A stretch of 64,000 bases of DNA from Tetradesmus obliquus. Taxonomy: Eukaryota > Chlorophyta > Chlorophyceae > Sphaeropleales > Scenedesmaceae. The stretch is from positions 5,304,501 to 5,368,500 of the forward strand of contig CP126192.1 of assembly GCA_030272155.1 (NCBI GenBank), in the 5' to 3' direction. The notes under the pieces are model-generated. The model did not search any database. It was not told the DNA's origin and was given only the letters and a program-made list of their open reading frames with translations. The translations under genes were made by a program, and so were the position numbers. Below are positions 1 through 64,000 of the stretch, in pieces (positions within the stretch are counted from its first letter, which is position 1; each line of letters begins with the position of its first letter).

Positions 1-116
1 CAAGGGGCGATATGTGACAGACGTGTTCACTCGAATACTGTCTCTGATAAGTGAGGATTGCTAAACAGCTGCAGCAGCCTCTTTTGCCCGCTGATCTCAG
101 ATCACCAGGAGCAAAG

Positions 117-1380
117 ATGGCTGGCCGCGTAGGGCTCGCCGAGAGGCTGTTTGAGAAGTTTTTCTATGACTTTAGCTTGTATAAGACCCACTTTGCCCAG
201 AAGATGGACTACAACCGCTATGTGGTGTTGTGAGTGTTGAAGCAAGTGCAGTAGGAGCACCAGCAGGTGCATGTGCTTCCTGCTGACAGCTTTCTTGGCT
301 TTACAGGAGGCATAACTTCCTGCTGGTATCAGGCTTCTACTTCTTGATGACAGCACCCTTCCCCTTCAAGCCAGCGTTCCCAACGATGGGTAAGCAGCAG
401 CAGCAATAGTAGCAGCAGCGCAACATTGCAACGGTAACAGAAGCAGAACAGCAGCAGCGTATCTGGGCTGGGGTATTTAGCAGCAGCATGCGCTTTAGTA
501 TTTGGGGTTATTGTCCAGATGTGTAAGCAATGTCAGCAGGCGCAGCAAATGCTGGTAAAGTTTGTGCACAAGCGTGCTTTTATGGGCTTGTTGTTGCACT
601 GTCGTGTATCCTGACCTCGGCAATGTGTACTTGGGAGCTTAACTGACGCAAGTGCTGTGTGCTGTGCTTTGTGCATTGCAGGACTCTGCCCCAAGGGTGT
701 GTACATGCTGACTAACTGGCACATGCAGCAGCAGCAGCAGCGACATCAGCACTGTAGCAGCAGCACAGGAGACACCTGCCTGCTCATGTGCCTAACATTG
801 CAGCAGCACATGCTCAGCCCACAGCACCATCAGCACTGTGCCATCGCACAGCAGCAGAACAACAGCAGCATCTGAAGCAGCAGCTGGACGATCAATAAAT
901 TTGTGCAGCACCTTCACGGCGTGCAACACTAACGCACTTGTGCATAAGGCTGGCATGTGTTGGGCTAGCCGTCTGCCGGCAAAGGCTTTGCAGCAGTACA
1001 CCAGCAATGCAATTGACTATCTGTTGTTGGGCTGTTCTCGCAGCTACGTCAGCAGAGTTGCCACCAGTCCCCCTGTATCACCCCAATGCATTGAGATGCC
1101 ATGGGTTGTACCATCGCAGTTGCTGCTATGCCTTGGCAAGCAGCTGGCCAACAACATCAGCATACAGCATTCAGAGCAGCAGCTGTTGCTGCGCCCAGCT
1201 GCGCATGCTCTCAATTGGCCAGTGAGCTGCTGGAGCGCGGTGTGTGCTGACGTGTCTGCTGTTGTCTGTGTGCTGTGCACACTTGCAGGCTACGAGGGCA
1301 CCTTTGTGTGTGAGCCGGACAACCACAAGGCGCTGGAGATGTACAAGGAGTGGAAGAGCGGCAAGAAGCCCTCCAGCTGA
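117..1380 (+). CDS. Small one-TM protein, unidentified, 4 exons
   Basis: I splice exons 117-229, 307-389, 682-696 and 1289-1380 into a 100-residue protein; every junction is GT-AG and the phases agree. The product has a short basic/amphipathic N-terminus with several Phe and Tyr (about residues 10-37), one hydrophobic stretch starting near residue 40 (NFLLVSGFYFLMTAPFPF) and a hydrophilic, lysine-rich C-terminus ending GKKPSS. The third exon is only 15 nt, which matters because reading through it instead gives a low-complexity tail. Size and layout resemble small accessory subunits of organellar membrane complexes, but I do not recognise the family and assign no function. The ATG at 117 is the first one in frame with the conserved-looking block and sits in a GCAAAGATGG context. 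Confidence 0.6.
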
Positions 1381-2270
1381 TGCAGCTGATGCGATGCAGC
1401 ATAGCTGGCACGGCAGCAGCCAGCGCAACAGGGCTGGCAGCGCAACGCAGCCGGGACAGCGCAGCAGCAGTCAGTTCAATCAGGCTGGCAGCACAGCTAC
1501 GGGAAGCTGCTGCTGCAGGGCTGCTGCTGCAGATGGGGTTGTAGTGTACACTAGGCTTAGCAACATGGTCCGTGTGTTATGTTATGTGTAGAAGAGCCCT
1601 GCATGGTCACGGTTTCAGGCTGCTGCAGATCTGCTCTAGAGGTCACATGCGGCGGTGCTGAGCCATGCCACTATGCTCACGCGTTGCTCGCGTGGCATGA
1701 TTGGCAGTGATGGCTGGGCAGCAATGCCATCAGGCGTTCGTCAGCCGTACCAGGCGCCTGGCCTCACGCCAGCTAGTGGGTCTGTACCAGTCATGGTGTG
1801 TACTGCCCTGTAGATGGGCTGCTGGTCCAGCTCAATGACTCCTGTCACCGCGTGTATGTGGTGCTAGCTGTGCTTTTGAGGGCACGGTCTGCAGTGCATT
1901 GGCTTTGGGTTTCCCCTGTGTTGCGTGGCTGGACTGCGCAGCGGCAACAAGCGCCAGCTGTGTGCATGTCTCGTGGATTCACCGTGCATGCGCTGCTAGC
2001 CTGTGCAGTGCCCATTGCAGGCTAGTGCAACTGCAGCCAGCTGGCTCTAGTCCAGTGGCTGGTCATCTCAAAGGCTGCATGTGCACGGTCCGTGTCATGT
2101 AACTAGTGCTGAGCCTCTTGCATGGCTATTTGGCTGAGTCGAAAGAAGAGTGACACTCACTGCTAGTGAACTTCACAGTTACCCACAGACCACCCACAGA
2201 ACACAGATATGTGTTCTACAACACGTGCAAACACAGAACACGTGCTGAGCTTAGGGAGGAAGCTCCCCAC
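1381..2270. other. Intergenic stretch, 3' flanks of two convergent genes
   Basis: This holds the 3' flank of the small + strand gene and of the - strand decayed F-box-like gene. Scattered CAG/CTG triplets and short open frames are present, but none shows splice-consistent or family-like coding sequence. Confidence 0.5.
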
Positions 2271-3378
2271 TCACACATCCTGAAATGCAGACAGTGGCAG
2301 CAGCACCTGCATCATCTCAGGTGCCCCAGCCGCTACCAGCAGTCCATCCACCACACACCTGCTCAGCTGCTTGGCAGCAGGCAGCTGGCTCAGGCGCTGC
2401 ACCAGCAACCTGTTCAAAGGGCCGTTGATCGGCACTGCCACCTGCAGCACTGGTGCAAGGCCCTCGCGGCTGAGTTGCCTCACAGCTGGCAAGCTGCACA
2501 AAGCGTCACACACAGCCACAGCTGCTGCCTGCTGCGCCTGATCATTGGACACATGGCCAGGCACCACTCGTGCTGCCTGCTGCAGCAGCAGCACCACATC
2601 TGTTGGGGTGAACTGCTGGGCGCTGCTGCACTGACACAGGCTCTGCATCGCATGCCAGCTGTGCAGCTGCAGTGCCAGCAGCAGCAGCTCCTGCACGACT
2701 GCTGCAGGCAGCTGCAGCGCCGCACATCTGCCGTCATCGACACCACTGCTGCTGCTGCTGGTAATCCATATGCTGCCGTCTGCGGCAGTAGAACCTGCCT
2801 CCCTGACCCCGCAGAGCGCAGCAACAGCACTGTCCAAGGCTGTCTTTGGAGCCTGCACACTGCTCTGGCTGCTGCGGCTAAACCTTCCTGACTTCATCCT
2901 GCAGCGAACAGCAGCTGCCTGCCGTTGCAGCGCTGCGCGCATCGCCACTTTCAGCCGGTCAGCGCCCAGCTGCCCAATACCCGGCAGGAGTGCGATGTTC
3001 CGCACAACATCTGCTGCGATGCTGTCATGCTTTTATCTGCTGCCAAGTCGCCCACCACCTCGATGGCTAGCAGCAGCAGCTGCTCTGCGTCGTCAGGTGC
3101 CAGGCGCTGCACAGCTGGCAGCTCCAGCAGCAGCACTCGCGCTGCTGCATGATTTCTGCTGCGCAGAGTCTCCTGCATCAAGCTGGCCAGCTGGTGCGAC
3201 TGCACTGCCGCTTTGCCAGGAAGTTGGGAGATCCACTGCAGTGCACGCACATGCCTGCGGTGTGCTGCGGTGCGCAGCATGCGCATCACACGCAGCAGCT
3301 GCGCATCAAAAGGGTGAAAGTGGTAGGCCCCTTGTTCTTCACTCACTGCCAGCAGCAGCCGCAGCACTCTCTGTACAC

Positions 3379-3379
<1 letters not shown>

Positions 3380-3421
<42 letters not shown>
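3380..3421. repeat. (AGC)n microsatellite
   Basis: About 14 uninterrupted AGC triplets. On the coding (-) strand of copy A this reads CTG and lies in an intron just before an exon start. Confidence 0.9.
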
Positions 3422-3422
<1 letters not shown>

Positions 3423-3778
3423 GGGACAGGACGGGTGCATATCTGTCAGCAGCTGCAGGTTTTCAAAGCACAGCGGCTTACACTCATGCCTGCTGCTCGT
3501 TGGTCAAGCCAGTGTTCGCGAGCTCCAACAAAGTGCCAGATTTGCCTCAGCCTGTACAGGTTCTGTGCAGGACGCGCGTTTACACGTCACTCAACATGAT
3601 GAACTGTCTTAGCCACACGCAATGCCGGTTGTGCAGGGACACCTGATGCGGCACACAGCAGCTTTTTGCCAAAGCCCATTACTGCCGGGAAGGACGCAGA
3701 TAAGAAAATATGCCTATGCAGTCGCACCTGCTACAGGCTCATGGTGCTGCAGTGCTTGCTCTGCCAGGTCAGCGGTTG

Positions 3779-4090
3779 CGTCAATTGACAGGCTCACTGC
3801 ATGTTCTGTCAATTGACAGGCTCACTGCATGTTCTGTCAATTGACAGGCTCACTGCATGTTCTGTCAATTGACAGGCTCACTGCATGTTCTGTCAATTGA
3901 CAGGCTCACTGCATGTTCTGTCAATTGACAGGCTCACTGCATGTCCTGTCAATTGACAGGCTCACTGCATGTTCTGTCAATTGACAGGCTCACTGCATGT
4001 TCTGTCAATTGACAGGCTCACTGCATGTTCTGTCAATTGACAGGCTCACTGCATGTTCTGTCAATTGACAGGCTCACTGCATGTTCTGTC
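3779..4090. repeat. 28-bp minisatellite with palindromic core
   Basis: About eleven head-to-tail copies of a 28-bp unit that contains the perfect 12-bp palindrome TGTCAATTGACA. Copies are almost identical; one (near 3945) carries T-to-C. The array extends into the end of an exon of the - strand copy A gene; on that strand each unit contains GCAGTGAGC, which resembles a splice donor. Confidence 0.95.
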
Positions 4091-6708
4091 AAGATGTCGC
4101 AAAGGGTTTCCGTCATGTCAACATTGCCACGCGCCACTGCCAGCTCCAGAAGAGACCAAAGTACGTCCACGTCCACAAACTCTGCACGTGGCAGCAGCAG
4201 TAGCTGCCGCAGCATTCAACTGCACGAAGCAAGGACAAATGCAGCAACGTGAGGTCATCTACTAGTGCAGCGATCAGGCCAATGAAGTGTGAGAGCATGC
4301 TACAATGAAGTAAGTATGTCGAGGCTGATGAGTCGCTTGAAAGAGTGTTGCAACATGCAAGCAGCGTACTGGGCAACAATGTAAGGCAAAGTACCGCACT
4401 CCTCCTCACATCTGCCTATCTGCCACCATGCAAACTGCAAAGCAGCCTGTCTCACCTGTCGCAGGGGCAGAAGCGTACATGCTGCAGCAGGTCCTCAATC
4501 TGCTCCGACCCCATTTCCCCTGCTGCCGTCAGGCCCAGCAGCAGATCAGCCCCAGGCCGCCATGTGCTGCTCGAGCTGTCAACCACCCGGTGCTGCAGCA
4601 GAACACCCAGCAGCTTGCACACGTGCTCCGCCTCCAGTGCTTCTGCTGCTGGCTGCTCGCACAGCAGCTTCAAGTGTCACCTGTCTGCCTTGAGCAGTGG
4701 CACCATCATCACGGACACGTAGTCTGCAGGGGCGATGTGCTGCGCAGCTGGCATCGCCAGCAGCAGCAGCACTGGGTTTCTGTTGCCGTCAACGGCGCGC
4801 AAATCATTTGGCTGATGCTCCAGCACACTGCGCAGCACAGCTGCTACACTAGCAGGCAACTGCAGACAGCAGCGGCACAAGCAGCCACACCCACGTAGCT
4901 GAATTATGTATATGCTAGCACTCTTCAAGCCTAACAGCTGACTTGCATGCATGACATCAAGCTCCTCTCAAAAACCAATCATCGGACTCTGCACGGATGA
5001 AAAATGGTGTCTGAAGATCAAAACTGCTGCGAGCATTGCGCGAGTGCGGCGGGTGACTCACCATTGCGGCTGCCCCAGGCAACTTCAGCAGCTTTGGATA
5101 CAGTATGCTGCTGCGCAAGCAAGCTTCCGGCTCCAGCGGGTACAATGCTGGCACCAGCTGCAGCAGCTGCTGCATGCGCTGCGCAGGAATGTGCTGCGCG
5201 GCCGCAAGCTCCAAGAGTGCAAAGCTCATGTCTCCGGCCCCCTGTAGCAGCACCTGCTGCAGCACTCCTGCAACAGCCTCAGGGTCCAGGCTGTGTGATG
5301 CCGGCAGCCACTGCAGACTGCGGACGACGTTGGCGTTTCCGCACTGCACTGCTTGCTTCAGCAGGGCGGCAATGGCGTCCACTGCGTCGCCAGGAAGCAG
5401 GCAGCACGCAAATCAGCATCGTCGCGTTGATGGTGAGGCAGCAGCACCGTATCAAACCAGCAAGGAAGCAAAAGGATGCATACAGATGTGCTGAGAGAGC
5501 CAGACACGGTACAAGACAGCTGTTCCAAGGCGTGGCATATAACTGTGCTGTTTTGCATCGCATGTCTTTGTTATGCTCTGCAAGCACTTGTGAGGGGTTT
5601 GCGGCGCCCACGGCAGGACTGCTAGCTCACCTGTAATAGCAGCACCGGCAGGTAGCTGACACAGGGTGCTTGAAATCTCATCCCTGTAGGCAGGGCTGCA
5701 CTGCTTGTTCATCCTGTCCAGCAGCTGCTGCAGCAGCTGCGGCGTGACCTGCTGCTGCAGCGCCTGCTGCTGCTGCGGCCGCAGCTGCTGGTTGTCGTTT
5801 GACAGAGCCTTCATGAGGCCTGTCAAGTGCAGGCTGTGCATCGTACGGGTCTGTTGTTGCAAGTTGACGGCAAGCTGCAGGATGCCAGGCAACTGTGCTG
5901 GGTCCAGCGCATCTAGCGCCTTGGCTATCTGCTGCTTGATGCCCTCATAGACGGCATCCGTATCTTCAACGTCCTGCAACAAGAGCAAGTTTATATTATG
6001 AGCAGTGCACGGGGATGATTGAGATGTTGGGCAGAGGTGTTCTGTAGCGCGTAGGATGCTGTGTGTGAAGCTGAGTGGCAGGTGAAGCAGTGACTGGTTG
6101 GCATCCTGCAACATTGACGGCTTGCACATGCAATGTCCTGTAATCAGATGCTGACAACATCACAAAGATTGCCACAAGCAGGAGGTTGATCGACAGCCCA
6201 CCTGCACATCTAGCAACATGTTTGACCATTGTCAGGTACTCACCCATATCTTGTCGCAGACCAGCAGCTTGGCAAGCTCTGGGGCATCTGGCACTGCACC
6301 TGCCTGGATCCACACCCAGGCACCAGCCACTGGCCGTGCACAGGCCTCAAGCGCTTCCTGGTATGTGAAGCACAGGCCTGCTGATGCCAGCGCTTCCGCT
6401 GCTGCCACAGGCACCATGGGTGTGCTCAGCAGTGCAGCCCTGCCTTGCAGGATGCTGGAGGGTTCAAAGCATCTGTGCTGGCAAACCCATTGCACGGCAG
6501 CACTGCAGTTCTTGCTGCGGGCAGCTGCAGTGCGCACGCTTTTGTGCAGCAGGAGCAATGCTGTGCTGCTGCTGCTGAACAGCGCATCTACTGCCGCACG
6601 CAGGCCCTTGCTGCTGCAGGCCAAGACAGCCAGAGAAGCACAATCGAGGGACGGCAGTACTCTTGCAAGCACCTGTTGCACCGCCTCGGCTGTAGGTGCG
6701 GGCGCCAT

Positions 6709-7274
6709 TGCTCCGAGTTCAAACTACGAATCGATATGGAGAAGCAGGTCACTGGCGACTGCCAATGCATAATCACTCATACTAACAACGACATGAGACA
6801 CAGCGGTCAGAAGGGGGTGGTGTGCTGTGGAAGTCGATTAAGACTCCATACTTTAAACTCGTCATGACAGTCGTGATGACAGTCTGGCAGTTGTCTGCAA
6901 TCAACGCAATGCCTGTGTAGCTGAGGTGAAGGATGCAGTCAGGAGAAATTCTGCTTGATCTGGAGGGTCAGCAAACCGGTGGCAATGTGTTGGGGCACTA
7001 GGGTGAACACACATAAGCATGACAAGGTGACCGTCATGTTACCATCAAACGCCACATGTATGCTCAGCACAGCAGTCTCCAGCCATGCCATTTTGGTGAA
7101 TGTGCGTTCGTACGTAACGCCCCTGTAGCCAACAGCTCAGTGAGCACACAGCAGCCTTTGGTGCAAGAAGGCACATGCCGGCCAGCGCAAACAAGAGCGT
7201 GTTCCGACACTTCGAGCACAACAACGGAAGCTTTTACAGCCAAGCGGCACCAGCCAGGCAGCTGCAGTTGCCTC
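6709..7274. other. Spacer between two - strand genes
   Basis: This 566-bp spacer is the upstream region of copy A and the 3' flank of the helical-repeat gene. I see no coding exon in it; open frames here lack family-like sequence. Confidence 0.5.
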
Positions 7275-8432
7275 TCACGACCATGGGTTGTCTATCTGGT
7301 CGTAGGGTATCAGGTTCTTGCCTTTCTGCAGGCTGAGGATCATGTCTGGGTTGCTGCGCAGCATCTGGGTGATGTCCATTCCAGGCATGAATCGCTTGGC
7401 GTCCTGCAGCAGCACCAGCAGCACATGCCAGTCACTGCAAACAGCACTGTAACTGCAACCCGCGTGCACATCGACCAGGAAGTACCTTACGCTAAGGATG
7501 CGGTGAAAGGCTCGGCTAATGTGCGGTAGGACATGCAGCACATACAGGCAATGCTGGCAGATCTTGCCGCACTCTGCAGAATGTGCAGCTCGTTGCCATG
7601 CTGTGCCATGCCAGCAACAGCGCTATAATACCCTGGATCCACAACACACCTCCAGCGCCAGCTCAAAGTCATCCACGTCCAGCACCAGCGGGAAGCCCTC
7701 CACAAAGCGGTCCACGTGGATCTGCGGCAGCAGCTGCCGCAGCCGCACCGCTGCTGCTGCCACTGCATCCAGGTCATCGTCTAGCAGCAGCGTCAGGCGG
7801 TTGCTCACCATGTTGCTGGTGTTGGCCTGCGCAGCCGCACAGGGTACAGGGCGGCAGCATGCCCAGAAGCACTGTCAGTTGGGTATGTGTGGGCGCAGCA
7901 AGGGGTGGCTCTGCATGTGATGGTGCTGACTAAGTCCGCTGTCACACAGATTAGTCCACTGCAACTGATCAGAAAAGACGCTGCCAGCCCTCTTATGCAT
8001 ACTACAAGTATTGCATCAGTCGGCACTGGCAGCCATGTCAAGCTGTATCACCTGAGGGAAGATGTCCCGGAGGCGCAGCAACCGTTCTGCTATGATTTTT
8101 GTGCTGGCTGCCAGCTGTGCCACCCGCTTAGGTGGCGCCTTGACAAGCCGGCTGGCCAGGTCTGCACACACAGAAGCATAAGCATGCACATAGGCAGGCG
8201 CTTTAGCTGATGATAACCGCAACTGCCGCACAAAGAATGCTGCAACATCAGGCAGCAACACCTACATGCCTCCAACAGCTGAGCCACGGGTTCACCTTGC
8301 TCACTAACTGCTAAAGCAGTGATGTTTTGACACACCTTGTGTTTGTCACAGGCGATTGTGCAAGAGCTACGCACCATTAGTGCCTGCTGTGAAAGCATTG
8401 CTGCAACCACAAGCATGGTCAGATACCAGCCA

Positions 8433-8464
<32 letters not shown>

Positions 8465-9306
8465 GGCGGCGGCTGCTGTACTTGCCTGGCAGCAGGTTGT
8501 ACAGCTGCTGCAGCCTGTCTTCAAGCTCGTCTTCTGACACCTGCAGCTCCTGCGAGGCTATGCGCTGCACACACCGGCAGTACAGAAGCACAAATGCTGG
8601 GATCAGCAGCATGTTTGCAACAGTTTGTCAAGTTATCTAGCGCGCGGCAGGCTGAGTGCAGCCCAGGTGCGTGTTGCTGCCTGCAGGCTGGTAGCCACCT
8701 GGCACATTGCAGCAGTGGCCACGCGTTCTTGGCGGCGGCCGCATGAGAATCAGCTGGTAGTTGTGGCTGTACTTCATGCTGCAATTCACCATGATGAGCC
8801 GCAGCTTAAGGTCATCGCTCCACATGATGTTGCGCTCGCTCATCTGCAAGTGAGCAAACAGGGCCAGCCGGATGGGGGGGGGGGGGTGGTCAAACCACAA
8901 GGGAAGCGAATGTAGGACAGCACAACATGATTTTCTGCAAGACTTGATTGCGCATACAATGAGGTAGCGATCCGCTTCCGGCATTATGCTTTCCTTCAAA
9001 TGCTTTTGGGGATGCATGCAGCTTGAAACTCTGTTCTGCCCTACCTGCCAGCTGACATTCCAGGGCGCCTGGATTGTGCTGGCACTGCTGCTGCTGCTGC
9101 CATCTGCATCTGGCTTGAAGATGTGTTCTATTGTTGCCTTCTGTTGTCTGCTGTCCCCTGAATTGTAAGGGTAAGCAGGCTGCTGCTGCTGCTCCGCCGC
9201 CGCAGCTGCTGCCTGGGCGAGTCTGCGCTGCTTTGCTGCTGGTCTGAAGCACTGCCGCTGCTGATGCCAGCACCTGCACGTTCTGCATGGCAAAGTTAGC
9301 AGTCAA
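7275..9306 (-). CDS. Unidentified helical-repeat protein, possibly organellar
   Basis: Well-supported exons, in coding order: 8564-8486, 8239-8052, 7826-7650 and 7403-7275 (stop at 7277-7275), with compatible phases. The text is built of repeating units of the form 'LLPxxxVxxxxxxxPxLLxxxxxxxxxxL'; recognisable blocks are FVEGFPLVLDVDDFELALE and MLRSNPDMILSLQKGKNLIP. This pattern resembles mTERF-like helical repeats and conserved algal/plant proteins of unknown function; I cannot name it. An upstream exon starting at 8843 (MSERNIMWSDDLKLRLIM) and one ending near 9041 appear to belong, but the join to 8564 and the initiator are unresolved. The start at about 9306 is an upper bound. The donor after 8486 reads CAG|GCAAGT, a GC-AG intron. 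Strand, stop and the last four exons are firm; the N-terminus and any transit peptide are guesses. Confidence 0.6.
8874..8886. repeat. Poly-G tract (13 G)
   Basis: On the - coding strand this is C13, about 28 nt before the acceptor at 8846-8844, so it may act as that intron's polypyrimidine tract. Confidence 0.9.
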
Positions 9307-9895
9307 TTGTTGCCAATTGGCTACACAGGGAACTATGTTTCAATCTTGCCAGCATGTGGCTTGCGAGTGTGACAGACCTGTGCTGCAAGACAGTCCTGTG
9401 CTCCATGACAGCAGAAAGCCCTTATGCAGGGGCAAAACTGAGACAAAACTAAAACACCGATGTTTTTGTTGTCACCGATTAGCAGCGAAGGGCTGGAAGA
9501 CCAACTAGTGACTCCTGCAGAGCTACGTCGTTCAACTTCGTACAGAAGCAAGGTGGAGGCGCATAGCATGCAACTGCGAGCGCATTTAGTACAAAAGCGG
9601 CCTTTGAATTGCATGTGCAGCGCAACGCAGTTGCCATGATGGAAGCGTGCTGGTGTACCCTGTCAGTCATTCAGTGCTGTCTCTTCAGTTGCTGCAGATG
9701 GCACTCCTTGTCGCCATCCGCCCCAGCGATCCTTATGAACCTCAAAACATGCACCAAGCGGCAATAAGCAGCAGAATAGGCCTCGCTTGCTTCCTTCAAC
9801 CGCACACCACCAGACAGAGCACCCGCACAGTTGTGCCTGCCATCAGCACTGGTACCTGTACTGCTGCAAACCGCAGGCAGCAGTTGGCAGCAACC
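9307..9895. other. Divergent spacer, possible transit-peptide extension of CPDase
   Basis: The frame of the downstream + strand phosphodiesterase stays open upstream to 9647, with in-frame ATGs at 9698 and 9749. The extension is rich in Ser, Thr, Ala and Arg, so it could encode an organelle-targeting peptide. The remainder is the shared upstream region of the two divergent genes. Confidence 0.4.
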
Positions 9896-10784
9896 ATGAC
9901 TGAAAATTACTCCATCTGGATCAAGCCCTCTGGTTACATGTACAACAAACTACAGCAGGAGATAGCAACTCAGGCAAAGGAGTATGGTGCGCCATTGTTT
10001 GAGCCGCATGTAACGCTGCTGCCAGACATCCAGGGAGACGAGGAGCAAATCATTGCCACCATGCAGCAGCTGGCACAGGAAACCAAAGTAGGGATCTTCT
10101 ATTGCTGCTATGTGTTTGCTGGCTTGACTTTGAGCACTCTGCAGCTGCCAGCCGTGCAACAATCAACAAACACAGGCTGTTGAGGAGTCAGAAACACAGC
10201 TATGCATAACCCGCAGTGCACGCTCCCTTACATTGGCACATGTGCAGTGCTGCAAACTTCAACATGAGGACGAGAGCACGAGGGCATTCAACTGTCAGCC
10301 TTCTTCTAGGGAGCTGCATCGCAGAACAGCAGCAGCATACTTGATGTCAAACACGTGCAATGCGCTAACAGCATCACTGGTGTACCCACTCATGCCGTGC
10401 CTGCTGCTGCAACTGCTGCTGCAGAAGTTCCGCATCAACTTCCTGAACGTGGTGCAGGGCTCCTCCTTCCACAAGTGCGTGTACATCCTAGTAGCCAAAG
10501 AGCAGGCCATCATGGCAGCAGGTGCAGCAGCGCAGCAGGCCTTTGGCAAGGCCCCTGCAGACTACATGCCGCACCTGTCGCTGCTGTACGCAGACGTGGA
10601 TGACACAGCACGCACAGCATCGCAGCAGGCTGCAGTGCAGCGGCTGTATGGAGAGGGCAGCGACTACAAAACGCTGCTGACAGACAACGGGTTTGTTGCT
10701 GAGGCCATTAGCTTGTGGTACACACCAGTTGAGGACCGCTCACTGGCTAGCTGGAAGCAGGTGGCAGAGTGCCCGCTCAGCTGA
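9896..10784 (+). CDS. Cyclic phosphodiesterase (2H phosphoesterase)
   Basis: Exons 9896-10087 and 10425-10784 join in phase 0 to give 183 residues, close to the roughly 180 of plant cyclic phosphodiesterases. The two signature catalytic motifs are present: PHVTLL with His about 38 and PHLSLLY with His about 114. Plant family members open ADP-ribose 1'',2''-cyclic phosphate, formed in tRNA splicing, to the 1''-phosphate, and also act on nucleoside 2',3'-cyclic phosphates. The body begins MTENYSIWIKPSG, like plant homologues, which is why I start at 9896; an in-frame upstream extension (ATG at 9698 or 9749) could add a targeting peptide. The protein ends ASWKQVAECPLS. Function is assigned from motifs and overall resemblance. 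Confidence 0.88.
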
Positions 10785-11494
10785 GACAGTACACCTGTTC
10801 TCCGTCATCCAAGTTGCAGCTGCATGACATGCTGGCCAGGCGGTAGAACCACGTGTATTGTCAAGTTGGCGCGGTGATGCGCAGGACAGTCGCTCAAATT
10901 TGGGCCCAGATGTGTTGGGTGTTATGGCATGTGACAGCCGCAGTGCTTGAGTTGTTATGCACCGTGAATGTATTATTGTTGGGGACCTGTGCTCAGCCAC
11001 ACCATGGCACTGGCCAGTGCCGGGTGGCACCTGCTGCTCCATGTGGTTGCTGTCACAGAAACCTGAGCCAATGACGGTTTCACTGCAGAAGTGCAACCAA
11101 ACGACTCAACCCTCGGCATGTCGCCTTGACTTTGCACCCTTTGTCTCATGCATGACGGTGCTGTCAACACAGCGTATCGGCAGTTCAACAGTCTTCTAGG
11201 GTTTCGCACTCTACATGCGACATGTTGCCTGCGTTTTACTTTTTGAAGCAGGATCTGCGTTCAACCGCGATTATTGATCTATGCTGTCTTGGCGTGCACC
11301 CGTTGCTGCATCCCGCTCTTTTCCATCTGCTTCAGCTCAAAGGGGTCCTGTTTCCCTGCTGCATCGTAAAATATTGGCTTTAACACATGTAAAAGACCGA
11401 ACTCAGCACGCGTTGCCCATGGTTGGATGTCATGTGATTCGCTGTTGCCATCAATGTTGACTGTCGGACTGTAGGCTGGAACTGCGTTCAAGCG
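10785..11494. other. Spacer between CPDase and IFT121
   Basis: This is the CPDase 3' flank and the IFT121 upstream region. I see no convincing exon or RNA gene. Confidence 0.5.
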
Positions 11495-14400
11495 ATGTTT
11501 GCATACCTCAGGTAAGATGTGGGGCAGGGTTCGTAGCTTTCGGCAGCACCATGCTGCCTCCCTGAGACATCAGGCTAACTGCTGCTGTCTGCCTCGTACC
11601 ACAGCAAAAAGATTGCTATTCCTGGTGGCGCAAAGCTGAGATGTATATCTTGGAACACGGATCAGGGATGGATTGCATGTGGAGGGGAAGGTGCACTGCT
11701 GAAGGTGAGTGCTTGTCACACATCCAGAGCAGCGTGAGCTGCCTCAGGCCAAGAGGGTCTACAGGCCTGTGAGATGCAACAGATACACCAACATGACGGC
11801 AGTCGGCTGGAGTGTTGCGCAGCTTTGACCGACCTGTTCCTCATAGTTTACACAGGAACACGATATACTGGACTGTTGAGTGACAGCATACTCTGGTTCA
11901 TGGACGCGATTCATGCCCACACTGCAGGTGCTTCGGCTGGATGGAGCCACACAGAAGGAGCAAAAAGCAGCAGCGGCAGCAGCAGCTGGCGGCAGCAACG
12001 CCCTGGCGCAAAATCAGACCCTGGAGGGCCACAGCAGTGCGGTGGTATGTGCCACATGGAACAGCGCGTTCAACAAGCTCACCACCAGTGATGAAGCAGG
12101 GCTCATCATTGTGTGGACGCTGTACAATGGCATGTGGTACGAGGAAATGATCAACAACAGGTGGGTGCAAGGTTATCTCTCTAGATGGGCACGTGATCCA
12201 AGCCCCTGCAGCCGTGCAGCAGCAGCAGCAGCAGCAACAGCAACTCTACTTTGTTGCTCGCAGGAACATGTAACCAGTCTTTGGGTGTGCCTGCCTTGCG
12301 CAGCAACTGCTGCCACGTTTAATTTGCTCACCTGTCTCCACTCTTGTGACTTGCAGGAACAAGGATGTTGTCAAAGACATGAAGTGGACCTCCAGTGGAG
12401 AGAAGATCTGCATTGCATATGATGACGGCGCAGTCATTGTGGGCAGCGTTGATGGCAACAGGCTGTGGGGCAAGGAGCTCAGCATGCAGCTGTCGCTGCT
12501 GGAGTGGTCACCAGACGGCAGGTTCATCCTATTTTGCAACGCAGCCGGCGAGTGCCACACATATGACAGCAATGGCAATGCAGTGGCCAAGGTGCCGCTG
12601 TACTGCAATGAAGGCTATGTGGGTGAGTATGATGCTGCTCCAGGGCCTCGAGCGGGCACCACAACAGCAGCAGGAGCAGCAGCTGCACCTGTGCCAGCAG
12701 CGGCTCATGCTTGCTGTTGATGCATCAAGAGACACTCTCAATACCAGACAACATGCAGCAGCAGCGCTACTCAGGCCGCAGCGGCTCTTCGACTGTTGCA
12801 CACCAAATGCTGCAGTCATGGCGTGGTTTTGGGGAGATACAACAGCAGCGGCAGCAGCAGCAGCAGCAGAGGCCTTGCGTAGCTTCCTGCCCTGTATATG
12901 CCTGCAACGCCGCAGCTGTCTTCTGTGCTGCACTGCAGGCCCCTGCAAGATGGTGGGCATGGATTGGTATGACGGCAGCAGAGGCTACCCTGAGCCCGAC
13001 TGCCCAGTGCTGGCGCTGTGCCTGGACAACGGCCGCATGCAGCTCATGCGGCATGATATGGATGACAACGCCATCTGCATAGACACGGGCATCAAGCCGC
13101 GCGCTGTGAAGTGGAACCACAACGGCTCTGTGAGTACTTGGCTGACCAGCAGCTGGCAGCAGCTGGATGCAGCATGTGCAAGCAGAAGCTGCAGCTGTGC
13201 ACACATTTGTACTGTCTTCTTCCATCAAATGTGGTCCTTGGCTGCCTGAGTGCCAGCAACTAGCACCTCACCACAGTATCCGCTGGTGCACAGCCATGCT
13301 CTGCGGTATTTCTGCATTTTGCATGAGCCTCCGGCACCTTGCTCCTGCTGCAGATCCTGGCGGTCTCCGGTCACCAGACCACAGGGGATGGCGCGCAGCT
13401 CTGGCTGGTGCAGTTTTACAACCAGGCGGGCGAGCACTTGCGCACGCTGCGCGTGCCAGGCGGCGGCATCAGCGGCATCTGCTGGGAGGGCAGCGGCCTG
13501 CGGCTAGCCCTGGCTGTGGACAGCCACATATTCTTCACCAGCATGCGGCACAGCTACTTATGGGCGTACTTTGCAGACACGCTGGTGTATGCGTTCACGA
13601 AGCCGGAGCGGCAGGAGCACTGCGTGATGTTCTGGGGCACGCGCAGCAACGAGCGCTACGCAAAGTATGTGATGCGCGTGACGCATGTCAGTGCAGCGGG
13701 CGAGTTCTGCCTGCTGGCCACAAAGGTGGGTGGCTGGTGCAGCAGCTGAGCAGGTGATGCATCCAGCAGCTGCGTTGATGCCTTCGCCGTGCTGCAGCTC
13801 GTTATGCCTGCACCTGCTCCAGATGTTGCAGTGTCCACTGTCTAGCCGTATGTTCAGAGCCGAGTACTGATTGGCTGTGCATGGCCTTCAGTTGCAGAGC
13901 ACTTTGTAACGCAGCTGTGCTGCCTGCTGCTGCGCTGTGCAGGGCGAGGCCCCTGGCGAGCACATCCTGATCTTGTGCAATGCCATCGGCAGCCCAGTGG
14001 ACAGCAAAGTGATAGAGCTGGAGCCAAAGTTCGTGACCCTAACAGGTGCTTGCACAAGCAGGTTCTCAGATTGCTTGCTTGTCACCACACTCACTTCTGC
14101 AGCGGGCTTGTCAAGTCCAACCTAGTAGGCAGTTGCGTTACATAAAAATACATGCGTCTTGTTGTGCCAGGCTAGCAAGCTGCACTTGGCATGGTAATGC
14201 CACAGTACCACACACGCTGACTCTGCTTGCTATTGTCGATTGTTGATCACTGCTGTTGCAGAATGCTATGCCATTGCGGCCGCTGAGGAGGTGGTGTATG
14301 TGTGGCAGTTCAGGAACAGCTTCACGCGCCAGCTAGCAGCGGCTGGGGCAGCAGACGGCGCTGGCGGCAGCGGTGCAGCAGCCAAGCTGCAGCGGGAGGG

Positions 14401-17400
14401 CCGGGAGCAGATGTTCCACATAGACACCCCCACAAACTGCCAGGTGAGACAATTGCATGGCGACAGCAATATAGAAGTCAGCATGCAAGGCAACGTTCGC
14501 TGTGGCTTTTCCATGTGCACAGCCATCTTTAACCTGGTTGCCTCAATTGCGCTTCATGCAAATGCGTTGCTGCAGGCTCCCGAGGTGTTCAAGCAGCAGG
14601 CCTCTCAGCTGAGCAGCAGCGCAGACCCCATCTGTGCGGTGACAGCTCACCAGCACCAGCTGCTGGTTGCGCGCAGCAGCGGTGTGGTGCATGGCTTCGG
14701 CCTGCCTGGTCTTGCGCCGGATGCGCAGTACCTGCTGCGCTGCAGGCCTGCACGGCTCTCGCTCAACTGCGACGGCAGCAGGCTGGCAGTGATCGACTTT
14801 AACGGCGTGCTAAGCTTCATGGACATGACAGCTGCGGGGACTGGCAAGATGCGCGGGGAGCATCTGACACATGAACGCAAGGTGAGCTGAGTAGCCAGCT
14901 GTGTGATTGCATGTGTTGTAAGCAGGTGGCATGCTGGCAGAACATGTGCGGCGCAGGCTAGTGCGTGTTTAGGCTGCTGATCTTGAAGCATACTGCTTTT
15001 TACGCATGCAATTGGGGCGTGCAGTGCCACAAACATTTCGGCTTTCATCTGGTTCTGCCATGTTAAATGCTTTTTGCTTGTTGGTGCCGGGCTGCAGGAT
15101 GTGTGGGACCTGTGCTGGGCGTCTGACAACCCTGAGCTGCTGGTGCTCATGGAGAAGGGCCGCATGTATGTGCTGCGCGGCAGCGACCCAGAGGAGCCAG
15201 TCAACAGCAGCGCGTGCCTGGCAGGGTTCAGCGACCTGCAGGTACGCCCATTGCCTGTGGCCAGGGGTGCGAGCATGCTGTTGCAGTGTTGCAGCTGCTT
15301 GCTCTGTTGCAACTGTGTGTGCAAGCAGTGTGAAACACGGACGGTGACTGCTGTTGAACCTGCTTGTTGTGTGTGCAGGTGCGTGCGGTGTTCCTGGATG
15401 ACATCATGCAGCAGCCAGACCTTCCGGAGCTGGACATGGTAGCAGACTACGAAACCCGCAGCCTCAGGTGCGGCAACATGAGGCCCAAGCGACGTTGCGG
15501 CGGTATGCACTTCAACAATAGCTGCATCGTGCCACAACACAAAGGAAAGACAGCACTGCAGCAGTTGCGCTGGCTATCACAGTCACCGTGCACCAAGCAG
15601 CGACTCTGCAGCTGCTGTGTGGTATCAGGTGCTTAAGCTTGTGCGATGCTGCTTGTGCATGTTGCAGGGACACCCGGGCGCTGCTGGCCAGCGGCAACGA
15701 GGCTGATGCGCAGGCCTTCATAGCAGACAACCCCCACAAACGGCTGTGGCAGTTGCTGGCAGAGCATGCGCTGGAGAAGCTGGACCTGGCTGTAGCAGAG
15801 AAAGCCTTTGTGCACTGTGGGGACTACCAGGGCGTGCAGCTAGTGAAGCGGCTGGCACAGCTTGGGGACAAGGCCAAGCAGCAGGCAGAGGTGGGTGTTC
15901 TGCACAGCCTGGGCTGGAAGCGAAGTGTGTTTGCATGCGTGCATGGTAGCAGCAGGGTGTGCTGAGTCAGCTTGTAGCTCGTTGCAAGTTGCAATGTGCA
16001 CATGCTGCAACTGGTGCTCTCGTGTTGGCTCAGTTCACTGGAACCAGTTGCACTTCCGTGTGGGCAGCATATGTACAGCTTGCTTGCTCTGATACATGTA
16101 CAAATGCCTGCTACTTCTGCTGCTGCCAGGTGTGCGTGTATTTCAAGCGCTTTGATGACGCTGAGGACCTGTACCGCCAAATGGACAGGCTGGATCTGGC
16201 AATAGGGCTGCGCAGCAGGCTAGGTGAGTGAGACTGCTTCCATGGCTGCAGCAGCAGATAAGCAGCAATGAGCCGCCAGCCAAGGCATTGCATGCAGCGT
16301 GAGCTAGCTCTTCAGCTGTGTGGGCTAAACCTGCAGGGAGCAGTAGTATGTGCATTGCAAGCAGTTTGAACTTCAGTGCATGCTGGCTGCTGCTACGCAT
16401 TGCAGGCGACTGGTTCAAGGTGGAGCGCCTGGTGAAGGAGACTGGCGGCGACGACGTGGCGCTGGCCAATGCCTGGAACAAGATAGGGCAGTACTACAGC
16501 GACAGGCAGAAGTGGGCCAAGGCGGCGCAATACTACACGCAGGTAGGCTGAGCAGATATTTTAGCTTAAGAGGGGTCGCGCAACAACCTGGGCAAGTCTC
16601 AAGAGTAGAGGGCGCAGCGTGACACAGCTGCAAGGCTACGCAAGGATGCAACGGTGCTGTGATGCAGCTCATGCACTGGAATGCACCGCTCCCGCCCTTC
16701 CCTTGCAGGCGCGCAACACGGGCATGCTGGTGCACTGCTTCTACCAGCTGGAGGACTTCTCCGGCCTTGTCAAGCTGACGGAGGTGCTGACAGAGGGGCA
16801 GCCGCTGCTGGCAGACATCGGTGCCAAGCTGCAGAGCGTGGGGCTGTGTGCAGATGCTGTGGCCGCGTTCCTCAAGGTGTGCAGTATTTGGCATCTGCCT
16901 CTGCGTGTGCTGTCTGGCAATCCTTGATCAAGCAAGCACATAAGATCCTGATCAACTTTGCAATGGTAAAAGCTCTCACTTTGCAGTGCATATGGATACC
17001 CTTCACAAAAAGATTGCTCACACAAGCTTGCCTGCCGTATGCCGGCTGCAGGCTGGCGACACCAAGGCGGCCATCGACTGCTGCGTGCTGCTGCACCAGT
17101 GGGACCAGGCGCTGCAGCTGGCACAGCAGTACAACTACCCTCAGGCTGAGGGGCTGCTGCAGCAGTACGCAGGGCACCTGCTAGAGAAGAAGAAGTACCT
17201 GGAGGCTGTTGAGCTGTACAGAAAGGTACGCGGCATTGCCTAACACTGACATTCCTGTGCATCGCCTGCCTGAGCTGCTGCCCACTGCTGCCATGCATGT
17301 GCATGCGTAGGCACCTGCTGTTTTGCTTGGGCCTTGCTTCCGCTGCATGCACAAGGCCCAAATGCCGTACAGTGATGAGCTCATGATGTTCAACGCTCAC

Positions 17401-19498
17401 TGCTGCTGCTGCAGGCGCAGCGCCACACGGAGGCAGCCAAGCTGTTGGTTGACACAGCAGCCAAGCTTGCGCAGCAGCGTGCGCCACCGCTGCAGATAAA
17501 GAAGCTGTATGTGCTGGCAGCACTTGAGGTGGAGGCTTTTAAGCGTAAGGCACTCGCAGGGGCAGGCGGTGATGGCGCCACTGCAGCAGCAACCCTGCTG
17601 GGTACAGGGGCAGGAGTGACAACAGCAGCAGCAGGCCCGCCTGGCACCACCCGCGGTCCTGCTGGCAGGACAGCAGGCACCACTGTCAAGCCAACTCAGA
17701 CAGCGGCAGCAGCACAGACGCTGGCAGGTGGGTCATGCATTTGAGTTGCTGGGCGGGGTAGCAGCCACTACTGTGCTGATGGCTGACCATGCAAGGGACT
17801 TGTACCTGCAATCGGAGTATTGGAGTCAAACTGCACTGTCAGAGTTACGGCGCTGATGTGCCTAAAATAGCTGTAGTGGCTAAGGGGACACTTGTAGCCA
17901 TGCAGGCGGTTGTATGCGCTGCAATTTCGATAGTGTGGTTTTAAGCCACTGCGTGTGTTCAAGGTTGTTGTAGCTGACAACATGCTGCCTTGTCACCGTA
18001 CCTTTCTATCTTGGCTTGGCAGGCCTGATGACGCTGGAGGCCGCTTCTGGCAGCGAGCTCAAGGGCCTGGACAACGCCTGGAAGGGCGCTGAGGCGTACC
18101 ACTTCTGGCTGCTGGCGCACCAGCAGCTGTACAACGGGCAGGTGAGACTGAGAGTGCAGCTGTGTGTTGACACAGGGGTCGCTTCTTGTGAGTGAAAAAC
18201 AATGGCCAAGCCCAGCACAGTAGCGCTCCCCTTAAATGCCTTCACATGCTGCTGCTCATGTGCCTTGCTTGCTCTGTGCTGGTTTGTAGGCGGATGCAGC
18301 GTTGCGCACGGCGCTGCGGCTGCGGCAGTACGATGACGTGCTGGACCCTGCTGACGTGTACGCCTTCCTGGCACTGGTGGGCTTCCACAGCAACTTCTAC
18401 GGGACGTGCTCCAAGGTGAGGGTCACCAGCAGAAGCCGGTTCAAGTGTAATAGCTGTAGCTTGCAGGGCTTGCATGGAGAGCCTCCAACGGCGCGCAAGC
18501 AACACGCGCAGCACTCGCTGAGGGAGATCCAGCAAGCTGCCGCACGCTCCCAGGGTGCCACCAGTACTGCAGTTGCCATCATACACGTTGCTGCATAGTC
18601 CGTGCTGTCCTGTGCTGTGGCAGCTGAAGGACTTGCACTTGGCTGCTGCTTTGCACTAAGGCTGAGGACAAGTGGTAAGCAGCTGATGAGTGTTATCAGG
18701 CTGAGAATTGCATGCAGTGCTGCTGCCTGTTGCTAACAAGAAAATATGTGTGCCTGGTTGCCCTGGTTGTTGCACTCGACACAACAGGCCTTTGTAAAGC
18801 TAGAAGCGCTGCCAAGCATACCCAAGGAGCGGAGGGAGGCGTTTGCTGACCTGGCAATGAGCATCTTTGTGGCGCACCCGCCAGCTGACCCGCACAATCT
18901 TGCGGAGGGGCGGGAGCGGCAGCGGACAGCAGCAGCAGGTGGCAAGGGCCAGTTTGATGTGCTGCTGGATGACCTTGTGGCCGACAAGGATCAGGTGGGT
19001 ACCCTGCATTGTGTGTCCGTGGTGTTTGAGCTGTTCAGTCACTGAACTTCAGTGAAGGCATGCAGGCTGAGTCAACATGTGGGTGGTACTGACCATAATT
19101 TTGAACCTGCCTGCAAGTCAGGCTTGGTTGACATCTTTAGCAGCGACAGCATGTAGCTGCCAGCATTAGTGCAAGCAAGTGAATGTTCAGGGTAACGTCT
19201 CTGGTCGCCTGGGCGTATCTCAACTGTCTGGTCCTACAGTTACCTGTGCGCCATCTGTTGACTGTCTTCTTGGGGTTGCTGCTGCTGCTGCTGATCGCTG
19301 CGGCAGGTGTGTGTGGCATCAGGCAAGGCGGTGCGTGATGCGCCCTGGCAGCGCTGCAAGACCTGCAAGCGGGCTATGATCACTGCAGAGCTGGGGGCGC
19401 GGCGGTGCTGCCCGCTGTGCCACAGCCAGCTGCCGCAGGAAGCAGGCAAGGGCAGAGGGCCGAAGCAGGCACGAATAATCGAGGGTGCTGCAGCATAG
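11495..19498 (+). CDS. IFT121: Intraflagellar transport protein IFT121 (WDR35)
   Basis: Twenty-one exons join with consistent phases into about 1,251 residues (human WDR35 is about 1,180): 11495-11511, 11605-11704, 11928-12160, 12357-12622, 12939-13129, 13354-13725, 13943-14045, 14262-14443, 14576-14881, 15098-15241, 15379-15467, 15668-15890, 16130-16223, 16406-16542, 16709-16876, 17052-17225, 17415-17727, 18023-18141, 18290-18415, 18788-18994, 19307-19498. The start MFAYLSKKIAIP matches the family, followed by WD40 propellers ([38 protein letters not shown]), TPR-type helices ([37 protein letters not shown]) and a C-terminal Cys cluster (RCKTCKRA...CCPLCH) that probably binds zinc. IFT121 is a core IFT-A subunit for retrograde transport and membrane-protein entry in flagella. 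Exon 17 adds an Ala/Gly/Thr-rich insert absent from human. Exon 1 is only 17 nt. Confidence 0.97.
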
Positions 19499-20858
19499 TT
19501 GGTGTGGTGTAGATGCAAGCTGCTTGATCGCAGCCACTGGTGATGCTGGCAGCTGGTGTAACGTGCTGAGTAACTAGCACAACCCGACCCTCCTCACAGT
19601 TCCTTATGAAAAAAGTTGCCGAATTGCATTCATTAGTTCCTGCTGACCAAGACGTTCGAGATGAGTTGGCCTGTAGACTTACACAACTACTCCTGCAATT
19701 CTTTGTACCACTAGACACTGTGCCAGCATCTGTCTGTAAGAGATGCGCTGTGCGCAAGTAAGCTCAAAAAAATTCTGCAGACTCATTGCCACCAATACGC
19801 CAGTCCTGGCCACCCAGCCTGTTGACGGTTCCTGACATCGCCAGCACCAGCATTTACTGTTATCACCACACTACCAATTAAGCCACAGCAACAGCCGGAG
19901 CAAATTACATTCACGCATGAGTGGATGGACACGTAAGCCAGGCAAATCTTATGCTCTGGCATTGTGTACCGTGATACAAGCCAGGGCGAATGCATTGCAG
20001 CCACATGCTTCTAGGCTAGACAAGTGCTTGCTATGAAAGCAGCACGCATGCGCAATGCCACTGCACGTGTGGATGCTCAGGGCAGCTGGTCAACATGCTG
20101 ACAGGTGAGCAGGGCCTCTGCTGGCTGCAGCAACCCGAAGCAACAGCAGGGCCTGGCAAGCCTCTAAAACTTCTCCTTACAGCCACCTGTCTGCTGCCCG
20201 ACTAGCGCACACTTCGGCACAGCAACCCATGAGCATCTGTCCAACCGTGGCAGGCGGTCAGCCAGGCGTCTGCATTACACGACCAAATGCACAAGCAGAG
20301 GGACTGCTTCAGCATTCATTCCCGCCATGATGTACTGCTGGTTGCTGCGCCATTCCTGTCCAAACTAGAGTGTCACCACACGAAGGTCCTTGCAACAGTT
20401 TCATGTCAGCACAGGTTGAAGTCAAGTCACAGCGCTGCCCACAGGTGCAGCATGCCTGACAAGCAGCACATCCTTCGCACCCATCCACAGAGCAAGGCGC
20501 TGTAAAAAACACAATGTACAAGGTGCCGGGTCACACAAGCATCACACCTTTGAGGTATCCCACAGCGCTTCACGCGTACACCTCACAAGCCTTGCAGCAC
20601 ATACCCACCCCACACTCCACAGTTCAGCCTATACGCTCTGCAATGCGGGTATCATCTGCCGGCTGCAGGCGTCTTGTTTACAACTGCCCGCCAGCCCGAT
20701 CGCCAGTGCAGCACGCTTTGCGGTTCCCGCTACAGTTGATGTGCCGCTGCCCACAACAGCAGCTCATGGCGCTGGCAGCACCCCCTGCACACCTGCCTGC
20801 TGCTGCTACCCGCCAGCAACGCCGCCGCAGCCCTGCCGTCACATCAAACACGCTGTTA
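19499..20858. other. Convergent spacer between IFT121 and alpha/beta hydrolase
   Basis: This 1.36-kb stretch holds the 3' flanks of IFT121 (+) and the hydrolase (-). It contains CA-rich sequence from about 20.4 to 20.7 kb. I see no exon, RNA gene or strong repeat. Confidence 0.5.
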
Positions 20859-22974
20859 TCACGCGCCAGCCACCTGCTGCGCATCCAGCTGCTTTTGGAT
20901 CCAGGCCAGCACCTTTTCTGCCACCATGTCCCAGATGCCGTCAAAGAAGTGGTCCGCACCATCCACGATCTCCAGGTCCAGCGGCCCGGGCGCCGGCCTG
21001 CATTGGCGCAGGCGGTTGCGAACATATACAATGCGCGACAAGTAAAAACTGCCACAAAGTGAGGCAGTTTGGTGCAGCAAGAGCAGGCGAAGATACATCA
21101 ACGTGTCAAGCCCACTTGGGTCTAACGCAGAACAACCTGGGAGCTGACCGTTCTGCCTACGGCAGAGGAGGGACATATAGCGCTCGCCACTCGACAGATC
21201 AGCAGCAACGCCTGCAACCACCCCTGCGCGCAGTGCTGCTGCAGGTTTAAACAAAGGCACCACCTGTTGCAGCTTCCACAGCAGACAAAGTCAGTAACAA
21301 TATCGCAACAAGCTCACTGTAGTGTACCAGCCACCACTCACTGCATATCGTGGTACTGCTGCGCGTAGTCTCGTATGGTGGTCATCGGCGCAAACTTGTC
21401 GCGCGTGCCCTGCACTACCAGCTTGGGTACTGGCGTGTCTGCCAGGTGCTGCCAGTGGTCACGGCTGCGCAGCGCCAGGCTGCGGTGGCAGCAGCAGCAG
21501 CAGCAGCATCAGCAGCATCAGCATGTACAAGTACTTTGTCAGGATCAGCAGCGGTGATTGTGTATGTGATGTGCCTGTTGCTGCAGTAGCCTGCTGCTGC
21601 TCACTGTGCACAGACTGGGCCCAGTTGCAACTCCTTGACTTCAGTGAGCTACTTCAGTCACTTGCTGTGAGCGCAAAAAGCCGCCCAACAACTGAAAGCA
21701 GCTGCTGAGGCACTGTTCATGGCTGGCTCAACTCTGCTTCTGTTAGATACCTCCAAGGCATCTGCTGCTGCTGGGTGCACTGCAGCAGCACCAGTCAACT
21801 GCTGCTCACTTTGCCATGCCGCCCAGTGGAAAGCCAATGGCAACGTATGCCACCACCTGCAGCAGCAAAGCAGTGCAGAGCAGATCGTAACCTCAACTAA
21901 CTTGCAATCCAATGCCAACAGGGCCTGCAAGCTGTAATGAAATCAGCTGCAGCACCAAACCGTATCTGCTGCTAGCGCAACACCACTGTTGCTGCACATA
22001 CCATCAGCACCCTGAGCAGTTCAGCATTCCTGGACTACACAACCTGCTGCTGTGTACACGATCGACAGTGCACAGCCTGCTGTGCCTGCGGTGCTGCTGC
22101 CATGTTGTGCTTGCAGGAGCCTGCTCTGCTGGGACACGTGTGAGATTGCCCACCTCTGGCACATGCTCCATCAGATTTGCTGCGACGCATGCGCCGTAGC
22201 TGTAGCCAATCACCACCAGCTCCTTGGGCCCATTTGGCAGCTGCAGCAGGTGCTGCGCCACCAGCAGCATGTCCTGCAAGGCATCAGCCACACATGCAGC
22301 AGTTGAGACACACGGGTGTCAGCAACATTGATGGTCTGTCTGCCCGTGTGAACACGAGGGTTGTAACGCTCAATCGTTGCGTCAGAAGCATCCGAAGTAG
22401 TGCTTGCTGGACAAGCCTCAGTGCTCCTGCCATGCTGCAGTTGCTGTGTGCAGCTGCATCCAAGCAATCTGTTCAATGGCTGTGACTGACATACTGTTGG
22501 ATTGGTACAGGCCTCACCTGTATATCTGGGTCCCACATGTTCTTGGTCCACTTTGTCTTTGATGCGCCAGCGCCACGCATGTTGTAGCGGCACACATGGC
22601 TAAACAGCCCTGACTCAATGGCAGCCCTGCACAGCAGACCATAGCAGCCTCAACCAGCAGATTCACCCAGCTAGCAACTGACAGCAGAGTAGGTGCATAT
22701 CTGGAGTTCCATCACAAAAGTGTATGGCCATAATCAGTCGGCAACAAGCCATTTAAGAGCGCTACAGCCGTGGTTCTCTGCTGCAGCAGAGCCAGCTGGC
22801 TGCCTCGGCAGGCCCATGCAACAATAGGCATTGCTCCATGACAATCTGCTCGTAGCACTGTGCTGTTGCTTTACATGGCTCACCTGAACTGTGTTATCAC
22901 TGTTGGATCCTCCATTGATCCACCCAGCTTTGCCCAGGGGTGCAGGATCAGCACTCCCCTCAGAACAGTTCGTG
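20859..22974 (-). CDS. Alpha/beta hydrolase (serine), 5' end unresolved
   Basis: In coding order the exons are 22974-22884, 22626-22518, 22273-22154, 21856-21810, 21479 to about 21346, and 20997-20859, all with matching phases. Conserved elements appear in the expected order: strand and oxyanion loop LILHPWAKLGGSMEDP, RYNMRGAGAS, nucleophile elbow VVIGYSYGACVAANL (GxSxG, Ser nucleophile), VAYVAIGFPLGG, acid region KLVVQGTRDKFAP (Asp) and catalytic His in IVDGADHFFDG. The arrangement resembles the KANL3/Tex30-like and dienelactone-hydrolase-like branch of small intracellular hydrolases, of mostly unknown substrate. The first exon(s) upstream of 22974 (phase 1) are not identified; they must lie before the divergent transporter start at 23912. 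The triad looks complete, so an active enzyme is likely. Confidence 0.85.
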
Positions 22975-23911
22975 CTGCATTCATTGGAAACAGGCAACAC
23001 CAGTGAAACAGCCTGAAAGCCTTTTCAACTGCGGTTAACAGTTCTACATGTAATTCAAACCTACAGTACTCGTAAGGCCAGGATGTATTGTTGCTCAGCA
23101 TGTGATCCTTGGCTTAGCACCAAGCTACAGCTTCAGGCACAGCTGCCAGCTGCTCCTGCAGCTGCTAGTCTTCGGACCTGGGTTCTCGTATATGTCCAGC
23201 TCTAAAATGCTGTTGGGTGTTTCAAGCATGGTGGTCTTGCCCAGACGAGGAGGAAAATGAGCGTCCATGCTGGGCAGACAGTGGTGCCTCTAGGTCTGAA
23301 ATAAGAGTCCGAGACAGCACGAAACCTTGTGCATGTCTTGCGAAAACCATACAAGTGTTCGGTTGTCTGCTCAACCTTGTTGATCGGTAGCACTGCCAAG
23401 CAGAAGAAGTGAGCTTGGGGCTTGTGTCACAAGGGATGCCTCTTACGGTGGCTCTTACGCAGACGAGCATCGGACATAAGCCAACACGTTAAAATTTCTG
23501 TTCTTCTGGTTGCCCATCTACGCTTTCTCTTGTCCCCAGCTCACGTGTCCCAAGCAACCGTTGGCTAGCAACCACCACAGCGCACGTTTATCACTTAATC
23601 TCTTTTATATCATCAAGTGGAGGTTTGAAGTCAAACTTGCCGGGCAACATCACACTGCGCCTGGTTTCAGGGCAGCAGTACTGCTGCTGCGCATGATGAT
23701 GCTTCCTCAGCAGCTCTTCAGCACTTGCAGTGAATCAGAGCAATAACTGTAGTCTAGCAGTGTCACCAGCAGGCGTGCAGCTCTCGCTGCAGTGCAGCAA
23801 CAGCACCACCCTGCTGCAGGACTGCTGGATGGCGTAGGTGCGCAACTTGCGCAGCGCAAGCCACAGGTGCTCAGGAGCTGAAAGCTGCCAAACCCCTGGT
23901 GACTTGCCAGA
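22975..23911. other. Divergent spacer, probable 5' exon of the hydrolase
   Basis: The missing first exon of the - strand hydrolase and the upstream regions of both divergent genes should lie here. A - strand open frame near 23348-23222 (starting MVFARHAQGF) is a possible but unproven leader; I could not splice it in phase. Confidence 0.35.
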
Positions 23912-26475
23912 ATGGACGATCTAGTGCGGAGAAAGCGGGTAAGGGAGGGCGTTGGCATCGTACTTTGGTGCAGTTCTTGGCAGCAGCAGGTGCTTCCGCG
24001 CTCAGCAGCACGTTTGAATGTGCGAGCTTGCTGCACAGCAGTGCCAAGAGCAAGTCTTCTTACTGATGTCTGCCAGGGCATAGATATGTCATGGCTGTGT
24101 CGTCCAGCGGCAGCTGAACCGTTCCTTGAGGGTAAAGCTCAGGCACCTGCCTAAATCTGGATGTCGCAGGTGGCGTTTGGCGCCTATGCAGAGCCACTGC
24201 AAAAAAAAGAAAAGATAAAAAGCAACACCTTCAAGATAGCGCTGGTGGCTTCTGATTGCCTGCTGCTGGGTGAGTAGTGTTCCTGGTGCACAGGCCTGCT
24301 GGTAACGACCATATTCCTGTGACTGCTTGAACAGCAGCACTGCCATGCCAGGTGCAGAGCAGCACAGTGTGCAGGTTTGATTGACCATGTGGCAGCTTGC
24401 AACTTGAATGTTGCTGCACTGGTGCCGTACGTGTGCATGTGTGCAGGGCTGCAGCCAGTGCTGGTGCACCTGTCGAAGAACAAGTCGGGCAAGTTCTCTT
24501 TCAACCCTATCAGTGTGAACCTCATGACAGAGATCTTCAAAGTCGTGTTTGCTCTCACGGTGCTGCTGTTCTTGGTGAGCTGGCAGTGGCGTGCACAGCA
24601 GCAATGGGAGCAAGCCAATGGGGCTGCAGCACACAGACATAGCCACTAGAGCAGCGGCATAGGGTGGCAGGCGTGGCATTCACCACCATGCTTGCAGGAG
24701 GTGCTTGCAGGACATGCTTGCAGGACATGCTTGCATTACCTGCAGCAGCAAGCTGATAAGTAGTATTGCTAGCAGGGTGGCTCTTGCTGCCAACGGTGCT
24801 TCATGCCATATACTCAGTCCACAGGCCCACAGGTATGCATTACTGGTGTGGGTGTTGCTCCTGCAGGGCACAGGGCGGCCCGGCCCGCCGATGTACCGCT
24901 CGGTGCGGTCCTTCATCGCAGATGCGCGCCACAACTGGCTGCTGGCGGTGCCTGCTGGGCTGTACGCCATCAACAACTACCTCAAGTTTGCGATGCAGCT
25001 GTATTTCAGGTGCGGCTTAATTTGTTTTACAGCATCTGACAGCATGGATGGAAACACCGGGCCCTGTACAGATGTGTCCTGCAGGAACAGCCTGCAGGAC
25101 AGCCCAACCATAGGCGGTTTTGTGCAGGCGGTTATGTGCAGGACAAGGTGGTTTTGGACTGCCAGCCTCTGCTGGGCGGCAAATGTTCTGTGCAAGCACT
25201 CTGCTGCTTCGTGCAAGTGCTTGTTGCTGCTCACTGTGCTTTCGTGTCTGCGTGCCTGCAGGCCCACCACTACCAAGATGCTGAGCAACCTGAAGATCTT
25301 CACCATCGCCATCCTGATGCGCACTGTGATGCACCGGCGCTTCAACATCATCCAGTATGAGGCACTGTTCCTGCTGGTGGCAGGTGCGTGCAGCGGAGCA
25401 GCGTGTGTTGCACATTTGGGCTCAATTACCAAAGATGGATGCACAGCCTGCCAACCTACAAGCATGGCTTGCTTGCCTGCTGTGCACTCTGTAAGCTGCC
25501 AGCAACTCTAATAATGATGATGTGTGCGCGCCAGTGTCTGTCTTCACACTGCGCACTGCGGCCGGCACCTGCCGCTGCCTGCAGGCATCACCATCAACCA
25601 GCTGCAGAGCTGCGGCAAGGGCGGCGAGCAAATTCCCGGCGGCTCGCTGCTGCCTGCCGTGCTGTGCGTGCTGGGCAGCGTCACGGTGCCTTCAGCAGCG
25701 TCGGTGTACAACGAGAAGGGCCTCAAGAAGCACATGGACACCAGCGTGCACCTGCAGAACTTCTTCCTGTACTTCTACGGCATGTGCTTCAACCTGCTGG
25801 GCGCGCTGGGCGTGTGCCTGTACCAGCAGCGGTCCTTTGGCAGCATCTTTGAGCACCAGTCAAAAGTGACACTCATGCTGGTGGTCAACAACGCACTGCA
25901 GGTGGGCGTGGATGTATGGGAGCTGTGTTGATTTGATTTCACGCGCGCTGATGCAGCTTTTGATGTGCTGATCATGCAAGCTGTGCACATGCCGACCTGT
26001 GCCATGCCCTGATCAGGGGCAGTGCTTGCCGCTGGACATCCAGCCTGGATGTACCTGGTGTAGCTTTGTGGCTTGCAAGGGTTGACTATTACCACATGGC
26101 CGCATGCTGGCTCCACTGCCGCTGCTGCAGGGCATTCTCAGCAGCTTCTTCTACAAGTTTGCGGACACCATCCTCAAGAAGTACTCCAGCACCATTGCGA
26201 CCATCTTCACGGCGATGATGAGCTGGGCGATGTTCGGGCACCAGCTCACAATGAACTTCCTGATCGGCGTGAGCATTGTGTTTGTCAGCATGCACCAGTT
26301 CTTCACTTTCGGGGACAAGGGCGCGGGCCCGCCGGGTGACAAGGCGCATGTGGCAGGCAGGCCCACTGGCATGGTGTACTCGCCAAGCATGGACCACATA
26401 CGCGTGTCGGATGAGAATGGAGTGGCTGTGGTGGCTGGAGAGGAGAAGGATAAGGCGCTGCTGCTGCCTATGTAG
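23912..26475 (+). CDS. Nucleotide-sugar transporter, CMP-sialic acid transporter-like
   Basis: Firm exons: 24447-24574, 24867-25009, 25262-25383, 25585-25901 and 26131-26475. Two tiny leader exons (23912-23938 and 23974-23989) fit the phase and splice sites and give about 365 residues, but are tentative; they leave the first membrane span short compared with plant homologues. Conserved blocks match the plant CMP-sialic acid transporter-like (SLC35A-type) family: [111 protein letters not shown] and [16 protein letters not shown]. These are Golgi/ER antiporters exchanging a nucleotide sugar for the nucleoside monophosphate. Algae make no obvious sialic acid, so the substrate is open. The C-terminal tail is hydrophilic. 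Confidence 0.9.
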
Positions 26476-27643
26476 TGCAGATAATCATGAGCAGCAGCAG
26501 CAGCAGTAGTAGTGTGTGTGGTTAGATGAACACGGGCTGGGTTGTCAGGTCCAAGAGCTGTTTGTGCTGGGTCCAGCCTGTAGCATCACGGGCCATGGCT
26601 GTTACTGCCTCATGGAGTAACGCGGGACTGCGGCAAGTGCAGGCAGATAGAATTCATTGGATGCAGCTGTGGCATGTGCAGTTAGTGGCTGCTTGTTTAT
26701 CATACAGCTGCTGTCAAAAGGCAATTCAAAAGCCTTGAATTTGTTCATTTACGCCAGCATGCATGGAGTGGGCCAGCAGCAAACGCAGCATAAATTTGAT
26801 ACCCGGCGCCGGCACTGCAGCTGCAGGGCCTGCAGTAGTGGCTCTTTGCGATGCCCACCCTACACTGACATGCACCATGCACATGCACAGACTGCATGGT
26901 GCAGTGTTCCAAATAGATCGGGACTTTGGTGGCGCGGTCTTTTCAGGCGCAACAGATCAGCAGCAGACCAAACTTGACAATGCAGCAGTGATTCCTGTCT
27001 GCACGAAGTCGCCAGCCGTCATTTCCACTACTTGGTGCTTTGCACTGCGCAGCGCAACAGCATGCTGTTGCAGTTGTCAGTGCCCACTGCTGCTGCTTGT
27101 GGTGCTGGTGTCGTGCATGTGCTCGGCTGGGAAGAGTGAGGTGCAAGGCCAACAGCATTGATGCTGGCCCAGCACTGAGTGCCTGCAACAGTGAATTCAC
27201 AGCTGAGTTTCTGAACATGTTGCTAGCCTTACCAGGTAGATCCCGTCCTTGAGAGGTTATAACTTATAGCTCACCACTGGAAAGCTACAGCAATAGCTAT
27301 GCAGTGCAATTTGGACAAGTCGCGCAGTCATGCATGGCAACTGTTAGCGCGTACATGCACTCAAGGATTGGAAGGTCGCCTTGATAAATGAACGCATCTG
27401 TGCCCTAGCAACTGAAAGCAGTATGTCCTACGCAAACCGCGCCGGGCGACTGTCGTGTCATGACGAGTTTCAAACTTGCAGAGCGCCCACGCCAAACCAA
27501 TGGGTGTAGTTTTTGGGATCAGATCACTCCACACAGATAACTGATTGGGTGTGACTCCATTTCTTTGTCGCTGTGATCGTGTACCCGAGCATTGTCAGTA
27601 CACCAGCTGTTCCGAGACAAGGACACAGTGGATAAGCATAGCA
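26476..27643. other. Spacer between transporter and paralogue copy B
   Basis: This holds the transporter 3' flank and copy B upstream region. The copy B frame is open upstream to 27545 but the first plausible ATG is 27644. No other gene is seen. Confidence 0.5.
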
Positions 27644-30600
27644 ATGCAGCCCACGATCCGCACAACTTTAACCGTGGCAATGCAGCAAGTGTTAGAAAGG
27701 CTCATGCCCTTCCTCGAATCTGCTTGTCTGGCTGTCATGGCCTGCAGCAGCAAGGGCCTGCGCGCAGCAGTAGATGCGCTGTTCAGCAGCAGCACCACAG
27801 CCTTGCTCCTGCTGCATAAGAGCGTGCGCGCTGCAGCTATGCACCGCAAGAACTCTAGAGCCGTAGAGTGGGTTTGCAAACACAGATGCTTTGAGGCCTC
27901 CAGCATCCTGCAAGGCAGCGCTGCGCTGCTGAGCACACCCATGGTGCCTGTGGCAGCAACGGAAGCACTGGCATCAGCAGGCCTGTGCTTCTCATACCAG
28001 GAGGTGCTTGAAGCCTGTGCACGGCCAGTGGCTGGTGCCTGGGTGTGGGTCCAGGCAGGCGCAGTGCCAGATGCACCAGAGCTGGCCAAGCTGCTGGCAT
28101 GTGGCAAGGTGGGCAGTGACTGTGTTGCGGATGGGCTGCCAGATCTGCCTTCTGCTTGCCTCTATAACCGTACTGCACAGACAGCCCGTGTCTACAATTA
28201 TACATCGTTGTAAGAAGTTATACCTAAAGCCGTCTGAAGCAGCTGCAATGTTATGCACAAATGCCAGCGGTCAGTGCTTCGACCGCTGCACAGCTCCACA
28301 CGCAGCTGTTGGCTTGCTGCAGAATACCTTTGCGCAATTCCATCATACATTAGCTGTATTCATGTTGTCGTATGCTGGCTGTTGGTTCCAGCTGGACTAT
28401 GAGAACAGCAATGGCGCCGAGCACATCAAGCAGCTGGTTGCTACGGCACTAGATGCGCTGGACCCGGCACTGTTGCCTGGCATCCTGCAGCTTGCCGTCG
28501 GCTTGCACAAACAACACCATACGGTGCAAGCCCTTTACGTGGGCTGGATGACCTTTGTTCTGGTAGACGGCAGCGTGCATCTACGGCCGCAGCAGCAGCA
28601 GGCGCTGCAGCAGCAGGTCACGCCGCAGCTGCTGCAGCAGCTGCTGGACATGCTGAGCAAGCAGTGCAGCCCTGCATATAGTGCTCAGGTGGCAAGCAGC
28701 TTGTGCAAGCTTCCTGCTGGTGCTGCTATTGGAGGTGAGCTGGCAGTCATAGGTGTGGGCATCATGCACTCAACCGCAGCTGGCATCATGCACTCAACCG
28801 CAGCTGGCATCATGCACTCAACCGCAGCTGGCATCATGCACTCAACCGCAGCTGGCATCATGCACTCAACCGCAGCTGGCATCATCAGCACTGAACTGCA
28901 GCTGGCATCATCAGCACTGAACTGCAGCTGGGCCTGTGCTTCTAGTTGCATATGGAGGACATGCACTTACTGTGCACAAAAGTTTGGGCTTTCCACCATC
29001 ACTGTGATGTAGCCATTTCTCGTGCTTCTGGCCAATGCAGCGAACCTGAGGCATGGCGTACGCTGCGCTGGCCTGCTGTTTTGGAGAAGCATTACCGCTA
29101 ATTGCAACTGCGCCTGCTGCCTGCTGCTTTTCACCGCAGGTGACGCCGTTGCTGCTCTTCTGCAGCAAGCAGTGCAGCACAGAAGTGCCGGCTTTGTCTG
29201 CAGTCTGTGGTGACTGCCGGCAGCTCACAGCTGTGACCCTGAGGCTGTTGCAGGACTGCTGCAGCAGGTGCTGCTGCAGGGAGACACTGCAATGGGGCTG
29301 TGCCTCACAGAGGTGCCAGCTGCAGAGCACATCCCGGCGCAGCGCATGCAGCAGCTGCTGCAGCTGGTGCCAGTGACATGCATGCTGCAGCTATGGGGCA
29401 TCTCGATGTTTGAAAGGCTGCTGGCACTGCCTGGGGCGGCTGCAATGGTGAGCTGCAGCCCTCGGCTTGCACAGCGCTTAGGGCATATGTGTGGTTTTGC
29501 ATCTCACCCTGCGTCTGTGTCAAATGCCTGGCCTTGTGGGCATCCTACAACACGTCATGCATGCAAGCCGGGCATGTTGGGCATACAATTCCCTACCACT
29601 CTGCAGCACTGACCTCTTTTCGATCAAGTGCTTCTGGTGCTGTTGTTGCAGGAGCCTGCCGGTGTGGCAGCTGTGCTGCGCACTGTGCTGCAGAACCAAC
29701 TGAAGCATTCTGAAACCGACCATTATCAGGAAAGGCCGTCGATTTTGCTGGTGGCAATGCCAGCTGCGCAGCACATCTCGGCTGATGACTTTGCTTCCCT
29801 ATTGAAGGTGCCACTACTCAAGGCAGACAGGAACTGCACCCTTATGCTGTGTGAGCAGACGGCAGCCCAAGCACTGGAGGCTGAGCACATCTATGAGCTG
29901 CTGGATAGCCTGCTGCAGCACCGGGTGGTTGACAGTACACACAACATATGGCTGCCTGGTGCTGATGTGCTGCTGGGCCTGCCAGGAGCACAGGAGCTGA
30001 GTGCAGGGAAGATCAAGGACCTGCTGCAGCACGTTAGCTTCGGCCTGCTCGACAGATTAGACGATGGGGTTGCAACTTCAAAATGCATGCCCAGAGTCGC
30101 AGGAAGGCATGCATGCCAGCAGGCACGCGTGACAAAGGAGGCATGGCTGTGCATGCTATGAACTGCAGCTTGCGCTGTGTGCTGCACACTGTAGGCAGCT
30201 GCGTCACATCGCTCATCACCGGTGCTGTTGGCAGATCATGATCAATGCACTTGCTCTTGATCTCCAACTCCACCACGTCCCTTGTTCCTTCACGCAGTGA
30301 GGTGCAGCGGCAGCTGCTGCTGCTGCCAGATGCTCAGCTGCTGGATGTACATGCACTGTGGTCTTCGCTGGAGCTGGCAGTGGCTCGCTGTGATGTTGGT
30401 GTCACCTCAGTTCTGTCCGACCTCCTTGAGCCACACGGAGACTTCCTGCTGCTTCTCAACACTGCTGGCTTGGCAGAGAAGGCGCTGCAGCAGCACGAGC
30501 CTGTAGCAGGTACAGCTTCTCAGGCACATACCACAGCAGGGCCTGCACCATCACTGACACTGCTTGCTGGTACAAGAGTGCTGCCATCAGCGAGTGAGAT

Positions 30601-31862
30601 CCTTAGCCTGCAACTGTGCTTCAGGAATTATGGCGATGTCATGCATGTCAACTTAGGCTTGGCGACCCAGTAGCAGACGTGCATACCGCTTGCGTACATC
30701 TTGCTGTTGCTGACAGCAATGCGTGCCCTGCTGTGCATACTGCTGCTGCTGCTGCTGCTGCTTGCAGAGCCGTTGCTAGACCTGCTGCATATGGTCGAGC
30801 CTGAGCAGGAAGATGACGAGTATGTGCCGGCCCAGCAGGCGATGCGCCTGCTGCGCACGGCAGCACACCGCAGGCAAGAGCATGCCCTGCAGTCGCTGTG
30901 CAGACTCCTTGGCTGCAAGGCTGTGGACCCACACCAGCTGGCTCAGCTGCTGCAGGAAGTGCTGCACAGTAGGAACTATGAAGCAGCAAAAGTGCTGCTG
31001 CTGATCTGCCAGCTTTGCAGCACCTGACACCCGACGATGCAGAGCAGCTGCTGCTGCTAGCGCTTGAGGTGGTGGGCGGCTTGGCAGATGACTGCAAGTG
31101 GGAACCTGACGGAATGGCAGCACACATTGCGCGAGACATCGCACTCCTGCCGGGTGTCAGGCAGCTAGGCGCTGATCGGCTGAAGCTGGCACTGCAGGCA
31201 GCAATACAGCGGCAGGCATCCTCTGTTTCTGGCAGGTACAGACGCTGCCCTGCGTAGGTGGCCGCTGCAGCTTTGGCTGTGTGGAGCCGGCAAAGACAAC
31301 CCTGGATAGCGCTGTCGCTGCGCTGTGCAGGGCCGGGGATGCAGGCCTTACTGCCAGAGACTACAGCAGCACTGAAGACAGAAGCAGCGGTGTGGTTGGC
31401 GGCAGCTGTGCGGCGCTGCAGCTGCCAGCTGCAGCTGTGCAGGAGCTCCTGCTGCTGGCACTGCAGCTGCAGAGTTGGCATGCTGTGCAGAGCCTGTGCG
31501 GTTGCAGCAGCGCCCAGCAGCTGACTCAAGGGGATGTGGTGGCGCTGCTGCAGCAGGCTGCAAGAGTGGTGCCGGGCAATGTTCAGGATGACAAAGCGCA
31601 TGATACAGCAGCTATGGCTGTCTGTGACGCTTTGTGCAGCTTGCCAGCTGTGAGGCAACTCGGTTGTGAGGGCCTTGCGTCAGTGCTGCAGGTGGCAGTG
31701 CTGGTGGATAGCTATGCCAATCAGTTGCTGGTGCAGCGCTTGAGCCGGCTGCCTGCTGCCAAGCAGCTGAGCAGGGGTGTGGTGGATGGGCTGCTGGTGG
31801 CAGCTGCTGCACCTGAGATGATGCAGGTGCTGCTGCCACTTTCCACATATCATATGGTGTGA
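27644..31862 (+). pseudogene. F-box-like/helical-repeat protein, copy B, interrupted
   Basis: This is the inverted paralogue of copy A. Exon 1 (27644-28108) and exon 2 (28392-28734) have exactly the lengths of their counterparts (465 and 343 nt); further blocks are 29140-29447, 29652-30055, from about 30298, from about 30770, and a final block ending LPLSTYHMV-stop at 31862. The F-box-like start reads LMPFLESACLAVMACSSKGL. Lesions differ from copy A: an in-frame TGA at 29211-29213 where copy A reads Trp-type sequence (SLW-stop-LPAAHS versus SLQWLPASHS); a lost donor at 30056 (copy A GACAG|GTGAGAC, here GACAGATTAGAC); and a 1-nt loss near 31003 that breaks VLLLELPA into another frame. Some repeats may still be translated from short frames. 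The gene may be dead, or my exon borders may be wrong in places. Confidence 0.6.
28757..28892. repeat. 24-bp minisatellite in copy B intron 2
   Basis: Five near-perfect 24-bp units (each containing GGCATCATGCACTCAACCG) followed by two diverged ones, just after the exon 2 donor. The period is a multiple of three, so the array is open in one frame (repeating GIMHSTAA), but it lies beyond the splice donor. Confidence 0.9.
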
Positions 31863-33123
31863 ATGAGGAGCTTCCTCCTTGCGCCGAGCAGGTTAACCAC
31901 ACAACGCAACAACGTTGTGTAACAAGTTGGTGCGAGTTTTCATCATCATGTTACCCATCAAGCCATAGCATCAGCGCCATGGTACGAGTTTTGTACTTTC
32001 TCTTGCCAGATGTTTCACAGTCAGACGTGTGACTGAGCAGAGGCCTCGTGCAAGGGTCAAACCTAAACAGCTGCTGTGGTGTGCACTGGGCGCTGTATGT
32101 GAAAGATCGCGGACCTAAAAAGTAGCACTGATTACAAGGACAGAAAGCAAATCTGCTCACATGTGTGCAGTTGAAAGATCACGTATACGTATAGCTGGGT
32201 GCGTACCCAGCTGGTTGCTGCTGGTCACCAGTGTTTGCATGTTGCAGCAAAACCACCAGGTGCTGCAAACCGGCTGTGGACAACACCTGCATGCAAGTCG
32301 GTCACCCTTGTGCACGTGCAGCATGTGCCTGCACCATTCTGCACTTGCACAAGCCTGCCTTCACCACATGTCATGCATGTGCTTGGTGTACACCTTTGTC
32401 TGATTATGTCGTCATCCATCGCACGGTCGCAGCGCTGGGTAGCAACCTCAAGTCACCAGCATCAAGTTGATGCTCAGCAGCACATGTTGAACTTGCCCGG
32501 GGTGCTTGTGCCACAAACGATGCTGCGGCACTCAGCGGGTGTGAAGATTGCTGCAGACATGCTTGCAGGTGTTGGCAATCAAACAATGTAAGAATCAATG
32601 AATGTGTACAGTAGAACGAGTCACATTGCTGTGACAAGATACATGAACAGAGCATTGCAAGCATGCAAGCCACTCTGTGGCAAGCACACAAGGCACTCAG
32701 CAATTGTCTGCATACAGTCGTAAGACTAGTATGCGGCTTCAACATACTAGCACACAGAACGCCAGCGGCACAAGTCTCCTGTCAGCTTTACTCTACACTA
32801 CAACCTTTGAGCCACGCCACAACCTGCAAAGCCTAGCAGATGTACGGAGGCACCCGGCTGCAAATAACAGCACTGGCAAGCAGCTTCTGCAAGTTGCTGG
32901 CCTGTGGATGGTATATAGCAGCTACCCTCACACTCAAACTAGTCATCCCCAAAACTACTACAAGCTTTCAAAATCACTGACACCAGAAAGCGCCAAGACC
33001 ACATATCTACCTATTGCTAGTCTGGCAGCTGCAGCACCCACCCACACAACAAAACCATTTGCTACAAAATCCTGTCACCAGCTTCGTAAGCAAGCTGCAA
33101 CACAGGTGCCTGCTGCAACTGCA
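31863..33123. other. Convergent spacer, copy B and VSR 3' flanks
   Basis: This 1.26-kb stretch holds the 3' flanks of copy B (+) and the vacuolar sorting receptor (-). It is relatively A/T-rich, especially 32.6-33.1 kb. I see no gene. Confidence 0.5.
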
Positions 33124-36100
33124 CTACTGGTTTTCTCCACTCTCTGACCTGAGCGACAGAGACAGGCTTGCGTTTAGTCCCTCTGCACCGGAAAGCGCAC
33201 GAGGTGTGCCTGCTGACAGTGCTGTGCTCATTGCTGTCGAGATGCGTGGCGTCACCACATCTGTGAAACTCTCAGGGATCATTGCACTGAACTTCCGCAC
33301 TGCAGAGATGCTAGACGGCCCTGCTGCTGACGGAGCGCTGTTGAGGGGAACGTACTCCTCAAGGATGTTGCGCATGTCTGCATGCATGCGCTTGCGCAGG
33401 TGCACCTGGTACACTGCAAACATGCCGCCGGCAGTGACTGCCACGCTGAGCAGCAGCAGCATGAAGACTGTGCCCACGCTTACACCTGGCAACCAGTGCA
33501 GCAGCAGTTCAACAGAGGCAGGGCAGCAAGTGACACACTGTCAGCGCAGCGAGCAAATGAATGTGGCTGTTGAACTTGTCAATTTGACACATTGGCAAAC
33601 ACACAGGAACCTGGCTGCAGCAGCAACCACAGCGAAGGCAGCAAGCCATTCAAGCGAAAGTATGTCTCGCATCTGCCCTGCTACACGGACAAGGTGTCTC
33701 TTTGACAGCGCCATCCTACAAGCTGCACTCACCCTTGGAGCTGTGGCTGCCGCTGCCACCTGGTTCAGGCACAGGCCCAAAGCAGCCCAGCTGGCCATCA
33801 CAATGTGACAGGTCACACGCAGGCTCACAGCCGCCGCCAGGCAGCTCCCTGAAACATGCGGGGCAGCTGCACTCAAAGGTCGGCGTTGTTTCATTCAGTA
33901 TGCCGTACTGGCTCTGCCACTTGTAGAGTTTGATGGTGTCCTTGCAAGCTGTGTAGAGCTTGCCATTGATAGTGTCCTTCCAGCAGTTGCCGTAGTTGTG
34001 CTCTGCTGTGCACATGTTGGGCAGGGGGCCGGTGCAGCTGCAGGGGCGGTGGCAGATGCGGCGTGGAAAGGCAGGCGCACAGAGAGCGAGGATGAGGACC
34101 AAAAAGCACACAGTGAACAGGTGCCAGTTGCCACATGGTGATCCAGTCGTGCAGCAACCTAGTATGCACAGGCTGCTTTCCACTTGCCAAATTGAATCCC
34201 CTGCCAAGCTTGCAGGCAACATCATATGATACATATGCTACTATTGACGTGTCAACCTGCACAGGCATGAGAATCATGACAGCATACGGCACTGCTGAAG
34301 CAGGTGGGTGCTGCGCTTACTTGTAGCTGCCGACGGTGTTGAGGCATGCGCAGCGGTCGCACTTGCAGGCGTCCTTGGTCCAGGGAACACTGGAGACCTG
34401 CAGCCATGCAACATCAATATTGGCTTAGTTGGCGCTACTGACTAAATGGCCCAAGTGTTCTTCCTGGCATACAGATTGCGCGGCAGCGCAGCAGGACATG
34501 CCGCTGCAGGCCACCGCCACAATCTCAGTCTACACGCCAGCATGCTGGCTGCCACTTCTGTAAACTGACACTTCTGACACTTCTGACACAAGTATACCCA
34601 GCAGCACCCACCAGACACTCGTTGATCTCTGAGCACGTGTCCACGCCTGTAGCAGCATCCACCACCTTCATGAAGCCCTCCCCGCACTCGCAGGCGTAGC
34701 CGGTGAAGGTGTTCACGCAGCGGGTGCGGCCCAGCGTGGAGTTCAGCCTGAGTTGCACAGCACACACAGCATGGCACAATAATACGTTATGACAGGTGTC
34801 AAACAGCAGGACTGTGAGAGCTGATCCAGTTACCGCACGGCTTTGGTAAGCGGAGCTCATGCATGGCAGGCAAAAGTTGTTTGCAGCGCAGACAATGATC
34901 ACAAGCGCCGGCAAGACAGGAAGGCGGCCACATCCCGCCAGTACCCAACACTCACCCGCTGTTGCAGGCAGTCCAGCCTTCGTTGCCCTCCTTGCACTCA
35001 TTATCAGACACCCACTCCTCATTGCACACTGCAGGCTCGTTGCCGGTCGGGAAGCCGGTGCAAATCGCGCGCAGCACGCTTGGCGCCTCGAGCACGCCAC
35101 GATACTGCCGCGCGTTGACTTGCACTGTCGGCAGGATGGCAATCGTGGTTTCGGCGTCGTTGCCTGTTTGCGCTGCAAGCTCCTCGTCCAGCATCTTGAT
35201 GGGGTCGCTGCTGCTGACGTCACCAAAGTCGAGACAGTTCTTCCAGGCCTTGAGGCCAGCATCACCGGCCAGCTTAGTGCCCTCCACTACTGACTTGAAC
35301 ACCTGCGGCGCAGGATACGTGACGGATACGCAAGCCAGGGCAAGCAGGGCAGCAAACAGTTGCCAAGCATGTTTGCTGTGGCAGCTGGGCGGGTGCAGCG
35401 CAATGGTGTCAGAGCGCAAGACAACCTCAGATCACAACATCAGACCTCACCTGTTCAGAGCACTCTGGGGTGTAGCTCTTGTTGCTCATCTTGCAGCTTT
35501 CTCCCATCTTGTCTGCGTACTCCCACCACAGCCAGGGCTCGCCCTGGTCGCGCGCCACGCGCGCAAAGCACAGCGAGCGCACATTCATCTGCAGCAGCAA
35601 CGCGAGGCAACAGCAAGATCAGGGCGCGTGAAGGCGCAACAGCCGCGGCCAACATGCGCGCACTACTGCTCACTGCACTAGCTCCTGAGTGCAGACGACA
35701 ACTACTCGCACACACTGCATTTTAGAAGTCAGGGCATGCGGGCACCATACCAGCCTTTGTCTTCAACACGTCATACACAGGCCTGCACAAGATCCAGCTG
35801 CACAAACAAGAAAGCCTTGCAGCAAGCAGCAGTCTGTTCCAACCACACTCACCAGCAGCACCTCTGCCCCAGAGTAGCCCTCAAGGATGTTGTCATCGGG
35901 GTCTGGGCAGCAGTACGCGCCCTGCCGTATGCACTGCGTCTTGCACTCATCTGACTCAGCACCGTACTGGCACACCCACAGCAGGTAGTGCGGCTGAAAG
36001 GTGATGAGCCCTGCTGACTCCATCTTCTTTGCAATGGGCTTGAAATCCTGCAAGCAGCACAGCGCAAAACATGACAGCGGTTGGCCGACAATTCACAATT

Positions 36101-38221
36101 GATGCAGGTGTGTGCAACTGTTGCGCGAGTAGTTCAGCTGGTTTTGAGGATGTGCCCTGTCTGCCAAAACAGCGCCCTGCGTGGCAATGCTGCTGCCGCA
36201 TGTGATGCGCCTGCAGCTGCTCCCTTTGTGGCCGTGCACCTTGACAAACTTCTTCTGCTTGTCGCACGTCAGGCCGCACTCGTCATTGCTGTTGGTCCAG
36301 AACTCCCAGGACACCTGCAGGCATGTGCCACAGACAGAGCAGCAAGGCATGCATCAGTCACCACTGCATACTGTCTTCCACATGTTGCGGCCAGCACATG
36401 CATACACGCAGCTGCCTCCGGCACAGCTGCTTGCACCACAGCACCTGCTGCTGCTGCTGCTGCAAAACATCACTGCTGCAGCAGCAGCTGCTGCTTGCTG
36501 CTGATGACGCCCACCTTGTTGGCCTTGGGCAGCACATCAGTCCAGTTGAGTGCCACTGACACCGGCCCCTTGCGCAGCAGCTCCTTGATGGCATTGCCGT
36601 CTGCCTCACTGATCAAGCCTGATGAGATGCCAATCTGAGCCAGCTCCCTGGACACCACAGCAGCAGCAGAGGTAGCAGCAGCAGCAGCAGCAGTGTAACC
36701 CCACGACTCAGCACCAGCAGCTGTGCATGGTGTGTTGATCATGCTACAGTGTGTACTTGTGGATGGCCCAGCAGTGTTGAGGAGCACAGCACGCAGCTAT
36801 GCTGCTCCCAGGTCAGTGCCACACACATGCAGAAATGCTGACAGTAGCCCTGCCAACACAGCACTGATCAGCTCTGCTGCTGCTGCTTGTTGTTGCTTCT
36901 GCTGTCAACTGCTGCTGTTCAGTCCCTCACCTAGTGGAGTCCTCATCCTTTGGTGCTACTGCTGTGGAGAGGTCACCGGGGCCATCATTGACCACCAGCA
37001 GAGCATCTGCGCCTGCCATCTGCGCATGGTAGGCCTTGTCAATGAAGTAGCAGGGCCTGCTCAGGCCAGTGTGGTCCCCTGCATGCCGGCAGCAGCATGC
37101 CATGTTCTGTCAGCCAACTGCTGGCACTGTTAGCTAAATTGAAATATGTTGTTGTGGTGCACTGCTGCAGGTCTGCCTTGATCGGCCCTAGCTGCATGAT
37201 GAGCGCTGCCTGCATACGATGAGCTTTGTTCTGCTGCTGCTGCTGCTGTTGCCACTTGCATGCTTGTCTGAGTAGTCACTAACTGCTGCTGCTGCTGCTG
37301 CTGCTCTGCTGTCAGGCATGCTGCTGCTGCAGCTGCTGCAACTCACGAGGCCCGCGGTCCAGCAGCATGATGTAGCGCTGGCCTGGCTTCTTCTCGATTT
37401 TGAATGGTGGCTGGCTCTCCTGCAGGCGGTTGTTGCAGGTGGGCCGAGTAGGGCAAGTATGAGAACACGCTGTTCAGGCTAGGCTAGCTCTGCCGGCATG
37501 CTGCTCAGCACTGCTGGCATGCATGCAGATGCTGTTCACTTGCCTAAGGGCTGATTTGTGACGAAGTGTTACTATAAGAACTCCTGCTTAAAATGTCATC
37601 ATGCTCTTTGGCTGCTGCTGCTGCTGCTGCTGTGAAGCGTCGCTGCTGATGACTCACATTGAAGAACGAGCAGCCATAGTTGCAGGCTGCCGGCATGCAC
37701 GCATACGCATGCGAGCTGTACTGAGAACTGGGGTTCGGGTAGATAATCTGGCCCCTGCAGAAGCAAGCAAGTGTGGTCATGGGTTGCAACAGGCAGCCTT
37801 GGATTGCTGCTGCAGCGTTGCCATGTCAGCCTGGCCTGCACTTACACAAGCGCTGCGCCATATTTTGGCTCGCCAAAGTTTGCCAGAGCCACGTTCATCC
37901 TGCAATGAAACGGTAAGGAAGATCAGGTTGTGGCGTTTCTGGTGTGGATAATCCTTCCCACCCCAGCAGTCTGCTGTCTGTTTCAGTGGGCGCCAACACC
38001 TCTCACACCTTCCGCGGTCGTTGGACGGATGGACAATCTGCATGAAAAGAGCAAGATTAGTGTTGAGGATACACGCCAGCAGCTCGAGGAACGCAGGCTG
38101 CAGCTGTGCATGGCCACGGAACTACCGACCCAGCTCTCACCTTGAGGCCCGCCACCTCTACCTCAAAGGAGCCTTGCGCTCCAGCAACCAACACCAGAGC
38201 TATTAGACCGTGAAGCCACAT
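33124..38221 (-). CDS. Vacuolar sorting receptor (VSR/BP-80 type)
   Basis: Fifteen exons in coding order: 38221-38141, 38037-38009, 37899-37846, 37754-37658, 37419-37347, 37078-36931, 36647-36515, 36314-36240, 36047-35853, 35588-35451, 35302-34956, 34747-34612, 34397-34321, 34037-33733, 33485-33124; phases agree and total about 749 residues. The start MWLHGLIALVLVAGAQG is a signal peptide. A PA domain follows (NFGEPKYGAALV, YIMLLDRGP, AGADALLVVND), then the VSR luminal core (EFWTNSNDECG, HYLLWVCQYGAESDECKTQC, ILPTVQVNARQYRGVLE, CTGFPTGNEPAVC), Cys-rich EGF-like repeats, one TM at about 634-655 and a short tail with the Tyr motif YVPL (about 674-677), equivalent to plant YMPL. VSRs carry soluble hydrolases and storage proteins from Golgi/TGN to the vacuole via clathrin adaptors. 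The tail beyond YVPL is longer than in land plants. Confidence 0.96.
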
Positions 38222-38584
38222 TAGATTGAATCCCTTCTTGCTTCTGCTGTGTCTAGCCCCTTTTTGTACTGGAAACAACAAACCTACGCGACCCACTAGC
38301 CAAACAACAGCGCAGATAACTTCCACTACGATTGATCGGATCCAATGAACGCGCTGACGCGTATAACCTTGCAGTCAATGACCGGACTTCGTAACTGATT
38401 GAATGTGACAGGTGGACTTCTACAACCCTAGTACTCCAAGGTGATTCGCAATACACGCTGATTCTGATATGACAGCTTTGAGTAGGCTGCTAAGCCTGCA
38501 GAGGCTATCTCTGCCACGCTGGCTACGCTCGTACCTTTCGTGCTGCCCGTTCCACTCATCCTGACTGCCTGATCCGTTGCTGCT
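38222..38584. promoter_or_regulatory. Short divergent promoter region, VSR / RhoGAP
   Basis: Only 363 bp separates the two start codons, which point away from each other. Both 5' UTRs and promoters must fit here, so it is inferred to be a bidirectional promoter. No TATA element or other motif stands out. Confidence 0.45.
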
Positions 38585-41500
38585 ATGGATGCTTCAATTA
38601 TCAAGAAAGTTTCTGGTGAAGGTGTCGTGGCGCCTGAGCCAGCAGCGCCCGCGTTGGTGCCTGCTGCAGCAGAGGACATGGTGGTACACAGCTCAGTCGA
38701 GCCAGCTCCGCCTGCTGATGCCTCTTCTGCCGGGCAAGCGGATGAAGCTGATGTACCTTCAGCATCTGGCTCAACAGCCACGAAGTTTGACCCTCTGGAA
38801 GGTCTGCAGGCAGCGTCATATTGCTGCGTGTACTGCCTGGCATGTTTACATGCGATCTGCAGTAGGCTTGCGTGCTGTATTGTCTTGCATTCACATCCTT
38901 ACAGTTGACCTGGTTCAACTAATCCGTAAGCTGCATGCACAATGCTCGTTGCCAGCTGCAAGCGGCAGCTTATGTATGCTTCCTCCTGCATCATTGGCAT
39001 GCTGCTGCCTTCCTGATCTTCACAATTACAGCCTCCTGCAAGCGTACCACAATATTCGCACCTTATCAACCGTTATTGCTGCTGCAGCTCTGAAGCTGGG
39101 CAGCCTGCGGCTGGCTAACATGCTGAAGCGGGATCCAAAGCAGCAGCAGCAGCAGGTGCAGGCAGACACATCCAGCCCTGCAGCTGCCTTGGACTCTCCG
39201 CAGCCTGAGCAGCAGCACAGCAGCGAAGTGGTGGCTCGGCTCAAGGCCACTGCTGCTGGGTACGTGTTGTCATGGGGCCATACCTCATGCTGTGCTGTGA
39301 TTGGAGCTGTCCTGCTTCAGTGTGTGGGGCTTTCACCTGACACGCGTGTTAGTGTAGCAGTGACAGCAACAGCAGGCAGCATCTGCTTCCACAGCCTGCA
39401 TAAATTGCGCATGCACATGTTGTGCTGTGCGCTGCAGGGGCATGACTGATTATTGCGTGACAGCTGCAACCTGCAGAAGCAACTTGTGGTTGGTGTACAC
39501 ACAAGCAAGGTATGACATCAGCATGCTGCTGTTGCTTGCACTTCATGCTGCAGGCTGGGTTTGCGTGCCAAGGAGCAGGGCAGCCGCTTCTACCAGGCAT
39601 CAGTCAAGACAGCAGCCTCAACAGCAGAGGGCATCAAGAGGCTGGCTCAGGGCGAGCCGCTGCAGGTGGGATGGCGCTGTGCAGCAGGAACCAGCAGCAG
39701 CAGCAGCAGCAGCAGTGCAAACATGTTGCACAGAAGAGATGCCATTAGACAGGCAGTTGCAGTTGCAGCAGCAGCATCAGAGCAGTGGCAGGAGTTGTGC
39801 GCATGTCAGGTGCGCATGCTGCGTGGGATGCGATCAAGGGGCGAAGTTCAGCACGAGCGCAACATGGTAGCTTTTTGAAAATGTCCCACAGTGCTTTGAA
39901 AGCGCTTGCGAGACTCAAGTGTAAAAAACACCCATGCAGATGAGCACACCGAACTGCCTGTTACCAAAGCAGCAGCACGACGCTGTCAAGGTGTTGGTGG
40001 ATATACATGTCTGCCTGGCTGCTGTCTTGATTCCACATGCATGCATGCAGGCGCTGTGCCGCAGCGAGGTGCTGGCGAGGCCCTGCCCACAGCTGGTGCT
40101 GGCATGCTGCACTGCGCTGGTGTGTGGCGGTGGCATCACCACACAGGCCATCTTCAAGCACAACCCTCCTCAGGAGCTGGTAGACAGGCTGGCGGCGACA
40201 GCAGCAGGTGGGTTGGCTGATGCACACGGCCAGGGCTGGTGTAATGATTGTGTGCGTAGCGGCAGCAAACAGCAATGCGATGCAGCAGAGCCTGGCAGGG
40301 AGCTGAAGACCACCAGTTGTTGCTACATGCGCGCAGAACGCTGTTGCTATCGACCCGCCCTGGCTTGCATTGGCTATGGTTACTTTGCATGTGTGGATGA
40401 TGCCTTCTCAAAGATGGAATGGCGCCTGCGCAGCTGTGGACAGCCATGTGTGAGTTGTTCTGCTGTAGCCACTTGGCAGGCTCGGAGACGCCCACAGCAG
40501 CGGAGCTACATGCTCGCAGAACGTTGTTGCTATCGAGCCGCACGGAACTTAAGCTGCTGTGTAAGCCGCACTGGCTTGTACTGGCTATGGTTACTTTGCA
40601 TGTGTGGATGATGCCTTCTCAAAGATGGAATGGCGCCTGCGCAGCTGTGGACAGCCAGGTGTGAGTTGTTCTGCTGTAGCCACTTGGCAGGCTCGTAGAC
40701 GCCCACAGCAGCGGAGTTACATGCGCGCAGAACGTTGTTGCTATCGAGCCGCACTGGCTTGTACTGGCTATGGTTACTTTGCATGTGTGGATGATGCCTT
40801 CTCAAGATGGAATGGCGCCTGAGCAGCTGTGGACAGCCAGGTGTGAGTTGTTCTGCTGTAGCCACTTGGCAGGTTTTTGCTATATCGCCTGCAGCAACTT
40901 TGCAACAAAAGATGTGCTCTTTCCCCCAGGCACTTTTTCACACAGACGATGACAGACGATGATGATGATGAATTATATGTTGTTCATGTGGATGCTCTCT
41001 GCAGACCTGGCTGTGTTCCCTCCTGGCGCCAGCCCCCATGCCGTGGCTGGCCTGCTGAAGCAGTTCCTCATGGGCCTGCCTGAGCCGCTGCTGACCTACA
41101 GGTGCGTGTGTGTTGGCGAGGGTCGCTGTGAAGCTGTTGTACCAGATGTGCTTTTGCATGATGGGGCAGTGAAGGGATCATATGCAGCATGTGTGGGTTG
41201 GGAGCAGGAGTGTGGTTTGATGTGTGTGGATGAGTCATTTCCCAAACTTACCGCCTCACAATTTGCCATGCTGCCAAACTTTGTCTTTGCTGCAGGCTGC
41301 TGCCGCAGTGGGTGGCTGCAGGAGATTGCCCTGAGTCAGCAGGCGCGCTGCTGCACCAAATGCCCCCAGCCAACGCCAACGCGCTGCGGCTGCTGATGCA
41401 GACCTGCTGCTACATGAATGAGCAGGCGGCACTGAATGAGATGGACAGCCAGGCGCTGGCAGAGGTGGGGCGGCTGACACCAGTGTTGTGTTATGATTGA

Positions 41501-42131
41501 TGCAATGCTTTGTGGTGTTCTCGGATTGTTTCAGCATGTGTGCTGGTACGGCAGAGTGTTAGACAGGTGCCTGATCCGGTGCGCTATTTACCCGCTTGCT
41601 TCCTGCGCACCTGCATGGTCACGCCTGTCCTTGGTAGTGTAGGTTGCAGGGCCTTGCTGCAGTCTCCTGAGCCCTTCGCTCAACTGTAATGCATGTTATC
41701 TGTTCTTATTGAACACCCCATCCATGGCCAGCGGATATGCAGTGAGCAGTGCTGTGTGTTTATGGCTGCAGGTGCTGGCGCCCGTGCTTGCATGGAAGCC
41801 GCCCCCGAAGCCGCAGCCTGCTGCAGGGCAGGGGCCCTTTGGTGGCCTCACGAAGGCCCTCACCCTCAACAAGGCCACAGCAGCAGCAGCAGGGGCAGCA
41901 GACGCTGAACCCGGCAGCGCAGCAGCTGCAGCTGGGTCTACTGCAGCTGCTGGTGATGCGGAGGGCGAGCCGCAAGTTCCTGCAAGCACAGCAGCAGCAG
42001 CTGTGGCGGCTAACAGTGCTGGCTTGGCAGAGGCGCATAAGGTGCTGCCTCTGGATGATGCTGAGCTTGATGCTGTGGTGACTGTGCTGGAGTACATGAT
42101 CTCGCACTGCAGCAGCGTGTTTGCAGTGTAG
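38585..42131 (+). CDS. RhoGAP-domain protein (At5g61530-like)
   Basis: Seven exons (38585-38801, 39088-39259, 39554-39665, 40051-40207, 41005-41101, 41296-41464, 41772-42131) give 427 residues with consistent phases. The N-terminus is Ala/Pro/Ser-rich and acidic; a helical segment follows (LKLGSLRLANML, FYQASVKTAASTAEGIKRLA). The RhoGAP domain runs from about exon 4: LVLACCTALVCGGGITTQAI, then SPHAVAGLLKQFLMGLPEPLLTY, NALRLLMQTCC and LNEMDSQALAEVLAPVLAW. The C-terminus (PLDDAELDAVVTVLEYMISH) matches the end of Arabidopsis At5g61530. RhoGAPs speed GTP hydrolysis on Rho/ROP GTPases. The position of the catalytic arginine finger (usually GIFR) reads AIFK here, as I recall it also does in the plant homologue (LFK), so GAP activity is uncertain. 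Intron 4 contains a large tandem repeat. Confidence 0.9.
40328..40875. repeat. Tandem repeat of about 183-211 bp in RhoGAP intron 4
   Basis: Three copies of a long unit; the marker GGTTACTTTGCATGTGTGG recurs at about 40378, 40589 and 40772, and CTGTAGCCACTTGGCAGG recurs after each. The units are nearly identical apart from a roughly 28-bp insertion in one. No coding potential is evident. Confidence 0.9.
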
Positions 42132-43108
42132 ATCGCGGTGCAGTGTGGCTGTAGCATGGACGACCCGTCCACTCTCGGAGAGTGTGCAGGATGGCCGTTA
42201 CTTTGTCAACTTGTCAGTGAGTGGTGAGTGACTGGCAGGTTTCATCCTGAGATGTATTGTTTTGACTGTCAGGGCTCGCTGAGGGTGCGCTTGCAGTGGC
42301 ATGGCCAGTAGGCTGGCTGACTGAAACCCCATGATGCAGCCTCAGGCTAGGTCGAAAGCTAGGCCGCTGTGGCGGTGCTGCACTGGCGCAACTGGCACTG
42401 TTTGAACATTCAGAGAAAGTGAAGTGGCGGCGAACTTACATGACATTTTTAGGCAAGCTTGTTTTGGAAGCCATCCCTGGTCCTTGATGAAACAGTTTGT
42501 GTTGAGTTGCAGGGGTGCAGGCGTGGTAACACCTGTTCGGTGCAGGCTGTACTGCGGGGGGCACAAGACAAGTCAAGACAGGAGTCTGGCTTGCTGTGCG
42601 TGCATCGAAATGACTGAGACATACCCTCGTGCAACTGTGTCAGCTTGCAGAGCAACGTTGTGCACGAATTGGGTTACCAACCCCTTGCACCCTGGTGTCA
42701 TCTAGGTTTTAAGTGATTGAGTGACATTGTTGGCATGGGGCCAGCACAGTGGTAAACGGTAATATTGAAGCGTGCAAATGTAAATCAAAGTTGCAAGGGA
42801 AGGGCGATCTGCAGTAGCAGAAGTTGCTGCGACAAGAACGTGAACAAGTTGTCGTTGATCTGCTGTTGCTGCGCTTCCTTTGCTGCAAGCTGAGTTTCAG
42901 ATGACAAACGTGTGCTTACTTATACCGTTAACGACACGACTGCAAAATCCATACGATCAGCAGTACACACTTGCTGCTGACAGAGCACAGCAGCACATGG
43001 GGTGAAAGGCACTGCCAGGCTTTGCCAGCTTAGCGTGCTGCCCGATCTGCTTCGCTGTACGGTACCTTCATCATCAAACTGTGACTCTAGGAATACAACA
43101 GAGGCAGC
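42132..43108. other. Spacer between RhoGAP and VPS11
   Basis: This holds the RhoGAP 3' flank and VPS11 upstream region. I see no exon. The final 200 bp is comparatively A/T-rich and probably contains the VPS11 promoter. Confidence 0.5.
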
Positions 43109-44085
43109 ATGAGCTTTGCGTTCAAGAAGTTCAACTTCTTCCAGCAGCATGAGGTCAAGATACATGGCTTTCCTGCAAACAGCACCTGCCACTGCTTGGG
43201 CGGCAGCCTGCTGTATGTGGGCTGTGACAACGGTACAGTGCATCTGCTGGATGAGGCGTTCCAGTCACAGGGCTCGCTGAGTGCCTATGGCCACAAAGTG
43301 CTCTTCATAGCCTGGGCACCTGTGAGTACAGCAACAGCGCACTGGACGGATGCAGGCAGTGCAGGCAGTGCTCAGTGCAACTTATGCTTGTGCAGTTTGG
43401 CGTTGGTGACATCAAGGCTTTGCTTTTGGAAGTGCTGTGCAGACGGCAGAGCAACAGCAGCTGCTGCAGCAGCAGATGAGCACTATACAACTGCTGCCGC
43501 TGCTGCTGCTGCTGCTTGCTTGCTTTATTCTGTACACCACAGCCAGGGCATGTTGGCACATTGTGCAGCTTGACTCGACTTGATGCACACAGCTTGCCTC
43601 TGGTTACATTTAATAGCAGTAAGCTGGGCTCCTCTGTCATTGCTGCAGGCACGTCAGCTGCTGGTTACAGTGGGCCTTGAGGAGCCAGGCATTTCCACAG
43701 CAACACTTAAGGTCTGGGAAGCCGAGCGCGTGGCAACAGCAGCAGCAACAGCAGCAGCAGCCAGCAGCGCGGCAGCAGCCATCAGCGCCCTGCCGCAGCC
43801 AGCAGCAGCTTCCGCAGCCGCAGCCAGCCTGCCGCCGCTGCGCTTACACAAGCTGTTCAGCAGCAAGCACCCGGAGAGTGAGGTCACTGCACTTGCAGTG
43901 GCAGATGACGGCAGTGCGGCTGGGCACTTGCTGCTGGTTGCTGTCGGGCTTGCAGCGGGCGCGGTGCATGTGTTTTCTGGCGATGTGTCCAGCCAGAAAG
44001 GCAAGCTGACGCACACAGGGAAGCTGCAGGTTCGGCCAGACTCAGGGGAGCTCTGGAAAGTCAATGCGCTGGTGTTTGCAGCACC

Positions 44086-44124
<39 letters not shown>

Positions 44125-45731
44125 CAGGAACGGCGCCTCGAACAAGGATCCTGCAGCAGCAGCAGGAGGCAGCAGCAGCAAGATTGCCGCGCTCGGGCGC
44201 AGCACTCCTGCAGCCAGCGGCGGAGGCGCATGCGAGAGCAGCAGCAGCAGCAGCAGCCAGCAAGCAACGCCAGGTCAGCAGTGGATGTATGTCGTCACTG
44301 AGGCTCAGACGCTGGCTTTTAACATGGCAGATATGTCAAAAACGATCCTGGATCAGCAGGGGCTGCTGGCCAGTGGCTGTGCAGTGCTGCAGGAGGGGCT
44401 GCTGGTGGTGGCACGGGACGATGCGCTGTACGAGTACACACCCGAGACGCGCGCCGGCTGCACAGCGTTTGAAGGTGCGTCGGCTGTGCTGTGTGTTGTG
44501 CTGTATGATGAAGGAGCGTGTTGGGACTTGCTTGTGCGGCTAATATGTTAGGCGTGCTTTTGTTATGGTGCCTGATGTACGCATGCTGGCAGCTGCAAAC
44601 GCAGTTCATCTGGCCGCAGCATGCAGAACCTGCTGCCTGTTCGTTCACAATATACAAAGCCGGCCTGCCTTCACAGGCATCTTTCAGGTCTCAAGCAGAG
44701 ACTGGCAAAGCTGTGACGCTGCCTGGCCGTCACACTTCCACAGCACAACATCACCCCGCACCTCAAAACATGCAACAACGCTGCTATTGTACGCTCTTCG
44801 CATGCATCTTGCAGGCCTGAAGCAGGGCCTGGCCAAGCTGCGGCGCTACCTGGTGGCCACCACAGACGACACAACATCTCCCCACGCCCCAAACATGTAA
44901 CAAACATCCCTTCGCTTGTTCTGCACATGCGCCTGCGCAGGCCTGAAGCAGGGCCTGGCCAAGCTGCGGCGCTACCTGGTCGTCACCACAGACGACACAA
45001 CATCTCCCCACGCCCCAAACATGTGACAAACATCCCTTCGCCTGTTCTGTGCATGCATCGTGCAGGTCTCAAGCAGGGCCTGGCCAAGCTGCGGCGCTAC
45101 CTTGTCGTCACCACAGACGACACCAGCCCGGATGGCGCCGCCAGCAGCCAGCTGCACCTGCTGGACGTGCGCAACAAGCTGCTTGCAGGAAGCTTCGGCC
45201 TGCAGGGCCTGGCGGCTGTGGTGGTGGGCCCTGGCGGGCTGGCCACGTGGGACAAGGCGGGCCGGCTGGTGCGCTACTTTGAGGTGGAGCTCAGCACGCA
45301 GGTGGGGGGCTGGGGGCTGTGTGCCTTGGCTGTTTGTTGCGATTCCTACTGTTCATCACCTTTTAGCAACATTTTGCTTTTGCAAGGACTAGGAGGTGCT
45401 TTGAGGTGGAGCTCAGCACGCAGGTGGGTGGGGGCCTGGGTGCGTGCCTTGATGAAAGGTTCCAGTGAATCTGTGCTTTGCAATCGACAATTGGGTGGGG
45501 TTGCAGCTGCGCTGCAATGGCTCGGAAGGCAGTGCTTGAGGCTTGGGGCACATTCCGGTGATTGTTAACATTCACTGTACCGTTACAGTAAGATGGACGG
45601 GCTTGCGCTGACAGGCACAAAGCTTGGCACTCGATTTGGCACAGGCAGTGTGCAAGTGAAGCTGGGAGCCGCACTGTCTACTACCGCTCAAGCCCCTACC
45701 AATGTATGTTCTTCAAACACCATCAACACAT

Positions 45732-45782
<51 letters not shown>

Positions 45783-46181
45783 ATCGCACCCTCAGCTGGA
45801 GGTGCTGTTCAAGCGCAGCCTGCACAAGCTGGCGCTGGACCTGGCCCTGTGCCATGATGCTGACCCACAGCTCATCGCAGCCATTCGCCAGAGATGGGGT
45901 GGGTCACACCGCTTCATATTGCTGGTGCATGAACAAACATACTTGCCCTGCACAAGAACAGATGCTGCTTTGGGCATAGCAAGCTCATCGGCAGTTGAAC
46001 ATTACTGGCAGTTTTGCAAGCTGGACGGTCGGCAGCTTGACTCTACCCTGTGCAGCACTTGATCGGTGTGTGCAGTATCGGTGCGCTGGACATGTTTGTG
46101 CTGTGGCAGCTCATCATGTGCTGACATCTCTGACCATGTTGCTGTGGCAGAGGTACAAGGCAGATGGTTCAGACGCTGATG

Positions 46182-46232
<51 letters not shown>

Positions 46233-49200
46233 GCCAGGCGACCACCTGTACGCCAAGGCCGAGTACGAGGGCGCCATGGCTCAGTACCTGGAGACTATCG
46301 GCAGCGACCTGGAGCCCTCCTACGTCATCCGCAGGTGGGGTTGCGCACGCGCATTGCTGCAAGGCCAGCAGTTCAACAAAGAATTGTGATGAAACCAACA
46401 GGCAGAGTTACCATCCAAAACACGCAGCTTTCCATAACGTGTGCACACATCTGCAGTATCTGCGCAACCCACGACACCTGATGCTCAACATGTAACATGT
46501 AACAACAAACTATAACGCAATATGGAACATGCCACTCGCTGCCGCAGGTTCCTTGATGCGCAGCGCATCCACAGCCTGACTCGCTACTTGGAGCAGCTGC
46601 ATGCAGCCGGCCTGGGCACAGCCGACCACACCACGCTGCTGCTCAACTGCTACACCAAGCTGAAAGATGTTGGGAAGCTAGATGCTTTCCTGCACAGGAA
46701 TGCAGGCAGCAGCAGCAGCAGCAGCAGCAGGGGGCCTGCAGGGGGTGTTGGGGGAGGTGCTGCTGGCATGGCTGTGCTGGCAGCAGCTGAGAAGGCTGCG
46801 AGGCGCCATGGCAAGGGCGGGAAAGGCGAAGGTGAGCGGCACTGCAAATTCCTTAGAGTCTGTGGCAGACGCTATGTGCTGGTGTCGCTGCAACCTGACA
46901 GGTCTGTGACATTTGGATAAGTCATCGCATGCCTCAGCCACATCTGGCTGCACAGGCATTCACTTGTGGCTGGCAGCCGTGCTATCCTGTCACCATTGCT
47001 GGGGTCCACCTGTGTCCATAGGCTATACAGGCCTGCAGCAACACTGACACCGCGTGCAAATCTACCATGTGCTGCACCAGAAGCTGGCTGCACAGCTGGC
47101 CAGCCACATCCACCCCTTTGTCGATGCTAGCTCCATATTGTATGTACTGCTTTCGCCGAATTGATGCTGCGCAGGCCCGCAGCTCAGCTTTGATTCTGAG
47201 ACTGCTTTCAAGGTGGATGCACACCTTGCCAGCCACACCAACTTCTTTGTCCCTGCCCCCACCGACATGTGTGTACATGATCTTATTGTTATGCACGATG
47301 GCACCTATTTGCAGCAGGGCCGCAGCTCAGCTTTGACCCTGAGACCGCATTCAAGGTGCTGCGCAGCGCCGGCTACGCGCAGCACGCATTGTTTGTGGCG
47401 GAGCAGGCAGCGCAGCCGGAGTGGATCCTTGACGTGCTGCTGGAGGACATGGGCAGCTTCCCTGAGGCACTGGCCTTCATAGGTGGGCTGTGGCATTGAG
47501 GGTTGTGGAACTGATGGTTGAGTTGTAGGGTAGGGCTTAGGGCAGCCTAGGGTCTAGGGTTGAGGTTCTGGTTCTGGTGAGAAGCATGATTTTCCGAAGT
47601 AAGGCGGACATACTAGATGTGCTGCTCATTGACATGCGGCATGCGTAGCTACGCTTGTGGGGCTCGGCATATCCACTTGCGCTGCCTGCTGTGCTGTCAT
47701 TTCTGCAGGCATGCTGTCGCGGCGGCAGCAGGCGCAGGCGCTGCAGCGCTACGGCAAGCTGCTCATCGGCGCTGCCCCAGATGACACCACCGCGCTGCTC
47801 ATGGCGCTCTGCATGCCGGGCCCGGAGTCTCAAGCAGACCACACCGGCGACTCGGCGGACGCCAAAGCCGATGCGAAGTTCGTCGCTTCTGTTGCGGACT
47901 ACGCGCAGCTGTACGCGGACCGGCCCACTCGGCTGCTGTACCTGTGCGAGTTTATATTGTTTCACAGTAGTGAAGGGGAGGTCCCGCAGGAGCAGCAGCT
48001 GTACCATACGCTGCTGGAGCTGTACCTTGCTGAGCAGCTGGTGGACCATGAGCTGCAGGAGGCAGCAGCAGGCAGCGCAGCAGAAGTGGCACCGCAGGTG
48101 GGCAGGTCTGGCGTGCGTTATTGCGTCGTGCACGGGACACAACTGTACAAAGGTAGAAAAAGTTGTGTCTGGAGTTGCGCAGCAGAGGTGAGACCGCAGG
48201 TGGGTGAGACAGCACAGATGGGCATGCATGGATCCGAATTTATGTGCGCTGTGTTGTGTTTGTTGGGTAAAGTTGCCTGCATGCTAGATGAGCCACTGAA
48301 CCATATGCTGGTGCTTGCTTACGCACCTGTCACGCGCAGTTGATCTGTTGGTTGTGTCTGCTTCCTACATGCCTTGCGCCACAGTGACCACTTCTTGCTG
48401 TTCAGTGCAGTTTGACCCGAGCTGGTAGTGCTGCTGTGCGCTTGCCACACTGCTGCTGCATGCAGGCGCGGCGCGACAAGGCCCGGGAGCTGCTGCAGCG
48501 CGGCTGGCAGCCGCACATGGCGCAGCCCAAATATGACCCGGAGCATGCGCTGGTGCTGTGCAGGTGGGCGCAGTGGCAGCAGCAGCAGCAGCAGCACCAC
48601 CACAACATCTGGCCATGCTCTGGTGATGGGCGGAGCGTTTTTGCTACTGTTAGGTAGCAGCAAACGGCTTGGGGTGTTCATAGATAGAGACACACTGCGC
48701 CACTGTCGCGCAAGAGCTGTAGCCACATGCTGGTGTCGGTTTACTCACAACAACCGACCTGCGGCATGTTCTTGTCTTCTGCGCCTGCAGGCAGCACAGC
48801 TACGCGCCTGGGTTGGTGCTGTGGCTAGGGATTGGGATGTTGTGATGCATGCAATGTTCAGCTGTGCCGCATGGCCTTGGTTCACCAAGTGCCCTGTCAT
48901 GGAGTCCAGCCCCGCTGCTGTTGTCTGCTGCACCCGCAGGCAGCACAGCTATGTGCCTGGGCTGGTGCTGCTGTATGACAAGAAGAGGCTGTACAGGGAG
49001 GTGGCCGCACTGCACATGCAGGCGGGAGACTACGGCAGCCTCATCGCAGCATGCGTGCAGTACGGTGACGCAGCGGCAGGTGCAAGCCCGAGGGTTTCCG
49101 TACAATGCTTCCTGCAGACGCTCGTAGTGTTGTGTGCGTGCGTGCAAATTGCTGCTCGCTGGTTGTGTTGTGTGCGTACATGTTGAAGCCAGGGGTGGCA

Positions 49201-49801
49201 TATGTGCAGCCAGGTCAGCATTGACTCAGCACACACCAAGTTTGAACGCTGCTGCACGTCCATCCAAAAAACATGCTCTTTGTCTTCCTGTGTGTGCCTG
49301 TGTGGCCAGGCAGCGACCCCCCTGTGTCTTCCTGTGTGGGCTGAGGCTTGGGAGTTATCTTAGGCAACTGCATGTGTGCATTCATCATGATGTCAACCCT
49401 TGTATGGTTTACGGGCAGGCTGGCACGCCTGCATGCTTGAACCGTTTATGTGTCTCCGTGCGTGCAACATGCATGCAGGTGGTGACCCGCAGCTGTGGGC
49501 TGAGGCTCTGGAGTTCTTCTGCAGCCAGCCTGGGGACTGCTCCTCAGCCATCAGCCAGGTGCTGCAGCATATTGAGCAGGGGGAGCTGCTGCCGCCCCTG
49601 GTGGTGCTGCAGACGCTGGCCAAGAACAAAAACCTCAAGGTAGGGTTTGTCTATACATCAAGTGCGTCCCAGGACCTAGCGTATAACGTGCATGTAGGTT
49701 TGGTTGTTTGCTTGCCTGCCTGCATGTACAGTGCGCGGCAGTGAGCACACTCCAAGGATTGTACGCTGCGTGATGCAAGCAGACTGTGTGGTGCTGGCTG
49801 A

Positions 49802-49836
<35 letters not shown>

Positions 49837-50962
49837 AGGTGTCCATAGTCAAGGACTATGTGGCGCGCCAGCTGCAGATGGAGGGCAAGGAGATCGCCAA
49901 AGACAGGGACACCATCAGCCGCCTGCAGGTGCGCTGCTGCTGCTGCTGACAGTGGTGCTGCTGCTGCATTCGTCATAAGCTGGTGCACACTGGCAGTTGA
50001 CCCCGCTGTGCAAGCTTTGCCGCAGCTGGGCTGCAAGCTGGTTTTAGCTGCAGGCGCATTGAAGTGCGCGCAAGCACACGAACACTGTGGTCACTAGGAC
50101 CCTCTTGTCGTGCGTTGTTGCAGGCTGAAACGCCTGCAATGAAGGCAGAGGCGGCCAGCTGAGCACACATCCCTGCTGCACCTTCAACAGAGACCTTTGA
50201 GATTGCCGCACACTGATATCTCAAGTGATCACTACTGCGTTGCGTGTCCTGCAGGCTGAGACGTCTGCAATGAAGGCAGAAGCAGCCAAGCTCAAGAGCC
50301 AGCCGCATGTGTTCCAGAGCAGCCGCTGCGCCGCCTCAGGGCAGGCGCTGGAGCTGCCTGTGGTGCACTTCATGTGCGGCCACTCCTTCAACCTGCGCTC
50401 CCTGGGGGAGTCCGACAGGTGAGAGTGAGTGAGTGAGTGAGTGACCACCCAGGCAGCTCTGCAGCTCCTGGGTAAGTTAAGGCTAAGAGGGTGTGTGTGG
50501 CCAGGGGCGCCGCCCCTGGGCTCCACACCCTCTACCCGAGGTGAGTTAAGGGAGGATGTAGGCTCCTCATTGTGCCGGCAGCTGTTGCTGCTCTGCTCAC
50601 AGCATTCTGCAGGTGCGCAGGGTGTGCCCGCAAGCTGGTTGCTTGTGGTTTGGCTGTTCAGGCAAGCGCTGCCGCTGTCTGGTTGCTCACCCTACACGCC
50701 TGTTCTACTTGCTGCTGCGTGTTGCCACAGGGAGTGCCCGCTTTGTGCGCCAGATTTCCGCCGCGTGCTGGACATCCGGCGCAACATGAAGGCGGGTGCA
50801 CTCAAGCCTGATGAGTTCTTCAGCCAGCTGGATGCCAGCGCTGATGGCTTTGGCGTGGTCGCGGAGCACTTTGGGCGCGGCGTGATGAACATGACGAAAC
50901 AGAGCATGGCCAGCCAGGGGGCGGCTGCTGGGGCAGGGGCAGGTGCCTTGGGGCAGCTGTAG
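43109..50962 (+). CDS. VPS11: VPS11, core subunit of HOPS/CORVET tethering complexes
   Basis: Fourteen exons: 43109-43321, 43649-44474, 45066-45301, 45796-45898, 46238-46334, 46548-46831, 47315-47482, 47709-48097, 48466-48563, 48940-49079, 49479-49639, 49839-49928, 50255-50418, 50731-50962; phases agree, giving about 1,066 residues (human about 940). The start MSFAFKKFNFFQQHEVK and VGCDNGTVHLLDEAFQSQGS open the beta-propeller. The alpha-solenoid is clear: YEGAMAQYLETIG, LEPSYVIRRFLDAQRIHSLT, DHTTLLLNCYTKLKDVGKLD, PEWILDVLLEDMGSFPEAL. The C-terminal zinc region reads HFMCGHSFNLRSLGES and CPLCAPDF. VPS11 scaffolds the class C core that tethers late endosomes and vacuoles. Exon 2 adds Ala and poly-Gln (CAG) inserts in the propeller. 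The RING is degenerate, lacking three expected ligands. Many introns carry copies of adjacent exon edges (separate entries). Confidence 0.96.
44085..44121 (+). repeat. (CAG)n coding poly-glutamine tract in VPS11 exon 2
   Basis: About 12 CAG codons translate to an uninterrupted Gln run inside the beta-propeller, between FAAPQ and GRNG; further Ala/Gly/Ser tracts follow. It lies in a loop-like insert absent from human VPS11. Confidence 0.9.
44688..45190 (+). repeat. Four tandem copies of VPS11 exon 3 start with acceptor
   Basis: The sequence around GGCCTGGCCAAGCTGCGGCG, each time preceded by an AG acceptor, begins at about 44688 (diverged), 44815, 44941 and 45066, a period of 125-127 bp. Only the last copy continues into the rest of exon 3. 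If spliced, copies 2 and 3 (44815, 44941) would run into a stop shortly after the Thr-Asp-Asp codons (TAA near 44898 and TGA near 45023). Confidence 0.92.
45732..45781 (+). repeat. (CTG)n run before VPS11 exon 4 acceptor
   Basis: About 14-16 CTG triplets end 14 nt upstream of the acceptor at 45795, so the run occupies the place of the polypyrimidine tract. Confidence 0.9.
46182..46232 (+). repeat. (CTG)n run before VPS11 exon 5 acceptor
   Basis: About 17 CTG triplets end 5 nt upstream of the acceptor AG at 46236-46237. Confidence 0.92.
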
Positions 50963-51884
50963 CTTTTGTTTGTACAATGTTCATTGTACAGTATACTCAT
51001 TGCAGCAGAGCATGGCCAGTCAGGGTGCGGCGGCAAGTGCAGGGGCAGGTGGCTTGGCGCAGCTGTAGCTGATGTTTTTACGATGCTCATTGTATACTCA
51101 TTGCAGCAGAGCATGGCCAGTTAGGGTGCGGCTGCTGGGGCAGGTGGCTTGGCGCAGCTGTAGCTGACGTTGTTACGGTGCTCATTGTATACTCATTGCA
51201 GCAGAGCATGGCCAGCCAGGGGGCGGCGGCAGGTGCAGGGGCAGGCGGCTTGGGGCAGCTGTAGCTGACGTTGTTACGGTGCTCATTGTATACTCATTGC
51301 AGCAGAGCATGGCCAGTTAGGGGGGCGGCAGCAGCGGCAGGCGCAGGCGGCTTGGCGTAGCTGTAGCTGTACAGCCACAAGAGGATGTGTTGCACTGCAG
51401 CTGTGGAGGCTGTTCAGGCGTGTGTTTGTGTTCACGCTGTGCAGCGCACACCAGCTGGATCATAATCTGCAGACATGCAACCTGCATTCATTGATGGCGG
51501 GTACGCCACCGCCAGACATGCAGATGAATTCGGCCGCTTGGACGGAAGGAATGCCACATCTCATGGCATGATTCTGCCATGCATTGTGCTTACATCTTGT
51601 GATGTTGCAAAGCGGCGGCGTGTGCTGCAGAACACAGCTGAGGATGATGTGATGAACGTCGTTGATGCTTAAACCACAGATGCATATGTGCTTGCGGCAT
51701 GCTCAGCATGCAGTGCAACTTCGGCCCTTGCATAACTAGAAGGGTTGTCTGCATACCACTGATCACCCTGCGGTTAAACTTCTAGCACATGCCAGAACAT
51801 GAGCCCGGGGCTGCCTGTACGTGGGAAAGGGCCGTACACGCCAGCCACGTGGCTGCAGATCCTTTTCCAGTCGCAGCTGCCCAG
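50963..51884. other. Convergent spacer, VPS11 3' array then unique sequence
   Basis: After the last-exon repeat array (to about 51365), roughly 520 bp of unique sequence reach the stop of the - strand gene. I see no gene in it. Confidence 0.5.
51006..51365 (+). repeat. Tandem copies of VPS11 last-exon end
   Basis: The stretch beginning CAGAGCATGGCCAG in the last exon (50900) recurs at 51006, 51107, 51202 and 51303, spaced 95-106 bp. Each copy carries an acceptor-like TTGCAG just before it, the Gly/Ala-rich codons and a CAGCTGTAG-like stop (diverged in the last). They lie after the used stop at 50960-50962. Confidence 0.9.
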
Positions 51885-53730
51885 TCACCCGCTGTACCGC
51901 CCCACCAGCTCAGGCGGTGGAAGTTCCTGCAAGATATCAGGGTGAGCCTCCAGGTGCTGCCGCACTGTTGTCACCCTATCGCTCAGGAAGGTAGCGTCCA
52001 GGAAGCTCTCATATGCCTCTGGGCAGAAGCCCTTGGCAGCCAGCACACAGTGGCGCAGGTAGACCCTGCAGGAGAAGAAGAACCAGGGCAGAATTCGTTC
52101 TTATACATCTGAGCTTCAAGACTTGCAACCGCTGCAGTGACTGTGTTGGCGGGGGCCCCATATAGACATGCGAGTGGGAATTATGCGGCCATGTGATATT
52201 GCAACGTGTGCTTCCTGCAACCCTTGATGAAGCAGCAGGCCTGCGCACAGCGTTTATGGGAAGGGCGAAGCAAGGCAGGCCTGTGCACAGGCGTGAAAAG
52301 ACCAGCTGGGTGGATCTGCATGCACACTTGTTCTGAATGATGACATGTCCATGTGCTGCTCAGACAGCAACCTGCGCCATGCTGCTGCTGGCAAGTCACA
52401 TGGCGGCAGGCTAGTACTAGTGAGCTACCTGCAGGGCAGGATGTCGTCCCGCCACACCCTGTCAATGCCGTGTATACTCCATCGCCGCGCCCATTCATCA
52501 GGCGGACAGCGGGTAGCCTTGTAGTGCTCGTCTGTGTTGGCCCCACACAGCACCTGGCAGCGGTTACAGCAGCAGCACCATGGCAGCAACAGCCATACGT
52601 TCAGCCGTGTTACTGCAATGCACGGTGCTACCAACTTCCTGAAAGCGAGAAAGCACGCCGTTGCATGTGCAGATGCTGCCAGCCTGCAGGAACAGCTGTG
52701 TAGACTGACGCTTGTGTACTGGTACTCTGGGGGGGGGGGGGGCTCTTCTGGACCAGCATTGCTTGTAGATGCGCATCCACCATGCCTACAACTGTCATTT
52801 TACTCTGAACTGAGCAGCACATTTGCAAGCTTGAGCGGCGCGCACTGCTGTGCTGCCCAGCGCCACACTCACCGCCAGCTGCGCTGTGGGCGCCTGCCCC
52901 GCCAGGTCATACGGCTGCACAGCAAGGAAGCGGAACTCCTGCTCCCGCGCGATGAAGGCAGCAACGCTGTCAGCGCTGAAAGGCACCTCAAACAGGCTGA
53001 CCACCAGCTCACTGCCAGCGTGCTGCTCGCAGGACAAGCTGGAGATCTCACCCTGCAGGACACGGCAGAGCAGCGCTAAGTTGTGCGATGATGCATCAGC
53101 CGCTGGGCCATCTGCCAGCAGCCGCTGCCTGGCTGCTGTGCGCAAGCAAACTGCGGCTGCATAGCAAATTCACAGGCACGCCCCTGTGGCTATGTTGCCG
53201 CGCCGCAAACCAGCACACACTGCTCGCATGCCGATGCTCCAGCCTGCTGCACCCCTGTACGCACAGCCCAGCGTTGTGGGGGGCTGTCCTGCAAGTATTG
53301 TGTTTGGCCGTTGCAGCTGAGCACCCGCAGTGGAGTTAAGTGTCGCTGCTCACCGTCTCTGGCCTGGCAATCCCTCTTACAAAGAATATGTCCGCAGTGT
53401 GCGCAAACACACGCCTGTAGCCTCGAAGCTGAGGAACAGAGCAGCACAGCAGCGGATGGACAGCCCACCAGACAAGCAGCGTTAAAACACAGCAGTCAAC
53501 ACTGGCACAGCAGGATTGACGAAAAGAGCATGGTGTGGGATAGCTGCGCATGCTGCATGCTAATGCCATGGCGATCACCGTTCTTGCAGGACAAAAACAG
53601 AGTGCAATGCGTCATAGTTCTTTGTTGTTGACGGCCTCCTGTGCTGAGCTGCTGGGCCAGAAGCTGCCAGTCTAAGAGAGTGTTTACCCATCCTGGCTGC
53701 TGCACCACTCACCCGCCCAGGCCTGAAGTT
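51885..53730 (-). CDS. Gamma-glutamylcyclotransferase-like protein, 5' end unresolved
   Basis: Exons in coding order: 53730-53713 (18 nt, NFRPGR), 53428-53354, 53052-52873, 52553-52429 and 52065-51885 (stop TGA at 51887-51885), all GT-AG with agreeing phases. The product includes LRGYRRVFAHTADIFFVRGI, EISSLSCEQHAGSELVVSLF, AFIAREQEFRFLAVQPYD, GIDRVWRDDILPCRVYLRHC and AYESFLDATFLSDRVTTVRQ. The Gly-Tyr-Arg-Arg-x-Phe start, the Glu-rich central block and the order of strands resemble eukaryotic AIG2/GGCT-fold proteins, which cyclise gamma-glutamyl groups to 5-oxoproline; the long C-terminal extension (WRDDILPCRVYLRHCVLAAK) is typical of an uncharacterised algal and protist branch. The first exon with the substrate loop (YGS-type motif) was not found. 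Enzyme activity is inference. Confidence 0.65.
52729..52742. repeat. Poly-G tract (14 G)
   Basis: An uninterrupted G run in an intron of the - strand GGCT-like gene (C14 in the sense direction). Confidence 0.9.
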
Positions 53731-55914
53731 CTGCAGGCAGCAGAGGGCAGCACGAAGCAGGTACAATCATTGCATGTGCATGTTCAACAGCCACAGGTAG
53801 AGCGCACATCACGTGAGGTGTTGTGGAGTTACACTGGCATTTGCTGTGTGTCTGACCAAAGCAGCTGATGCTACAGGCCGCAAACAACATGTTGCAAGTA
53901 TAAATATGCGTAGCAACAGGGAGTAGTGCAGCCGGCTGCAAGCAGAAGCTGTCACAGGCGCAAAGGTGAAAGGCAGCTGGTGCATGCGGCTGTGCCCACA
54001 CACCTGCAAGTCTGGAAAGGTTGTCCTGGCACTGCGCTCTGCAGCATACAACACACAGCCCAGTAACAGCGGCAACAATATGTGCGGACTGCATCACTTT
54101 CTAGAGGGTTTGACCTAAATCGCATGGCATCACTCTGTGCTGCTTGCAACATTCACTCCGCACTGCTGGATGGCCTGCAGCCCAGGTCAGCACTACTCTG
54201 TCATGCTAACTCCTGTCATATGTACCATACAATATGATATTGTAGGCTTCTTGTGCTTGAATCAGGGTGTGCTGGTTCTCCTGTCTGGCAGCTGCATGCA
54301 CCTGACAGTAAGCTGCCAAAGCCAGCCACTGTCATCAGCCCAGAGCCTGCCTGCAGCAAACACGGCAGCTACAGATGGTTATGCTGATGTTGAGTTGACA
54401 ACTGCCACTTGAATTGGCTGTAGCTGCTTGCGCTGTGCTCTAGTTTGCAGTGCAGCTAACTTGCACACCGCTGCTGTTCGCTGCGCACGCTGCTGTGCCG
54501 CTGCTGCTGTGCCTGTTGCAACTGATGAGGTGGCCGCTGTTGGAAAAATCTGCTCACATCCAAGCCTGTAAAGGAGTCATCAAGTTCATCCCCAGCTTGC
54601 AGGAGGCCTTGCTGCTGCTTTGTTGCTGCGCTGTGGAGGAGTTGGCTTCTGGTGGTTACATATGGTTGCACAGGAGCACTCATTCTACTGGTCCACTGGC
54701 TGCTGCAGCGCAGTAACTGTGTTCTTTGGCCGCCGCTGATCATGCGTAAATAGCAGTCTTTTGGGTCCTCCACGCGTTTGATGCACGCTGCTCTTACGTC
54801 CACGTGTAGGGCTTCCTTCAGACGGCACTACAACCTGAGATCAAGCCAACTGCTGTGTCTGTTGCGAACTAAATGTCTACGGACTTGAGAATACAAAACA
54901 GCACAAAGTAGAGCCGGAGCTCTCGGAGCGACTCAGAGCGTCCCTGACCTGTCAGCAGGGAGTTTGACAGGCACTGAGGTGTCAGTGACATAAGCACAAG
55001 ACATGAAGGCTCAACTAAGAGCCGAGCGCTGTTACCATATCCGTCAGGCCCCTGTACTCCTGACTGGTAGGGCTGAAATGTGCCCAATCGATCACGCCAG
55101 CAGTGAACGGCGGCATGCTGCCAATCAGTCACAGCACACACCTGCCGCATGCAATCATACGCACCAAATTTGTGCACACATAAGCATCATCATATCGTGA
55201 AAACTGGTTAGAGCTCTCAGCCCAAGGCCCTGAAATGCCCAAAATCAGCATTCTGTGCAGCCGTCCCTGCCGCAGCGGCTGGTGTTGGCGACAGCATGCA
55301 TCAGCCTATTGATCACCATGCAAAGCCAGCTGCTGTTGCAGCCACTGCTGGAAAAATTGCACTTCGCAACCCTGGCGTCAGCTGCAGACGCGTACTACGC
55401 TTGTGCTGGCCAGCAACAACACTTCAAACATCAATGCGGCAAACCTTCGGCTGCGCCACACGGTTGTACAGCAGCTGTATGCAAATAAACTGCATCTTGG
55501 GCAGCTGTATGCAAACAAACCGCATCGTCAGCTTTGAACTTCAACCGCTCAGGACCTGTTGCCTTAGAATCATTTAAGTCAACAATGCCCCGTCACTGCT
55601 GGCAGCATATGAAACCTTCCCAATAGGCTGCCCGATCAGAAAGCACAAATGGCAACCTCACCGCTATGCTGTGGGCTGCAATGAGCAAAGCTAATGACAA
55701 TTTCTCAGCAACACTGCTGGGCTGCTGGGCCGGACGGCATGACACCTGCAGTACCAGCAAGCTGAACACACACCAAGATCTACACATCACACTAAGCAGC
55801 GGGCACTGCACTCGCTACACACTTGATGCAACCAACACAACTGATCCTGGCAGTGTCCTGCTGCTGCTGCTGCTGCTGCTGCTTCCGGCTTTCGCTGCAC
55901 CTGTCACGGCTGTT
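53731..55914. other. 2.2-kb stretch, no gene resolved
   Basis: The missing first exon(s) of the GGCT-like gene (-) and the 3' flank of PGP synthase (-) should lie here. Open frames at 54456-54803 and 55593-55811 (-) show no recognisable family sequence. A (CTG)n run at about 55858-55885 lies near the 3' end of PGP synthase. I could not find the YGS-type exon expected for the former gene. Confidence 0.45.
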
Positions 55915-56266
55915 CTAGGTTGCTTTCTTCTCCGGCTGTGGCTGAGGTGGTGCCACAAAGTGTGTCCACACATTAGCAAAGTAGATAGCCAGGCTCCAGG
56001 CAGCAAGGCCAGCCGCCACACACAGCAGCAGCCAGGAGACAAATGCGACTTGCTGCATTGTAAGGTGCACAGCTGCAGCAGGGGACGAAACAGCGCAGGG
56101 CAGGCAACAGCGGGGTGGGTGCAGCCTTTGAGATGGTTCAGCACATAGGAGATGGTGATAAGCGCACATCACATCACAACCAGGTACGTCAAAATATGCA
56201 TGCAAATGGCCAGATGCATTGGAGGTAGCTTGACCAGATTATTGGCAACTCTTCGGCATTCTCAGC

Positions 56267-56299
<33 letters not shown>

Positions 56300-57279
56300 G
56301 CATCAGCAGCATCAGCAGCCTGCCGGCTCGCCTCACCTGCAAAGATGTCATGCACCCTGCCTGTGCCGTCCTTGCAGAACAGCAGCAGCGACATGGACGT
56401 CATCTGCAGCGCAGTCTTCCACTTGCCAAATGAGTTGACTTTGACTGCCTGCAGGGGGACACAGCAGCAACCAGACTAGCCACTTATCATTGACAGGTCT
56501 TGTCAGGGCTGCCTTGGCAGCACCTCAGCCCCAAATGCTTGACTGAGAAGTTAAGCTGCACATGCCGTGCAGCAATGGCAGAGTCTGAGACAGCCAGGGC
56601 ACCCAGTGACAGAATTGTATACATGACACAATGTACTTCTCTACACGCTTTACGAACCAGGCCGGTTTGCTAAATCACGTAAACACATGGCTGCCCTGTG
56701 CAGCACTCAGATCAATCTGCCAGCCACTCGCCTTGTGTGCTGCGCCGCCTGCTGCTGCCGCCCACTCTCGCAGCGCTGACATGGTCACCTCTCTGCAGCA
56801 CATCACCACCACCGGCACTGCCATCTGCGTCTGGCTGATCGTTGGCGGCGGCTGCACACTCAGCAGGATCAGCACAGTGGTCACCCTGCATTCGGCAGAA
56901 GGCAGGCAGCAGACGCATCAGCCGCAAGTACAGCAGGCGCAGTGGTGGTCCTTTTGCATGTTGTGCTTTCAGCAACTTTTACACGAACTCAGCGAGTAGC
57001 TACTGCCACCAAACATGCGTCATTGTGGCCAAAGCAGGAACACTAGCAGCCGACGTCTGCCGCTGCTCGCTTTGCCACGCTTACATAAGGAGTGCATCAT
57101 TTGAGGACATGAGGGCCCCTGACTCGCAGAACAGCTTCGTGCTGTGGCTGCTGCTGCTGCTGTGGCTGCTGCTGCTGCTGCTGCTGCTGCACACAGCCCG
57201 CCCTGCTCACATGATCTTGTCTGCCACAGGGTCCAGGAATGCACCAAACGCAGTCGCAATCTCAAACTGCAGTTCAGGT

Positions 57280-57336
<57 letters not shown>

Positions 57337-58372
57337 TTGAGATGCACAATGAACAACGACTAAGCAGGATCTTGCTCAAATTTCTGTGCTGCTACACATG
57401 AATGTGTGGGAGTATACGGCTCCCACATGCTGCATATATACAGAATTGCAGCATGCTGCTAGTCCTCTATAACCCTTGCTGCCGCTCGGTTGCTGTTGTC
57501 GCTCCATCTCCCCAGTGCCACCTCCAATTCATCTTTATGATGTGCTGCATGCCTTTGAGTTCAACTACATTGGCAACAAGGCTTTCATACATGCCCATAA
57601 TCACACAACTACACTGTTGACCTCAGCTTGCAGCTGCTGATGGCGTTGTTGATGTGGCTTGGATTGGCTGTTTGATTTTGAGCTTGCAGCTGCTTGCCCT
57701 GCGGCCGCCCCTCACCTTGCGCGCAATGTAGCCGTCAAGCCAGTCTGTTACTGACGCTGTTACAAACAGCACAGCCACCAGCAGCTGCGCCAGCTCGTGC
57801 TGTGCATACCACAGCGCCATAACAACTGGCACCAGCACTAGCCGCAGGAATGTAAGCAGGTTGGGCACTGTCCACAGCGGTTGCTGCTTCTGCTGCTGTG
57901 CATGCTCCTTCGCATATTCGTATGCGAGGTGCTTGTAAACTTCGCTGCGCCTGTCATATGGGCTGTCAAATGACTCCTCATGCTTGTTGACACCAAGCAA
58001 GGGGATCTGCAGTGCGCAGGATTGTGCAGGAGAACGTCAGGTCTGCACAGATGTGCAGCATACAGCAGCTGCAGCATGCACCACAGGCTTGTTGTGAAAG
58101 TACAGTTGCTGTTGGTGCTTCAGACCGCGTGCATGCGCAAGTAGGCGCGTGCATGCCTGGCAGTAGCTGTAGCACCTTGGACAGCTGCGCAATCGAGGTC
58201 GTATGGACACTCACTATGCAACGATGCAGCTGCATGTGCACACCAAAACTAATACAGACATAACCAGCTGCAATTCCAGGACGGTGTTTGCACTGTACGC
58301 CACCTGGTGCTGCTGCTTTCAGCTCACCTGCTCTATGTGGGGCAGGTGCCCTTCGCTGCCTGACTTACGCAT
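55915..58372 (-). CDS. CDP-diacylglycerol-glycerol-3-phosphate 3-phosphatidyltransferase (PGP synthase)
   Basis: Six exons in coding order: 58372-58328, 58006-57716, 57266-57211, 56885-56732, 56448-56337 and 56072-55915, giving 271 residues. The CDP-alcohol phosphotransferase signature is complete across the exon 2/3 junction: DWLDGYIARK then FGAFLDPVADK, i.e. DGx2ARx8Gx3Dx3D, with the metal-binding aspartates at about residues 106, 124 and 128. Membrane segments follow (PVVMALWYAQHELAQLL, SWLLLCVAAGLAAWSLAIYF), along with REVTMSALREWAAA and VNSFGKWKTALQM, blocks shared with plant PGP synthases. The enzyme makes phosphatidylglycerophosphate, precursor of phosphatidylglycerol for thylakoids and of cardiolipin. 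The N-terminus MRKSGSEGHLPHIEQ is short and not an obvious transit peptide; an upstream start is possible. Intron 4 appears to use a GC donor (AAG|GCGAGT at 56732). Confidence 0.93.
57282..57336. repeat. (AGC)n run, CTG on the coding strand
   Basis: About 15 or more triplets with one early interruption, ending (in the - sense) close to the acceptor of PGP synthase exon 3 at 57267. Confidence 0.9.
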
Positions 58373-58808
58373 GAGCACGTCACTACGCCAAGGTTGAGCC
58401 ACACTTGCCGATTTGTTGTAAGAGACTGAGTGCTAAGGACGCCTTACAAGCACGCAGGACTGCCTGCGAAGCGTGCCTGGGACACGCTGCTGCTGCTCTG
58501 TGCTGCTGCTGCTGGTGCCACAGCTGGTCCAGATCTATGTGCTCACTGACCAAATGTCAATGTGTTGATGTCGCCGTACAGCGATGCTGCAGAGCAGCTC
58601 ACCGGCTAAGCAGAGGTGAATCCCGAACGACACGGTATCTTGAGCAGGCTGAAAGCCCTGGTTGTCATTTTCCAACAGGGCCGACAGCTTCAGCATAGAT
58701 AATTACTTTTGAATGCTGAAGCGTCGTTTGTTCACCAGCATCCACTGATCACTGCCGTCTTGCTGTACAGCTTCCTCAAAGGCAGCCTTCAGCAGCTGCT
58801 GCACACCA
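58373..58808. promoter_or_regulatory. Short divergent promoter region, PGP synthase / BRCC36
   Basis: The two start codons lie 436 bp apart and point outwards. A shared promoter is inferred from the spacing; no specific element is recognised. Confidence 0.4.
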
Positions 58809-61800
58809 ATGTCACTCTCCAGAGTGGTCATCACTCCAGGTCAGCTGCTGTTTGCATAATTGAACGTCCTGGCAAACTGACAGGCAGCATTGAGCGGCAA
58901 ACCTAGGCTGTACTGTGACGCTGGCGCTCTTGTTGCTGCTGTTGCAGAGGTGTTCCTCACCTGCACAACCCATGCGCTCAGCACAGAAGCAGAAGAGGTC
59001 ATGGGTCTGCTTCTGGGAGACATCAGGGTAGGTTGAACCCAGCTACACCAACACTATTGCAGTTACACTTGCAGTATGGCTTGAAGTTCCCGCCCTTATC
59101 AGCAGCAGATGTGCAAACCACCTGCATTGCAGTGCATGTCCATTAATTGATTGACGTATTCATCCTGTGGGCCTGTGCCGGGTATCGCCAGCTGCACACC
59201 CACTCCGCAAACAATCTACTGCTATACTGCAATGGCTGCTGTAATGGTAGCAGTAGCAGCTGCACCTGAGCATCCAATCCTGTGTTCGGCACCCTGCTTC
59301 TCTTGTGGCTGCATGCCTGCAGGGCGAGGAGGGCAGCCTAGTGGCGCACATCCGCAGGGCAGTGCCACAGATACGCACAGACCGGCGAAAAGTGAGCGCT
59401 GCTGGGATGGAGCAGCAGGATAAGCTCTGTTGATTAGCAGCAGCAGCAGCAGCATTGTGCTCCCTCACATGGGGATACATGCTGGCAGCAGTTGCTGGTA
59501 CATGCAATGCCTGTTGATCTGTCAGGACATATCTTACTGGAGCTGGCTGTGTCATCCATATGCTTCACAGAGCTTGTTAGAACCACATCATGTGATGCCT
59601 TTGTGCAGTTGTCCAACAGGCAGCAGTCAAAGACTGCAGTGTTCTGATACGCTGCAGGGAACGGTGCTAGCAATGCTGCACTTGATCTGCACCGTCTTAT
59701 TATCATGCATTTGCAGGACCGTGTTGAGACGAGTCCCGAGCAGATGGCTGCATGCAGCGCGCTGGCGGAGCACGTCAGCAGCAGCACAGGCCTGCCCACG
59801 CGTGTTGTGGGGTGGTACCACAGCCACCCCCACATCACTGTGCTGCCCTCACACGTGGATGTAAACACACAGGTGGGTGTGCTGCAATCGCTGTGCAAAT
59901 GCATGGTAGTGAGGTATGTCTGTGTGTACTGCCTGCTGCACCTGAAGCCTGCTTGTACCGCCTGCATGTACCGCCTGCTGCACCTGAAGCCTGCGTGTAC
60001 CGCCTGGATGTACCGCCTGCATGTACCGCTTGCACGTACGGCTTGCATGTACCGCCCGCATATACTGCCTGCTGCGTGGCCTGCCTGCCTACTTTGAACC
60101 CCCTGCCGTACACCCTGCCATGTACCCGATGGTAGATGCATGCTTGATTGGACTCATTTTCTCCGTGTTCAAACAGTGTTGCACGTTCAAGTGCACATCA
60201 CATGACGCATGTTGCTCTGCTGTCCACCACCGCAGGCCATGTACCAGATGTTAGATGAGGGCTTCATTGGGCTCATCTTCTCAGTCTTCAACAGTGCGCC
60301 CAGCAAGGAGCAGACAATCCAAGTGACAGCCTTCCAATCGCTGCCAGGCGGTGACGCAGCAGCAGCAGCCGGCCTGCTGCAGGGAGTCAGCAGCGATGAC
60401 CTGGCAGGTCTAGACCTGCAGACGCAGGAGGCGCTGCGCGCGTCAGCAGCAGGTGAGTAATCCCGTGTGTGGATTACGATCACTGTGACGTCAGGCGGCG
60501 CCGGTGGGCAGCCGCCAAAAAGTTGTTGCAAGTGCAGCTGCCAGCACTTGCTGGTGCTGCATGCACAGTTGTATACAGCAGCAGGGTGAGCAGTCGATTC
60601 AAGACCCTATTGTACATCAACACCTGACCCACTTCTTCAGCCCCTGATAGCCCCTGACCTACTCCTTCGGCCTGCTGCTGCCACACTGTTGGGTATGTCA
60701 CGTTCTTCAAATGGTCTTCAAATGCTGCAGAGCACATGCAGGAGGCGAGTGGCGTCAGCTGGCACCGCAAGGAGGTGCCGCTTGCTGTGCTGCAGGATGG
60801 CAGCAACCCCAGCACACTCAGCGACTATGGTGAGCTGCTGTGATCTTGGTCTGTTCTCTTAAATTAAACTGCATGCTTGGCTGCTGCAGCACTTGCAGCA
60901 GTTGCAGGGCTGCACATCAGGTGTGAGGAGGCTTGGCTGTGGTGTCTTTTTTACTGTGGTTTTTGGGCAATGTATACGCTTGCAGCCGAGGCAGAGCATC
61001 ATGGCAAGCAACCATGCGCTCATGTGCATCAGACCTGCATTGTCACTGGTGTCTGCTGCACAACCCCGCATACACGTTCTCATGCGTCAGCGTGGGTCTA
61101 TATGTTATGTTACACAGGTTGACGCGCCTTGCAGCTGAAGAGAATTGCTATCTCCTGCTCCCTGCTGCCCTGTGTGCTGCAGTTGAGGTGCAAAAGATGC
61201 TGCTAGCAGAGGAACAAGCAGCACACCAGCAACACAAAGCAAGCAGCAGCAACCACAACAGCAGCAGTGTACACGAAGCACTGCTGCAGCTGCATGACAG
61301 TGCCATGCACCAGCAGGCGCTGCTACAGCATGCAGAGTGTGTGCTGGCTCCTGCAGTGGCAGCCATGCGGGCGCTTTCAATACAAGCAGATGTGCAGGAG
61401 CAACAGCTGCAGGAAGACAACAAGCGCTTGCAGGTGCGCTGACGCAGCAGTTGCCAGTGGTAATGTGTGCAGCAGCATGCACTGTTTATGTCCACTTGCA
61501 TACAAAGCTACAAGTTGACTCTGCATGGGCCGCTAGCCAAGTGATGCAGTGCAAGCGGCTTCCAAACAGCCATCGTGAGAAGCACACGTATGACATAAAT
61601 GGTCCAATGAAACTGCCTGAGGATGCTGCGTGCATCGCGACTGTTGAGATTGCACCAAAAGATCAATCGTTATCACACGCTTGCTCTGCTCTTGCTTCTG
61701 CAGGAGCTGCTAGATGCACAGCTGGCAGCAGCAGCAGCAGCGGCAGCAGCAGCAGCAGCAGCAGCTGACATATGCGCTGACTCAGATGCTGGTGATGGAG

Positions 61801-61895
61801 CTGCCAGCGCACCACTCATTGACCTGGCTGGTGAAACGACAACAGAAGTGCCAGCAAGCCTACGCACAAATGACCAAGCCCAGCCAGCCAGCTAG
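58809..61895 (+). CDS. BRCC36: BRCC36-type JAMM/MPN+ deubiquitinase
   Basis: Eight exons (58809-58839, 58948-59027, 59323-59391, 59717-59872, 60236-60452, 60731-60829, 61135-61433, 61704-61895) give about 380 residues (human 316). The metalloprotease motif is intact: ALSTEAEEVMGL with the catalytic Glu near residue 27, and GWYHSHPHITVLPSHVD with zinc-binding His 95, His 97 and Asp 108 plus Ser 105. AMYQMLDEGFIGLIFSVFNS follows. The second half has the helical region for partner binding (ENCYLLLPAALCAAVEVQKM) and a coiled coil (VQEQQLQEDNKRLQ). BRCC36 cleaves Lys63-linked ubiquitin chains when paired with an Abraxas-type scaffold, in DNA repair (BRCA1-A) or BRISC complexes. Exon 1 (MSLSRVVITP) is short and predicted from phase and family pattern; it is the least certain part. 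The tail adds a poly-Ala tract. An intronic decoy of exon 5 precedes it. Confidence 0.93.
59920..60070 (+). repeat. Imperfect minisatellite in BRCC36 intron 4
   Basis: Interleaved 11-12-bp units of the form TGTACCGCCTGC and a longer 42-48-bp unit (GCCTGCTGCACCTGAAGCC) recur, with C/T and G/A drift among copies. Confidence 0.8.
60117..60192 (+). repeat. Decayed copy of BRCC36 exon 5 start
   Basis: The sequence from GCCATGTACCCGATGGTAGA resembles the start of the real exon at 60236 (GCCATGTACCAGATGTTAGA) over about 60 bp, offset 119 bp, with several substitutions and no AG immediately before it. Confidence 0.8.
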
Positions 61896-62412
61896 CTAGC
61901 TATAGCGCTATAGCCGCAGCGTGCATGACATTAGCATGACACCCAGCACACAGGGGCAGCAGCAGCTGCTGCCGCCTGGGTACACTGCACAGTCAAGTTG
62001 CTGAGCCAGTTCTCAGCCTTTTTGTTGCGACAAGGCGTTGCACGCATACAGGTGCTGCATCAGGCTGGCTGCATATGCTTGACGGTGCAGCTGCACCTGT
62101 GTGGGTGGCCCAATCCTGCTGTTGGTGCTGCAACATTTGCACCTTGCAAGCAGACCATGGGGATGAGTAGCCCGTCAACGCCGACAATTCTGCATGGATC
62201 TTGTAACAGACAAAGTTGAAGGCATTACTTGGTGCCGGCTTGTGTGATGCAATCGTCACCAGGTGTGTTGCAGGTTTGGCTGTCAGCTTGTTAAGGAAAA
62301 GCCCAGCGCACACCAGTGCAAACCCTGCATCCAGCACAATCATGCTGCGCAGCTGAACGCTGGCCTGTACTGGGCCCTGCACGTGCTGCTGCTGCTGCTG
62401 CTGTGTTGCCTG
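61896..62412. other. Convergent spacer, BRCC36 and GNAT 3' flanks
   Basis: A 517-bp stretch with a CTAGCTAGCTATAGCGCTATAG segment of overlapping short palindromes at about 61893-61914, directly after the BRCC36 stop. No gene is seen. Confidence 0.5.
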
Positions 62413-62927
62413 CTAGTAGTCTGTGAACATGTCCTCGTAGCACTTGTAATGGCTGCTCATGCCCAGCTTCTCATACTGCAGCAGCAACACAACCAGCAGC
62501 AGCAGGTGTAGCAGTTACGTTAGTGCAGCTGACAGCAGCAGTGAGCATCAAATTATTGCACTACACTACTACGGCTCATGCATCAGCCCGCTGCAATGGG
62601 CACTGCTGAGGCCCTGAGCATGCCAGGCTGGCACAGCCACACACAGCACCATGCTGGCAGGTGACCTGCCCAACATGGCAACTCAACCGAACACATCATA
62701 CTGTGCTACAGTACGTTCTGCCTGTAACAAAACTGTTGTCACAAGAGTCAGCACAGTTTGTAGTGGTAATGCAGCAGGCTCGTCAATAGGCAGCAGGGGC
62801 AGCAGGCCTCACCGTTGCGTGTGCGCGCGTGTTGGCTGCGTCTGCGTAGAGCCGCAGGCCCGCTGCGCCTGCCTTGTGAGCCTCGTCACGCACATGATTG
62901 TACAGCGCCTTGAAGTGGCCCTGCCAG

Positions 62928-62988
<61 letters not shown>

Positions 62989-63961
62989 ACAGTGGCAACA
63001 GGTCAGCAAGGCAGCGCCATGCTGTGGCAAGAGACAATTAAAGTAGTGCTTGAGAAGCATATGTGCGTGAACTGCAGCAGTGTCTTGCACTGCTGATGTT
63101 TTCTGGCCTAGTAGCCCAACACAAGGTGCAAAGGCAGACAGTATATACAGACAGAGTATAGCACAGCATGACGGATGTTGATGCTGTGAAGCTGTACATG
63201 AAATGATCATCAAGCTGCTAGCACTTCTCGCGCAGCACCAACTGGGTGCACTGCACAAGGTGTTCTGACCACACTTGCTGCATGTAAAAGGACGAAGTTG
63301 TGTGCAGTAGATGCAAATCTGCGCACCTCCGCAAAGGCACTGCACGACTCAGGCTCGACCTCAACTGCAGCAGGTGCATGCCAGCCCCTCACCTGCTTGC
63401 GATGCTGCGGCTTGACGTACACACTCTGGATCCACCACACCACAGCAGCCCGCCAGTCCGACCACTCGTACGTGATCATGAGCTGCGCTTTGATGCTGCC
63501 GCCCTGCTCCAGCAAAAAGTAAGTGGCATGTGTTTCACCAGACAGCACGGCCCTGCAGATGTGTGCAAGGCAGCAGATGTTTATTGACAAAAGTGTGTGG
63601 CGTGTGCTGTTGCGACTGCCGCACTGGAGGAAAGGTGTGCAAGTCACGTGTTTAAAGATCACAAACAGAGCAGATGCACACAATGAGCTGTCTCTGGAGT
63701 GCCGCACACAACACGGCAGAGGACACTGCAAGCCTGCCACCTTAATTTCTGCTGCACAGCGTGCTTTGACAGGTACTGCTGAATTACTGTAGCGCAGCGC
63801 ACTGCAACCCAAGCAGCTTTAATGCAGAGAAGCCCCTGCCACTGCTGCTGCTGCTGCTGCTGCTCCTAGCAGCAGTAGTACTGAAGCTGCTACTGCCGTG
63901 CATATGCTTACTTGACACCCTTGACCACGGTGTCATGTGGTAGATCAATGTCTTCAGTCTC
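62413..63961 (-). CDS. GNAT-family N-acetyltransferase, 5' part beyond the window
   Basis: Exons visible in coding order: 63961-63912, 63552-63393, 62920-62813 and 62475-62413 (stop TAG at 62415-62413), with agreeing phases. They encode the central and C-terminal parts of a GNAT fold: VVWWIQSVYVKPQHRKQ followed by GHFKALYNHVRDEAHKAG is beta-4 plus the acetyl-CoA pyrophosphate loop (R-K-Q-G-H-F), GLRLYADAANTRAHAT is beta-5 and YEKLGMSSHYKCYEDMF is the C-terminal motif B. GNAT enzymes move an acetyl group from acetyl-CoA to an amine; the substrate cannot be told. At least one further 5' exon lies beyond 63961, outside or at the end of the window, so the start is missing. Confidence 0.88.
62929..62986. 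repeat. (AGC)n run, CTG on the coding strand
   Basis: About 18-19 uninterrupted triplets. In the GNAT gene's sense direction this is (CTG)n ending within about 10 nt of the acceptor at 62921. Confidence 0.92.
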
Positions 63962-64000
63962 CTGCAAAGCTGAATGCACAGTCAGCCTTACCACATGGCA

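What the first reader, a model, noticed from the sequence alone, without database searches (positions are those of the whole stretch)
43109..51365. VPS11 introns repeatedly carry decayed copies of neighbouring exon edges
At least seven introns and the 3' flank of one gene contain a copy of the adjacent exon start with its acceptor, or exon end with its donor, at offsets of roughly 95-170 bp. This is far more than expected by chance and suggests recurrent local tandem duplication across splice sites as a way introns grow here. It would also generate decoy exons that could be spliced to make truncated, degraded transcripts. Tandem duplication spanning a splice site is a proposed intron-gain route; a whole series in one gene is unusual.
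Basis: partly seen in the sequence, partly recalled or inferred. Interest (0 to 1): 0.85.

Follow-up and report, generated by a model that had tools for sequence, protein, structure and literature searches.

The report
Copied exon edges lengthen algal introns
In what looks like a green alga, short stretches at the ends of exons have repeatedly been copied into the neighbouring introns, in this gene and in others sampled, and introns with such copies are longer and carry spare, possibly usable splice sites.

Summary
VPS11 (14 exons, four Pfam families over cut-off) carries copies of the adjacent exon edge in 7 of 13 introns (six ungapped, one gapped) and five copies of its CDS end in the 3' flank, 95-159 bp apart. 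It is not peculiar to VPS11: in 314 kb of the same genome 40 of 433 exon edges have a >=24/30 copy in the adjacent intron; reversed, reverse-complement, shuffled and non-adjacent introns give 0. Nearest copies mostly lie 80-180 bp away (31 of 38), are clustered by gene, and their introns are longer (median 494 vs 296.5 bp). So recurrent local duplication that lengthens introns is supported; "a whole series in one gene is unusual" is not. Plain tandem duplication plus neutral decay does not cover everything: 20 of 38 pairs share intron sequence, but 15 of 38 show none, although their exon parts are equally similar. Decoys mostly keep intact splice sites; decoy acceptors have real-looking pyrimidine tracts. 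I read this as recurrent insertional duplications of roughly 100-150 bp from break repair or replication errors, surviving where one coding edge stays in register. Known kind of process; unusual density, repeat length and size mode. RNA, reads and related species could not be checked.

The parts
43109..50962 (+). VPS11 gene, 14 coding exons (43109-43321, 43649-44474, 45066-45301, 45796-45898, 46238-46334, 46548-46831, 47318-47482, 47709-48097, 48466-48563, 48940-49079, 49479-49639, 49839-49928, 50255-50418, 50731-50962)
   Evidence: in-frame model with GT-AG introns; Pfam; recovered by the home-made HMM with one acceptor 3 nt off (the HMM was trained from this gene)
44674..44733 (+). most diverged decoy of the exon 3 head (acceptor before 44688), with an in-frame stop
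   Evidence: 82% over 60 nt to 45052-45111; stop in the copy
44811..44930 (+). second decoy unit of the exon 3 head (acceptor before 44815), tandem unit of 126 bp
   Evidence: 95% to 44937-45056
44937..45056 (+). third decoy unit of the exon 3 head (acceptor before 44941), nearest to the real edge 45066
   Evidence: 95% over 62 nt to 45062-45123; intron part homologous, p=0.003
45399..45431 (+). decoy of the exon 3 tail with donor (copy of 45277-45309)
   Evidence: 97% over 33 nt; 27/30; intron part not significant, p=0.17
47081..47215 (+). decoy of the exon 7 head (47171-47215, acceptor before 47175), preceded by a decayed copy of the intron tail (47081-47147 resembles 47210-47276)
   Evidence: 89% over 45 nt and 72% over 67 nt; intron part p=0.003
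48177..48204 (+). decoy of the exon 8 tail with donor (copy of 48075-48102); its use would add 34 aa in frame
   Evidence: 89% over 28 nt; 21/30, and consequence
48767..48821 (+). decoy of the exon 10 head with acceptor (copy of 48916-48970)
   Evidence: 85% over 55 nt; 27/30; homology reaches about 24 nt into the intron
49335..49366 (+). decayed, gapped decoy of the exon 11 head (resembles 49494-49523)
   Evidence: local alignment 19.0 vs best shuffle 15.5, p=0.002; not found by the ungapped test
50119..50157 (+). decoy of the exon 13 head with acceptor (copy of 50250-50288)
   Evidence: 90% over 39 nt; 26/30
50900..51369 (+). five copies (the first is the real CDS end with TAG 50960-50962) of about 101 bp running into the 3' flank
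60117..60172 (+). decoy of the head of another predicted gene's exon (real 60236-60291), the only strict exon-edge copy found elsewhere in the window; its AG is not kept

Best explanation
Recurrent local insertional duplication at the edges of coding sequence. A break-repair or replication error re-copies a stretch that starts some 22-95 bp inside an exon and ends in the neighbouring intron or 3' flank, adding mostly 80-180 bp. In about half of the cases intron sequence is copied along with the exon edge, up to complete tandem units. In most of the rest only the exon edge and splice motif are recognisable as a copy, and what lies between the copies is sequence without a known source, as after repair of a staggered break with an insert. 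Such an event leaves the protein unchanged when one complete exon edge stays in register, so these survive while events inside exons are removed by selection. The spare copy then decays in the intron, which is now longer. Shown: the copies, their size mode, orientation, edge association, the two classes, and the intron length difference. Inferred: the molecular event and the selection filter.
For: 40 of 433 exon edges (20 of 214 acceptor, 20 of 219 donor) have a copy; reversed, reverse-complement and shuffled introns 0, non-adjacent introns 0 of 429; 45 nt into the exon 7 of 361, 90 nt 1 of 268, 120 nt 1 of 197; predicted CDS ends 2 of 22. 58 of 104 repeat clusters straddle an edge against 24.7 (sd 3.6) with rotated annotation, 0 of 400 rotations reaching it. 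Orientation: 4 inverted hits (score >=20) in the first 264 kb, where another search found 152 adjacent direct pairs (score >=22, minisatellites included); the two searches are not matched in every setting. Lag: 31 of 38 nearest decoys 80-180 bp, median 125.5; 80 of 116 repeat clusters of any kind 80-179. Introns with copies 494 bp (n=37) vs 296.5 (n=308), p=1.6e-5. Matches run from 30/30 down to the cut-off of 24/30, so events of several ages are seen. Tandem units: VPS11 intron 2, an L006 array. Four stretches between copies, from three genes, have no match in the genome outside their own place or tandem copy (that search skips very common words).
Against: If one process made both classes, it is not explained why the added length is about the same with and without homologous intron (median lag 132.5 vs 122). 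Real-decoy differences are silent more often than free decay predicts: 113 of 183 (62%) for nearest strict decoys, 249 of 476 (52%) in the wider set, 82 of 171 (48%) for best decoys, against about 40% expected. Sequence without homology before a real acceptor must still work as an intron tail, which random filler rarely would. Intron-only clusters are rarer than rotation predicts (17 vs 28.4), so a preference for exons beyond the selection filter is possible. A scan of single 30-mers did not separate exon edges (6.6% with a local copy) from deep intron (5.3%), because decoys and arrays are themselves counted. Of 20 fillers compared with 264 kb, 4 do have a clear match in the same locus, so some fillers are older copies.
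Confidence: 0.6

Rival explanations
1. Plain tandem duplication across splice sites followed by neutral decay, explains everything.
For: 20 of 38 nearest pairs have significant intron-side homology and 3 more are borderline; complete arrays exist; decoys carry in-frame stops, 8 in the wider set against about 10 expected from the non-silent count.
Against: 15 of 38 pairs show no intron homology at the same exon identity (0.903 vs 0.915), among them pairs with 95-100% identical exon parts (L006 7184, window 45301, L020 6606, L011 5042). In L006 the exon head is identical in three copies while the sequence before the first is unrelated to that before the others.
Confidence: 0.17
2. The second copy came from a diverged allele of the same gene (unequal exchange between haplotypes), so exon edges match and intron parts do not.
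For: Excess of silent differences; decoy acceptors without intron homology still have pyrimidine tracts (0.667 in 6 decoys vs 0.494 at 3466 intron CAG sites, p=1e-4); four fillers without a source in the assembly.
Against: Pairs with 95-100% identical exon parts have no detectable intron homology, a large gap for alleles; tandem units with alike introns also exist.
Confidence: 0.12
3. Assembly or consensus artefact that strings two haplotypes together at exon edges.
For: No reads could be checked; false duplications are a known assembly problem (recalled, no call).
Against: Copies differ widely in divergence and some carry stops; arrays of several units; lags mostly 80-180 bp; uneven spread over genes, 0 of 2000 permutations reaching it.
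Confidence: 0.08
4. Decoys are kept as working alternative splice sites, for example for regulated nonsense-mediated decay.
For: Intact AG in 17 of 19 (18 after re-phasing one acceptor) and GT in 17 of 19; decoy donor score equal to or above the real one in 12 of 19; pyrimidine tracts; decoy use gives an early stop for 7 of 8 VPS11 decoys tested.
Against: Only 4 of 19 decoy acceptors score as well as the real one; intact sites are roughly what their age would leave without selection (my estimate, no call); stops and non-silent changes accumulate.
Confidence: 0.05

Closest known systems
Staggered double-strand-break repair with insertion in new Daphnia introns (PMC4202315; abstract part and passages seen)
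   Same: Inserts flanked by direct repeats, a repeat of terminal exon bases at the other end, mostly unknown source, proposed trend to longer introns
   Different: Exon-derived repeats there are 4-12 bp and the introns are new; here the exon part is about 22-95 bp, at edges of introns not known to be new, with 80-180 bp added as a rule
[quoted passage not shown] abstract and section 5 read)
   Same: Tandem copy of intron tail plus exon head; splice signals inherited with the copy
   Different: There a new intron and an inserted exon piece enter the mRNA; here, by the gene model, the copy stays inside a longer intron
Rogers-type tandem duplication of an AGGT exon segment (PMC2891723, PMC3443670; passages seen)
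   Same: Local tandem duplication involving splice-site sequence
   Different: That makes a new intron of the length of the unit out of exon sequence; not seen here
Introner elements (passage in PMC3443670)
   Same: Intron sequence increasing, reported there in the alga Micromonas
   Different: No dispersed family found: the four fillers searched have no match elsewhere in the genome
Duplication mutations of flap-processing (rad27/FEN1) yeast mutants (recalled, no call)
   Same: Direct duplications of tens to about a hundred bp
   Different: Not tested; no mutant or repair data for this organism

Membership tests
Tandem duplication across a splice site | Direct local copies containing exon edge and splice site | tested here: met
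   40 of 433 edges, reverse-complement 0; AG or GT mostly kept
Tandem duplication across a splice site | Intron part of the unit is copied too | tested here: inconclusive
   20 of 38 at p<0.01, 3 at p 0.01-0.05, 15 not
Staggered-break repair with insertion | Direct repeat flanking an insert without source | tested here: inconclusive
   15 of 38 pairs fit; 4 of 4 fillers searched genome-wide lack a source, but 4 of 20 compared within the sample match in the same locus
Staggered-break repair with insertion | Short repeats of a few to about a dozen bp | tested here: not met
   exon part of the 38 copies is 22-95 nt; shorter ones were not searched for
Intron gain by tandem duplication | A new intron at a position where relatives lack it | not testable with these tools
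   no related eukaryote genome held; G000 has no relatives here
Introner or other mobile element | Many similar copies across the genome | tested here: not met
   single places or a local tandem pair for the four fillers searched
VPS11 | VPS11 domains over Pfam cut-off | tested here: met
   PF23356, PF23341, PF23266, PF12451

The most novel reading that the evidence does not exclude
In this lineage a repair or replication process with a preferred product of about 115-125 bp keeps copying coding-sequence edges into the neighbouring non-coding DNA, so that much intron sequence is built from decayed exon-edge copies plus sequence of unknown origin, with each event adding a splice-competent spare site.
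Probability: 0.35. Interest if true: 0.82.

Novelty: new variant of a known kind. Interest (0 to 1): 0.62.

Why it matters
How introns lengthen and where new intron sequence comes from are old questions, mostly studied from rare single cases. Here about one exon edge in eleven still carries a recognisable copy, in all stages from identical to decayed, so the process could be measured, dated and compared between genes and strains. The pairs with matching exon edges but no recognisable intron homology are a specific puzzle that any mechanism must explain. The spare sites could also feed mis-spliced, degraded transcripts.

Tried and rejected
Rejected: dispersed intron element or introner (four fillers). 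Inverted templated insertions (4 inverted hits; no reverse-complement exon-edge copies). A copy inserted at a random intron place: decoy acceptors carry pyrimidine tracts that intron CAG sites lack. In one search I first counted 10 decoys without homology (0.68) by an anchored test; by the gapped test three of these have intron homology and two are borderline, so I re-ran it on the 6 acceptors with p>=0.05 (0.667, p=1e-4).

My first impression that exon edges are more than tenfold preferred did not hold: the rotation test gives 2.4-fold. My reading after (33 decoys, ungapped) that most pairs lack intron homology was too strong: gapped tests gave 15 of 33 and 20 of 38 with homology, an anchored test 22 of 40. 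Some 'exon only' cases were indels near the splice site, VPS11 intron 6 being one. The 38 pairs are the 40 strict edges less two whose nearest 24-nt match fell short (L013 2795, which had intron homology, and L028 9573). In the L006 7184 pair the gene finder took the middle of three copies as real; I left that pair out but not out, where it adds no differences. The 30-mer scan did not discriminate. The first gene-finder training over-predicted short exons and was replaced. Gene models outside VPS11 are predictions; Pfam supports proteins from six other loci given. In one search I also tried a ninth VPS11 site (47046) that is not a decoy; it is not counted. The VPS11 CDS end itself was filtered as low complexity. 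No paper in the listings describes such exon-edge copies in an alga, judged from titles and abstract starts only.
Full report
What the region is. The window is 64 kb of contig C2 of a 104.7-Mb, 17-contig assembly. An EFTUD2-like protein from the same genome matches chain 8xi2_C far better than the next chain (681 vs 467 bits); I recall 8xi2 as the Chlamydomonas reinhardtii spliceosome, so a green alga is likely but not shown. The gene at 43109-50962 (+) has 14 exons in frame, 1065 codons, GT-AG introns, and is VPS11 by four Pfam families over cut-off, with one VPS11_C match in the genome.

The observation. Copies of exon edges lie in introns 2, 3, 6, 8, 9 and 12 (21 to 28 of the 30 terminal exon nt; 200 shuffles and the other 12 introns reach at most 19) and, gapped, in intron 10 (p=0.002), while introns 1, 4, 5, 7, 11 and 13 have none at this level. 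The CDS end with its stop codon is present five times in the 3' flank at about 101-bp steps. Intron 2 has three decoys of the exon 3 head, at 95%, 91% and 82-83% identity with growing distance from the real edge. Elsewhere in the window only one further strict exon-edge copy turned up (60117/60236), beside minisatellites, a weak repeat at 1391-1495 and an array of long units at 40.3 kb.

Genome-wide. I took 25 further 10-kb stretches by place, not by content (20, 5), and predicted genes with a home-made HMM trained from VPS11 (it returns all 14 VPS11 exons, one acceptor 3 nt off). Of 433 exon edges not of low complexity, 40 have a copy of their terminal 30 nt (>=24 identical) in the adjacent intron: 20 of 214 acceptors and 20 of 219 donors. 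The same test on reversed, reverse-complement and shuffled introns gave 0, and against a non-adjacent intron of the same locus and strand 0 of 429. At 45 nt into the exon the count is 7 of 361, at 90 nt 1 of 268, at 120 nt 1 of 197. Predicted CDS ends: 2 of 22 (the VPS11 end is not among the 22, being filtered as low complexity); CDS starts: 0 of 33. The copies are unevenly spread: 15 of 40 locus-strand units have at least one, seven lie in one Tra1-like gene (L020; domain), and permutation of the copies over edges never reached the observed spread in 2000 trials. Introns with copies have a median of 494 bp (n=37) against 296.5 (n=308), p=1.6e-5 (all). Longer introns also offer more room for a chance match, but the controls show that chance matches do not occur at this cut-off.

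Size and orientation. The nearest decoys lie 68-313 bp away, 31 of 38 at 80-180, median 125.5. Among 116 clusters of direct repeats of any kind with lags of 30-600 bp, 80 have a smallest lag of 80-179, 19 below and 17 above. Inverted hits numbered 4 in the first 264 kb, where 152 adjacent direct pairs were found with somewhat different settings. With the gene annotation rotated along each locus, 24.7 of 104 clusters would straddle an exon edge; 58 do. Clusters wholly in introns (17 vs 28.4) and otherwise exonic (28 vs 41.5) are fewer than by rotation. Exon-internal ones are expected to be removed by selection, and intron-only ones fade faster because both copies drift; whether that covers the whole shift is open.

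Two classes. In 20 of 38 nearest pairs the intron parts are also homologous (p<0.01), 3 are borderline, and 15 show nothing, though the exon parts are equally similar (0.915 vs 0.903) and the lags alike (132.5 vs 122 median). The clearest case is the L006 gene (EFTUD2 by Pfam): three exon heads identical over 54 nt, two identical 83-nt stretches between them ending in a good acceptor, and an unrelated intron tail before the first head. The stretch occurs nowhere else in the genome than in these two tandem copies. Plain tandem duplication and drift do not give this. An insert of unknown origin between duplicated ends, as described for staggered breaks in Daphnia with much shorter repeats (PMC4202315), could. 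Three more fillers searched genome-wide match only themselves. Of 20 fillers compared with the 264-kb sample, 4 have a clear match, always in the same locus, so in those the filler is partly an older copy.

State of the decoys. AG is intact in 17 of 19 decoy acceptors (18 after re-phasing one) and GT in 17 of 19 decoy donors; 12 of 19 decoy donors score at least as well as the real one, but only 4 of 19 decoy acceptors do. Pyrimidine content upstream is 0.667 in the 6 decoy acceptors without intron homology and 0.638 in 10 with it, against 0.494 at 3466 intron CAG sites (p=1e-4 and 6e-5) and 0.63 at real acceptors. Real-decoy differences are silent in 113 of 183 (nearest strict decoys), 249 of 476 (wider set) or 82 of 171 (best decoys). 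The expectation with a freely drifting decoy and an exon accepting almost only silent changes is about 0.40. In-frame stops in decoys: 8, against about 10 expected from the non-silent count. So the decoys do not look like protected coding sequence, yet the silent excess is unexplained; a diverged allele as source, or unequal rates, would do. Using a decoy in VPS11 gives an early stop for 7 of 8 decoys tested and an in-frame addition of 34 codons for the intron 8 donor.

Verdict. It is a property of many sampled genes rather than of VPS11, it also acts at the CDS end, and part of it needs more than tandem duplication. Known mechanisms are close, but the density, the 22-95 nt exon repeats and the preferred size are not matched in what I saw. 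Whether other genomes show the same could not be tested with the data held here.

Noticed in passing
window 45732-45781, 46182-46232, 49805-49836: Long (CTG)n runs end within 15 nt of VPS11 acceptors; the acceptor profile learned in the over-predicting training run shows a CTG-like period of three rather than a plain T-rich tract.
   Followed up: partly
window 40322-40873: Array of 182-211 bp units in a predicted intron, 92-99% identical, a different size class from the exon-edge copies.
   Followed up: no
window 3780-4092 and 28758-28931: Near-perfect 28-bp and 24-bp minisatellites.
   Followed up: no
window 51006-51303: Two of the four extra CDS-end copies of VPS11 (51006, 51202) keep an open frame to the stop codon, and the extra copies are preceded by TTGCAG, so alternative last exons are conceivable.
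   Followed up: partly
L024 1491-9778: The same 308- and 317-codon open frames recur at steps of 3682 bp, which suggests a 3.7-kb tandem repeat.
   Followed up: no
L011 4943-10000: Stop-free frame of 1686 codons, alanine- and serine-rich, in a stretch with internal repeats at lags such as 102, 123, 126 and 240; whether it is a real gene is unclear.
   Followed up: no
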